The position numbers were made by a program, and so were the translations under genes. The notes beneath the pieces were generated by a model. The model was not told where the DNA came from, searched no databases, and saw only the letters and a program-made list of their open reading frames with translations. Positions 1-64,000 of a stretch of 64,000 nucleotides of DNA are shown piece by piece. The stretch is from Utricularia gibba (Eukaryota; Streptophyta; Magnoliopsida; Lamiales; Lentibulariaceae): NCBI GenBank assembly GCA_002189035.1, contig NEEC01000009.1, forward strand, positions 248,001-312,000, read 5' to 3'. The number at the start of each line of letters is the position of its first letter. Positions within the stretch are counted from its first letter, which is position 1.

Positions 1-78
1 GCCCCTGTAACCTATAGAAAGCAGAACAGCAGAACTCGTCCATTTCTAGGCACCGCAAATAAAGGTTGTAGTGTCTAT

Positions 79-302
79 CATGCATCCTATCTTTTCAGGC
101 ACCACAAATATGCTCTTGCGGTGCTTGGCATCGATGCGCTAGTAAACTGCATGTGTGTGGCACTCAGCCCGACCTCTCGCGTGTTAGGTGTGAAGTATTG
201 ACTGCACTGGATTGCCCTTCGAAGACATGCATCCTATCTTTTCAGGCACCGCAAATATGCTCTTGTGGTGCCTGGCATCGATGCGCCAACTGAGTGCATG
301 TG
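79..302. repeat. Direct repeat, two copies spaced 147 bp
   Basis: Bases 79-155 and 226-302 are near-identical copies that begin CATGCATCCTATC and continue through GCACC(A/G)CAAATATGCTCTTG and GGCATCGATGCG. Differences are a handful of single-base changes. This looks like a local tandem duplication in transposon-derived DNA. Confidence 0.8.
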
Positions 303-366
303 TGTCGCGTTCGATCTTTAGGTGTGATTCAAGTCGAGTGGATATTTATTTGGATCGTGTATATCT

Positions 367-420
367 AACAAGGGCATACGGGCGTAGTTTATGCATAAAC
401 CACGCCCGTATTCCCTTGTT
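367..420. repeat. 54-bp near-perfect palindrome
   Basis: The arms meet at ATGCAT (391-396). All 27 pairs match except 386/401 and 375/412, so it can extrude as a hairpin with almost no loop. Weaker complementarity continues outward (TTGGATCGTGTATAT against GTATACCCGATCCAA). It sits between two copies of the CGATCC...GGATCG motif. Confidence 0.85.
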
Positions 421-757
421 TGGTATACCCGATCCAATTGCTCCTAAGGGTCGAACGTTAATTAAGATTTAAAATAAATAAATATCCACTCGATCCAAAG
501 TATACCTAAGGATCAAATGATAATATCAATATTAAAATAAAAAAAGGTTCGATCCGAATCATACCTAAGGATCGAATGGTAATAAAAATATTAAATTAAG
601 GTATTATTTTAAATGAATATGCATATAAGAATATTTGAGAATTTATGTTTAGTTTTTTGTAATTTATGAAGTGTATATTGAAAAACCCATGATTAAAGTA
701 GAGTGAGTAACATCATAATGTTCCGAAATTCAAACCACTGTTACATGCCATGAATGT

Positions 758-2537
758 TCAAGCAAAAACTTTGTAATAATCCCACATGGGGTGATTAGCA
801 TCTAATGGAGGCTGTCCAATTCGTGCATGCTTCACGAAACTCGGTATATCATTTGCTTCTAGTAGACCTTGAAGGAAGATGCGTATTTCTCCACACTCAG
901 CTAACGCAGCATCTCTTACATCTATGTACTGGTATGGCGTTGGGAAGACAGCGTTGTCATGTTGTGGCACAATAAGCAGGATGGTCTAAATGTCAGTAGG
1001 AAACATGCATACCAGACTATATGATCGCAGATAGACTTAACTGGGTTTCTGATGGACTTGAACAGGGAGTTGTCAATAAGTAAGGTGTTGGTTGCATCAT
1101 ACCGACCCAAGAAGCCTTCATCTTCCCCTGGCAACTCCTTCAACACAGCAGCTTTTGACCTATTATCATGCACACGTACATGCGTTTTAGTTGTCTTCGA
1201 TGCATCCCATATGAAAGCCAGCGAGGTGTCTGCATCTGGCCCAAACACCCACTTGGTGATCTCATGTAGTTGTGCACTATAGAACATAGACAGATGTTAG
1301 AGCATTAGATAGCAGCACATGCTCTGCAGATTTCATGGAGTGGGACATATACCGACATCAAAGTTTGCAAGACACCATTCGATGAACTCACGAGCAAAGG
1401 GCCTGAGGAAGACTGCCAAACCAAGAAAAAATGGATTGGTTGAACATGACACAACCATGAGACAATGTTGCGGTGTCTTACTATTTCTCCCATATATCAC
1501 AGCATCTGGTTTCCGATGCAACCTTTGGTACTTGGCTTTGAAGACAATGTCTACTAGCACTCCGTTGACGTCCAACACAAGGAGCTTGCACACTTGTTGC
1601 CTGGGTGATGAACTGGGGCCAGTGTATGCCCACCTACTTTCATACCAATTTAGCCTTGCACGTAGTTGGACATTCTCTTCTAGGATTCTGTCCACATCCA
1701 CAGTAGCAGTTGGTTGCGGGTTGTCTTCCTCCACATTGCTCCCTACATCCTGTTGTCGATCAGATGCAAATGCTAGTGACATCTCTTCCTCAATGATCAC
1801 GTCGTCAGGCTTTGATCGCTCGCGTATCACTCTTCCTTGGCCACACCAGAAGTGGCGAGTACCGGCAACGTCCACCACAAGGGGTACTATGTCACTCAAT
1901 GCCTTACTCTTTTCACTAAACATAGTCAACAAGGCATCCACCCTCTGCTTCGATAGTTTATCAAATCCTACAACATGGATAATCGAATATCATAAATCAC
2001 AGTACACTAGTCATGCAACCATACTACATCACATATTACCCTTTGACTTTCCAATTTTCTTGGAGGAGCCGAGAGTAGTTGGAATTCGGAGGTCTTCCGG
2101 TGGACACACCCAAATGAAGCTTGTCCACCATGCATCATATCCACTCCGAATAGAATTCACAAGTGCAATACCTGGCTTACCCTTCAGCGAGAAATGATTA
2201 GTTTTCCAATTTCGAATGCACATAGTTATTGCAAAAAAACTGGTAGGGCCGGAGTAATTTGTTCCTCCATGCACACACTCAAAAACGCCAACACATGAGC
2301 GATTGAGCGGGGTGTCAGGTGGGACAATGGGACCTCCAAACATGCCAACAACTCGCATATGAATGGTGGTGGTGGCAAGCGAAGTCCACACCGAAAGTGT
2401 TCGGTGGACACCGAAAACCCGGTTACTCCCACCCTGGGTGGAACCACACCGTCAATTGTCTCATCGCTTGCCTTGTCCCATAGATTGTACGTCTCTGGGA
2501 TGGCGAACCGAAGTTGGAGTTTCATGGAAGTAAGCAT
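758..2537 (-). pseudogene. Second gene of element A: transposon N-domain plus FCP1/HAD phosphatase-like domain
   Basis: The first segment (2,537-2,226) contains FRCGLRLPPPPF followed by PLSHLTPRSIAHVLAF, which resembles the plant Transposase_28 ('putative gypsy type') domain. After a one-base break in a T run it continues as DAWWTSFIWVCPP. An intron near 2,030-1,975 leads to a linker and then the HAD/NIF (FCP1-like) domain. That domain has KLLVLDVNGVLVDIV (HAD motif I, with Asn at the second acidic site), then RPFAREFIEWCLANFDVGI after another intron. A further single-base break follows, then VLKELPG, TNTLLIDNSLFKSIRNP (the motif III region) and a tail like that of plant FCP1-domain proteins (QPPLDANHP.WDYYK). 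The family dephosphorylates phospho-Ser/Thr; with DVN instead of DxD, activity is doubtful. Whether this is a captured host gene or the element's own partner protein is open. Element B has the same gene. Confidence 0.75.
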
Positions 2538-3903
2538 TTCTTGAGATAGACAGGTCAGATGAAAGCAAATGGGGGAGGGACCATGCGGTTAAGGTGGGGA
2601 CGGTGTGCCGTGCTTTGCAGTGTGTGGCGATTAGGTGCGTGGTGAAGGAGGGTGAGGACTGGGCCAGAGGGTTTGTTATAAGGCCCAAATATGCAAGGCC
2701 TAATATTCATTCCAGCCCGTGATTGCTCCAGGCACCTATTTCAAAGGTTGCGGTGTCTACAGCGTGTCTTCCAGACACCAAGAGCGGCATTCTGCATTGC
2801 CTGGAACGCATGTCTCCCAAACACTGAGAGCAGTCTTTTACTTGAATTTAAATAAATATGATATATATCAATTAATTAGGTATTAAAATAGTTAATAAAA
2901 TTAAAATCAAACTTAATTAACGTAAAAAAAATAGATGATTTTAAATAAATTCATATGTATAAGATTAAAAAAATCTTATGTAATCTCGAACTAATTTAAA
3001 CCCATAAAGGAAACATTCTGTAATTTATAATCTTAAATTTTGGTCTCGGTGTACCAGGCATCGCAAAAGTTTTGTCTCGGTGTCTACAAGACACCCCTTG
3101 TAGGCACTGCAAAACACTGCTCTCAGAGTCTGAGAGACATGCGTCCCAGGCACTGTAGAATGCCGCTCTCGGTGTGTGGAAGACACGATATTTTAATATT
3201 TTTATTAGCGTTCGATCCTTAGGTATCATTCGAATCGAGTGGATATTTGGTTATTTTAAATTTATATTAACGCTCGATCCGAATGATACCTAAGGATCGA
3301 ACGCTAATAAAAATATTAAAATATCGTGTCTTCCACACACCGAGAGCGGCATTCTACAGTGCCTGGGACGCATGTCTCTCAGACTCTGAGAGCAGTGTTT
3401 TGCAGTGCCTAAAAGGGGTGTCTTGTAGACACCGGGACAAAACTTTAGCGGTGCCTAGTACACTGGACTTCCATGCACCAATAGCGGCGTATTGCAGTGC
3501 TAGGAACACATTTTCATCCAGGCACCGAGAGCAGATATTCACAATGCCTAGAATGCAATTCTTCCAATGTACATGTAGATAGTGTAGAGCATGCAATAGT
3601 TGCACTCAGATGTATGAGTCAACAGTGTGTGGAAACATGAAGCATCCTTCAACCCTATCATATCTTTCCACTGCAAATTCTAGTTTCCGGTGACTGTATC
3701 ACATTTGCTATGACAACTGTCCAGCATAAATAAGGCAGTTCACTGTGGGAAATAACCCAATGTAAGAAGCAAATCATGTCTAGAATAACTGATGTGTTTG
3801 CACAATATGAATACAACACAACGCAATGTTTATCAACTATTGGAAAATGAAATAAAATGTCTTTAAGCCAAATCAATAAAATATCAGGATTCATTAGTAC
3901 ACC
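2538..3903. other. Spacer between the two genes of element A
   Basis: No coding sequence. It holds the large inverted repeat (3,051-3,461) flanked by degenerate copies of phrases such as GGTGTCT, CAGTGCCT and GAGAGCGGCATTCTGCA, for example at 2,745-2,840 and 3,470-3,560. Between 2,840 and 3,000 it is AT-rich. The part nearest the second gene (2,545-2,700) may carry its promoter; no TATA box was clear. Confidence 0.6.
3051..3461. repeat. 410-bp foldback inverted repeat
   Basis: The arms of about 189 bp (3,051-3,239 and 3,273-3,461) are complementary with only scattered mismatches, around a 33-base AT-rich loop (3,240-3,272). The inner tips are the CGATCC...GGATCG motif. Both arms translate outward from the loop into the same peptide start (MIPKDRTLIKILKYR), which is a mirror-image artefact and not two genes. 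A transcript through this would form a long hairpin. It could be a nested foldback/MITE-like insertion or part of the transposon. Confidence 0.9.
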
Positions 3904-5095
3904 TTATACCCTTCTTCGTGTGGTCTCTCTCCATTGCACAAACATTATCTCAGCCATTGAATCCCGCCACTGTGTCCACTCCTCTGGGTTTCTTATGGAG
4001 GAAATATGTTCATCATCTTCATATTCTTGTGAATCCGGATTGCGGTACTCTTCCGGAATGACCTCTTCCCATGGATCAGTTGGCATTTCTCGCCGAATAA
4101 AATTGTGAAGCAGGGCACATGTGAGTATGATACGAGTTTGTGTTTTAATAGGATAAAAACTATAACTTCGTAAAATACCCCACCTCATCTTCATTAGACC
4201 CCATGCCCTCTCAATAACATTCCTTGCAGAAGCATACCGCATGTTGAAATATTCCTTCGCATTCTGTGGAGCAATGGACCTGGCACCCCACTCTTTCATA
4301 TGGTACTGAAGACCCCTATAGGTTGCTAGAAATCCCTCTGCGTTTGTGTAGCCATTATTACACAAGTAATAATGCCCTACAAAAAAATGGAATACATGAA
4401 AGGTAATCATAACTATGGACTTCTACACATTGTAAGCACCTACCTTTGCGTACAGTGAATGCTCTTTGTCGACAAACTGCATCTCGTAGCACCCTGCTAT
4501 CAGCAGCGGATCCCTCCCAACCGGACAACAAATAGATGAACATGAGCTTATCATCACACACTTCTAGCACATTAGTGGGCACGATTCCTCCACTTTGGTT
4601 TATCCTGATCTTTGACTTTCACCTGAAAATATGAACCATCCAATGCACCCAAGCAATTCTGAAAAATAGAGCAGAAAGTTACAGCATGCAAAATACACGT
4701 TATACATCCACAACTACGAAGAAAAATCTTCTTGCATACCTCGAAAAATCTGAAGCTAGAATTGGGATCAGAAACATCAATTGGCATAGGTGTCTTAAGT
4801 AAATTTTGGTGCAATGACAGCACCGCCGACAATACCACATTGAAATATTTGGACACTGTCTAGCTGCTTCGCATGAATTCAAATTTTTGTTGCCTTGTTT
4901 TCATGTGATGACCCAAAATACCCAAAAACAATGCAACTTGCTATGGAACATCGACATACCTTGAAGTGGTTAGTCTACCATTACTTCGAAGAACATAACA
5001 TAACTTGTTGAAGACATCTGCACTTAATCGTAAGTTTTCAAGACAAGCACTCCTTGAATCAGATAACAAGGCAATCAAATGCTCTATTTGTCACG
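3904..5095 (-). pseudogene. PIF/Harbinger-type transposase (DDE_Tnp_4 family), element A
   Basis: The reading starts with a helical N-terminal region (LRLSADVFNKLCYVLRSNG, then FLGILGHH) broken by two in-frame stops near 4,950 and 4,860. It continues as KYFNVVLSAVLSLHQNLLKTP, GALDGSYF (first catalytic Asp), PTNVLEVCDDKLMFIYLLSG, WEGSAADSRVLRDA, an intron around 4,380-4,440, then the second catalytic block. That block reads LCNNGYTNAEGF where the family has D at the first N (codon 4,357-4,359). The third block, NVIERAWGLMKMRWGIL with its Glu, is intact, and the C-terminus runs to TTRRRV. The family cuts and pastes DNA with a DDE nuclease and normally needs an element-encoded DNA-binding partner. 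The stops and the D-to-N change make this copy inactive. Confidence 0.85.
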
Positions 5096-5672
5096 GTATC
5101 TTTTCTCGGTATGAGAACCGAATTCTCGTATCGGTTGGTGTACAACATAAGTGCAACATTATAACAATCATAACTTGCATAATACATAGATGCTGACCAA
5201 CGCAATGTGCCGCAGCAAGGGCAGCCAAAATAATCTTCTTTGAAACCATTGCAACAGCCTCAATAAGCAACGCACAACCTACTGCAATTTTCGGAAAAAA
5301 AAACCGACTCCATCATATGTGAAACAAAAAATAAGTACTCTTGGCTTAAATTGAAGTATGGGTTTTCGTCGAAATATCAGAATTCGAATTCACTCACCAT
5401 GTACTTGCAAAAACCCAACAGATTTATGTTGAAGAGAATGAACAAATACACAGATTTAATGTTACGAATTTGCTTATGGAGTAGAAGGGTATTATCGACC
5501 AAGTTGTATTTGTGTGAGGTGGGTTTTGATTGTAGGTTTTGTGAAACTAGTAACTGCAGGTTTAATTTGGGATAATACAAACTTTTGTGTTTTACTAAAC
5601 CATCTCAACAAGCACATACAACACTTTTTACCCAAGGGTTTAGAGGGCTAAACCCACCTAAAAAACGAGGCC

Positions 5673-6649
5673 CAGTGTTTTGGGAATCCCACTGGACCGC
5701 CGGTTTACGCGCCTGAGCCGCTAACCGCTGAAAAACACGTCCGGTCGCCCTCAAAACCGATATTGATTTTGAATTTTCACATCGGGGGTGTTTTGGGAAA
5801 AAGGGGCCTAAAATATGTCACGCCCCACGTCACTCGCGGTTCATCTGTCATCACCACGGTCGTCATCTTGGCCGCGTCTTTATTTCGCAAATTCTCATCA
5901 TTTTCCAAGCTTAATTCCTTTTAAATCAAACCATATTTGCTAGGTTTTTTTATTGCTCAAACATACACCTAGTGATAATTAAATTTTTTGTTTATATGCG
6001 TAATTTACAACTATATTTATTCAAATTCTAATCTGGAATCAATTTTTTAACCAATCCAGTTTTATTTATATAACATCATTTTAATTAATTGAAATGTCGT
6101 ATTAAATGCCATATTTGATTTATAATATAATCGAATAAATATCTTGTGTTCCTCCATAAACAGACAAGACATACGATCCAAAAGAAGAGCACTGCGCTGC
6201 GTAGGAACTAGGAAGACGCTGTGGGACCCGCGTCGCGAACTCCAGCGCGCCTCCCTTAGACGAATGCAATGACGTTGCCCGGGCGGCGCCCACCCGGACT
6301 GTAATTTCTGGACTTCAAAATTAGACCCGATCAATAAGTATAGTGGGGTATCCGTAGTGACGCTTGCTAGGGTTCGGTCCCCTCCCGTGAAGAAAACACA
6401 CCAAATATACTTGTCCTTAAAAGTAAAAAGATCATACACTTTTATTACCTAAGCATATCATTACAGACATAGAGTTTGAAGGAAGATGGGGATGCCTCAT
6501 TATTATGGGAGAAATCGAATTTGTGGGTTGGGAGGCTGTTTTTTTGGTTTTAAGGAAGGTTTAGGAGGACTTTTCCAGACATGGACCTACTTCATGATGG
6601 TTTGCGGTAATTTACTCGCACGGGGAGAGGGGTGGAACCGTCAAGGCTC
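5673..6649. other. Intergenic DNA upstream of the NAC gene
   Basis: No gene seen. The first part is moderately GC-rich (5,680-5,880), followed by AT-rich DNA to about 6,160 and another mixed block. It probably contains the distal promoter of the NAC gene. ORFs here have no recognisable product. Confidence 0.5.
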
Positions 6650-6660
6650 TATATATATAT
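6650..6660 (+). promoter_or_regulatory. TATA box of the NAC gene
   Basis: An uninterrupted TATATATATAT lies 105 bases before the chosen start codon. That predicts transcription from about 6,680-6,690 and a short leader. The position relative to the ATG and the absence of another such run nearby support it. Confidence 0.6.
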
Positions 6661-6764
6661 CTCTCCTGGGGTCTCCGTTTTCCAGAGCCAGAAAAATCAG
6701 CACACCGGAAAAATTCAAGATAGAGGCGGCGCAGCATTGCCAAACTCCAAGTTGGTTGTCGTGG

Positions 6765-7726
6765 ATGAGTAAGGTTCAGGGTCAACTTCAAGGGCTGAAT
6801 TTGCCGTCGGGTTTTCGGTTTCACCCCACCGACGAGGAGCTAGTGCTGGATTATCTCTGCAGGAAATGCTCCGGTGACCGGATTCCGGCATCCGTCGTAG
6901 CTGAAGTCGATATCTACAAAGTTGATCCCTGGGAACTTCCTGGTACTTCCCTCCCCTTGCTCACTGCCCGAATTGGTTAGGCTCAATGTCTGATGAATGA
7001 CTCAAATTTTGTGTGGTCGTTGATGAGTGTAGGGCTGTCCTTGTACGGGGAGAAGGAGTGGTACTTCTTTTCACCCAGGGACCGGAAGTATCCCAACGGT
7101 TCGCGGCCGAATCGGGTGGCGGGATCCGGTTACTGGAAGGCCACCGGTGCGGATAAGCCGGTGGGTAAACCGAGGACTCTGGCCATCAAGAAAGCTCTGG
7201 TTTTCTACGCCGGAAAACCCCCGAGAGGAGTTAAAACCAACTGGATTATGCACGAGTATCGGCTGGCTAACGTCGATAGATCTGCAGGCAAGAGAATCAA
7301 TTCCAAGGTAAGAGCATATTCATCGAACACTTGGTGAACAAAGCTCTACATTCTTCCATCGATTCACGATTGTGTGTCCTTCAGCTCGACGATTGGGTAT
7401 TGTGTCGCATATACAACAAGAAAGGAACCATGGAGAAGCACTATCTCACCGATCAAAAGGGTGCTCACTTCTCCGATAGCGAAGAAGACGAAAGGTCGTC
7501 GGCGGCGACATTTTTGGGTGACGCATTACCCGATATGACTTCCGGCAGCAACGAGTATGCATCGCCGGAATCGAATCCCGGAGAGTCCATTCGCTCGTCG
7601 CCGGATATCCAAGACTTGGACTTTCTGATGGACTACGGCCAATCCTTGGAAGACGACGTCATGCCTGAAATGTTGTACAATGACCAGCTTGCGCTTTTTC
7701 AGGAAATGTTGGAATGCTTTCAATAG
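6765..7726 (+). CDS. NAC-domain transcription factor, ATAF subfamily
   Basis: The exons are 6,765-6,942, 7,033-7,307 and 7,385-7,726, all with GT-AG introns, giving 264 residues. All five NAC subdomains are visible in order: [15 protein letters not shown] (A), [15 protein letters not shown] (B), [20 protein letters not shown] and [15 protein letters not shown] (C), [13 protein letters not shown] (D) and [14 protein letters not shown] (E). The C-terminus is acidic and Ser-rich and ends in [10 protein letters not shown], a typical activation region. The family binds CACG-core promoters in the nucleus as dimers; ATAF members act in stress, wounding and senescence. The ATG is chosen because it opens directly on subdomain A. 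The frame stays open upstream for 93 codons, but that stretch contains the TATA box and so is untranslated. The introns sit at the two positions usual for NAC genes. Confidence 0.95.
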
Positions 7727-9322
7727 GAGTCATTTCCCGTCCGTAGCACGAAGATCGTCGGTAGCAATAATTTTTTTTTTGTATTCGGATTTGTTTAAAA
7801 TTCTTCAAATTAAACTTTTTAATTGTTTTAATGTAAATTAATTTAATTCATATTACGTAATATATAAATTAAAGTATTCTATCAAATAAGATCTTACTAT
7901 TTAAAGATTTATTTATATTTAAAAATTTAGGATTTTTATATAAAAAGTAAAGAATAAATTGGATGATAAATTAATATTATTTCAAAAAACATATTTAAAA
8001 TTGTTTATTTTTATTGACATTTTTTAATTTTAAAAAAATAATAGCTCTTTCGTAATTTTCTTGTAGTGATATATTTATGATTCAAGAAATGCCAGGGGTA
8101 GATTTCGAAATAACCACAAAATTGTAGGCCATTTTTTCTATTAGCTTAAAAAAGTGGATCAATTCTTTTTAAGCACATTTTGAACGCCTAATTATGTGCC
8201 TTAATTTTGATTGAATTGTAAAAATAAATCTAGTAATTAATCGATTTTTATGGGATTTTTTTTTATGTATAATAAATTCTTGATTTCAATATCTGATCCA
8301 TTAATTTTCAAAATTGTGCTCAATTTCATATGTGGCAATCCACCTCTTCTTTGGGAAAGAATGTTTACGAATCAGATTTTTTTATAGATTATCTCCTAGA
8401 TAGTTTGTGTCTTAATATAAATCAACAAACATTCTAATCTAATAATCATTTTCAATTAAATTCATTATAAATGAAATTAAACTATAAAATAATTTATGAT
8501 AATGGAGATTCACACAGGGTTAAAAGCACCAAAATCTAAATATAAAATTTGAATTGTAAATTTGATGGGATCTACATCAGATTGAGTTAATTAACCACTG
8601 AAAAGAAACCAAAAGGTGTACTGACAAATTGATGTCGTTCGACAGATCGATAAGTATTAGAATTTGTCAACAACAATTGTTTTTGACAATTTGAAAAATA
8701 ATCGAATTACAACAATGTCAGAACATTTGACGGTTATCCTATTACAGAACCTCAGTACTATTGGTAGGCATAGAAATTAACCGATAGCTACAGTATTTAG
8801 AATTCGGTCCGATTAGTCTTTCTATAAATATCAGAAAACTTCGAGACTTTTAACTTATATATTTTCTCCACTCACGTATATTGAAACCATTTTCTGGCGA
8901 GTTTTGACAGTTCCGTGGTTTTTCCGTTCTCTGACGGTTTACACGTTAAAATATATGCCTTTCTTCATTTCTGCCAACCGCATTGTATCACCCAAAACGT
9001 TAATATCTTAATCGGATACGAAGCGTTCAACTATAATCGTAACCCGAAAATCGATGTCCGTTTTAGTACTGATTTTCGATCACACCAAAATCCAAATCAT
9101 GTATTATTATTAAATGAAATAATGTGTTTTGAGTTTCAGATTAGGCTACTAGCTAAATGATTTATTGAATTAATCAAATTATTGAAATTATAAATGTAAA
9201 TAAAATGAACTTAGGGTGTTGGTTTGCTCACAAAGGTTTTGTGCCAAGTGTGTCGTGGCGTCGTAGGGGCCACGGTGAGGTTTCCCGATTTGCCGATTCG
9301 TAGCGGCCACCGGAGACTGGGA
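7727..9322. other. AT-rich intergenic DNA between the NAC gene and NDC1
   Basis: No gene seen. The 3' flank of the NAC gene is strongly AT-rich to about 9,180. The last 120 bases before the NDC1 start are more GC-rich, as expected for its promoter and leader. An 81-codon ORF at 8,915-9,160 has no recognisable content. Confidence 0.6.
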
Positions 9323-12300
9323 ATGGCCTGTGCTCTCTCGTCGGTCATGTCGGCGGCAATGTTTAGCTGTATGCGCCACTTCTTTTTGTGTGTGCAGTTG
9401 GTTGCTCTGCTCTCGTTTTTTTTTTTTTGTTTTAATTTCATGTTTCACTTTCCGAATATGTATTCGGAGTACAGGCCAACATTCCTTATGGCGGAGGGTT
9501 TGCGGTTTTCATCCGCGTAAGGATTTGACTAATTTGTTAGTATCCTGCTCAGCTGGGAAGCGTGGTCTCCATATTGTTGGTTCCAGCTCAGCCAGTAGTA
9601 AATTCAATGGTTCAGATGTTTCGGATGGTGAATTTGCGTCTTCTCCGTACATTTGGCCGGATGGCGTTAAGGTTGGATTTTGGTTGTTTCCATTATTTTA
9701 TGTTATGGGCAACAAGCATCTTGAAAGTGTTGGCTAGTCATAGGGAGGATTGGTAATATTGAAGACGTTGTTAGTTCTAATTGGATTGGTGGATGATCAA
9801 ACATTGTTTATGAAAATGCTGTCTCTCTGTGATTAACGCACAATTTTGGCAGCAGAGACCGAGGGTCTGCATACTTGGTGGTGGTTTTGGAGGCCTCTAT
9901 ACTGCTCTAAGACTAGAGTCACTTGAATGGCCTGAAGGAAAGAAACCTCAGGTAACCTGTGATCTGAGCTTCATCTAGATGATCTTTGCTCATAATTCAG
10001 AGACCGGATGCTGACTGTTCATTTTTTTTTTCTAAAATTTGAATGTATTTTATGAGCGTGAAAGGAATGATGCCTAATAATATATTTAAGGCGATTTCAA
10101 GAGGTATCTAGTTGCTTCAAAATGTGTTAAGGTGACTGGACCTATCGATGTTTTTTTTTTCCGTGCTCATTGTTCGGCTACCATGCAATAGGTCGTTCTG
10201 GTGGATCAGTCAGAGCGCTTTGTATTCAAGCCTTTATTATATGAACTACTCTCTGGAGGTATATTTTATTTCTTCATTTGTTTGTGTTTATGTACATGAT
10301 TTGGAGTGGGTTATTTTTGGAGTGCTCTGAGGATTTATTAGCTTGCTTGTTTATTGCTTGCAGAAGTAGATGAATGGGAAATAGCTCCTCGTTTCTCAGA
10401 TTTGCTGTTGAACACTTCTGTACATTTCTTTAAGGATAAAGTGCGATCTTTACATCCCTATGATCATTTGGTAATAGATGGACCAGCATCATCTGGCTCT
10501 GCTGGAACCGTCCATCTTCACAGCGGTCTATTAATTGAATATGACTGGTAAAGTTAGTGTGCATACCTGTAATCTCATAGTCAGCATGGGGTAACTCATG
10601 AGGGTGCTTTAGAACTTCTCTGGTTCATAATGTTAAACTGATACCTACTTCTTTACCTGGGCAGCCAGGCTGGTACTTGCGCTAGGAGCTGAAACAAAAC
10701 TTAATTTGGTGCCTGGTGCAGATGAAAATGCATTACCATTTTCAACGCTTGAGGATGCACATGTAAGCCTGTTATTATTCTTCTGAGATCCTTTGCAGTG
10801 TGATGCCTCAGTCTCTCACGATTTTTGCTATTTTCAAATTCAGAAGGTGAATCAAAAGCTGAGACAACTTGAGAGGAAGTACTTTGGTAGTGACTCACCT
10901 ATATGTGTTGCTGTCGTTGGATGTGGTTACTCTGGTGTTGAATTGGCTGCCACAATAGCTGAAAGATTGAAATCTGGCGGCATTGTACATGCCATCAATG
11001 CTGAAAATCTGATCTTGCCAAATGCACCATCTGGGAGTAGGGAGTCTGCAATGAAAGTAAGATGCCTTTTATTAGTCGGTATAGTTTTTTTTACCTCCTT
11101 GATCATTATATTCATCTGTTGACACTTGTACCCCATGCGTGGTTCATTTTACATTGTTTGTCTCAATTTTGCATTTAAAGTTTCAGTTGACTCAACCACA
11201 AGCTCTGCTCCTGGCAGGTTCTTTCATCAAGGAATGTTCAGCTGTTATTGGGTTACTATGTCACCTGTATAAGAAGAGGTTCCGAGTCAGGGTCTTCCTC
11301 GGAAGTTATTGATGTTAAATTGTCGCACAATACGCCCAAGAGTCATAGTAAAGAGAAAAATATAATAGAGCTGCAGCCCATAGAGAAGCGATTACCCAGC
11401 CAAATCATTGAAGCCGACTTAATACTGTGGACAGTTGGAAACAAACCCCTTCTATCAGAGCTAGAAAGCAATGGTAAGCCCAGTCCTCTGCCCTTAAATG
11501 GCAGAGGACAGGCAGAAACAGATGAAAATCTCCGTGTTAAGGGTCACCCACGCATATTTGCTGTTGGTGACTCTTCCGGTGTCAGGGATGGAAATGGAAG
11601 ATTGCTTCCAACGACTGCACAGGTAAAGCTTCTTTCTTAATTGTTCTACCTAAGCATCATAACAAAGGAATAAAATCCATCTGGCCGTAACATGTTTTTT
11701 TATGTGCTTAGGTGGCAATTCAGGAGGCAGATTTTGCTGGTTGGAATATATGGGCTGCAATTAATGGTCGGCCACTCCTTCCATTTAGGTACTAATTCTT
11801 GAAGTCTTTTGCCTACCAGCTTATTACCTTGTTCACGAGCAAGACGCGTGATAAGTTTTACCTGTTTATGTAGATACAGCCCTTATATTTTTATCGTTCT
11901 TACAATATGAGACACGTGACGATTCTTTTTACCGACTATAAAACTGCCATATGCTTTGTCTTTTTGAAGTTTAAAGCGGTTCTTTTGAATAATAATCTTG
12001 ACTATGACTGCCCTTTTGTGGTAAATTGATGTTTTTCCGCTGTAGGTTCCAGAATTTGGGTGAGATGATGACTCTTGGAAGGTATGATGCAGCCATATCA
12101 CCCAGCTTTCTTGAGGGCGTAACACTGGATGGGCCAATTGGACACACCGGTATTAGCCAAATGCTGTTCATCAACACCCTCTCGCTTAAGTCACCATCTC
12201 CCTTGACATACCCATCTGTCTGGTTTCAGCAAGGAAATTAGCATACTTGATTCGACTTCCAACCGACAAGCATCGAGTACAAGTTGGAATCAGCTGGCTT

Positions 12301-12369
12301 ACAAAGACTGCCATAGACTCGACTTCTCTGCTGCAGACTGCAATTACGAAATTGCTTTCTGGACAGTAG
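9323..12369 (+). CDS. NDC1: NAD(P)H dehydrogenase C1, chloroplastic (type II quinone reductase)
   Basis: The exons are 9,323-9,671, 9,856-9,951, 10,192-10,258, 10,364-10,547, 10,669-10,762, 10,844-11,056, 11,218-11,622, 11,712-11,788, 12,046-12,149 and 12,230-12,369. Exons 2-10 join in frame. The protein has two dinucleotide folds: VCILGGGFGGLYTALRLE (FAD) and VAVVGCGYSGVELAATIAE (NAD(P)H). It also has FKPLLYELLSGEVDEWEIAPRF and DENLRVKGHPRIFAVGDSSG, the second FAD contact. The enzyme reduces plastoquinone and supports plastoglobule vitamin K1 and tocopherol metabolism. Exon 1 encodes a transit-peptide-like leader (start MACALSS), but the frame that begins there ends at 9,518-9,520, and the frame that joins exon 2 has no ATG. 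A one-base indel, perhaps in the T13 run at 9,416-9,428, would unite them. It converges on the START gene, 175 bases apart. Confidence 0.93.
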
Positions 12370-12544
12370 AAGAGAGAAGGTAAAGGTTACAATATCATTA
12401 GTGGTCCTCAAGCATTAGCCACGCATGTTGTAATCTGTTACTGAACTACATTATTTACCATCTATGTGTTTGTAGCAAAGTTTCGTCATCATTGTTTTGA
12501 ATTGCAACAGATGTACAATATTCACAACACAGCACTAGAACAGC

Positions 12545-15500
12545 CTAAATCATGTCGAAATCCTTGAGTTTCAATAGCAACGTCTCTGTTTCATGTGAAA
12601 TGTTATTCTCCATGCTGTTGATTCTATTAGACTGAAGAATCGTCTTCCTTTCTCTGGATTGTCTGTTTGGGTGCCTCACCTTTAGGGCCAGCAGCCTGGA
12701 CACTTCAAGTAGTCCTCCCCATTTCTCCAATGCCCTTGCAATATCGTAGCGACCTTCACCAACACAATGTCGCAACAGGCCGACAGGTGATGCTTGTGAA
12801 AAGGTAACTCATTATTGTGCAAATAGCGTGATGTGGTTACCTGCTCTTTCAAAGGTCTTTCTGCTTGGCATGAAAGCAGGATCCATGCCCCAACTCTTTT
12901 GGAATCTGCTGATCTGCAGAAGAAAGCAACTTGCCTCACGGGGAAACAAAAGGGAAACCAGAGTTTCACCTACTAACCTCTTCCTGCAGATTTTCAAGAT
13001 CATCCCAGTATCCTTTTGGTTTGCGTTGCTTGTATGCCAGAGAAAGGTTCATCAGCGATGCGATCCTCCGAAATCCACCCATGCGAGTAATCGCCTTCTC
13101 AATATCCACCCTCCCATGTTTCCTTAATTGCTTCCGCATTGGCATGAACCCTTCTCGCCCATGTTCAGAAATGAACTTTGAGAGCTCAGATTTAAGAACC
13201 TCGATGCTCCTCTGTAACCCTGGAACTTTGGGTTGTCTTCTGTAATAATTAGAAGTTCCGTGGGAGTTGTCATCCGCCTCCTCGCCCTCATCACTGGAAT
13301 AATTGAATCCTTCACTTCTTGACACAGCTCTCTGCAACTCTTCACCAGCCTCTGCAGTTGTCTGATGACTTTCAGTCTCCCTTTTCTCCACATAATCCCT
13401 TATTGCACATAAGTTTGAAGGCAGGTCCTCATATATAACCTGAAAGGGTACCATGAAGCAGCATTGAAACAAACCAGTTAGCACAGGATCATCTGCCAAA
13501 GATCTTCCACATGTAGCTGAAAGGTTGAATTTCTGAAACAAGATCATGATATGCACTTGATTTTCAGCCCGGTTATACTTCAGCTTTGTTTCAAAATGGA
13601 ATGCACATCTTTGAATGGGCAAGCGAGGTGTGGCTTCAATGGTCACTAACCTCCTCCATGATGGCTTCAGAAAGAAGGGAATTTTTATGCATTTTTGACT
13701 CCACAGAATACTTCAGCAGTGTGTGGTGGCTACCAAGCTTCTCCAGAATCCATTTCCCTTGAAATGATTGGAAGTCGCCTTCAACCTGCTCGAATGTAAT
13801 CTCTTGCTCAAAGTGCTCGCACAAATCAAGAATTACACGAGCATGGAGAACCATGTACAGCAGCCCCTTGCATCCTTCCTGCATCAAAACAGGTTTAAAA
13901 CAACATGCCTCCAACCTCATGAGGGGATCCAAAACGGAAAGAACTGTTACCTGGAGTATTCTAACTTTATTGTTTTCTCGAGATAAAACCTTACTTATTG
14001 CTAAATTTGGAACTATCCTGCGTCATTTTGAAACATTTCCTTTGGGATGAGCTGATGGTTTCAAGTACTAGAATACAGGAACAAAATCAGTATGCAACTC
14101 ACTCAGGAAGCTTCTCATAAGCTGTGAGAATGTTCCACAGCTCAGAAACAGTAGCCTTGACAGTAATGCTGGCAACTACACAACGATGAACCCCTCCATC
14201 TTCCTTTAGAAAGATCATGCTTTTAATCAGGCCCAATACACTTACAACTGGATGAAAGGCTTGAATTTATAGACAAGTCCTGAATAGTTACCAGTAAGCC
14301 ATCAAATCTACGGAGGTGGATTTCATCGACCAGGCAGGGCTTGTCGAGTGGACATGATTTCCCATAGATTCCCCAGTTGCTGTTTAGCTCTCCAACGCAA
14401 GGTGACAATGGACCAAAAGCAGCTTTGACATACTTCTCCATTAGGCTTCCATTATTAGAACTGTTCTTCAATGACACAGAATCTCCAATATCCATGTTTC
14501 CATTATGAGACAGTATAGTGGATGATTCAAAGGATTCTGCACAAGCATCAGCATGGTTCCCTTCAAAATTGCTTTCAGACCTGCAAGCTAGTGCTTGCAG
14601 GTTTTTAGGAAGGTCCGATCGGATAATCCTTTCTATGAATATTGCAGGGAAGTTGAACCGCGGTATCACATTCAATTCATATGTCAACGTTGTAACCTGA
14701 GACCTAATGCAGGAGCATGCAGAAAAATTTTCAAATCAAAGAGCAGAAATCTGGAAGAGTATCGCAGATAACAAATCTTAGTGGCCGGTTCAGACTTACA
14801 AGGCAAATATATATACCTTTCCTCAGACTTCACTGACCATTTGCCTTCAAATTTATTGAAGTCACCATCAACCATCGAAAAGCAAAGTTCACGATCATTC
14901 TTCTGAAGAGTGATGGCAGCAGATGAATAACATGGAGAAAAAAATGCAAATAATAGGTAAAAAAAGTTGCCAAAGTTGTAAATGGAACTGAATTTTGCTT
15001 CAAACCAGCTTCATTTTCAAATATTCAATGCAAAGCAATACACCAGAGCAATGCTAGAATTCAACTACCCACAGATATGAGATGCTCTTGAAGATCCAAA
15101 ACAACACGAGCCTCTATATGCCAGTATAGTGCTCTTTGCAAGCCTCTTTGCTCCAACCATATCCTTCCCGGATGTGGGCATGGAATTGTTCGACTGATCC
15201 ATTATCAACAGAAAGATTGATGAAATCTGATTGATCATTAACATCATGATACAGTATAAAAGCATAACAAGAAACATAAACCCAAATTCCTTTTACGCCT
15301 ATAGCAGATCAATAAAGTGTACCTGCTAACAAGATTAGGGATGAAATCAGCAAGCCTTTCATAGTCAGTGAGAGCATTCCACACGCATTCAACGTCTGCA
15401 TTTACTGATATCTCAGCCTTGATTCTACGTTCCCTCCAAGATATCACTTCCACTACACATTTTACCTTTCTCCCCCTACAAACTCCACGTCATCTTCCTC

Positions 15501-15770
15501 ATCAAACTTCATTTCCCCTTCCTCTTCCTCATGATGCATACAGGAGATACCCTTTCCGTTTAGATCCTTGCCCCCGTTAAATAAGTGAACTTCACTGGGA
15601 TTCCAGATAAAATTCTCATCTCTGAAGCAAAAGGAGAACAATATGCATCTTTTATGAAGAGAGAAATGCTGTTGCAGGCGGGAAACTGCAGGATTACGGT
15701 CGTGGGTACTCTTGAAGATTGATCTGAAACACTGTAATGAAGAGCTGAATGGAGGCTTAACGGTAAACAT
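12545..15770 (-). CDS. Two-domain polyketide cyclase/START (COQ10-like) protein, chloroplast-type
   Basis: There are ten exons: 15,323-15,770, 15,073-15,193, 14,817-14,902, 14,292-14,703, 14,103-14,203, 13,951-14,017, 13,651-13,878, 12,978-13,439, 12,841-12,913 and 12,545-12,753, about 735 residues. The N-terminus is basic and Ser-rich and looks like a transit peptide. Two copies of the SRPBCC lipid-binding fold follow: one with WNALTDYERLADFIPNLV, CPHPGRIWLEQRGLQRALYW and FEGKWSV, the second with LWNILTAYEKLPEIVPNLA, ILQEGCKGLLYMVLHARV and FQGKWILEKLGSHHTLLKY. The plant-specific C-terminus contains KQLRKHGRVDIEKAITRMGG, RFQKSWGMDPAFMPSRKTFE and RYDIARALEKWGGL. It matches the Arabidopsis At5g08720 type, whose ligand is not known to me. 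In exon 1 the frame breaks at a five-C run (15,472-15,476): one extra base would join VEFVGG to RKVKCVVEVISW. It is head to head with ARV1. Confidence 0.9.
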
Positions 15771-16129
15771 GGAGTCTCAGCGTGAGCATTCAGTACTGTG
15801 CGTGAGCTACAACCATCAGATAGTAAGCTTTCAATTTGCTTTTACCGTTCACGTCCTGAGCAAATTGTGTGGCCAATAGAGGGTGCAATGCCTGTCCACA
15901 TGAAAGTTGCTTACTTTTTGGCCCCTCATCTTGTTTTATCTACGGCTTCGCACCCCAAAACAATTCCAGAATCTCCCCAAAATTTATCCTTATCACAAAA
16001 AAAACCCTGACTATTTTATAGCACAAGATTTCCGAAGAGTCGTGCAGTGACCTGAGTTGGGTTGTAGCATACGCATCTGCTGCGCTGCGGCTGGGCTGAT
16101 TTTTTCCCTGATATCAACAGGATTAAAAA
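15771..16129. promoter_or_regulatory. Shared 359-bp promoter region of the START gene and ARV1
   Basis: The two start codons point away from each other across this interval, so it must hold both promoters and both leaders. No TATA box stands out. One TGGGCT (site II type) lies at 16,092-16,097, close to the ARV1 start. Confidence 0.55.
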
Positions 16130-18034
16130 ATGGGCACCTCCGGTTATACTGCACCAAGGGAGTCTGCAGGGTTCCGATGTGTGCGGTGTGGTTCTCCGAT
16201 ACAGACACTGTATATTCAATATTCTCCTGGAAATATTCGTCTCACGAAATGTGTAAACTATCGCGTCATTGCAATTTGCACTTACTTTTTTCCATCTGTT
16301 TATCCGCCCTCATTTCTTGAACTCATCTCAGGAAAAATGCAAAGCTGTTGCTGATGAGTACATTGAGTGCGAGGTTATGGTAATCAAAAAAATTAGAGTT
16401 TTTTTTTTCATCAGATGAGATCTTCTTCTCTTTCTCCTTGCTCTCAAAATTGCAACTTGAATTTTTTTTAGAGCTGGCATCTTCTTCTCTTTCTAATTAT
16501 TTTTCTTCATTGTAATTGGGTAGATCCTCATAATTGATCTGATCCTTCACAAGCCCAAAGCGTATAGACATGTATTCTATAACATTCCAACAATAAGAAA
16601 TGATGGGTTTCAGGTAAATCTTTGTCTCCATTTGCTTTTTTTTTGGTAATTTGTCTGTGTAGCTCTCGTGACATTGTATTATTGCAGAACTTCCTTTGGA
16701 AATCAGTTACAGCATACCTTTTTCTGGATATCTGTATCCTCGGTTATTTTATTTTATTTTTTCTGTGAACTGCTATCCCAAATTCCATTATTTGTTCAAG
16801 TTACTGCCTTAGCCAATACAGGCCATACCTGGGCTTTGAGTGCAAAAGACATGGAATGGCCGTCTTCCACGAGTCTCACATCTTTGCTAGTGAAATTTGG
16901 AGAGGTTTTTAATTACTTATTAGTGTTAAGTACCTTCAATAGTCACTCGATTTCCTTGTAGGGGTATCAAATTAGAATCGTTTTTTTGCATGTCAGATGG
17001 TTACTTGTGTCATTTCTACGAATCTCTTTGTTTTCTTCATTCTGCTTCATGCTGTTAAGAGCTTTCTGAGTGCATTAGATGGAATACACGGGTGATCCTT
17101 GCTCAAACTCTCTGTTTGTTACCAAAAATTGGTTCTTGAAACTGAATAACACGATGCTAATTTTAACAGATGGAAACATATGATGCTGGCCTTGTGCCTT
17201 TCTAGTTATTTCAAGATCTTTCTGATGGCTATGATGGTATGTTACTGTTGCTTATAAGGCTGTTGTTCCTCCAACATATTTGCTCGGTCATGTTCATCAA
17301 ATGCATGTTGCAGGTCTGGGAATTTCCTTCCTCCATGGTCTTCATCATTGAGATTTTTGTCCTATCCTCCAACATTGTAGCTTTGAAAGGTGAGCAATAT
17401 CAAATGCAAGTGGAGTCCCTAGTTAAAAATATGGTTTCCTAATTCACTCTCAGCAACACTTCTGTTGCAAGCTTGCACTGGCTAGCTGATGTAGGAACTT
17501 TATGCGAGGAATTTGGTTCTAATTTCAAGAAATCGAACCGGGATCCACTGCAGACCATTTTAGCTAATAAAAGATTAGCTAGCCTTAGAATACCCTAGAG
17601 TGAAACTCTCATAGTCAAAGATGGGTGAACTGTTTTCAAGTTTCCATTTCAGCATTAAAGTTTGTAGATGCGAGTTTCGAAAAAAAAGTAGAGGGCTTTG
17701 TATGATGCATACCTGAAACTGATGATGATAACTAAAAAAATGCTTTTTAAATAGTGATCACCAACTCCGGGATGATGCAATGCATGGCTGTCTGTATCTT
17801 GGCCCATGGTCTAAAGCTCCTTATCACCCAAGGGCAAAGCAAGATCTTCCGATGACCTCCCAAATACCCTGCTCTATCTCACAGTATAGTCCACCATCAC
17901 CCTTTCGAGAAAGGCTATGTTTTTACCCATTTATTGCCTCAACCACTGTTGTTTTTGCAGTGGTTAGTGAGTGCTTCGGAGTGGTGAATTATGTGCTGAT
18001 GATCCATTGTCGATTGTCCTCTCCCCAGAAATGA
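16130..18034 (+). CDS. ARV1: ARV1 sterol/lipid homeostasis protein
   Basis: The exons are 16,130-16,252, 16,332-16,379, 16,524-16,613, 16,688-16,733, 16,822-16,904, 16,997-17,091, 17,170-17,236, 17,314-17,389 and 17,961-18,034, giving 233 residues with all phases consistent. The ARV1 homology domain opens the protein: CVRCG and KCENC, spaced as a zinc-binding pair, with TLYIQYSPGNIRLTK between them. ILIDLILHKPKAYRHVFYN follows. The rest is hydrophobic and membrane-spanning (LSSYFKIFLMAMMVWEFPSS, IFVLSSNIVALK). ARV1 sits in the ER membrane and affects sterol distribution and GPI-anchor assembly. The intron after exon 4 starts GTATCCT and may be of the U12 class; an alternative acceptor at 16,812 would add three residues. 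The last intron (571 bp) is the longest. The C-terminal exon is the least conserved and the least certain. Confidence 0.9.
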
Positions 18035-18461
18035 CTTCTGCAATGGACGCCTTCAACTCTCCAAAAGTGCCGGTTTTTATTTGGTCTTGCCATTTTTGAG
18101 AATGATTTTGTAGCATTTACTTGTAAATTAGTGGGAATGAATGGCATGATTTCTTAAACCTTGACATCTTCATCTGATGGCTGCACTCGAAAATCCATGG
18201 GTTTTGGAGGCAGGGTTTCTTCTAAGCACAGAGGAGCTGAGGATGAGTGGAAAAAGATAACCGTTATGTTAGGGTTCAAACTTTAAACCGGTGCAGAGAA
18301 TGGATAACAGAATTTTGAAAAAGCCGGTTTTAAAAAAAGAAATCTGACACACCTTCCTCCGCATTTCCATTGAAATATCGGCTCCCACCTAAAACCCTAA
18401 TTGACGCCATTGGAAGTGGCACTTTCTCTCTCTCTTCGGCGCGGACTTTCAAATCGATTGT
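18035..18461. other. Intergenic DNA between ARV1 and NUP1
   Basis: Holds the 3' flank of ARV1 and the promoter and leader of NUP1. The last 100 bases contain a CT-rich stretch (TTTCTCTCTCTCTTCGGCG), common in plant leaders. No TATA box is clear. ORFs that overlap the start of NUP1 in other frames are shadows. Confidence 0.6.
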
Positions 18462-21400
18462 ATGGCGACGGCGGAAGAAGGCGGGGTCACGGCCATCACA
18501 ACTCCATCTTCGTACGGCGGTGGCGGAGTGGGAGGGAAGTTTCGGAGGAAAGCTTTTCGCAGACAGGCCACTCCTTACGATCGTCCTCCCGCTGCTCTTC
18601 GAGGAATCAGCCACAATTCTGGAGGCTGGCTTGCGAAGATTTTCGTGGACCCTGCCCGTAAGCTTCTTTCGCATGGGGTGGACAGGCTGTTTGCCTCGGT
18701 TTTCCGCAAGCGTCTTCCTGCGCCTGTGCCTCAACGGCAACCAGGTTACATGGCGTTTCATTTCATCTTTGCGTTTTGTTTTGGGGAGGGAATTAGTTTT
18801 CAGCAATTTTTTTAGGCCAATTGAGATTTAAAATGGTGGATTTAACCCCTGAGTTTCAATTCTGTTGAAGCTTTTCCTGGGGGAGCACGCAAGTTGTGGG
18901 TTAGCGTATGAGTAAATAGGAGTCCACATTCCAACATCTAAGCGCCTTCAGCATTTTTCTGCATTATTTAGGACCACCGGAGCTTCATGCGTCAGTTTAA
19001 TTTTTTTTTTTAATGATTCTGTCATGTATATGGGGAAATTTAGGGTCGTCGTTTGGTTGGCTTTGCCATGTGGTTTGATGTTGAATGCATGTTATTCTTC
19101 AGAGGTGAACAGCAGCTCCGATGATGCGACTCAGCCGCAACTTTGTAATGTAAGTACAATCAATGGCTTTACGTTTTGGGGTCTCTTAGGCTGTTGATTC
19201 CTGTATATGTTTCTTTCTAGCTGTTAATTTTCGCCTTCCATACTGCATGGACAGATCTCTTCGATCCTTGTACCTTGATTGTTTATTGCAATCTTTCTTC
19301 CTGTGTGTTTTTGTATTCTAAAGTGTCTAGAAGGTTTATTTCTGAGAATAAGCCATATCAAAAAAATCTTATTTCCGGTAGTTAAGTTACCAGAAAAGTT
19401 ACCTGCATTTAAAGCTCTTATGTGCTGGGCTGAACTATTGCACTGTCACATTCAATGACTACTAACCCAAATACGCATGCTATGACATTTTTGAAAAGAT
19501 TGTCCTCTCCACCCTTCCTTGCCTCCTGGATGTCAGGCGCAAAACGCACTAGCTCACTGTAAACTTTCCGTGTAGTGTCTTACTTGAAGTTTCATGGACT
19601 TTGTACCTTGTTTTTCTTGGGCCATTTTTTTGAATTTCTAAAAATGGCTTGAGTACTTGTTTTGCCTTCCGATAATAAAGGGTGAAGAAACTCGAGAGCA
19701 GCTTGTAGAAGGTGAATGCAGTCATCTAACTGGTGGTTCCATGGGCAAAAAAATCTCTGATGTTGAACAATTTTTGAAGCAGAATACATTTACCAGGTAA
19801 TGGTATTAGATGCGTAGATTCTCATGAAACATGAGGGCCAGGGGAGTGGACTGCCTCGTGCCATTTCATTTTAATCTGGGATCCAATTGTGTGTGGCCTG
19901 CATACTTTCATGATTCTTTTTTCCCGCATGCTTGCCTCGTGCTGTTTAGTATCTTTTTTTTTACTACACCAATCTTTTTGAAACTTTGAGGATTCCACCC
20001 ATGTAATTACCTCCCTACATCAAGTTTTGCGCTGTGCTCCTCTTCATGTCTCATGTTAAATCATTCAATGAGCCTGACTATGCAGGCCTGAAATAGTTCG
20101 TCTGACTGAACTATTGCAATACAAGGCAGCAGAGGTTTCTTCAAATGATTCTTGTAAGGAGAGAGATGATTCAGCAGTAGCTTTTGGTCAGCATGGACAG
20201 TTTTCCAGTCCTGCAGTGGAAAACAGAAAGGATATGTGGTTTTCTTCTTCCATTTCTACTCCAGTACATCAGTCCAAAGTACGATAAAACCTATTTCAAT
20301 CATAAGAGTTTAGCAGTGTTACGTTTGTTGTGGTTTTTCTTACTGCTTACCGAGATTTTTTTTTTTTTTTTTTTGCATTGTTCTCATATCATCATACATT
20401 TTTTTCATTTGATCAGGAGGTTAACATTGTTCTTTAAATTTCCATCAGGTGCCGGGGATGATATTGGTTCTCCTGCGGACATTGCAAAAGCATACATGGG
20501 GACAAGAGCTTCAAAAGCCTCCTCATCTGTGCATGGATTTCTCCACCACCGTGCTACAGAAAATATGGAACGTCCCGTTAATGGTTCATTTCCTGCCACA
20601 ACATCAGTTAAAAATAATTTTCTCGGGACTTCCATGGCTGAAAATGGTTCCACAGTACTTAATTTTGGAAGTAGAGCAGCTATTTACAACATTGCCCGCA
20701 CTCCATACTCCAGGGGCAATTCCATTTTCAAGGTTTCTTATACTTTCAAGTCCATTTTTCCTTTCTCTATACTATCTTTATCATTATGTGTCATGGAATT
20801 TCAGGTGGGTGCAAAGCTTCATAGTCAACTCCCATCTTCCTCTCCAACTTCCAGTTTAGTAGAAAATAGTGGAAGTTATGGCCCACGAGCAATGGTAAAT
20901 GATATCGCTGATTTTTTTTCACAGAAACCTATGGCGCCACATGTTCTGTGTTTGACTTCAGTAATTTCGTATGCAGAGCTTAAAGCGTAGGATTTCCGTC
21001 TTAGATGATGAACTTGGTTCCATTGGTCCAATACGGAGGATCAGGCAGAAGTCCCATCTGTTAGCATCCCGAGTTTCACATGGCATTTCTGGAGATGTCA
21101 GATCACACACGGGGCATACTCCTGAATTAATGGGTGAACGAAGTAATAAGGATTCCAGAAATGCAGTGGAAAATGGAAACTGTAATGATCCAGCCACCAG
21201 CCATGCACATGTTCCTTCCCAGTCAAGCGAGGTGGCAACCAAGATACTGCAGCAACTTGAAAAGTTGTCCCCAAAAGAAAAATTTTCGCAGTCCAAGTCA
21301 CATTTTGGGTTGGAGAAATCACGAATGCAGTTGACAGATAATATGCTTTCAAGAAGGGCACTCAGAAGCATGGAGAGACTTGACTCACCAATATTGTCGT

Positions 21401-24081
21401 TGGAAATGCATGCTAATAAAATGCCGGAGGAAGTGCCAAGCAAATTATTACCTGATTCTGATGATTCTTCAAAGAAACCAGAAACTAACGAGGGAATTGG
21501 CCCCAAGGGACACTACTCAGAAACCAAAGACTTTGAGGAAAACGGCAATTTGTCCTTGAACTCGGGAAATTCTTTGCATGGAACAAAAACATCAGACTCA
21601 AGTGCAGGAAATGGGATTGTTGAGCCATCTCAAAAGAACAGAGCCTTTAGGATTAGTGCACAAGAGGTAAAGGCTATCTCTTTACATCCCTCCATGTGTA
21701 TATTTTGTATTATGCCATTACATGTGCTCTATTTCTGTCTAAACTCCAAATGTATATTTCGGTTGCATTTGAATAGGACTTTCTGGAGCTGGATGATGAA
21801 ACACCGGATCCTTCATCTATATCATTAACTGAAAAGCCTGAAAGGGAAGAATCATTTGCAACAGTAAATAAGGTTATGCAGTCCAAAGAGGCCAATCATA
21901 TGAAAACTGAATCTCATACAGATTTGGCTCTCTCTAAAGGCATTGATGCAAGCAAGGCGCATGAATCCATTACTCCCAGCGTCTCAGGAACTGGAGAAAG
22001 TGGTTTAGTTGGTTTTCTGGATGTGGGGACTCCAACAGACACTTCACAGTCAGAGGCTACTCCCGTCTCTATTGAGAGGTCAAAGGAAGCAAATGGTCCA
22101 AGTCAAGCATTCAGCTTTAGCTCGAAAGTGGATGAAGCTTTCCCTCCTTTGCCTTATTCAACCAAAGAATCAGAACCAACCCTGGAATGCCCAAGCAGGT
22201 TGTCAATGCTAGGTCTTTTTATCTCTCTTCTCATCAGTCAATTTTGATTTTATTGTTCAGGCATACCTTTTTTTGTCTTTTCTATTAGCATTTTTAATTT
22301 TTGCCTTTATTTGAAAATCCTTGCATGGTTGCCTTGGGAATCTATTCTCAATTCTTTAATATGCAGCACTCAGAGTTCGATATGAGAAATTTTCAGAGTT
22401 CCGACCAGTTGGACTTCCTTGGAAACAATTTAACTTGTCAGCCTAGTGGAATCAGAATCGTGCTTTTATGTTTAAATTCTCCTGTATTCTTCTAGAATGT
22501 GACATCTCATTATTTTAATTATTAAGTTTACTGCAATTTTTTTTTTGTTCAATTTGTGGCTAAAAGACCGATATTTTTTTATGCAGTTTGATAACCACTC
22601 TTCCTTTGCCTGGTTTGCTGGAGAAAAACCCGGAGGTGGAACATGTGAGCCATGCAAGGGTGGGAGATGCAAATGGGATTTTTGGCACTAAAACTGCTCC
22701 CAATCCATCACCATTTTTTCTTCCACCATCGGTTGGTGCAGCTTTTTCCAGTGACGCGGCTGAAAAATCAGTAGGAACTGGTGTCCTGAATTCCTCAATA
22801 ACAAGTGGGGCCAATGTTGTATCGTCTGGTGCGCCAACTTCCTTTGGTGACATTATATCTGTTCCAACCGCAAATTCTTCAAGGTTGTCTGAAAATCTTC
22901 TGGAAGTTTCAGAACAACCAACCACATCAGTTTCTGTAACAGCAGATTATAGCCCCAAGGCTGAGACACACGAAAGTTTTGATGGCCGAAGTGAGCCACC
23001 TCCTGCAACTGCGCCTGAACCTGCTTCTGGACTTTTTTCTAATTTCAGCCAGTCATCTCATCTGAAGGGTTCTATCTTTGGTGATCCCTATAAGAATCCT
23101 TTATCAGGCGATGGGACTTTTGCCAACAAGGGCAGTATGTTTGCCTCAAGTGCATCTACTCATGACACATCTGCACATGTCCCTGGTAGTTCACAAGCAT
23201 CTGCTACTCCCCAGGAAGATGGGAATATTGCTACTAAAAATGGAACAGAAGCCAGTTTTGGTCTGAGCTCTTCTTCAACAGCCAGTATTGGCCTACAAAC
23301 TGGCGGAACTACACCAGTTTTTACCTTTGGTTCTTCTTCTAGCATAACAGCATTGGGCGTTGATAAGATTACACAAAGTTCAAGCTTTTCTTCGGGCTCT
23401 TCGGATTTTGCATCACTCAATGCTTCTGGTTCTTTCAGTAGTGGCAGCCCAAGTATTTTTGGTGTATATGGTTGGTCCTCTGCATCCTCGTCGGCTGCAA
23501 TCAACTCTGTTACCTCCAGCAGCACCTCTTCAAATATCTTTGCTTCCAGTTGGAAAAATCAAAGTCCTGTATTTGCTTTTGGTGCATCTTCCACGCCGTC
23601 TGGCCCTGTGAATTTTTCTACCTCTGTTTTTAGTTCATCTACCACTGCCTCATCAAGCTCACACTTTTCATTTACCCCAACCTCTACTTCAATTCCTTCT
23701 TCATCATCTTTGCCCTTTTCGCAGCCTGTATTTGGCAAATCCATACCCACTGGTCTTAACAGTTCATCTGGGAATACCGATCAAATGAATGCAGAAGATA
23801 GCATGGCTGAGGATCCAATGCAGTCATCTGCACCTGCCTTCCCTGTATTTGGTCAATCATCTGCCCCCCTATCAGCCTCTCCTTCTCTCTTTGGATCAAA
23901 TGCTCCATCACAGCCTAACCCGTTCTTCTCTTTTGGACAACAAAGTCAAGCTACTCCACAGGCCTCGGGGAGTCTTGAGTTCAATGCATCTGGTAGTGCC
24001 TTCTCAATGGGCAGTGGTGGCCCTGACAAGTCCAGGAGAACCGTGAGGGTTAGTAAAATAAGAAACAGAAAGAAGCCATGA
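18462..24081 (+). CDS. NUP1: Plant FG nucleoporin NUP1/NUP136 (nuclear basket)
   Basis: The exons are 18,462-18,744, 19,103-19,149, 19,681-19,796, 20,086-20,278, 20,449-20,732, 20,805-20,894, 20,977-21,666, 21,777-22,198 and 22,587-24,081, about 1,206 residues. The N-terminus (GGKFRRKAFRRQATPYDRPP, then GGWLAKIFVDPARKLL) is the basic, amphipathic region that anchors the plant protein. The middle carries PADIAKAYMGTRASK, RTPYSRGN, SLKRRISVLDDELGSIGP, SEVATKILQQLEKLSPKEK and ISAQEDFLELDDETPDPSS. The last exon is rich in Ser/Gly with many FG-type repeats (VFTFGSS, VFAFGASS, VFGQSS, PFFSFGQQ). It ends in the basic tail RVSKIRNRKKP. It takes part in mRNA export, protein import and nuclear shape. 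The intron from 20,279 to 20,448 has GT and AG ends but leaves exon 5 one base out of frame, so that junction is uncertain. Confidence 0.92.
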
Positions 24082-26154
24082 AGTGTTGTTCTCCTACACT
24101 GTTGACATCGGACGAGACGGATCGGCATTGTTGTACAATTGAAACATGTCATTCATTCTATTTGTGATCTGCTGAGATAACGGAGGATGCATGAGCTTGG
24201 GCGCCTTCCAGGAAAAAGGTGCCGTCCTGTTTGCTTCTGTGAACCCAAATTTTGATACCCGGACAGCTGTTAGACTGTGTAACGAATCATCTTCCTCGTC
24301 CCCTCTTACCCCCAAGAATTGTTGCAGTGTGCTGAGCAGTTCTGTTCATGTTGTGGCTTGTCATTTGTATGAAAGAATACAGAGACCGCTTCACGATATA
24401 GCATCCGTTAATCTATTTGTTTTTGTCCATCCTATAGAGCCTTGAGGGGTGTCTCTTGTAACCTGCAAGCACCGTCACGAGGCTGCCCCTTGAAGTGTAT
24501 ACTCCTTCAGCAGGCCAACTTCACACGGATATTTCCCCAAGGTACTCGAACTTTAGATGCAAAAAGTTGTGTTTTTTCCCTGGGGGCCTTTTTTGGAACT
24601 TAACAGATAGATAAGGTGTTCCCAAGTAGGGGTATGAAATCTGGTGTATCTACTGGCAAATAGTTTCTGGGTGTCTGTTGTTCAGCTTCATTTTTTACAA
24701 GTTGGCCGTTAAACCGACTGCTTCTGTGATGCGGTATAGAAATGGGAACGAGTAACCGTTTAGAATATGTCAAGTGTTGGCCTTTCGGGATCATTAATAT
24801 TTGTGTGGTGTTGTGTTTGTTTTTGCCAACTGGTGCATTGGTATTTAAAAACCGAGGAAATTGGGTTGGGTGCTCCAGAAGGTCAATATTTTCGATTTGG
24901 CGGAACGTGGGGGGGTGGTGCGTAGGTCTTCCGGAAAATCATGAACAATTAATGGACATTTTTCGTGTTGAATATTCAAAGTCATGAAATTCTTCTTGTG
25001 ATCTTCCTTTCTGGTCAAAAAACCATCAATAGAAACCCGAAAGGATTTGGATTTGGATTTGATGAGGCGCCCGCCCGCCCGCCAGAATGTTGGAACTTTA
25101 CATGGACCACCCCCTTTCCCTTCCCCTTCCCCTTCTCCTTTTCCCTTTGCTGGTGAGGTGGTGATCAAGCAGAACACTTCAGAACGCAAGTTGCTTGTGA
25201 AAGAGAGATGTCATTCATTCTCATCACATCACATGTGCTTGATGTATATGAATTTTGCATAATCCCCTCTTTACTCAGCTCATATTAAATAGAAAATATT
25301 AACTAATATATCAAATGGAATAAGATTCATGAAAAAAAAAAGTTTACATTAGAAAAATAGTAAGAGCCCAATTGTTTTTTTTTATCTAAAATATAAATTT
25401 CATATTAATTAAAAAATATATTTCATCCAGTTTCATCAAGTAATATGTAAATAAAATAAGAAAACACATGAAAAAAAAAAAGCGAGAATGAAATTGAATG
25501 ATGGTGAATAATGAGGAGGGAGCCAAAAATAACAACGTTTTCCCTCTCCAAAAACTTTCAACTTTAATGCTCTTTCTGGGTCAGCAAGCATTGTGTGCAC
25601 GTGCATCAGCCCACCTTTTCAGAGATGGTCTTCTCTACAATTCCTCCATCCCAAGCTATGAAAATGAAGCAACAAGAACGCACAAGATTCGCCATCTTGC
25701 TTACCATGCAGGACTTCAATCCGTGTTTAGATTGTGCACTTAGAATAATCATAAAATAAAGAACTGAGTGAGTAAAAAAATATCATTATATAAAAAATGG
25801 ATCCGGATGCTCAGGCTACCACGTCAGCATCCAGTCAGGAAACTTGCCTTTGGGCGTCAGCTTCATCATACGCAACTTGCAACCTGCGCATGAAGGAAAC
25901 CATTGACTTCCAGGAGGGGAATTGAATTATAAATTTGCAACTTGTTTCCACTGCAATTGAATGTGAAGCGCAGACCAGGGCCCCTAAGATCCTTCGTAAG
26001 AATGGATCTTCCATCCTCTTTATGACTTTGTTGCCCTCCATCCCTTTCATACACATATATTCGGCTCTCCCCCCTGCAAGAGTTGTTGAAAAAGCTCAAC
26101 CTTTTCAACCCCTTTTGTCCGTTGGGTTGGGTTGGGTTCATATTCAGGAGGAGA
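24082..26154. other. Intergenic DNA between NUP1 and the NT-C2 gene
   Basis: No gene recognised. It includes the NUP1 3' flank (to about 24,450), a CT-rich run at 25,112-25,147 and an AT-rich stretch at 25,260-25,500. An 81-codon ORF at 25,498-25,743 has no recognisable content. The final 350 bases look like the leader and promoter of the next gene and include three tandem TTGGG units at 26,122-26,138. Confidence 0.6.
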
Positions 26155-28498
26155 ATGGTTGTCAGCTTGATGAAATGGATGCCTTGGCAGCCCCTGCCCT
26201 CGAAGAAGTATGAGGTGAGGATCACGGTTCATCGGCTGATCGGCCTCCAGGAACTGTTGCAACAGCTGCAGGAGGATTCCAGTTTCTCGGTTGAGATTAA
26301 GTGGAAGGGATCGAAGGGTAAAGCTTTGCGCTCTTTGAGGAGGGCCAGCCAGAGGAGGAATTTGACAAGGCAAGAATTGATGAAGCAGGATGGAATTGTC
26401 TCCTGGGATGAAGATTTTCGCTGTCTTTGCAAGTTTTCGCCTTGGAAAGACAATCTGTTTCATCCATGGGAGGTCTCCTTCACAGTATTCCCAGTGAGTG
26501 TTCATTATAGATGATCTTCATCCCTTTTTTTTTTGTTTTGCATGGTGATGATTCAAGTTCATGATCCATGTGTCTTCTTGAACCAGGGGCTGAGCGAAGA
26601 AAATGACACCAGCTTCCCTATTTTCCCATCTGTATCATTGAATCTTGCAGATTTCACCGTCTCATCGAACCAATACAATAAGGAGATCAGCCTTCCTCTG
26701 GTAACAACTGGCACCAGCAGTACAATTTCACTCCATGTAAGCAGTCAAGTTTTGAAGTGGTATTTTTTTTCTTTTTCTGTTTTCATCATCTGTAGCATGC
26801 CCTTATCTCAGGTATCGGTAGCTCTTCTTGAACTCAGAAGCTCTGCATACCCGACACCCCAGCGAGTTTTGTCTCAACAAAGATATCCCTCTCATAATAA
26901 AAGAGAGACTGCAACCACAAAAGATCCCTCAAACCATCGACTGAGTCCTATTAGAATGGATATCTTTAGAGGATTGTCGGCCTTGAGACCTAAAAAGAGT
27001 CTTGATGAAGACAGCAGCGACAGTCGAAGCTCCGATACCCAGTTAGATGGGTCACTGGATTCTGGATCATTTAATGATGCTGATGAAAGTGAATCTGATT
27101 CTAGCTTCAGAAAAACATTTAACTATGGCACCATAGCCTACACTAACCAAGCGGGGGCCTCGAGCAGCAGTGAGGATGAGGACTGGATCTACTATACGGA
27201 TCGGCCAACTAACCAAAGAAGTGTATATCATGGTGATGCAAGAGCAGCAGTACCAGTTTCACATCCAGCTCAGAAAAAATCGAAGCTCCGGTACCTTCCA
27301 TGGGGTAAAAGGAAAGCATCCTCACCTGAATATAAAGGAGAGCCTCTGTTGAAGAAGTACTATGGAGAGGATGGTGGAGACGACATCGATTTTGACCGGA
27401 GGCAAGTGAAACAGAGCATGTCCATGGTATGATTTTCTAACTCATCCTCATCATATGATATGCGTGTGCCATGGCTGTTGTAATAAACATGTAGTAATGC
27501 TGCAGGATCGAAAGAATACAGAGAACCTGGTAGCTGAGCAGCTCTCTGAATTTGGAAAAGATAACTTCGCAGTTGGTACCTGGGAACATAAGGAGATCAC
27601 CAGCAGAGACGGACTTTTAAAGTTGAAAACACAGGTGTTCTTTGCTTCCATTGATCAGAGAAGCGAACGTGTAGCTGGTGAAAGTGCCTGTACAACACTG
27701 GTTGCCGTTATAGCTGACTGGTTTCACACAAACCCGAAAGGAGAAACGCCTATCAAGTCGCAGCTAGATACCTTGATACGTGAAGGTTCACAGGAATGGA
27801 GAAAACTGTGTGAACAGGAAACATATGCAGAAAGATTTCCAGACAGACATTTTGATCTCGAGACAGTTATTGATGCGAAAATCCGTCCAATTTCTGTCAT
27901 CCCTGATAAATCTTTTGTGGGGTTTTTCCACCCTGAAGGGATAGAACATCAGCAACTTCATCTGCTACATGGCGCCATGAGCTTTGACAGCATCTGGGAT
28001 GAAATTCGTGAATCTGCAACTAGAATCCCACCTTCTGGTGGAGATTTGGTGTATATAATCAGCTGGAATGACCACTTCTTCCTCTTGAAAGTTGAACCAA
28101 CTGCGTATTACATCATCGACACTCTTGGTGAAAGGCTGTACGAAGGCTGTGATCAAGCCTTCATCTTGAAGTTTGATGAAAACACCGTGATAAACAGGAT
28201 TGTCAGTGAGACTCAAGATGCGGATACTGATGATCAAATGGTAGAGGAATCCAGTACAAAACACGAGAGTGAGACTTCATCATCGTCTGATGATGATGAC
28301 CAAAAGGAGATTGAAGAAGAACCCCAAGTTTGCACCGGGAAAGAATGCTGCAGAGAGTACATCAAGAGCTTCTTGGCTGCAATTCCGATCAGAGAGCTGA
28401 AGGAGGACCTGAAAAAAGGGCTGATGACATCCACACCAATTCATTACCGGCTACAGATCGAATGCCACTACACAAGTCATTGCTGGAATAATGAGTAG
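26155..28498 (+). CDS. EEIG1/EHBP1-type NT-C2 domain protein
   Basis: The exons are 26,155-26,493, 26,587-26,736, 26,812-27,426 and 27,506-28,498, all in frame, giving 698 residues. The N-terminal 165 residues form the NT-C2 fold: KKYEVRITVHRLIGL, VEIKWKGSKG, WEVSFTVFPGLSEEN and TLGxN-like SLNLADFTVSSN, ending SVALLELRS. A long Ser/Asp-rich low-complexity linker follows, with YLPWGKRKA, then a conserved plant C-terminal region: AVGTWEHKEITSRDGLLKLK, DQRSERVAGESACTTLVAVI, WRKLCEQETYAERFPDRHFD, YYIIDTLGERLYEGC. Animal relatives link membranes and the cytoskeleton; the plant proteins (Arabidopsis At2g25460 type) have no firm role known to me. The start MVVSLMKWMPW matches the family's usual opening. 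No breaks were seen. Confidence 0.88.
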
Positions 28499-29020
28499 AA
28501 TGCCACTTCACAAGCCCATGATGCGCAGCTACGACTAGATACAAGATGCAACGATGCAGGGGACTAATTGAAGGATATCGAATGTTCATGGTGGGGATAC
28601 AAGAATACAACTACGAATTCTAAGATAAGTGCCCATGCATCATACATAGAACCTGAGAAATAACAAACAAAGTGTCAACTATGACTTCCAAATATTTTTG
28701 TATTGCTAAAGCAGTGTTTCTGCAGAGGTGGAACATTTCTGGTTACACATACAAAAAAAGAGATTGAAAACTCAGTTGCCTTCTAAAAGATGTTTCCTTC
28801 AGTCACATCATTATTAAAAAAAAAAAGAACAGTCCATTCTTCACCACTATAACAGTAATTTTGCACCAGAAGGAGCCCAACCTTGCCTCGGCAGGTGCAA
28901 ATGATCAGATCATCATTGTATTGACATTCAGGCGCAGTTACTGAAAATTGAAATCTATATCATCGACAATTAATATGTAATACCGATCAAACACCAAACC
29001 CTTGGAAGTTTTACAAACAA
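28499..29020. other. Intergenic DNA between the convergent NT-C2 and PIG-A genes
   Basis: No gene. It holds the 3' flanks of both neighbours, whose transcripts converge here. It includes an A12 run near 28,815. Confidence 0.6.
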
Positions 29021-31375
29021 TCATTCCAATCCGCTAGCTGTCTGAGTTGATGAACCATATGTTCCATATTCTGTATTATCTCCACAGCAACGGTTAGTAA
29101 GATCTACGTCAGGTACAACTTCAATATCGCTATCAGCCTTTCAGGATTTGTCCATGCATTTGACACAAATACGCATATAAGTAAAGGACAGAGCTTGTTC
29201 TCGGTTTTCGTTTTTTCTAATATTTTTTGAAGTTCGCGCAAACTCTACTATTTAATAAAAGAACTCCTGAATTCACAATTCAAATCAGAATTACAAATAA
29301 ACAACCTCATGGAGTTGTTTGACAGAGCATACCTGCCATAAATGTAAGAGGCGACACAGCAAAAAATTAATTATCATCACCAAGCAAAATAGCTTGCCTG
29401 CCCATGTACCGCAAGAAAGATACCTAGAACATGTAAAAAATGCGATTTGAGCCAGAAAGGAAGATAGCCATCAATGCCCTGAAGCTAGTTCATCAATTTC
29501 GGAAAGTGAATTATGGGTGACTGTTGCAACAAGAAACCGTTATTAGAACATGACACAGAATCTTTCATGCAGATGAATTGAGTCAGACCTAGGCAGGCGC
29601 GACAGAAGATTTTGATTGGAGCAGCTCAGAGCATGGTTATAAACAATCTCCGTCCTTTTTGCAACATCATGCCAGCTGTATAATTTTTTCATCTGTCAAG
29701 GATAGATTTCACAGTTTAAAAACATATGTTTTGACTGATGTAAAAATAACTTGTCAACCTTTTAAATAAGTCAGGAATGTTTCAAAAAAAAAAAATCATG
29801 TCTCTGGTTAATTAAGCATCACAAAGCTCACACGGTTATGCATGGTATGTGGGTCAATCTGAGGAAGCAGCTCTATTGCTTTAATGATTGCTTGTACCAT
29901 GTCCCTAGGATCTGGTTCTGCAAGGACGATCATATCATCTGGAAGAACCTACATGACTCTTCTGAAATGAGATACAAGATACTGAAACTGTATGGTGGAG
30001 CTCGCAGCACTGTGGAACTTGCTGTCAAGCTCACAAGATACAACAGCTAAGAGTGAAATAGACAGTGATACCTCTGGAACACCTCCCACGCGTGTACTGA
30101 CTGTTAGTAAGCCACAACTTGCTGCCTCTAAGATGGCTATACAAAATGCTTCTGTTAAAGAACTATAAAAAAAAACAACAGAGAGGATCAAATTATGCAT
30201 ACAGCTTTCCCCTGAAAAAAAAAGTGGCTCCGGAGAAATAGAGAATGATGAGCTGAGACCAAAACGTATCCAACATGAAATAAGTAAAAATAAAAAAAAT
30301 CACCTATTTAAAAATATATGTCCAGTAACCAGCACAGACCGTACTTTAGAATGAGGAACAGCACCCAACATTTCAACTCGATCTTGAAGAGAGTTCTTTT
30401 CCCGCATCTCTTCCAGTTTCACTCTTTTTGTCCCATCTCCACCAATAACAAAACGTACCTAAGACAAAAACAAGGGAGAAACCATATCTAACCTGAAACA
30501 AGAGGTTGTGGGACGTAATTTCAATACTTTTAAAAAGATATACTAACATTGGGTTGCAACCTGCAAACTTCAGGGATAACTTCAACAAGTAGATCTACCC
30601 CTTTTCTATAAACCAACCTACTTATCACGACAATAACTATCTCTTGGAGACTAACTCGCTGAACAGCAGGTTTGAACATAGCCGTATCCACAGCATTTGG
30701 AATAACAAAAACCTTTTCAGGAGGCAGCCCGGATCTCAGAACTGTGTTTTCTTTACTTGTATGAGAAACACAAATAGCTTGGCTCACATCAGCCAGTGTG
30801 AACTGCAAGACCTTATTCATATGAATACTTCCCACATCAGCAAAACCATAAAGGGAATGATCAGTAAACACAACTTTGTAACCCATGGTCCGTGCATGCA
30901 TCAGCGCTTCATGACAGAGGGTTGAGAAGGCTTGGTGTCCATGGACTATCGATATCCTTTCTCGAATAAGTATTGTTCTTACAATTGACAATGTCCCATA
31001 AAAAGTAGGCAACGTGTTTTGCATAAGAAAGGGCTTCCATGGAACATAGTACACTTTCAATCCACCGGTCATATACCTCACTCCCGAACGGTTTCCGTAA
31101 GCATGCGTCATAACAACTACCTAATAAGCCAAGAAAGGCGAAATTCATGTTAAAACGCACAACCAATCATCCGTCAGAAATGTCTGGTATTCACTTCTCT
31201 TATATGCAAAGCATCATCAACACAATTAACCAAAACTTGTGAATATTTCACTAACCTTGTGTCCAAGCTCTATCAAGCATTGAGACAAGTAGTATATATG
31301 ATTTTCTACGCCACCAAAATTTGGATAGAAAAAATCAGATGCCATTAAAATTCTGTGCTTTCCTTGTTTGCTCAT
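29021..31375 (-). CDS. PIGA: Phosphatidylinositol N-acetylglucosaminyltransferase catalytic subunit (PIG-A)
   Basis: The exons are 31,256-31,375, 30,548-31,120, 30,304-30,458, 30,072-30,162, 29,832-29,948, 29,589-29,692, 29,333-29,423 and 29,021-29,137, giving 455 residues, all phases consistent. This is the catalytic subunit of GPI-GlcNAc transferase, which starts GPI-anchor synthesis on the cytosolic face of the ER. The N-terminal Rossmann half has [20 protein letters not shown] and [20 protein letters not shown]. The GT4 half has [24 protein letters not shown] and the E-x7-E motif [10 protein letters not shown] single membrane anchor ([18 protein letters not shown]) lies near the C-terminus. 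Arabidopsis SETH2 is the likely orthologue, needed for pollen tube growth. It is divergent from uricase, 443 bases apart. Confidence 0.95.
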
Positions 31376-31818
31376 TGGATCTCAGCCTAAAAACCCCTGT
31401 ACGATCAAGAAATGCAGAAATATTGCATTCCCAATTTGCGGCAGTTCCGCATCAGCCATTGCCGCCGAACTTCACAGGGAAGTCTTTTTTTATTATTTTA
31501 AGAAATTAAAAAAAGAAAAGCTGGAAATAGATTCTGGATGGCCCATAATTAGGTCCATTATAAAGCCCAATAAAGACCCAACAGAATCTCTGCCCAGTTT
31601 ACGTGAACGAGGATATGGTCGGCCAATGAGTAGTCAGCGGGAAGACCTGGACAAGGAGCTTTTCTGTGGTTGAAGGTTATCGTGTAGAATTTGCATACTT
31701 TTTCTGCTGAAAGTGATGCATTCGTGTCAAGAAAATGATGTAAAAGTGTTCTTCATATCTTCCGTTTGTTAGATTTCGGTCTACTGAATGTTCATTGAAG
31801 AAGTGTGATCACTGGAAG
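31376..31818. promoter_or_regulatory. Shared promoter region of PIG-A and uricase
   Basis: A 443-base interval lies between opposed start codons. It contains GGCCCA (31,540-31,545) and AGCCCA (31,564-31,569), which are TGGGCC/TGGGCT site II elements on the other strand. These bind TCP-type factors and are common in plant housekeeping promoters. No clear TATA box was seen. Confidence 0.55.
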
Positions 31819-34018
31819 ATGGCAATGGATGATATGCAGCTGGAATTTAGGCATGGCAAATCTAGGGTTCGTGTTGGTCGAGTGTGGAGAGAGCCTGGAG
31901 GAAGACAGTTTTTTGTGGAATGGAATGTGAGCGTCAGCCTTCTCTCTGATTCTGCTTCCTCCTACACCCATGATGACAATTCCAATGTCGTTGCAACCGA
32001 TACGATAAAAAACACTGTAAGAACGATTGCTGTGAAACTCGAGTTTCATGGGATAAATTTTCTTGATTGTTGCCTTCAGCGAATTTATCTTTTATTCAGG
32101 TGTATGTGAAAGCTAAGGAAGCCGTGGTTCCACTTTCTGTGGAGGACTTTGCTATATTACTTGGAAAGCATTTCATATCCTTTTATTCTCAGGTGACTTG
32201 AGATTTTCATGCTGGTTTTGTCTTCTTGCACGGTAGCTTAGCAGTTTCGTGCAGATTTTTCCAATTGTACTTATTATATATGCCCCTCCTAATCGATCCT
32301 ATATTTTTCACTCTTTTGAAATAGTTCTCATGTGGAAATTTGATCGATAAAGTTCATATATGGGCTGTTTTTGACTTCTTAGTGTCCTTATTTCTGTTGG
32401 AAGTAGCCTTGCTTCTTGCTAAGCAATTTTAGAATGCACACTAGTTCTGAAACCAAGCACATCTTGTGTTGCTTTAGTCTTATCTTCTTTATTTTATTGA
32501 AATGATGAAGTTTCTTTTGCTCTCATATGTATAATAATATTGTATCTCAAACATTTGATCTGATCATTCAACCGTTAAGAAAAAATAGAAATACACCAGA
32601 AATTTTAATTGCGCATAAACTTTCTTTCCTTTCTCTACCTTTTCTAGTTCTTTCTATGCCTACATTCCAGAACTACCAAGCAAGTCTAGTCGTCGAGGTG
32701 TGGAAAACTCTCTCTATGTGTAACTTCATTTTGTTTTCTTATCTTTTTGTAGGTCACTGGAGCAGTTGTCCATATTGTTGAGAAGCCATGGGAGCGCATT
32801 AGCATAGATGGTCAACCACATCAACATGGTAACCTGATAAGACGTGTTTCAGTTTTCCACCTGGAATAACTATTTAAAAGAAATCAGATTTGCTACACTT
32901 TTAAAGTGTTCCGTGTACCCCTTTGTCCAGGTTTTAAACTTGGATCAGAGAGGCACACAACTCAAGTCACCATTAAGAAGTCCGGTGATCTGCAAATTGT
33001 ATCTGGCATTCAAGGATTGGCAGTGCTGAAGACAACCCAAGTGAGTTTCTGTTCAAGAATGCCTCCTATTATGAAGTTGAGCCATTCTCTTTTATCCTAG
33101 TTACGTATTCTTGGCGGGCATTATGCAGTTTTTAAGTTATTGATGCCTTAGATTTGCACAAAATGCTACTTCAAGTTACTCTCCTATACCATAATGGTTT
33201 GGGAATGCTACCATGTGGATGATTAAGGATGTTCCTGAAGGGTGGGTTTGCTATGCCAGGCTGCTCTAGTTACTAAAGTTTCTTTTTGAACAGTAATGGA
33301 TAGATTACAGGTCCTTTTATGTCCTCGATGCTCTTCTAAATGATATCCATTATGGCAGTCCGGGTTTGAAGACTTCTTTCGGGACAAGTACACGTTACTG
33401 CCTGAAACACGAGAGCGTATCCTGGCAACAGAAGTCACTGCATCATGGGGGTTTGTTTATCATTTATGCTGCAAAGAATTCTGTAGATGGCCTGGCGAAA
33501 TTTCAGTTTTCATGTTATACAGGTACATCTACAAGACACTTTGGAGTCTGCCTGCAGGCTCCTATTTTAGAGACAACTACGCTAACGTGAAGAAGACTCT
33601 GGTTGACACCTTCTATGGTCCTCCTGAAGGCGGAGTATACAGTCCATCTGTTCAAAGCACACTCTATCAAATGGCAAGGACCGTGCTTTCCAGGTAATGT
33701 ATTTGCACATCCCATTTGATGCTTTGTAGACATCATAGCTATCAACTCATTCCTTGTCCCAGGGTTCCTGAAGTATCATTCGTTTCGTTGAAAATGCCGA
33801 ATCTTCACTTTTTACCGGTCAACTTATCGAGCAAAGAGAATCCGAACATCGTTAAGGTTTGTGTCCCTACTAATCCCAGTATCAACACCTGCTATTTGTT
33901 TAATTTTGTTGTTGCTGTTGGAAAACCCCTTCAGTTTGGAGATGATGTGTACTTGCCAACAGACGAACCGCATGGTTCGATCGAAGCTACTCTGAGTCGC
34001 ACCCAGTCGAGGCTGTGA
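31819..34018 (+). CDS. UOX: Uricase (urate oxidase), peroxisomal
   Basis: The exons are 31,819-32,016, 32,100-32,192, 32,753-32,828, 32,931-33,040, 33,359-33,450, 33,523-33,693, 33,763-33,856 and 33,935-34,018, giving 305 residues. It oxidises urate to 5-hydroxyisourate in purine breakdown. The tandem T-fold is visible: RHGKSRVRVGRVWRE (catalytic Lys region), NVVATDTIKNTVYVKAKE (catalytic Thr), HIVEKPWERI, GIQGLAVLKTTQSGFEDF, RDKYTLLPETRERILATEV, DTFYGPPEGGVYSPSVQSTL, MPNLHFLPVNLSSKENPN (His region) and DEPHGSIEATLSR. The C-terminal SRL is a peroxisomal PTS1 signal. The start MAMDDMQLEF opens directly on the conserved domain. At the exon 5/6 join the usual W-R-Y reads W-G-Y if GT is taken at 33,451, the only odd residue seen. 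Confidence 0.96.
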
Positions 34019-35103
34019 ACCTCTGCCGTGTGCCTAAGGAAATCAGCTACGTTCAGTGCCTGGTTGGTTTACGTTAGTGGGAGGAATAAACACAAGTTTC
34101 AATTATTAAGTTGTGGATTACTCGAATTTGAGACGAAACTTGTTTGATTGTTAATTGTAATATTGTGTTATTCATGTTTAATTTAAATGTATTGATATTC
34201 GTTATTTATAATTTATGATACAATTCAATAAAATCATTCTTATTCATTAAAATATTAAAATTATTTTATTTAAAATAATTTGATCTCATAAGGGTAATTT
34301 TCTATGTGATTGTAATTGTGTCATAATATCCACCCTTACATGGGTTTTCCATTATCATCACAGATAGCTGCTTTTCCCAACTTAGGAAAACTAGAGAGAA
34401 TTAGGTCATGTTTGATAATTGGAATTAAATTTTTCTGGAATATTTTTTTAATCTCTATAAAATATAAAATTATCTTCACCAACACTACTCCTTATTTTTA
34501 TACCTTCAATCAGTATAAATTTATATCGGAATAATCTATATTGGTATAGCTATCAAACACCGCCTTATTTAGATAGTAATGGAAAGTGGGGCTGTAAATG
34601 AATCGAGTTTTAAATGAACACTAATATACGTGGTTTGGCTAGAGTTAGAATTAAATGAGCTTCTCCCGAGTTTGAACAATATAATAAGTTTAAAATTGTT
34701 AAATGAGCCGAACTTAAACAACTATTGTCTCGACTCAATAATGAATGAGTCAGTTCGATTAGTATAAGTTTTTGAATAAAAAATATTCTTTTATTTAATT
34801 TTTTGTTATTATTAATTTTGAAATTAATTGAGTGGGATTTACAAACAATATTAGAGAAATCCTACAAAAATTCAAAAAAAAAAGATGAATTATTGGAATT
34901 CAATTTATTTGTCTTGGAGAATTAATTTGTTTGTGTTTTTTTTCGTTTTATTTCTTTAATTACTATTTACTAGATAATAAAAATAATATTTTAAATTATT
35001 TGATCTTACTTTTTTTTATTTTTTACTGAATTTATCTCTTGATTTTGATTACTTTTATTGAACATTATTCATTAAGTTCATCTACTAAAGAAAACAAAGG
35101 AGG
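34019..35103. other. AT-rich DNA between uricase and the copia element
   Basis: No gene. It has the uricase 3' flank and then low-complexity AT-rich DNA up to the LTR. The last five bases (GGAGG) are the proposed target-site duplication of the copia element. Confidence 0.6.
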
Positions 35104-35640
35104 TGTTGGGATCTTTGACAATTATCCACTGATTAAACGAACCCAAAATTAATAATCATTCAAACCTGCGTGTTTGGAAATGAAAGATGATGGTAGAACG
35201 CATCAGATTTTAACGAGGAAACCCTTCTCAGGGAAAAACCTCGGGTGCTCCACATCAGGTAAGAAAATCCACTAACAGCGGTAAAGAGGTGGAACAATCT
35301 CAATTCCAAAGAACACAATTAGGAATCGCAATCACAGCAAGATTCCAAGAATATTCCCACACGTAATAGAGAGAGTCTGCTGCAACCGAGTTACAACCCT
35401 GCAGCACAAGTTCTTGCTCTTTCAATCAATCACCAGATCGTTGTTGGAAGGGACCAGAGTCATTCCTTCATCTCCTCCTGTTTTCTGGGTGCTTCTAAGC
35501 TGTGATCCCTCTCTTTTTCAGCTACTGTCACTTCATAACCGTCAACCGGTTATTTCTGGTGGGCCTTCAGTGGATGAGCCAGCTGGACGTGGGCCAAGTA
35601 ATTTATCCAGCCTGTCATGAGGGAGACATGGCCCACCACA
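35104..35640 (-). repeat. Left LTR (3' LTR of the copia element)
   Basis: Starts TGTTGGGATC and ends GGCCCACCACA on the plus strand. It is 537 bp. Aligned by eye it differs from the right LTR at about 36 positions (roughly 27 transitions, 8 transversions, one single-base indel), near 93% identity. Confidence 0.93.
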
Positions 35641-35653
35641 AATCACCCCTCTA
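35641..35653 (-). promoter_or_regulatory. Polypurine tract of the copia element
   Basis: The minus strand reads AGAGGGGTGATT immediately before the 3' LTR (TGTGGTGGGCC). This is the expected position for the plus-strand DNA primer. Confidence 0.6.
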
Positions 35654-35675
35654 GCTGGAGTCATCCCTCACCGGA

Positions 35676-38600
35676 TTAACTCTTACTGATGCCCATGCCC
35701 TGCACGTAGGACATGAATTTTGGGGACGGTAACAGCTTAGTCAGGGCATCAGTGACGTTTCTTTCTGTTTCTATCTTCACCAACTCAACTTCATTTCCTT
35801 CCAATGCCTCTCTGATCCAATGCCACCGCTGTTCTATGTGCTTAGTTCGAGCATGGAAGGTGGCATTTATGTTGAGCTGGATTGCACTTTGGCTGTCATA
35901 GAGTACAATCGGTTTTCTTTCCAAGAGACCTTTCTCGGTTAAGAACCTTCCTGTCCAGAGTGCATCTTTTAGAGCTTCAGCGAGTGCCATGTATTCTGAT
36001 TCTGTGGTTGACAATGCCACTGTTTTCTAAAGTTTTGAACTCCAAGTCACAGCACCTCCTCCCATAATGGTGATCGAACCTGTGGTCGATTTTCTGGTGT
36101 CCAGATCTCCTCCAAGGTCTGCATCTACGTATATCCTAGGAGATGTGTTGTCTGAACTATAGCATAGGCAGTATCCTTTGGTGCCCTTAAGATACCTCAT
36201 CAACCATTTGACACCCTCCCAATGCATTTTACCAGGATCAACTAAGAATTTGTTGAGGGTTCTTACAGCAAAGCTGATGTTTGGCCTTGTGCACACCATT
36301 AAGTACATGATTGATCCCACAACAGAGGCATAAGGTACCTTGGGCATCAGTTGTCTTTCCAAGTCGTCTCGAGTAGCCATTTCCTTTGAGAGCTTCAAAT
36401 GGCTTGGCAGGGGACAATTTACCGATTTTGATTCATCCAGACACAATCTTGTCAATATCTGATCTATGTAACTGCTCTGGGACAGTGCTATGATCCCTTT
36501 AGATCTGTTCCTACAGATGTTTATCCCCAGGATTTTCTTAGCCAGTCCTAGATCCTTCATACAGAACTCCCTTTCCATTGACTTCTTCAGCTCGATGATT
36601 TTGTATTTGCAGGGGCTTGCTACCAGCATATCATCGACATACAAGAGAAGGAACACATGATTACCTTTCCCATAGGTCTTCTAGTAAGCACATTGATCCC
36701 CTATGGTCTTGTGGAATCCATTGTTTATCATAAAGCTATCAAATTTCAAGTATCATTGCCTAGGGGCTTGTTTGAGCCCATAAAGACTTCTCTTCAATCT
36801 GCAAACAAGCTTTTCCTTTCCTGGTTCTACAAATCCTTCAACTTGATTCATGCAAATTTCTTCTACCAGGTCACCATGCAGGAAGGCAGTTTTTATATCT
36901 AGTTGTTCCAATTCCCAGTTGAAGCAAGTAGTGAGGGATAAGATGATCCTTACAGTGTTTAGTTTAACCACTGGAGAGAATATCTCCTCAAAGTCCAGTT
37001 CGCGTTGCTGTTTGAAGCCTTTTACTACTGCTCTTGCCTTGTACCTAATTGAATCATCTGAGTTTCGTTTGAGTTTGAAGATCCATCTGTTGTCCAATGC
37101 CTTTCTCCCAGCTGGAAGAACCACCAAGTCATATGTATCATTGGCCCAGATGGAATTCATTTCCTCATTCATAGCTTCCATTCATTTTTCTCTGTCTAAT
37201 GAACACATTGCCTCTATCACAGTTTCAGGTTCTCCTTCCTCTATCAATAGTTCATATTCATCAGTGGGGTATCTCGTAGAGGGGATTGGTCTTCTTTCTG
37301 ATCTTCTGAGGTCAATCTGTTCTCCTACAGAGTTCAGATTATTTTGTTGTATAGCTTGATCACAGTCCTAGGGAGCTCGGTTTGCAGATCATATGAGTAT
37401 CTTGCTTTAGACCTTAAGGGCAATGCAACTGATTGAGTCTCTTGTTCCACACAAATGTTCAGGATAGTATGATCTTAAAAAACTTGGCATCCCTTGATCT
37501 TAAAATCTTGTGTTCAATCGGATCCCAAAGTCTATATCCCATTTTATCCTCACCATATCCAAGCAGTATGCAAGGTTTGGATCGGTCATCAAGTTTTAGC
37601 CTATGTTCCTTTTGTATGTGTACATATGCTTTGCACCCAAATACCCTAAGGTAACTCCAATTCGGTTTCTTCCCTATCCATACTTCTTGAGGAGTCAGGA
37701 AGTTCAATGATGTTTTGGGGGACCGGTTGGAAAAAAAGCCGTCTTCAGGGCTTCTACCCATAATTGTTTTGGTAACTTGGCTATGTGTAGCATGCTTCTT
37801 ACTTTGTCCATGATAGTTTGGTTGAATCTCTCTACTATACCATTGTGTTCAGGGGTTTCAAGAGTGATTTTGATTTTCCTAATTCCCTTATTTTTGCAGT
37901 AATTTTCGAATTCATATGAGCAATGCTCACCACCATTATCTAATTTTAATTTCTTTAGCCGCTTGTCTGTTAATATTTCCAACAGCACGTGCAGTTCCTG
38001 AAAGCAAGCATATACATCACTCTTTCTGTGAATTGAGAAAACCCAGGCTTTCCTAGAGGCATCATCAATAAAACTGACGAAAAATTTTGCCCCTCCTGCT
38101 GATTCACACTCGAATGGCCCTCGAACGTCTGAAAACAGTGTGTTCAACAACTCATTGCTCTTACTGAACACTTTCTTAAATTCAGCCTTGTGATGTTTAC
38201 CAATCAAGTATTCCTCACATCTTGACTGATCAGATGGACATCTGTCGATGAGGTTCTGTTTCACCAGAAGATCCAAGCCTTTATTTGACAGGTGTCCCAT
38301 TCTTCTGTGCCACAAGTTGTACAAATTTTCTGAGAAACTAGCCACATGTATTTCATGAATTATAGGGGTCACCTATGTCTTGTACAGTGTCCTATCCACT
38401 TCTCCAGTTGCATAAACCATTGATCCTTTTATGAGTTTCCATTTTTTGTTTCCTAAAGAGCTCACATAGCCAGACTGATCCAGGTGGTTCACTGACATCA
38501 GATTCAACCGAATGTCAGGGATATATCTCACATCATTCAGGGTGAGTTTGAACCCATGGTTTGTTGTGATATGAATATCCCCAATGCCTGTAATGTTCGA

Positions 38601-39668
38601 AATGGCTGAGTTTCCCATCTTCACTTTTCCATAGTCACTCGGTTTGAAGTTAGACATGATCTCTTTACATGGTGTGGCGTGATAGCTTGCTGCAGAATCA
38701 ACCACCCATTTTGAATTAGTGATTCTCACATATTCTCTTGCTGTCTGAGAAACCATGATTCCATTATCTTCTGAGTGTGGAAGTAAGACCAGCAGCTCCT
38801 CTTCCAAGAGAGCAAGCGCTATGCCTGAGTTTTCACCCTTCTTCTGCCCTTGAGGATCACTTCTGGAGTATCCTTTTGGTTGAGTCCTTAGCCAGAATTT
38901 ACATTGTCTTTTCAAGTGTCCCACCTTCTTGCAATAGTGGCAGGTCCTTGATTCTTCAAAGGCTTTATTTCTATCAGGTTCTTGCACCCTTTTTTTTTTT
39001 TCCAGTCCTTTTTCTTGTTCTGGGATTTCTTGCCTTTCCATTTTCCCTTCTGTTCGGTGACAGCTAGAGTCCCTTTAATATCTAGGTTGGTGTCTTTCTT
39101 CCTCAGTTCTTCGTGTAGTAGTGAGTTCACCACAGAGTCATAGGTCAGTCCACCAGAAGTGTGTGTTAAGATGACCATCCTAACCTCCCATCTTGGTGGC
39201 AATGAGCGAAGCAATGTAATTGCCTGAGTCTTCATCCAAGTCCATACCTATGGATGTCATTTCATCCACCATGTCTTCAAACTTGCTAATGTGATCTGCC
39301 ATAGGTTCATCATCCTTGTACTTGAGACTTGAGAGTTTTTGATCCAGCAACATCTTGTTTTGAGCTGTGTAGGGACGAAAACTTTCTTCAATTTTCTTCC
39401 ACAACTCCTTTACATCTTCATGATCCCTAAATCTTTTCTAATATGCATTTTCGATGCAGAGTTGCATATACGCACAGGCTTTTAAGTGCAAAGTTTTCCA
39501 GTCTGCCTCACTAGTCTTTTCTGGTTTTTTCTTTCCTAGAATGACCGTATTCCAGAGGTCTTTGCAGATGAGTACAGCCTTCATCTTCATCCGCCACAGA
39601 GAGTAGTTCTGGGAATTCAGTTTAATCATCCCAAGGAAATCCTCCATTGACACAACCCAAGGAGGCAC
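35676..39668 (-). pseudogene. Copia gag-pol polyprotein, broken
   Basis: The order on the minus strand is gag (39,668-38,912, with NSQNYSLWRMKMKAVL), the zinc knuckle CHYCKKVGHLKRQC (about 38,901-38,942), protease WVVDSAASYHATP (near 38,699), GAG-pre-integrase LWHRRMGHLSNKGLDLL and integrase (38,372-37,459, with GPFECESAGGAKFFVSFIDD and HNGIVERFNQ). Then come reverse transcriptase (37,181-36,027, with RWIFKLKRNSDDS, QLDIKTAFLHGDL and LLLYVDDMLVAS) and RNase H (from 36,020, ALSTTESEYMALAEA). It is interrupted by stops or shifts near 39,438, 39,200, 39,000 (an A-run shift), 38,373, 37,720, 37,400, 37,181, 36,700 and 36,025. The active-site motifs survive but the polyprotein cannot be made. Confidence 0.93.
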
Positions 39669-39699
39669 AATGATTGATTTTGTTTATCCAAAGAACACC

Positions 39700-39711
39700 G
39701 CTCTGATACCA
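39700..39711 (-). promoter_or_regulatory. Primer binding site, initiator Met tRNA type
   Basis: The minus strand reads TGGTATCAGAGC three bases inside the 5' LTR. This is the classic plant copia PBS, complementary to the 3' end of initiator methionine tRNA. Confidence 0.9.
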
Positions 39712-39714
39712 CCT

Positions 39715-40252
39715 TGTTGGGATCTTTGATAATTATCCACTGATTACATGAACCCAGAATTAATAATCATTCAAACCTGCATGTTTGGAAATGAAAGATG
39801 ATGGTAGAATGCATCAGATTTTAATGAGGAAACCCTTCTCAGGGAAAAACCTCGGGTGCTCCACACCAGGTAAGAAAATCCACTAACAACGGTAAAAAGG
39901 TGGAACAATCTCAGTTCCAAAGAACACAATCAGGAATCTGCAATCACAGCAAGATTCCAAGAATACTCCCCCAGGTAATAGAGAGAGTCTGTTGCAACCG
40001 AGTTACAACCCCACAGCACAAGTTCTTGCTCCTTCGATCAATCACCAGATCATCGTTGGAAGGGACGAGAGTCACTCCTTCATCTCCTCCTATTTTCCGG
40101 GTGCTTCTCAGCTTTGATCCCTCTGTTTTTCAGCTATTGTCACTTCATAACCGTCAACCGGTTATTTCTGGTGGGCCTTCAGTGGATGAGCCAGCTGGAC
40201 GTGGGCCAAGTAATTTATCTAGCCCATCATGAGGGAGACATGGCTCCCCACA
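39715..40252 (-). repeat. Right LTR (5' LTR of the copia element)
   Basis: A 538-bp counterpart of the left LTR, with the same TG...CA ends on each strand. It would drive minus-strand transcription of the element. Confidence 0.93.
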
Positions 40253-40605
40253 GTAGGAGAAGGGAAAAGAAAAGAACAATATCTGTACAAGGAAGATCAA
40301 GATTCCAGTTGACAATATTCAATGGAATTGGCAAAGGTGTCAATGGCTATCTTGTTTGCTTTCCTCAATCCTCTAGCATAAATAAGAGCGACAATGCAGA
40401 CAAAACCATTCATAATCTTGAATGATCAAATCCTTCTTCTTTGCTGCTGCAATGAATTAGTTTGCTCATTCCCTTCTTCATATCACAATCTGCGCACAAT
40501 TTTCATCTTCAAATATCGTGGCGACGTTGGTGTTCCAGAAGATGATATGCGTATCCAACAGAGGATCGTCTCAAGGACCACCAACAAAATTTTGGCTGTG
40601 TTTGG
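40253..40605. other. 3' flank of the permease gene
   Basis: No gene. It begins with GTAGG, the second copy of the copia target duplication, and otherwise holds the 3' untranslated and terminator region of the minus-strand permease. Confidence 0.6.
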
Positions 40606-42783
40606 CTATGCTGATAGGATCCGCTCTCCTGATGCATGGATGCTTTGTTCATCGTCAGGATTCAGGTGTCCGTTTGCCTCAGCATCAGAAGTTGAGTGCA
40701 CGCTGTAAAGAACATACACCAACACTGATGCAGCAGAGAAAAACATGAATCGCAGGTAGGAAGGCTTATCCAATGAACCCAGTAGAAACATGTTAAGGAA
40801 AATGGATGTGAAAGGAATCCACGGCATCAAGGGGACTCCCCAATGTTCAGGCTTTCGAGCCTGTGGAACTGTTGAACGGAAGAGCTGCACAATGGCTACG
40901 GCAACGACTGAGGATATTGTGAGGATGTATGCTTTGGCTGATCCTGATGGAGCAAAATTCCAAAACAGGATAAATGTGAGGGAGATGAATGAGAAGGTGA
41001 TCAAGAACCAGAGTGTAGGCCATGGATTTGTAATTCCTATCACCACATAGCGCCTGAAAATCACCGCATTCGCCACCATGTAAAAGACAAACAGCGTTCC
41101 AATTGTCACAAGGTTGAGCAGGATGCTTAGTTCCGTAAACAGTGCAATTGCTGCTGTGCATATCCCTGCATGAAAAACTAGGAGGTATCAGTGAAGAACA
41201 AATGATTAATCAATTCATCAGCAATACTCCTATAGACCACTACTACATCAATCATTTAGTAAAATGCATCCACATTGCAGTGGCAGATCCTGCCAGAAAA
41301 AGGCAGATGGATAAAAGTGCAGTTTCCATACAGGTAAAGGAAGCTGATGGGACCAATAAACGCTCCCCATAAAAAGCCAAATGAATAAAACAACTAAAAA
41401 AGATGCATCAAAAAACAATTGACATACCCAGAAAAATAGAAGCATTTATGGGTGTTGAAGTGGACCGGTGGACCTTGGCGAACCACGGCGGGACCAAGCA
41501 CGATCTTCCAATTACACACATGTACCGAGATTGGCCCACCATTGACACCAACAAGGAGGTGAAAATACCGAAACTTGCTCCGATCCCAATAACATTTGAA
41601 ACCCATTTCCACGCCGGCGAACCTTGATCAAATGCGCCTGAGAAGGGAGCTTCTGGGTCAATCTGCCATTGACGATTTCATCTAAGTGGACAAATGCGCT
41701 GTTATAAAAAGCATCGTAAAGTTTACGTGCCTTGTCATATGGAAGAAGTGCAGAAATCGATGCGGCCAAGAGACAATAAAGAACGGTGACCACGAGGACT
41801 GAACCGGAGACACCGATTGGAATATCCTTCACCGGGTTTTTGACTTCCTCCGCCATCGTCGATACGGCATCGTATCCGATAAAGCTCATATACACCATGG
41901 CCGCTCCATTCAAAACTCCGGCAACTCCGAAGGGAAAGAATCCTCCGGCTCCATTTGGATCTCCCGGTCTTACAAAATTGTTCACATCACCCCTCCAAAA
42001 TCCCATCAATATAATGAACGCTATCAAAAGAATGTGAACCGCTGTCAATGACATATTCAGCCATGAACTCTCCCTCACACTGCACCACAGCAGAAAGCGA
42101 GCCATAAGGCAAGTTGTTTTTTATAATGTAGAGTTCCTAAAACGGTGTGCATTTTATTAAAGAAATCGAAACCTGTAGCAAATGACGAGGGTAAGGAGGA
42201 GAACGACGCCGACTGCGATTGGGTCTAACTCGTTGAACCCACTTGGAAAACACGGCACGGCGAATCTGAGATGTACGTCGCTGGGCAACCCTAACGCAGT
42301 TCCCAAATAGGCTGTGAACCCACGCGCCACCGCGGCATTCGAGAGAACATAATCTACAATCAGATTCGAAGCTGTTACGAACGCAAGGAACTCTCCAAAA
42401 GTAACGCGGATATAACTGAAGGCGCCGCCGGAGACAGGCATATCAACGGCAAACTCGGTGTAGCAAAAGGCGGAGAAAAGAGCGCAGATCCCAGCAATGG
42501 CATAGGACAGAACAACTGCGGGTCCTGCAAATAGACGACTGGCTCTGCCAGTGGCCACGAAGACTCCAGCGCCGACCATACCTCCGATCCCCAACCCGAG
42601 GAGATCGTACCAACGCAGAGTCCGGTTCATCTCCTGGCCGGATCGCGCACGGAGGCGGCCGGTTTCTTCGAAAGAAGTCGAGACCGCGCAAGCGCGGCGG
42701 CGGATCCGCGTAGGCGTTTCGGAGAGTGCCCGGAGATACGAAGTGAAGGAGGAGAAAGTAGCCGCAGCAGGAAGATGCCCCAT
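40606..42783 (-). CDS. Cationic amino acid transporter, CAT1/CAT5/CAT8 clade
   Basis: The exons are 42,173-42,783, 41,731-42,079, 41,428-41,662 and 40,606-41,165, giving 584 residues. It is an APC-superfamily permease with about 14 membrane spans that moves basic and other amino acids across the plasma membrane or tonoplast. Motifs are LRWYDLLGLGIGGMVGAGVF, GRASRLFAGPAVVLSYAIAG, FCYTEFAVDMPVSGGAFSYI, FFPFGVAGVLNGAAMVYMSF, YDAVSTMAEEVKNPVKDIPI, GASFGIFTSLLVSMVGQSRY and VPQARKPEHWGVPLMPWIPF. The C-terminus (SDAEANGH) matches CAT5. A 68-base intron (41,663-41,730) begins GC instead of GT; removing it joins LLPYDK to IDPEAPF exactly, while leaving it in shifts the frame. The start MGHLPAAATF fits the family; the frame stays open 43 codons upstream to an earlier Met (42,912). 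Confidence 0.94.
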
Positions 42784-45690
42784 TTCGCGTGCTTTCTGTG
42801 TGTCCCCAAAATGCGGTTGTCGTGAACACAATACTTGGTGCTGGAGCACTCCTCTTCTTCTACTCGCCCTCGCCCGCTCAACTACACACTTATGAAAATG
42901 TGTTTTAGGCACGTGGTGTTATCTGAAAAATTAAGAATTCTCAAGCATTATGTGTTTTTTAATGATTAAAAATAATAAAAAAATGAAAGTTGCATATTTC
43001 ACATGTTTGCTGCATTTCTTTTTTGGAGTTCATGGTTCCACGCTACCACCTTTTCTTTTTCTATTCTTCATAGACGTGCTAATTTTTGGAATTGCATATT
43101 TCACATGTTTGATTAATTTTTTGTCAAATTTTTACAAGTGGAATTTGTGTTGACTTGATTTGATTTAATAAATAACCATTAAGATTCTTATGTATTATTA
43201 TATTTAAAGCTCACAAATTTACACCCCATGATTCATGTATCTATTCTTATGAATGTACAGTACTCACACCACATATGTGTTTAACATTGAGTGTGTTTAA
43301 CATGACCAAAAATGATATTTAGACAACCTTTGGAAAACCATTTAAATATTCTGAATCATCTACCTAATTCATTTCTATTAACCATGATTTTTTAAATCAT
43401 TTCAATTCTATAATAAGCTTTTGGAAAAACCAATTTTAGGGAGTGTTTGGTTGATAAAAATAATTAAATTTAAACAAATATAATCTAAACGGATTACAGT
43501 TGAGATTAATTTAGTGTTCGATTGATAGGATTATATAAGTTTACAGGTAGGATTATAAATTATAGGGCTTGAGTTTACATAAACTCGGAATTATGTGAAT
43601 TTTTTAATTACATATACATGAATTTATTTAAAACTACATTCTTTTTATTTTGTTTAATATACCATGTAATCCTAATTCTAATATCAATAACTAAATACAA
43701 TCTAAAAAAATAATCTATCTACATTATATTTATTTAAATCAAATAAAATTAAACTCTTTTTATTCTATCGTATCAACCAAATATTCATTTAATTTCAGAT
43801 TTATTTAAAATAAATATCTTATAATTTATAATTTAACATTTAAACTCAGCTACTGATTTGAGAATCAACTATGAGGTATAAATTTATAATTATAATTTTA
43901 TTGTTTTTATAAAGAATTCTAGATGTGATCGTATCAGATTGGCCATCTTTGAAGCCATTTACCACCTAAGAGGTTGGGAATATACCATCGCCAGCCAAGC
44001 AAAATGTTTATTTAAATGATGATGATTTATATGCAGTATTAATAAAGGATAGGGACAACATCACCATGAGAGTTATTAAAAGCTACCAATTATAGTATTG
44101 CAAGTTCAATTTATAGGCAAAGTCATATGATTACTCATGTAACTTAATAAATAATAATGATGAGAGGAGTTTGGAAAACTTTGTAAGATGCAGAGTGGCA
44201 GAGGAGGGGTGAATGGTACAGCATCAAAGTAAGGAATTTTGTTGGTTTTAACTGTAAAGAAAGAGTAACGTTAGTGGTGTTAATGTTGTTGTCTGTTATA
44301 AAAAATATATTTCTTATGTTTCTATAAAATAAATATGATTATATGCTTATGTTATTTTCTTGTTAATTAGAATGGATTGTTCCTTATGTATTTGAGTTTT
44401 CTTCTTTTATTTTAATCATTTATGAGAAGAGTTGTGGATATAGATCATGACATATCGTTTCTCAAATAGAAATACGAATAAATATATTATTTATTATAAA
44501 AAGTTGTTTTCCATTTTTATATTTTAAAACATGAATCATTTTAATAAAGCTTATAGACCAAAATTTTTCATTTTTTTTTAAATTGAAGTGTGTGCATTTT
44601 CTTTTTCTTACAAGTGTTGTCCAGTTACCCACAATACTCATCGCATACAGTCCAATCCAGCAACTTGGCTGTAGACTTTGGAGGCACTTGGCCTACTCTC
44701 ATGCGCTGTGAAGGAAGGACCCGGAGTCCAAGGCAGTCTCGAATAAGACACCATCCATCCAAATGGATAAGAGCGAATCTTACGGGCGGTAATTGCAGTG
44801 ATGGAATAGACAACCGACAAGACATTCATTGGGTGGGGTGAGCTATGCACAAGTCGGTCAATTAATGGTGACACATGAACAATCCCTTGCCTGGAGATGC
44901 CACATAGAATGGGGTGATTTTCAGATGAAGGTATTTGTGGTTTTCAACAGAACAGTAGAAGAGCAATTCTAGTACTTCATCAGAAAAGCAGAAAATAAGA
45001 AAGGGCATTCATTTCATAGCTACCAAGTACAGAAATTCTTACTCAAAACCTGTGTACCAGGGATGCATTATGATGGTCTTACCTCTGGTCTGCACTTGTT
45101 TCAGTCTTTGGGAGTAAGGTGATGCAAATCTGAATCTGAACTGGCACAAGAGTCTTCATTTGGGCTATTCGCTAATGATAATCTATAACGCAATCTAAAA
45201 CATCTAGTACTATAAGCTGATCCTGCTGGTATCAATCCAGCCGCATAGAAACAGGTAAAAAAGATGAATCTTATTGAAGGAACATGATTTCACGAAGATA
45301 GGACCGAGCATGAAAACCTTGTAAGTCAAAACCCCGTCGACAAAGCATATGAAAATTTATATTTTGTTTCTCCTTTAGAAGTGTATCCATAACTCTCTCT
45401 CTCAAGTAAAGCGTGAGGGCAACCACTAGCATCTTTTACCCAGAACATTTTTGCACACAAGATAAAGTCTAGGGGATCAACAAGAAACCACAGAAATCAA
45501 CTTGACGCATAGATTAGATACCCTTTAAAGGGAATTCAGATCAGCCTCGAGTACAAAGGCAAACACAAACGCAGCTGATAGCATGTACAAGCAGACAGAA
45601 GCAAGACTATCCATGATGATAATGTAGTAGTTTTCACATTTATTTCCTAGATAGCCTTCAAGTGCGGATTCACCCCCCAAAGTGTTGCTC
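42784..45690. other. Long AT-rich intergenic stretch
   Basis: Mostly AT-rich low-complexity DNA with no recognisable gene or transposon protein. One island of ordinary base composition at 44,590-44,874 has overlapping ORFs of 66-83 codons on both strands, none of which I recognise. The part from 44,900 to 45,690 is probably the 3' flank of the ATPase inhibitor gene. Confidence 0.5.
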
Positions 45691-46186
45691 TCAACTCTTA
45701 CTTTCTCCAGAAGCCTGAATTTCACAGTGTGTAGAATTCTTCAAAATAAAAGCCTTAATGCAGTAAGAAAAAAAAAAATCCCCCTTCCATCACATTAACA
45801 TCACCTAGAACTTGAAGCACGACTTTTGGCAGTGCAGATTCATAGAAATATATGTATAAGAAAAATTCCATATGGAAGAATAACCTTGGCAGCTTTCTCT
45901 TTCTCAGCTTTCTCCATCTCTTGTTTCTTCTTTTGCTTCTCCAACCTCTCACGCTCCATTTTCTTAGCAACACATATTGAGAATCAATACACAAAAAGAG
46001 AACAATTCAAAACAAAAGACAAGCGAACTTTACCTGTATGTAGACGGTTTCCTTAGCGCGCTCTTCCTCACTAAGGACCCGACCTTTGCCGTCGCTGAAA
46101 TAGCGGAGATACGAAGCAGATGACCGCAAGTCCCGTTCCATCAAACTGCACAATCGACGGGTCGAGACAACAGATCTAATCGCCAT
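45691..46186 (-). CDS. Mitochondrial F1-ATPase inhibitor factor 1 (IF1)
   Basis: The exons are 46,034-46,186, 45,885-45,962 and 45,691-45,714, giving 84 residues. The first 30 residues (MAIRSVVSTRRLCSLMERDL, then RSSASYLRYFSDG) are Arg/Ser-rich and form a mitochondrial targeting peptide. The IATP core follows: GKGRVLSEEERAKETVYIQK, then the charged helix MERERLEKQKKKQEMEKAEK. The factor binds the F1 catalytic head when matrix pH falls and blocks ATP hydrolysis. The last exon codes only ASGESKS and is the least certain part; an AG acceptor and in-frame stop support it. It is head to head with the MMTAG2-type gene. Confidence 0.88.
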
Positions 46187-46511
46187 TGTTGTCTTCCAGA
46201 GAATTAAAAGCTGTAAAGTACTGAGTCAACGATCTTTTCTTCCTTCGCAAGATGATGGTGATCCTCTGGAGCGGCTTTTGGATAGAGTTTCCCTAGATGG
46301 ATCTTCCAGATGTCTCGCAGCATTGGGCCCCTACACTTTAGGCCCATGTTACTAAAGCCCATTATAGCGACGGTACTGGTGGCGTCGGATCTCCCCTCCT
46401 TTGGAAACTAACACAACCCAAATATCTCCGTTACAATTTCTCTGCTACGTGAAGGACGATTGGGGTCGGAAATCGGACTCTCTTTGGGTAATTCAATCTT
46501 TGGGGAGAATC
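46187..46511. promoter_or_regulatory. Shared promoter of IF1 and the MMTAG2-type gene, with three site II boxes
   Basis: A 325-base interval lies between opposed start codons. TGGGCC (46,324-46,329), GGCCCA (46,341-46,346) and AGCCCA (46,356-46,361) fall within 38 bases, all matches to the site II element TGGGCY. Such clusters are known from promoters of plant genes for mitochondrial and ribosomal proteins. No TATA box was seen. Confidence 0.65.
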
Positions 46512-47980
46512 ATGTATCATCCTTCACGAGGGGGAGTCCGCGGTGGCCGTGATCGTGAGTGCTTTCGTTTTGTCTCATTTTTTTTTTTTTCCTAGCAAGC
46601 ATGATTAAAGATTAAGATTTCGCCGCGTAGTTGAAGTCGGTGTAAATTTGCTGTCTGGGGTTCCTTAGTCCTCTGTTCTTGTTTGTCAAATGTTTTCTTC
46701 CGCAAAGACGTTAAAAATTTGAAACCGTTGGTCATTTAGGTCTCCTGGTCACGTTTTTTTGCTTTACTGAATATTCATTAACATTTTTGGATCGTGTCTA
46801 AATTTCTGTGCAGAGTTTAGCTGGGACGATGTTAAAGTTGATAAACATAGAGAAAATTATTTAGGACATAGCATCAAGGCGCCTGTTGGAAGATGGCAAA
46901 AAGGTACATTTTCCTAGCCTTCCGCTCTTTGCTTTTTTAACTAGTTCCCTTTTCATACTTTACATCTGCAGTGTGTAGATGACATGCAGCGATAGCCATC
47001 TTGCTGTTGATTCTCTTTTATTTGTGTCAACTCCGATTCTATTAGCAGATCGTCTACACCTTTTGAGTGTCTATCATTCTCCACTATCAGAATATTTTTA
47101 AAGTTGGATGAATCTGTGATAGCATGCCCAGTAGGCTTGCATAGGACTAGCTGGAATTCTGCCATTAGGCTCCACCAGCAAATATTGGGATTGTAGTTTT
47201 GTAGATCATTTGAGATTTTAGATTATTTATTTTAGCTGACTTGTACTAAAAGTGGAAGGGCATGGATGAATATTGAACAGTAAAACCATGTTCGGAAATA
47301 TATCGAAATCGGGAAAAAACCTAGCTCATTGTTTCAACTCCTGTTCTGCCAGGGAAGGACCTCCATTGGTACACCCGAGATAAGAATGATAGCTCGCAGT
47401 CAGAGGCTCTTAAAGAGGAGATACGAAGAATCAAGGAAGAAGAGGAGCAAGCCATGAGAGAGGCTCTAGGGCTAGCTCCAAAGCGCTCCAAAAAATCTCA
47501 AGGGAGTCGTTTAGATAAGCATGAGTATGCTGAACTTGTGAAGCGGGGTTCTACGGCTGAAGACTTGGGAGCTGGCCATGCTGAAGCGGCTCATGTTGAA
47601 GGTCTCGGTTTCTCAGGGTATGGATATTGGACATATATATGCATTCTCTCGATAACATGGCACCTACCTCTTTCTGCCACGTTTTCTCATTGATTCACTG
47701 GTTCGTATTCTTCAGGAGCAATCGTTATTCTGCAGAATTGGGTCTTCCGTCTGGTCCGAAGGTCGAATCAGTCTTGAAAGGCAATGCCTCTATGCCAACG
47801 GCGAGTGCAAGGGATGATAAAAGGGTATCAGAAACCATCGAGAATGATAATAAGAAAAGAAGGCATGAGGAGAGGAGGCATGAGAAGGATTCCAACCGGG
47901 AGAAGAGACATCCCCAAGAGGGTGATGAGAAAAGGAAGCATAAGAGGCACAAGGAAAAAAGAAGGCACGATTCAGATTGA
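46512..47980 (+). CDS. Multiple myeloma tumour-associated protein 2-like (MMTAG2 family)
   Basis: The exons are 46,512-46,554, 46,814-46,903, 47,353-47,617 and 47,716-47,980, giving 220 residues with consistent phases. The N-terminal family core reads [40 protein letters not shown] and WYTRDKN. It is followed by the acidic helix [19 protein letters not shown] and EHGLG-like segments ([19 protein letters not shown]). The C-terminus is a Lys/Arg/His-rich tail ([30 protein letters not shown]), probably nuclear or RNA-associated. The family's biochemical role is not established as far as I know; the name comes from the human member. It converges on mL43, 249 bases apart. Confidence 0.9.
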
Positions 47981-48229
47981 AATGCTCCCCGCTGCTCTTG
48001 TTTTATTAAGGGAAAACACATCGCAATTCCCCTCATGGTACCAGTCTTCATATTGTATGAATCAACTTCTTTTGTGGCTTACTGTATTTGCAGTAGTGAA
48101 ACCTTTTGATTATAAGTTTGAAAATATGAACTCCAAATCTAGGTAGCAGAAAATCAACCAAACTGCATCAAGGTGTTGCTTACAACTGCAGCATTCTATT
48201 AAATCATGCAATGGGAAACTTGTGGTTCA

Positions 48230-49717
48230 TCAAAATCTGACAGCAGTCGTCCATGTTCCCTGAACACTTGGATTTTTTGTAACATGCCTTGTTCGAAGCT
48301 TGACAACTTTCCTTCCTTGGGAGTTCCTTAACCTCGTGGCGCATCCGAGTATGTCCTCAGGGGTCATGTTCCTCACGCATACTACACGCTCATTCTTGTT
48401 TTCTGAATGGTCAAAGATAGCAAGTGTACTGATGAATCAGGAGGACAAGGTGTGACTGCCCAAGAACATGCTAGCATCATGCAACAATTATACACTGCAG
48501 CATGCCAGCATCGTCATACGAATGTACAAAATGGAGCAAGGACCGAGAAACCACGAAGGTGTGGTTGGGCTTTCCCAGAAGCCTATCTGTTTTTCAGCAA
48601 GTCGGATTTCGAAAATAATGATTCACCTTTACCAACAAGAGATACTTTTGAGGGGGTGGGGGGGTAGGGGGAGAGAGAACATTAGCAGGCTACCATGTTC
48701 ACAGTAACCAAAGATAATATGGAAGTTAATTTTCAAAGGGATTGCCAGCAGAAACGAGAGCATGAAACTTAAGTTCAGATAAAAGAGAGGGAAATGGGAT
48801 CTCACGATATAATCCTTTCAAGAAAGGGTGGTAACCACGGTTTAGCTCAGTAACCACTTCGAGCTGGGGGTTCTTCTTTATGAATTCTGGCATCTGAGAC
48901 TCCATGAATCCTCTAAACAAAGTAGATCAGTTATTGGTTCAACAGATAAACGTAATAGCATCATGTTTTACATGCGGTCTCAAGTATGAAGCTGCACATA
49001 GTAAGATTCAATAAAACTAGCTTAAGCATAACTTGAAAGTTAATATGCAAGACATTTCCTAGTCACTATCCATTCACCATCCACTTTTTAAAACTTAAGT
49101 TTCATCATGAAAAAGTGGCCTTTTCATTGACTCTTAATTCGACATTGAAGGACCAAACATAGTTCAGTCGCAGGAAGAAAGCACAATAGATGAAAAACTC
49201 TTGTACCACAGAACCTAATGGAAAAATCAATCAATGGAGTATCAAAACCTAATGGAAAAATCAAATGACCTTGTTTAAGGGATTTTCAATTGGATATTCA
49301 GATTTCTATTGAACATGCACTCTCCACCGCTCGAAAAAGAAAAGGATTTGGCTACCGGATACAAGCATGCTTGGCTATTTGTGAACATTTTTTCAACGAA
49401 ATGCACAGATCCGTTGCAAAGTATATGAGGAAAAATCCCAGATTTTGGTGTCAAATATCTGGATTGCTCATAAATTCATCACAATCCCATTCTTTGATTA
49501 CCAGACGAGAACCTAAATTCGATTCTTATATTCCTCTAACAAAGCCCGGAGGGTTTGAACCACAAAGAATAAAGCGAGAGGTACAAGGAACAGTATCCTT
49601 CTATAGAAACGAATAAATATCACAAAAACATCCTCACCTTATTCCCTTGCTACTCCCTCCCCAATCACAGAAGCTAACGATAAGCTTCTTCAATTGCCAA
49701 ACGCCTTTCAGCGACAT
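48230..49717 (-). CDS. Mitochondrial large-subunit ribosomal protein mL43 (L51/S25/CI-B8 domain)
   Basis: The exons are 49,638-49,717, 48,806-48,912 and 48,230-48,402, giving 119 residues, the usual length for the plant protein. The thioredoxin-like L51/S25/CI-B8 domain fills it: MSLKGVWQLKKLIVSFCDWG, GSSKGIRGFMESQMPEFIKK, NPQLEVVTELNRGYHPFLKG, NKNERVVCVRNMTPEDILG, ATRLRNSQGRKVVKLRTRHV and PSVQGTW. It is a structural protein of the mitochondrial large ribosomal subunit. Exon 3 is short of an ATG of its own and was found by matching the conserved tail. The 725-base first intron contains an unrelated plus-strand ORF. Confidence 0.93.
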
Positions 49718-52700
49718 GTTCCGCACGATGCCGGAGAGAAAAAACGGATGCCAGAGGGCGGAATCACAAAGATAGGGCTGGCTCTGAACTGCAGTCATAA
49801 AATGGTGTTGAGATGTGCGGATTTGAACTAATTTAGCGTGATTATAAAACGATTTAGAAATTATTACTACTATATTAGTTTACATATATTAATAAAATAA
49901 ATTGAATATATTAAAATAAAAACTCATTGATTATATTAAATAAATATTCATAAATATAAATACATGTATTAAAATTCATTAGAATACAACGTATTGATAA
50001 ACAAACATACATTCTTTTCAAAACTAAAACTGCGATAGAATACATAAAAATGCCCAATGAAACAAATCCACATTAAATTCCTAATAATCAAGCTTGCTAT
50101 TAACGTCGTGCAACTCTAGAATAAATAATGATTTCATGTATTTGATCTCTAATAGCATTCATATGTCAATCATGGATTAGTTCATATGATCTAACTTTGA
50201 TACATCTCGTCACACAATCAAGCCAATCTTGATACATTTGATCTTAAATTTTAAAAACATACAACTATTTATTTTTTTATAAAAAAATTTCAATACCTGA
50301 AAATGAAATGTATTTTCAAACTTGGCACTACTAGTCCCATTTAATACATCAATGCATTGATCTGTTTGATTTACTTCAACATCAGAAGTGATAAATTTGT
50401 CCAATTTTTATGCTAAATTTTACAAGCATTCAAACTCAACCTCATTTCTTTTCATCTTACCTCTAGGTATTTGTTTTTTTAGATATCTATTTTGTAAATA
50501 CATTTTAGGAGAGTCAATCATTGCATCATTTTGTTGACACCTGATACACAAAAATTTCAAATCATTGAAATATGAATTTACAAATCAAAAGAAAATATTT
50601 GGTGCTTTAGGGTCAAATTCAAAAAGCTTAGTGTTTACTATGTAAAAGTTTGTACATTCTGATTTTACAATTGATTCTAAATCTTAACTAAAACTAATAG
50701 AACCTAAACAACAATGATAAAGATAAGATAAAACGATAGAATTACTCAAATACCAATTTAAACAATACAAATGCAATGCTTCAGTTTTCTAGCGGTGAGA
50801 TGCTCATTCAATTCAGTAGTCTTAATTTGAATTTTCTAAAGCACCTTATATTTAAGTTTATCATTTCATAAATTTATTAAGATTCCAATTTTATTGATCT
50901 CTGCTCCAAAAAAATCATCCATGTAACTATATCCATAATCCATTAATCTACTTCTAAATTGAGTTTCCTAAACAATTTATATTTTTTATTTCCTTCCTGA
51001 ATCTATCATGTGTTGTTTAAGATTTACATTATTACATTATCATTTTCAAACCTAAACTAAAATGAGCATTCCTCCCCTTTTCTCAAGCTATCACTTGTAA
51101 TTTAGGTATTTATACTCAATATAGATAAACTAACTGCATAAAATGATAGTAAAAGCATTTCCGTTTTCACACTGATAAATAGAAAATAATCAGGAATAAC
51201 GCAAAGGTAGGATTAGTAGATTTTTGAATGTGTTTTTAAGAATGCATGTTTTTTTTAAAATATTTATAATTAAAGATTAATGATGGTCATTAATAAAGGA
51301 AAAATATGATGAATTTAATGCAATATACTTTAGACAATAGATGCAAACATCAATAGAGTGCATTCGATGTATGAACCATAAATTGATTCATTTAGTGGAC
51401 AACTTTGATTCTACATTGACTCTATTTTACATAACTTTTAAATTATCTTACTTAATTTATAAGTTATTTAAATTTTGTAGATGTGTTTTATGTTCTAATT
51501 ATAAATTATTTTAAGTCATTTATAAGAAAATTTTAAAAATAATAATCTACATATTTGCATATTTAAATTAAATACATTGGAGAAATAATCAAAATACTTA
51601 TATTTATTATATAATACATTTTTCAATTCAAATAAATTATTTTATATTTGGCAACGGTTCACTCCTCCACCAACCCCCTTTTTGTAGATTTTAAACGTTT
51701 TCTTCACTATAATTTTTGTTAGGATTCCATTGAAGTTCATCCATTTTAAATAGCAACAATTTTTTTAAAAAAATCAGATGATTCTGACAATGAATTCTCT
51801 GTTGTAAATCGAAAAGTTACTATTCGGATTATTAGTAGCAATTGTAAATTTATTGAACGTCTTGTTTCTTCGTAATGTCTATTGAGATGGAGAAGTTAGG
51901 TATAGAATGATTAAGAAACATTTTGGGTAGTAATTGGATATGCTCTTATTAATTACTTAGAATGACTCACAATATTTTCTTTTATTTTTGTGTCATACTT
52001 AACAACAAAAATGGCGTGATCTTGTGTCAACCTATCACTGTTAAAGAACAAGTTGCAATATTTTTAGTGACAATGAGACTTAAAATGAAAATCAATAACT
52101 AAAATAATGGCTTTAGAGAGCTGGCACACTACAAGCAAGAATTTTTATAATATCCCTTATGCATGTGCTTTATGCATGGATATCCTCTGTTTTTTGTACA
52201 ACTTTATTCATTTGTGCTTTGTTCCAATTTTTTGTTGTATTATTGAAAAAATTTTCTATTTTCGAGTGTTATAGGATATGAAGATGATCATTCAAGGGGT
52301 TGACAACTTCTAACCACCGTTGATCTTGAGCCACATAAGATGTTGATCACGTGGTTGTCTATTGATATCAGAGTTTGACTTGCTTCTAAATGAGAGCTTT
52401 AGACAATAGTTTGTGAATCAACTTCTGTTTCATTTGAGCAAGTTTGTGAGAGATATGTTACTTCCTGTCCAACTTATATTTTCATTTGATGTATTTATAT
52501 TAGATGATATAAATCGTACTATTGGAGGTGTCGGAAATAAGTTACACAAATCTGTTGCATATATGATTACTCTATTTCAATTTTCTGCTTTTTCTTTCAA
52601 TAAACACTATGTTTCAACTGATGATGACTTTCTTATCTTCAAGTATCCATATTTTGTAGACTTTAGAGTTTGATGCATGATAACACATATTTTTGAGTGT

Positions 52701-53479
52701 TTAAAAATAGAAAAATAATTAATATTTTGTTATAAAACTTAAATTTTATTGTATATTTCTGTATTTTTTTAACTAGCATCTATGATTTACTCTCAATTTT
52801 AGTTTTAATTATTCTCTTGAGTAATACAATACGTTTTAATAAAAATACTACTTCTAGTTTGGAGTAGTTTTAGCTTTACGTGCAAACTATTTACGATTTC
52901 TTTTTTTTGTTATTGTTTATTTTAGATTGTTCAACTCTAAAACATGGATAATGTTTATGTTATGTTATGTGTGTGTTTTTTTTTCCTTTGTCATAAATAG
53001 TTAAACACCTAGTGGTGCCATAGGACAAAAAGGGAGAGATATGTTTGTTGTTTATTAAATCACACTAACCACACAATCACACTCTTTTCTTAACAAATCA
53101 GGATAGATACAACAAGGGAAAATAGTGACAAGTTCATCATAGGCCAACCTTAATTAGAGGTACATTAAAAATTAGGAGAAAACAAAGGTTTAGGTAGATG
53201 CGATTTTAGGATGAGGTGGGATGATGAAAATGATGATAATGTTACTCCTTGAAGTCCCGAAGCATCACTTTCTTCTATTTTAGATAAATATATGATTTTT
53301 CTATTTATTACTTTTCTGCATATAATTGTGAGACTACTAGTCCTAACTTAGACTAAATATTTCAAATATAAAAAAAACAATATGTATCAAACTTTACATG
53401 ATAAGCACTTAACTCCTTAAGTTTGTCTCTGATCCATTATATTCATATTTTTTGTATGATTGGTTGTGAATTAGATTTA
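49718..53479. other. Gene-poor AT-rich DNA
   Basis: No gene recognised. The first 80 bases are the promoter and leader of mL43. The rest is AT-rich low-complexity sequence with scattered short ORFs (for example 52,413-52,673) that show no family motif. It is likely very old, degraded transposon DNA. Confidence 0.6.
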
Positions 53480-55800
53480 TAAATTTTATTTGATAGTAGA
53501 ATTTACAATTTACAATGACTTGCATAATTTTCGTTTATCATTGCATATTCTATAGATACTCCCATTTTGCTTTTGTTATCAAACTTAATGGAAAGTGTGT
53601 ATGGAACCTGTACAAAACATATGCATCCAAATAACTTCAAATGGTTAACTATTGGAACTTGATTCATCCATAATTCATATCGTATCTTGTATTCTTTAGT
53701 TCCTTATGTAGATAATTTATTTAACTAATATACAACAGTATGGACGGCTTCCCAACAAAAGAATTTTGGTAAGTTTCCTTATGATAATAAACATGACATA
53801 TCCATAATTTTTTGGTGGTTTCTTTTATAGATTCTATTTGTTGAGAAGTATAAGAGTCAATAAATTTATATTCAATTCCAGGCTCATGATATAAAATTTA
53901 TAGTTAATGTGGTATATATTCTCTACCATTGTTTGATATCAAATCCTTTATTTTATTTCTATTTTGATTTTCAATTAATACCTTAAAATCTATGAAACAT
54001 TTACTAACTTCTACTCATGATTTGAGGAAGTAAACTCAAACATATTTTGAGAATTCATCGATAAACAACATAAAATATCAATTCCCAGCTTGTGGCACTA
54101 GTATAATTTGGTCATATACATATAAACAAATCACTTCTAATGCCTATTGTGTTGCCCAAATACTCTTTGCAAATGGAGGCCTAGATATTTTTTTGAGTTA
54201 AACAAATCTCACAACAACCCCCATCTTGTTATAGTTTTTGAACTTCATTAATCAATTTCTTTTTTAGTAATGACATTTGGTTGTGATGTCTAAATCTTCC
54301 AAGGTAGATTATCATATTTTTCTTTGCTTGTGTAGATAGAGATATAGTTGTAATATTTTATATTTTGTTGAGAAAGTTAATAAAAAATACATTATTTACC
54401 ATGAGGATATTCAGAATTTATTTTTCTATAGGACTACTGATATGACATGTATTATCATAAAAGTGAATATCACAGTTTTTTCTTGAGGAGCTTACCTAAA
54501 CTTAATAAATTGTGTGAAGCGGCTGATATATGAAACACATTCTTGACGAGGATATATTTTGTTGTAGTTTTTAGTCTTACACTGTCTCTTTCAATGACTG
54601 TGATGTAAGTTCCACTTGCTATTTCTATTTATGTGAAGGTCGTTATATAACTAATGAAGACTTGTTTGTCATTAACAATGAGATTTGTGTTTCCACTATC
54701 CAATTGTCATACCCAATTACTTATGTACTTTAGTGCAAAGAATAGTGTGGTTCAGCAAAATGAATAAATATTCATGATGTCTTTTTCATTTAAAACATGT
54801 TGTGATATATCATTTTGGGTATTGTCAAGGAGTATGAAGTGAATGTGATATTGATTCCTCCTTTTACTTCTATTTGTCTATGTTTCATCATTTATTGCAT
54901 GACTTTTCATTTCAATGGATAGATTCTTTCATGGTATCTTTTTTACTTCACAAGTGAAATAATTTATCTAGATACCAAAATCAATCATCTGATACATATT
55001 TCTATAGCTTGTGATAAGGGTATGGAGTATGTAACCTAGATATATACGTTCCTAGTTTGCTCATGACTCCATGAGATTTTCTCATTTGAGAGTTTGATTC
55101 TCTTTAATTTGGTGGTTTGTAAAAATTTTTTTATGAAGATGCATTTTCTTCAAATGTTTGAGCATATGTTTTTGATCTCCATTCACTTTAATTTTTGAAG
55201 ATTTAGCATGGATCAATTTTCTAGGTGATGAATATGAAGGAAATTTAATTCTAATTCATAGCAAAGAGATAGCATATGGATGATAATGTCTTTAAGTCAA
55301 TCTTCTTAGAACTTAAATTCTAATAGTCACATTTTGCAAACACCTACAATGATAAGCTTAGTCAATTAATCAGAAGAGCTTACCATTTGATCATTAAGTG
55401 TGCACCAAATATCAACAATTTGAACGGCTTTTCTTTCAAGAGTCCCTATGTAAGTGTCTTCCAATACTTTCCATGATTCTTTGAAAGTTTTGCATTCTAG
55501 AATATGTTCAAATACTTTGTGGGTTACAGCTTGATTTAAAATATCATGAACTTTTTTTTTTCATTCTTTTTGGAGGCAATGAGAACCTCTACATTTGTTT
55601 GTTCTGGAGATTTTATGGTGAAACAACAAGGCAAATCAAGTTCATTGAAGTAATCTATCATTTTTTTTGACCATGTAAGAAACATGATGGACTCCCTTCG
55701 ATCAAAGATTGGAGTCACAGAATTTTGGACTACCATGTGAGTCGAAAATATAGAGAAAACAATGTACAAGATGGAGGATTTGAAGTAGCAGAAATTCAAA
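53480..55800 (-). pseudogene. Ancient copia remnant (gag and integrase pieces)
   Basis: The minus-strand translation is full of stops but keeps recognisable pieces in the right order. A gag-like piece lies at 55,350-55,800 (NSVTPIFDRRESIMFLTWSK, then ECKTFKESWKVLEDTY-like text in a shifted frame). Integrase follows near 54,060-54,100 as YFMLFIDEFSKYV. Next come DLISNNGREY near 53,920 and WEAVHTVVY with LNKLST near 53,720-53,760, the conserved copia integrase tail. No LTRs were identified. It is far more decayed than the element at 35-40 kb. Confidence 0.7.
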
Positions 55801-58478
55801 AATAGAGCATGTACATGAGTCGTTTATGTTGAGTTCACTATGAAGAATTCAATCAAATACTTCAAGTATTGAGTCCTTAGACTCCGTTGCTTGGTAAGCG
55901 AAATATATATATATATATATTTATTTATTTAAATATGTATATATGAAATAGACAAAAAGCTATGTGAATCAATTAGATCTTTTTTTTTTTTGAAAAAAAG
56001 AGTTGTGTATTGGATATCAAGAATGCTTAATATTTATAGAAGAGCACTTTATCTTTTAACTATTGTAAGCTTATGTAGATAATTGTTGTATCAAATCTAT
56101 TACTAGCCATTGCATAATTATAAATTTTCTTATCAGTTATCTTTTTCTTCAATATAGTTTATAACCAATTCTTAAAACTTGATTAGTCGATGTAGATGGC
56201 TTGTAATTTTCCTATCAATGAAATATATCAATATATTATATAGGCGTTAACAATTAGTTACAAGGTGCTATTTAGTTATTTGTTAATCTAATGAGCATTG
56301 ATTGTACATATAGATGAGTTATTATTTATATACTTCATGGAATTTTTTTGTAGATATATATTTATTTTTTTGATACAAGAAAATCTTTCTTTTTTATTCT
56401 TTTGAGTTCAAGACATGAAATATAAAGGATTGTCATTACATCATGATCTATCTAGCCAAACATGTGGTGGTTTCTTGCCTCGTTTACTATGAGATATGTA
56501 AAATAGAGCAAAATGTGACCTTGAACTTTAATTTCTTTTTCAAAATTCTTAGAAGTGTAAGAGGTGTATGTTTCAAGAGAGAGATTCCAGAATTGTTTTA
56601 GACAATTGAGATTATATGTTAGTGATTTTGAGAATGTGGAGAAGGGTATAAAGATCTAAAAGTTGCATATTCATGTAGTTTTCTATAATAATTTTTTTGA
56701 AGCTGTTGGCTTGGCAACATCTTCTGCTGGTTTGGCTTATCTAAGTAATCTTTATTTATGAGAAAAACAATAGTTGTCTTTAGATTCTCTAAAAAAATTT
56801 ATCATACAATATATTCTCATCAAGCTGATGACAAGATGCTGGTAAGCTGACCTCAGGTATGTGTTTGAATTTATATTGATCATGGCTTGTTTCTACAGTT
56901 TTCGCTCTTGCTAAGCTAATAAACATGAAAGAGGATCATAGCACGTTCTATACTATTGTAAGGTAATTTTACAAGGAAAAAAAAATTCTTTTGTCCGTAT
57001 GGCTCTTTAGTGTGCTCGTCATGTTGAATTAAGCTAAAAATGTAGCCATAATGTAAACCATATCACTGTTTAGGAAATGCTACTTGTTAAGTATCTTTTT
57101 CTACATGTATTATTATATGTTAATTTAGGATTAAGTCACTTAAATAGGAGTTATATTGATAAATATTTTATTTTATTAAAAAAAATTCTATTTTCATTAT
57201 TTGTCCTTATTTTTCTTGTCTTATTTGTGTATTTTCACTCAAAGTTGCAAGAGGTAGTCTTGAAGTGTAGTAGGAGATTTACAAGGGACCATACACTAAT
57301 ATTTTGTAACTTGTATGTGAAATAAATCAATCATGGGTGGAAGACTGACATTAGTCAGGGTTCTTGATTTATGACATGTCAGAATCTACAATAATAATTG
57401 GACGCTTGCACGAATGGTAAAGATGGGTGCGCAAGCAAGACATAAAGAATGATGGAAGGAGAGCATAGTAAATTAATGCATGTGGAAGTAACTTAAAAGA
57501 AACTTGAAATAATTTGGATGAAGACCTTTTTTCACTTTGTTTTCACACTTGTACTTGTTCTTCCTCTCCAAAGAACAATTTAGTTTTCTGCTTTTCATGG
57601 TCATTCGTGGTTAAACCTTTTTAGTTTTTGAGAATAGATGAAATTTACTTCTACATCTTGAGCATCAATCTTGGTTCTTTACTGAATTTCTTCTGGATTT
57701 TGAATATTTTCACACATCATGTTATAGTATTTCTGTAACATTTCCTACTAACGGTCCATGAGTAGCAAGCTACTCCTTGCAAATTTTGATGAAGAGCAAG
57801 ATGAAGAACATCATTTTCAATCATATTGGTTGGAGGGAAATAGCGAAATGTTTGTGATTAGGATTCTGTGATAATGGATGGGTAGTAGCCTTGTACTCAT
57901 CATTGGTCATTGGAAACAACTGGACACACACTTAGAATTCGGTTTTGAGGGCAATCGACGACAATCCTCTTGTCATCTCAATTGTCCAATGTGGAATAAC
58001 ATGAAGCTATTTCCATGTCTGCTTATCAATCAGAGTATAAGGAAGAGTGGATTATTCCTTGCTCCTATAAATAATTATTTGGAAGGAATTAGTGAAAGTC
58101 GACATGAGGATAGACAAAAGGAGAAAACAAAATCAATTTCCCAATAAGTGCTTCCCTTAGCCAAAGTCTATTACTTACGTTATATCTTTTGTTTTCGTAT
58201 TTCAAAAACTTCTTTATATAAGCCCATGAAAATTTGTAAAAGTTTAGTACAAAACATTTTTCACAAAACTCAATTCCCTGATATCGTTACTCGTACTACA
58301 TTTTATTTTAATTCTATATTTTGTGTATTAAAATTTATTGAGGAAATGTTATGCAATACCACTCTAGACCAAATGAGCCAAAAGATGCTAGCTTGTAAGG
58401 TACTCTTGGGCATGGTCTCCTCCCTTGCCCATGACATAAATTTTGATATTCTATATAATACTTTGGATGCGTTATTAT
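55801..58478. other. AT-rich DNA between copia remnants
   Basis: No gene recognised. It includes an (AT)9 microsatellite. The last part (from about 57,850) may be the decayed gag and leader of the copia fragment that follows, but no motif confirms this. Confidence 0.5.
55903..55920. repeat. (AT)9 microsatellite
   Basis: Nine uninterrupted AT units followed by TTATTTATTT. Confidence 0.95.
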
Positions 58479-59748
58479 AACATGGCATTTATGTTTCTAT
58501 TGTGGGAAGAAGGGTCACCTACACAAAGATTGTCATGGCTATCAACAAGCTTCACAAGAGAAAGGAAAACAGTGGAAGACCAAACAGCAGGTAGAGAACA
58601 ATACCTATGCATATTTGAGTAATGTTGATGATGATCTTCTTGTGTTGCTAGCTATAGAAGCAGTAGAAACAGGTCTCTTTAATTCCTGATTTGTGGATTC
58701 TGCGGCATCCTTTCATGCGACTTCTCACAAGACTGGTATGTTGAACTATGAAGTGTGTCATGCTAGCACTGTAAAGATAGGAAACCAATCAATTTCAGAA
58801 ATTGTTGGTATTGATGATCTTATAGTTACTACAAATATGGGAATCCAGCTAAAGTTGCAGGGGGTGCATCAAATCCCTCCTTTGCAGGTCAACTTACTCT
58901 CTGCAGGAGAATTAGATGTAGCAGGATATCATCATAGTTTGGGATCACAAGTATGGAAGCTTATAAGGGGTTCTATGATTGTTGCCAAAGGAACAATGGA
59001 AGTGAGGTTGTACAAGACCGAGTTGAAACAAGGCTTCATGGAGATACATACCATTACTGGTAAAGGTGAGTCTTACACTCTTTGACATAAACGATTGGGT
59101 CATCTATTAGAAGCTAGAGTTATTTAGTTGTCCAAAGATGACTTGATATATTTATCTGGTGCACCCTCTGCATGTGAGCACTGTATATATGGGAAGCAAC
59201 ACAAGATTGCATTCAAGTCATATATGCATAGGAGTAAAGAGAAGTTGGACATTGTATTCTCAAATGTTGGAGGTCCTGTAAATATTCCCACAGCTGGTGG
59301 GATGAGACACTACTTGACCTTTGTAGATGATGCAATGCGAAAGACTTGGGTTTATCTGGTGAAGAGGAAATCAGAAGTCTTTGAATGCTTCAAAGTGTTT
59401 CATACGATGGTGGAAAGAGAGACCAGTTTGAAGCTGAAATGCTTCTGGATGAACAATGTAGGAGAGTATTATAGTGAAGAGATCAAGAGATATTGTCAAG
59501 AGCTTGGTATTAAGAAGGTTGCTACAGAACTTGGAATGCCTCAAAATAATCCAATTGCTGAAAGGCTAAACTGAAACTTGTTTGATAAGGTAAGGTGTAT
59601 GTTGAAGGGAGCAGTCTTACCTAGAAAGTTTTGGGGTGAGGCATTAAAGACTGTATTTTACTTATCTAATAGGAGTCCTAAGAAAGCTTTGAAGCATGGT
59701 GTGCCAGAAGAAAAATGGAAAGGCATACCACTTAGCTTGAAGCATCTA
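58479..59748 (+). pseudogene. Copia fragment: zinc knuckle, protease and integrase, cut by element B
   Basis: The zinc knuckle CFYCGKKGHLHKDC (58,492-58,533) is followed by protease VDSAASFHATSHK (just after a TGA), VNLLSAGELDVAGYHHSLGS and WKLIRGSMIVAKG. The integrase zinc and core regions follow: CEHCIYGKQHKIAF, SNVGGPVNIPTAGGMRHYLT, FVDDAMRKTWVYLVKRKSEV, PQNNPIAERLN then a stop, and VLPRKFWGEALKTVFYLSNR. It ends abruptly in LSLKHLR, where copia proteins continue with VFGC. Element B starts at that point. Reverse transcriptase and RNase H are not seen in the window. Confidence 0.9.
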
Positions 59749-60329
59749 CGGGCGCGTTTGGTTGCTGGGTTTAGGTGGGTTGCGGCGTGGATTTAGACAT
59801 AAACCCACGTTTGGTTCGTGGGTTTCAGGTTTGACCATAAACTGGGCGGGAACTCGTGGAGCTAGGTTTAGCTTAAACCTGGGGGGGGGTCGGTTTAGCT
59901 AAACCCAGCTTGGTGCTTCCACTTTTGCCCTTGCGTGAACCACATTTGAACGCAAATCTACAACCCAAACTTTGTGATTTGCCGGTGGTGTCGCGTCTTC
60001 TTTGGGCGCAAATAAACTAGGTCTTTCGATAAGTGTGCTTTCTGTTTTTGGTGGATTGGTCCACGATAGCACCACGCTTGTCCAACCACAGCAGCACCGC
60101 ATAGTGGGTTTTTATCTGTGACTTTCCAATTTCAGAATCCGTGTTGCCGTGTGTGTGGAATTATTTGTATTGATTTTTGCGACTGTTGAGGGGACATGGA
60201 TTCTTTCATGGAGGGTCATGTCATCTTGAGTGTAGTAGCGGCAGTTTTGGTCGAATACTTGGTGCAGATGAATGTGTTAGTATACTTACATTGGAAAAAA
60301 TATCATAGGGGACATAGGGTGAGACGCAG

Positions 60330-61516
60330 GTATTCACTTACGCACAACTCAAGTTGAGTATATTAGTAGGTTGGTGAGTGATGTCAACAGCGCATCCATT
60401 GAGAACTTGAGAATCAGCCGAGATGCCTTGGGTATTTTATGTAGCCTATTAGAAAATTGTTCTAGTTTAAAGGCTGGAAAATATGTAATGATTCCAGAGA
60501 TGGTTTGTATGTTTTTAGGAATATTAGGTCATAATAAAAAAATGCGGGTGCAGAAGCACGTCTACGGGAGGAGCACCGAGACTGTATCCCGGTGCTTCCA
60601 AAAGAAGTTGCATGCGGTGCTTTGCCTCCATAAGGTGCTCTTAGAGACCCCAGTAGTTGCTTGAGAACGTGCATCCAAAGGAAAGTTCAAACACTTCCAG
60701 TTTGACACATCTTTCATGCTTCTTTTTAAGAATGTATCTAACATTGATTATGCATTTGTAGGGTTGTGTTGGGCCATAGATGGTACATACATCGGTATAC
60801 GAGTTAACAAATGTGATGCTGCAAGGTACAGAAATCGAAAGGGTGTGATATCCACCAACGTGTTGGGTGTATGTGATGAACACATGAAATTTATATATAT
60901 GCTTGCTGGGTGGGAGGGGTCTGCTGCAGATAGTCGGGTGCTAAACGATGCACTCTCACGATCTAACGGCTTCCGTGTATGCCCATGTATTTCACTTGTT
61001 TAGCCCTTGCGTATGTGATTCCAATGATTTCATGCACCATGTATACGTGATGACACAGCTATGTGATAATGGATACGCCAATAGGGAGGGCTTTTTGGCA
61101 CCATACCATGGAGTCCGTAATCACTTGAAGGAGTGGGGCTAGGGAAATGGAGTACCCTAGAATGCGAAGGAGCTATTCAACATGCGGCATGCATCAGCCA
61201 AAAATGTGATTGAACGAGCTTGGGGCTTGATGAAGATACGGTGGGGTATACTATGGATGGCTAGCTACTATTCGGTAGACACACAGAATCGCATTGTATT
61301 GGTATGTGCTTTGCTCCATAACCTCATTCGAAAGGAGATGGTGGTCAATCCCCTGGAGGATGAGATCCCATTGGACTTCTAGGATGAAGCTGGGGACATG
61401 AGTGATGCAGAAGACGTCACGACATCTTCCGGTGGAAATTAGGCATGGAATAGGTGGCGTGACGAGCAAGCTGAGGGGATGTACACCGAGTGGATGGCAT
61501 CCCGCAGATGCCGCTA
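60330..61516 (+). pseudogene. PIF/Harbinger-type transposase, element B
   Basis: The N-terminal part has NLRISRDALGILCSLLENCS, MVCMFLGILGHNKKMRVQK and RSTETVSRCF. After a stop at 60,662 it continues with GLCWAIDGTYIGI (first catalytic Asp), RNRKGVISTNVLGVCDEHMK and MLAGWEGSAADSRVLNDALS. An intron near 60,980-61,055 sits at the same place as in element A. It then reads LCDNGYANREGFLAPYHGV (second Asp intact), two stops at 61,139-61,141 and 61,157-61,159, NVIERAWGLMKIRWGIL (Glu intact), LVCALLHNLIRKEM and the tail MYTEWMASRRCR, with further stops near 61,380 and 61,440. All three DDE residues are present, but the stops rule out a product. Confidence 0.87.
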
Positions 61517-62286
61517 ATGTAGCACTGCTTTAGACATTGTGATGCTAGTGGTTTTCCTAGATTCCCTTTTGGAACCTATCGTGTCGTTTGTATTGGATTT
61601 GTTAAGTACAATTGTTTGCATTGCAACGTGAACACCTGTTTGCATCGTATTTGGTTGTTGCTGCAAATGGTGTGGAGATTGTACCGTAGTGTCATGTGTT
61701 ACCATGGGGTAACATGGTACCACATGGTGGAGCATTGGTGCCAGCACCACAATCTTTAGATGAGGTGCTGCAGAGGCTAGTACGATACCAAAGTTGTTAG
61801 CACCACCGCGTGTTTCATCCTATCCGATGCTGTCAACATTTAAGATGTAGATCAGTGTCAAGCTGATGCATATTAGCGAGGGTATTGGTAGTACAACAAT
61901 CTTGAAATTCACCAAACATCGTGATCTGTAATATGCGGTGCTTCTAAATGCTTGGGCTACGCTACGCACACTGCAGCACTGCGTGCCGCCTAATCCGGTG
62001 CTCTGCATTTTGAAAACAAATTGGCAAAAAAATACTGCAGTTATCCAGCATTAAATGCGCTGGGCAGTTGACAACCGCCCAGCGCTATTTATGCCCCCCT
62101 GCGCACACTAAAGGCGCCTGACATTGAACACTTTTCAAAACACCTTCATTAATTGCGCAGCAGCACCGCGAAAACAGATGGGTTGACAACCTCTCCACAA
62201 CAACGTCGCGATGGTAGGAACCTTTGCCTTTAGCGTTAAAAATACTTCGTTTCGGCCGTCGAGTAAGACGTCTGTTGTTTTCCGTA
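61517..62286. other. Spacer between the two genes of element B
   Basis: No coding match. It is rich in GGTGCT/AGCACC and GCACCGC phrases, for example at 61,755-61,810, 61,935-62,005 and 62,160-62,170, reminiscent of the spacer in element A, though no long inverted repeat was found. It contains CGCTGGGCAGTT...AACCGCCCAGCG, a short inverted repeat at about 62,059-62,082. Confidence 0.6.
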
Positions 62287-63530
62287 GATGTTGACGTGTG
62301 AGAAACTGCGTGCCCGCTTCTCAATTCCCGACGGTTACGCGATGCGGTATAAACAACCAGGTGAAACGTCCGACACCAAACCGCCATCCAGAGTCGGAGG
62401 ATCGGGTTTCGCCATCAGCATCGAGCACTTTCGGTGTGGATTGTGACTGCCCCCGCCCCCTTTCTTGGTGCAGATACTTGATGCACTCCACATCCCACTC
62501 TCCCACCTCACACCACGTTCTGTGGCGCACATACTCGCATTTGTGCAAATCTGTGAAGAGGAGGATATACCCCCGGAAATACGTGTCTTCTTTGCGGTTT
62601 TGTTTGTATGCAACGTAAGGGGAGTCCGCACTACTCGCTTCATGGAAAACTTGGTGTGGTTCTGGTTACAGACGTGAGAAGCACATATGATGATTGGTGG
62701 ACTAGTTTTGTATGGGTATGCCCACCCACCACTCTAGATTGGCCAACAACGTTGACAGTGTCAGAGAATGTTGGACACCCATCAGGTAATCACAAACAAT
62801 TACTTCGAATATTCTAACGTCGTCTGCAATAGTACTCATGCTTTTTGTTGTTATGGTCGTTGTAGACATCGAGGTATTGCCAAAACGTGCAGCAAGGAAG
62901 TTTGTAAATTTTTTGTCTTACAGAACAAAGTCACTAAAGGACGTGTTGCCCCCCTTTGTCAATGCCCCTAGGACACAGCATCTGTGGTGTGGAACCCCTC
63001 GACACCGTAGACAACGTGAGATTAGGAATTAAGATCCTGAGAAGGTGACCCATGAAGAGGATGCAGATGTGCAGCCAGAAGTCAGGGGCAACACGGATGA
63101 GTGCCAACACCGATCTCGACACATGACGATGGGTGTGGTGCTACCACTGCAAAGTATATTGAAGTGGAGAGACTGTATGTAGAGAATCTTGAACTTTTGG
63201 CTTGCATGGTATGAACAAACATGGTCATATAGTGGAGTGTCAAGTAATAACGCAGCCCCACCATGTAAGTTGTTAATATTTGACGTGAATGGCGTAACTG
63301 CGGACATTGTGTATCCTCGCGAAGTTAGGTGGGGAGCGCCGAAGCCAGATGCCGTCATATACGGGCGAAATGGTAATATGGTGTATTTCATATGCATTTA
63401 ATATCCGGTGCATGTGTCAGAACTATTTGTTGTGGTTGTAGTGTATCTTCGACCAGGTGCACGTGAGTTGATACAGTTTTGCATGGAACACTTTGACGTC
63501 GCCATTTGGTCTTCCAGAGGACAGTAAGAT
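62287..63530 (+). pseudogene. Second gene of element B: transposon N-domain plus FCP1/HAD-like domain (truncated)
   Basis: It starts MLTCEKLRARFSIPDGYAM, close to the start of the element A gene (MLTSMKLQLRFAIPETYNL). FAISIEHFRCGL is followed by TGA where element A has Arg (a CGA-to-TGA change), then LPPPPFLVQILDALHIPLSH and LTPRSVAHILAFVQIC. A frame shift leads to YDDWWTSFVWVCPPTTLDW. An intron then leads to the linker and WLAWYEQTWSYSGVSS, KLLIFDVNGVTADIVY (HAD motif I) and PKPDAVIYGRNG. After a further intron it reads VYLRPGARELIQFCMEHFDV, AIWSSRGQ and a stop. The motif III half found in element A is missing. At least two other stops occur in the linker (near 63,030 and 63,180). Confidence 0.75.
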
Positions 63531-63817
63531 TGACCAGTTAGTAGGTAATGGTATCTGCACGGTGCTGACCTTTCCTTTTTCTGACAAGATGCAAGGGATG
63601 TGTGGCTATAAAAGGCCATCTCCAATACCCTTCACGTGTAGTGGTGTGTTGTGAACGTGGAGAAGAGTTGATGAAATTTTGTGTGAGAGCATGAAGGAGA
63701 GGATCTGCTGCTACATAGAAGTTCTAACTTCTACTGATAGTTTCATATTGTAAATCATTAATCTGTTTAACACTTGGAGTATTGTACTCTTGGTGAAAAC
63801 TCATATTAAATTTCATT

Positions 63818-63963
63818 GCCATTCGCCAGGGCGATTCTGAAATCGCGGAAGTTTTGTTTGATCAAGCCGCTCAGTATTGGAAACAGGCTATCACACTTAC
63901 TCCTGGTAATTATATTGAAGCACACAATTGGTTGAAGATCACGAGACGTTTCTTGGAGTTTTT
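63818..63963 (+). pseudogene. ycf3: Plastid ycf3 exon 3 fragment (nuclear plastid DNA)
   Basis: In frame, [40 protein letters not shown] and ITRRF are the C-terminal end of Ycf3, the photosystem I assembly factor encoded in plastids. Homology starts inside exon 3 and no upstream exon or intron is seen, so it is a short fragment. It differs from the plastid sequence I remember at a few residues (for example VL for AW) and has extra bases near the stop, both signs of an old nuclear copy. It is not functional. Confidence 0.9.
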
Positions 63964-64000
63964 AAGTTCAAGAGGTTTCCCAGTTTTTTAGGTTTTACTT

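Follow-up and report, generated by a model that had tools for sequence, protein, structure and literature searches.

A distinct family of PIF/Harbinger transposons that carry three genes was identified in the course of the present analysis of the Utricularia gibba genome, starting from a stretch of 64,000 nucleotides (C505:248001-312000, hereafter the window). By the usual account, a PIF/Harbinger element carries two genes. In the family described here, the usual gene pair is intact, and a gene encoding a Transposase_28 domain joined to an FCP1-like HAD domain is added as a third gene. The architecture consists of the transposase, the Transposase_28-HAD gene downstream on the same strand, and a Myb/SANT gene that is convergent with the latter. 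The most plausible interpretation, which we consider probable, is that the HAD accessory gene was captured once, together with its introns, from the host, has co-diversified with the transposase and helps the element.

Elements A and B of the window

The window contains one element of this family on the minus strand (A) and a more decayed one on the plus strand (B), with the following features:

5648..5672, minus strand: 5' terminal inverted repeat of element A (GGCCTCGTTTTTTAGGTGGGTTTAG), at which all sibling copies start (pattern search)
3904..4979, minus strand: PIF/Harbinger DDE transposase gene with two in-frame stops (PF13359; comparison with siblings)
3049..3463, no strand: inverted repeat of 191 nt, 97% complementary, with a 33-nt spacer (repeat search)
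2040..2537, minus strand: first exon of the third gene, which encodes the Transposase_28 domain and the stretch after it (PF04195, E = 6e-10)
1482..1967, minus strand: exon 2, linker and HAD motif I (KLLVLDVNGVLVDIV) (comparison with relatives)
1346..1412, minus strand: exon 3 (VFLRPFAREFIEWCLANFDVGI) (comparison with siblings)
1042..1276, minus strand: exon 4, middle part of the HAD domain and motif IV (LLIDNSL; LLIDDSP in relatives) (comparison with relatives)
758..961, minus strand: exon 5, C-terminal extension (GEIRIFLQGLLEANDIPSFVKHARIGQPPLD..WDYYK) (tblastn to the host genes L074 and L080)
59750..59774, plus strand: 5' terminal inverted repeat of element B (GGGCGCGTTTGGTTGCTGGGTTTAG) (repeat pattern searches)
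60323..61516, plus strand: decayed transposase of B (tblastn, 50% identity)
62288..63540, plus strand: decayed Transposase_28-HAD gene of B, which ends after motif II (tblastn, 56% and 34% identity)

Element A spans C505:246156-253672 (7,516 bp), that is, from position 5672 of the window to 1,844 bp beyond its left edge. The interval 758-5095 given in the earlier note is therefore only its middle part. When copy A is aligned with its relatives from the same genome, the similarity ends sharply at position 5672 in every relative, with TTA or TAA immediately outside the element in most of the siblings. At A itself, the outer flank of the 5' repeat is CTG, and the terminal repeat at the far end (C505:246156) is degenerate; because the two flanks are CTG and TGC, a clean TWA target duplication is missing from this copy.

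The transposase exons of A are located at 4859-3904, with an upstream part that extends to approximately 4979. The 3904-4422 exon shows significant similarity to DDE_Tnp_4 (PF13359, E = 4.4e-11), and the D, D and E residues (in GALDGSY, AADSRVL and NVIERAWG) are retained in A and conserved in the copies. The second gene spans 2537-758, downstream of the transposase; the 191-nt inverted repeat sits between the two. Among the profiles proposed previously as a check, PF13359 and PF04195 are recognized in A itself (the latter in exon 1, with 39.6 bits against a cut-off of 26.2), whereas PF03031 remains under its cut-off on the 1333-1989 exon (E = 0.0025) and is recovered in a spliced relative (see below). 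A phase-1 intron follows exon 2 in the same position as in the host paralogs, a phase-0 intron follows NP at the end of exon 4, and the C-terminal extension in exon 5 is common to the element gene and the host DVNG/DLNG-type genes.

Copy A is defective. In comparison with the siblings, its transposase contains two stops. The reading frame of its HAD gene is shifted by 1 bp within poly-T around position 2235, and this gene also lacks one splice acceptor and has a deletion of about 20 nt in the motif II region that takes out WSSRG together with the splice donor, both of which are kept in the siblings. Motif IV reads DNSL in A and DDSP in the relatives. Element B (59750-63540) repeats the gene order of A, the transposase followed by the second gene (match at 62288-63506), and possesses terminal repeats of a second type that are distinct from those of A. 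The best-conserved stretches of B are 50-56% identical to A. Copy B is defective as well, with many stops and the gene lost after motif II.

The suggestion that the HAD gene takes the place of the Myb partner has to be rejected since a PF12776 (Myb/SANT-like) gene, the ORF1 of these elements, is present at the opposite element end; the apparent contrast is an artifact because the window edge cut off the Myb gene. In element A, this gene is located at C505:246822-247109 (PF12776, E = 8.2e-13), 892 bp outside the window. Additional PF12776 matches are found inside the same terminal-repeat intervals, convergent and at the far end, at C2:2781072, C1:5818702, C1:5420815, C413:2026256 and C328:241200. 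No match to PF13837 (Myb_DNA-bind_4) was detected within the terminal-repeat-bounded elements.

Terminal repeats, gene content and co-diversification

The analysis covers the DNA of one genome, with approximately 300 kb of copy-level sequence; the copies were pieced together from search loci that overlap, plus a few tens of bases fetched at the element ends. The A-type elements start with a 25-bp sequence (GGCCTCGTTTGTTAGGTGGGTTTAG) and the B-type elements with the repeat of B given above, in oppositely oriented pairs, i.e., as short terminal inverted repeats. A genome search with the A-type 25-mer, with no gene used as reference, found facing pairs 5.4-8.4 kb apart, and the reversed 25-mer, employed as a control, had zero matches in the genome. 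In 6 of 8 A-type pairs, TTA or TAA is identical on both flanks, which corresponds to a 3-bp TWA target-site duplication. One 1.9-kb facing pair of the 25-mer carries no genes.

Eighteen elements longer than 4.5 kb were chosen by their terminal repeats alone. Among these, the transposase and the Transposase_28/HAD gene were each found in 16, the Myb gene in 10 and all three genes in six; these counts are lower bounds because only the best candidates were scored. The transposase and the Transposase_28-HAD gene are parts of a true element as opposed to an accidental neighborhood. The observation made in the earlier note is real because the profile matches hold and B repeats the order; its assignment of the element to PIF/Harbinger is likewise upheld by the PF13359 match, the retained D/D/E residues, the terminal repeats and the TWA duplications. 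Of the 36 clusters that contain both Transposase_28 and HAD, 23 show a same-strand transposase upstream, and an opposite-strand transposase is found nearby in only 3 of 69 across all clusters. The protein distances of the transposase and the HAD gene product are correlated over 29 loci (Mantel r = 0.71; 0/999 permutations), that is, the two genes have co-diversified.

A search with a diagnostic HAD exon found about 126 places genome-wide. Among the 99 matches examined, the transposase was found upstream in at least 30, with both the match lists and the detections of neighboring genes being lower bounds. By raw count, most of the HAD exon matches have no detected transposase, a pattern that had been named beforehand as evidence against the association; it does not hold inside the repeat-bounded elements, where the two genes occur as described above. 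In the A/B group, an upstream transposase is present in 30 of 68 HAD exon loci (one in the opposite-strand control) and a convergent Myb gene in 20 of 68. Among the 31 copies of a third lineage (C), neither an upstream transposase nor a Myb gene was found within 6.5 kb (0/31 each), and a second Transposase_28 coiled-coil gene is located downstream of eight of them. Given this third lineage without a nearby PIF transposase, the HAD gene is not tied to the PIF/Harbinger superfamily: either the cassette moves among element types, or the C lineage lost its transposase. The first of these alternatives, an accessory cassette that moves between unrelated element types as fungal TET/JBP genes do, appears to have close to, but somewhat less than, an even chance of being correct. 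It is compatible with the gene neighborhoods of the C lineage, including the second Transposase_28 gene, and passive transmission of TET/JBP genes between transposon lineages has been reported (PMC12730594), but the C-lineage copies might instead be carried by a PIF derivative whose transposase has been lost or has become very divergent, and the underlying match lists set only a minimum.

Host ancestry, constraint and catalytic motifs of the HAD gene

The PF03031 assignment relies on a single copy, a spliced and less damaged relative of A at C2:2707306-2708831, in which both profiles are above the cut-off (PF04195, E = 2.6e-9; PF03031, E = 3.6e-7, with 30.4 bits against 21.8), and not on the family-composite HAD sequence (PF03031, E = 6.2e-12). 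Together with the PF04195 match in A, this corroborates the identification of the second gene as a fusion of Transposase_28 with an FCP1-like HAD. A search of PDB sequences with the family composite gave one weak match only, to UBLCP1 (E = 0.011), and the AlphaFold2 models of the Transposase_28 domain of both window copies had a pLDDT of 45, too low for use.

The PF03031 search also recovers host FCP1/SCP-like genes. Two host genes of the DVNG/DLNG type, L074 (C4:3539185) and L080 (C98:1243354), were included in the comparison; they contain KLLVLDLNGLLADI and KLLVLDVNGLLVAI, respectively, with the same DxN motif as the transposon sequence KLLVLDVNGVLADIV, and align with the element HAD across the full domain and the C-terminal extension (GDIRLYLEGLLESDNVQKYVEQRPFGQ vs GEIRIFLQGLLEANDVPSFVKHARIGQ) in tblastn comparisons. 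Three introns of the element gene coincide with those of L074 and L080 in both position and phase (phase 1 just ahead of V-x-x-R-P, phase 2 past IWSSRx and phase 0 past NP behind motif IV), so that an origin from retro-copied host cDNA can be rejected. In the maximum-likelihood tree, the transposon HADs form a single clade (96/94) that groups with the host DVNG/DLNG genes (100/100), distant from the classical SCP-like genes. The host genes differ from the element gene in that they lack Transposase_28, possess another long N-terminal region, and are low-copy and not mobile. To judge from the introns, the shared C-terminal extension and the tree, the element HAD descends from DVNG/DLNG-type FCP1-like genes of the host, probably through a single ancient capture of genomic DNA that was fused behind a Transposase_28 exon. 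This agrees with the possibility raised earlier of a host gene that was captured and then spread by transposition.

Between deep lineages, the synonymous differences are saturated (proportion 0.76-0.97), whereas the nonsynonymous differences amount to 0.23-0.39 in Transposase_28 and HAD and are similar in the transposase, which points to constraint on every part over the long term, across lineages. In the A family, which is young, each part including the transposase has a dN/dS of 0.4-0.6; this is the mixture expected of copies decaying after insertion and only a weak sign of recent constraint. It appears unlikely that the captured HAD gene merely hitchhikes, similarly to Pack-type elements, without a role for the element. 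Host genes are frequently captured by transposons, many of the copies are decayed, and the Asp to Asn change described below could signal lost activity. However, the gene is kept across lineages whose transposases are only about 50% identical and in nearly all long elements, its introns and catalytic-site motifs are conserved, nonsynonymous change is far below the saturated synonymous change, and the HAD is joined to a mobile-element domain and is not a fragment.

Intact relatives retain Asp as the nucleophile, the region of motif II and the DD pair in motif IV. The DxDx(T/V) motif is altered to DVNGVLA, with the second Asp replaced by Asn in all lineages; the host DVNG/DLNG genes have this Asn too, and accordingly it is not a transposon-specific loss. 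In CTDSP1, the second Asp assists the nucleophilic attack (PMC7281111). With Asn in place of this catalytic residue, an ordinary phosphatase cycle, and hence phosphatase activity of the element HAD, is doubtful; of the phosphatase-like protein suggested previously, the HAD identity stands, whereas the case for a working enzyme is weakened. An active phosphatase that acts on the RNA polymerase II CTD, the transposase or ORF1 accordingly seems improbable, even though the nucleophile, the motif II region and the DDSP motif are conserved in relatives and the family is related to the FCP1/SCP enzymes. Finally, chance adjacency of the HAD gene and the transposase is virtually excluded by the repeat-bounded copies with target duplications and by the fixed order at many loci.

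Predicted function and relation to known systems

Under the interpretation that we favor, that of a three-gene element with a useful accessory protein, the DDE transposase would cut and paste the element, the convergent Myb/SANT protein would serve as the DNA-binding partner usual in such elements, and the accessory protein would come from the third gene. The HAD would have been acquired once, with introns, from the host DVNG/DLNG-type family, which is related to the RNA polymerase II CTD phosphatases, and would have diversified alongside the transposase from then on. Because the general acid/base Asp is replaced by Asn, this protein is more likely to bind or compete for phospho-substrates than to dephosphorylate them. 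It might bind phosphorylated transcription or chromatin proteins and thus ease expression or counter silencing, so that its function is perhaps anti-silencing or transcriptional help; alternatively, it might regulate the transposase or the Myb protein in favor of the element. A broader scenario, in which the captured, probably non-catalytic HAD permanently counteracts transcriptional silencing by the host and, in addition, the cassette is exchanged between transposon superfamilies within one genome, seems rather unlikely as a whole.

The elements share the DDE_Tnp_4 transposase, the Myb/SANT ORF1, short terminal repeats starting with GG and TWA duplications with PIF/Harbinger (PIF, Pong, Master; PHIS superfamily), and ORF1 downstream of the transposase is known in some PIF/Harbinger lineages (PMC2213677, PMC4482050); they differ by the third gene between the transposase and ORF1 and by the length of 7-8 kb. 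Captured accessory genes as such are of a known kind, and precedents for accessory proteins of this type are VANC of Vandal MuDR, the SET protein of HarbingerS and the TET/JBP proteins of fungal Harbingers (PMC12730594) as well as AlkB in orchid Gypsy elements (PMC9289625). The Transposase_28-HAD third gene appears to be new, as a search of the open-access literature turned up no HAD/NIF gene described earlier for PIF/Harbinger. Similarly to the present family, HarbingerS with a SET methyltransferase and the fungal Harbingers (PHISTA) with a TET/JBP dioxygenase carry a captured host-type regulatory enzyme gene, but these are elements of fungi or oomycetes with chromatin-writing or DNA-demethylating enzymes, and the TET elements are devoid of Myb, whereas here a plant element with a HAD fold has kept it (PMC12730594). 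The orchid Ty3/Gypsy elements with an AlkB-type m6A demethylase also represent plant elements with a fixed extra host-derived enzyme domain; however, these are LTR retrotransposons, and the AlkB activity has been demonstrated in vitro (PMC9289625). In MAIL3 (plant mobile domain and PP7 phosphatase) and MAIN/MAIL1-PP7L, a mobile-element domain is fused with a phosphatase domain or acts as its partner, a pairing linked to transposon silencing (PMC7156037), but these are host genes with a PPP fold and a PMD domain and not an element-borne HAD.

These elements may have turned a host regulatory protein to their own spread. Transposase_28 is a widespread plant mobile-element domain that is labeled 'putative gypsy type', yet here it is part of a DNA transposon, which provides a possible biological context for this domain. 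Given that the third gene was apparently captured with its introns from a family related to CTD phosphatases and was kept as the lineages diverged, its stability suggests that plants and DNA transposons are in conflict over phospho-signaling in transcription or silencing.

PIF/Harbinger and HAD-gene lineages elsewhere in the genome

Two further groups of loci were noted in the Utricularia gibba genome (G000); a Transposase_28-HAD gene is one that joins Transposase_28 to an FCP1/NIF-like HAD domain:

C304:2471490-2473949 and C4:2520144-2522541, a different PIF/Harbinger lineage
C414:470266-473181, C1:4837122-4841141, C213:3036055-3040182 and others (L081, L083, L085, L088), third-lineage Transposase_28-HAD genes

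At both loci of the different lineage a Myb gene precedes the transposase and shares its orientation; a Transposase_28-HAD gene was detected at neither. No PIF transposase was detected with the third-lineage HAD genes; next downstream of them, in the same orientation, lies another Transposase_28 gene, whose product has a coiled-coil tail.

Short elements and genomic surroundings

Terminal repeats of the three-gene elements are shared by short elements, namely C505:579014-580943 and 16 pairs of the element B type (0.7-4.4 kb), nearly all of which contain no detected genes and which are likely to be non-autonomous derivatives of those three-gene elements.

Element B is a nested insertion in a copia-type polyprotein (window 58690-59796), which its 5' end breaks at 59750; a plastid ycf3-like fragment (63797-63991) lies immediately past the truncated element. 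The start of a NAC transcription factor gene (6763-7337) is roughly 1.1 kb away from where element A ends.

An inverted repeat inside element A

Between the transposase and the HAD gene, element A carries a nearly perfect inverted repeat (window 3049-3463) with two 191-nt arms, 97% complementary and separated by a 33-nt spacer; related repeats are present at 310-600, at 2763-2839 and in sibling copies. RNA transcribed from this repeat would fold back into a long hairpin, which might give rise to small RNAs that target the family.
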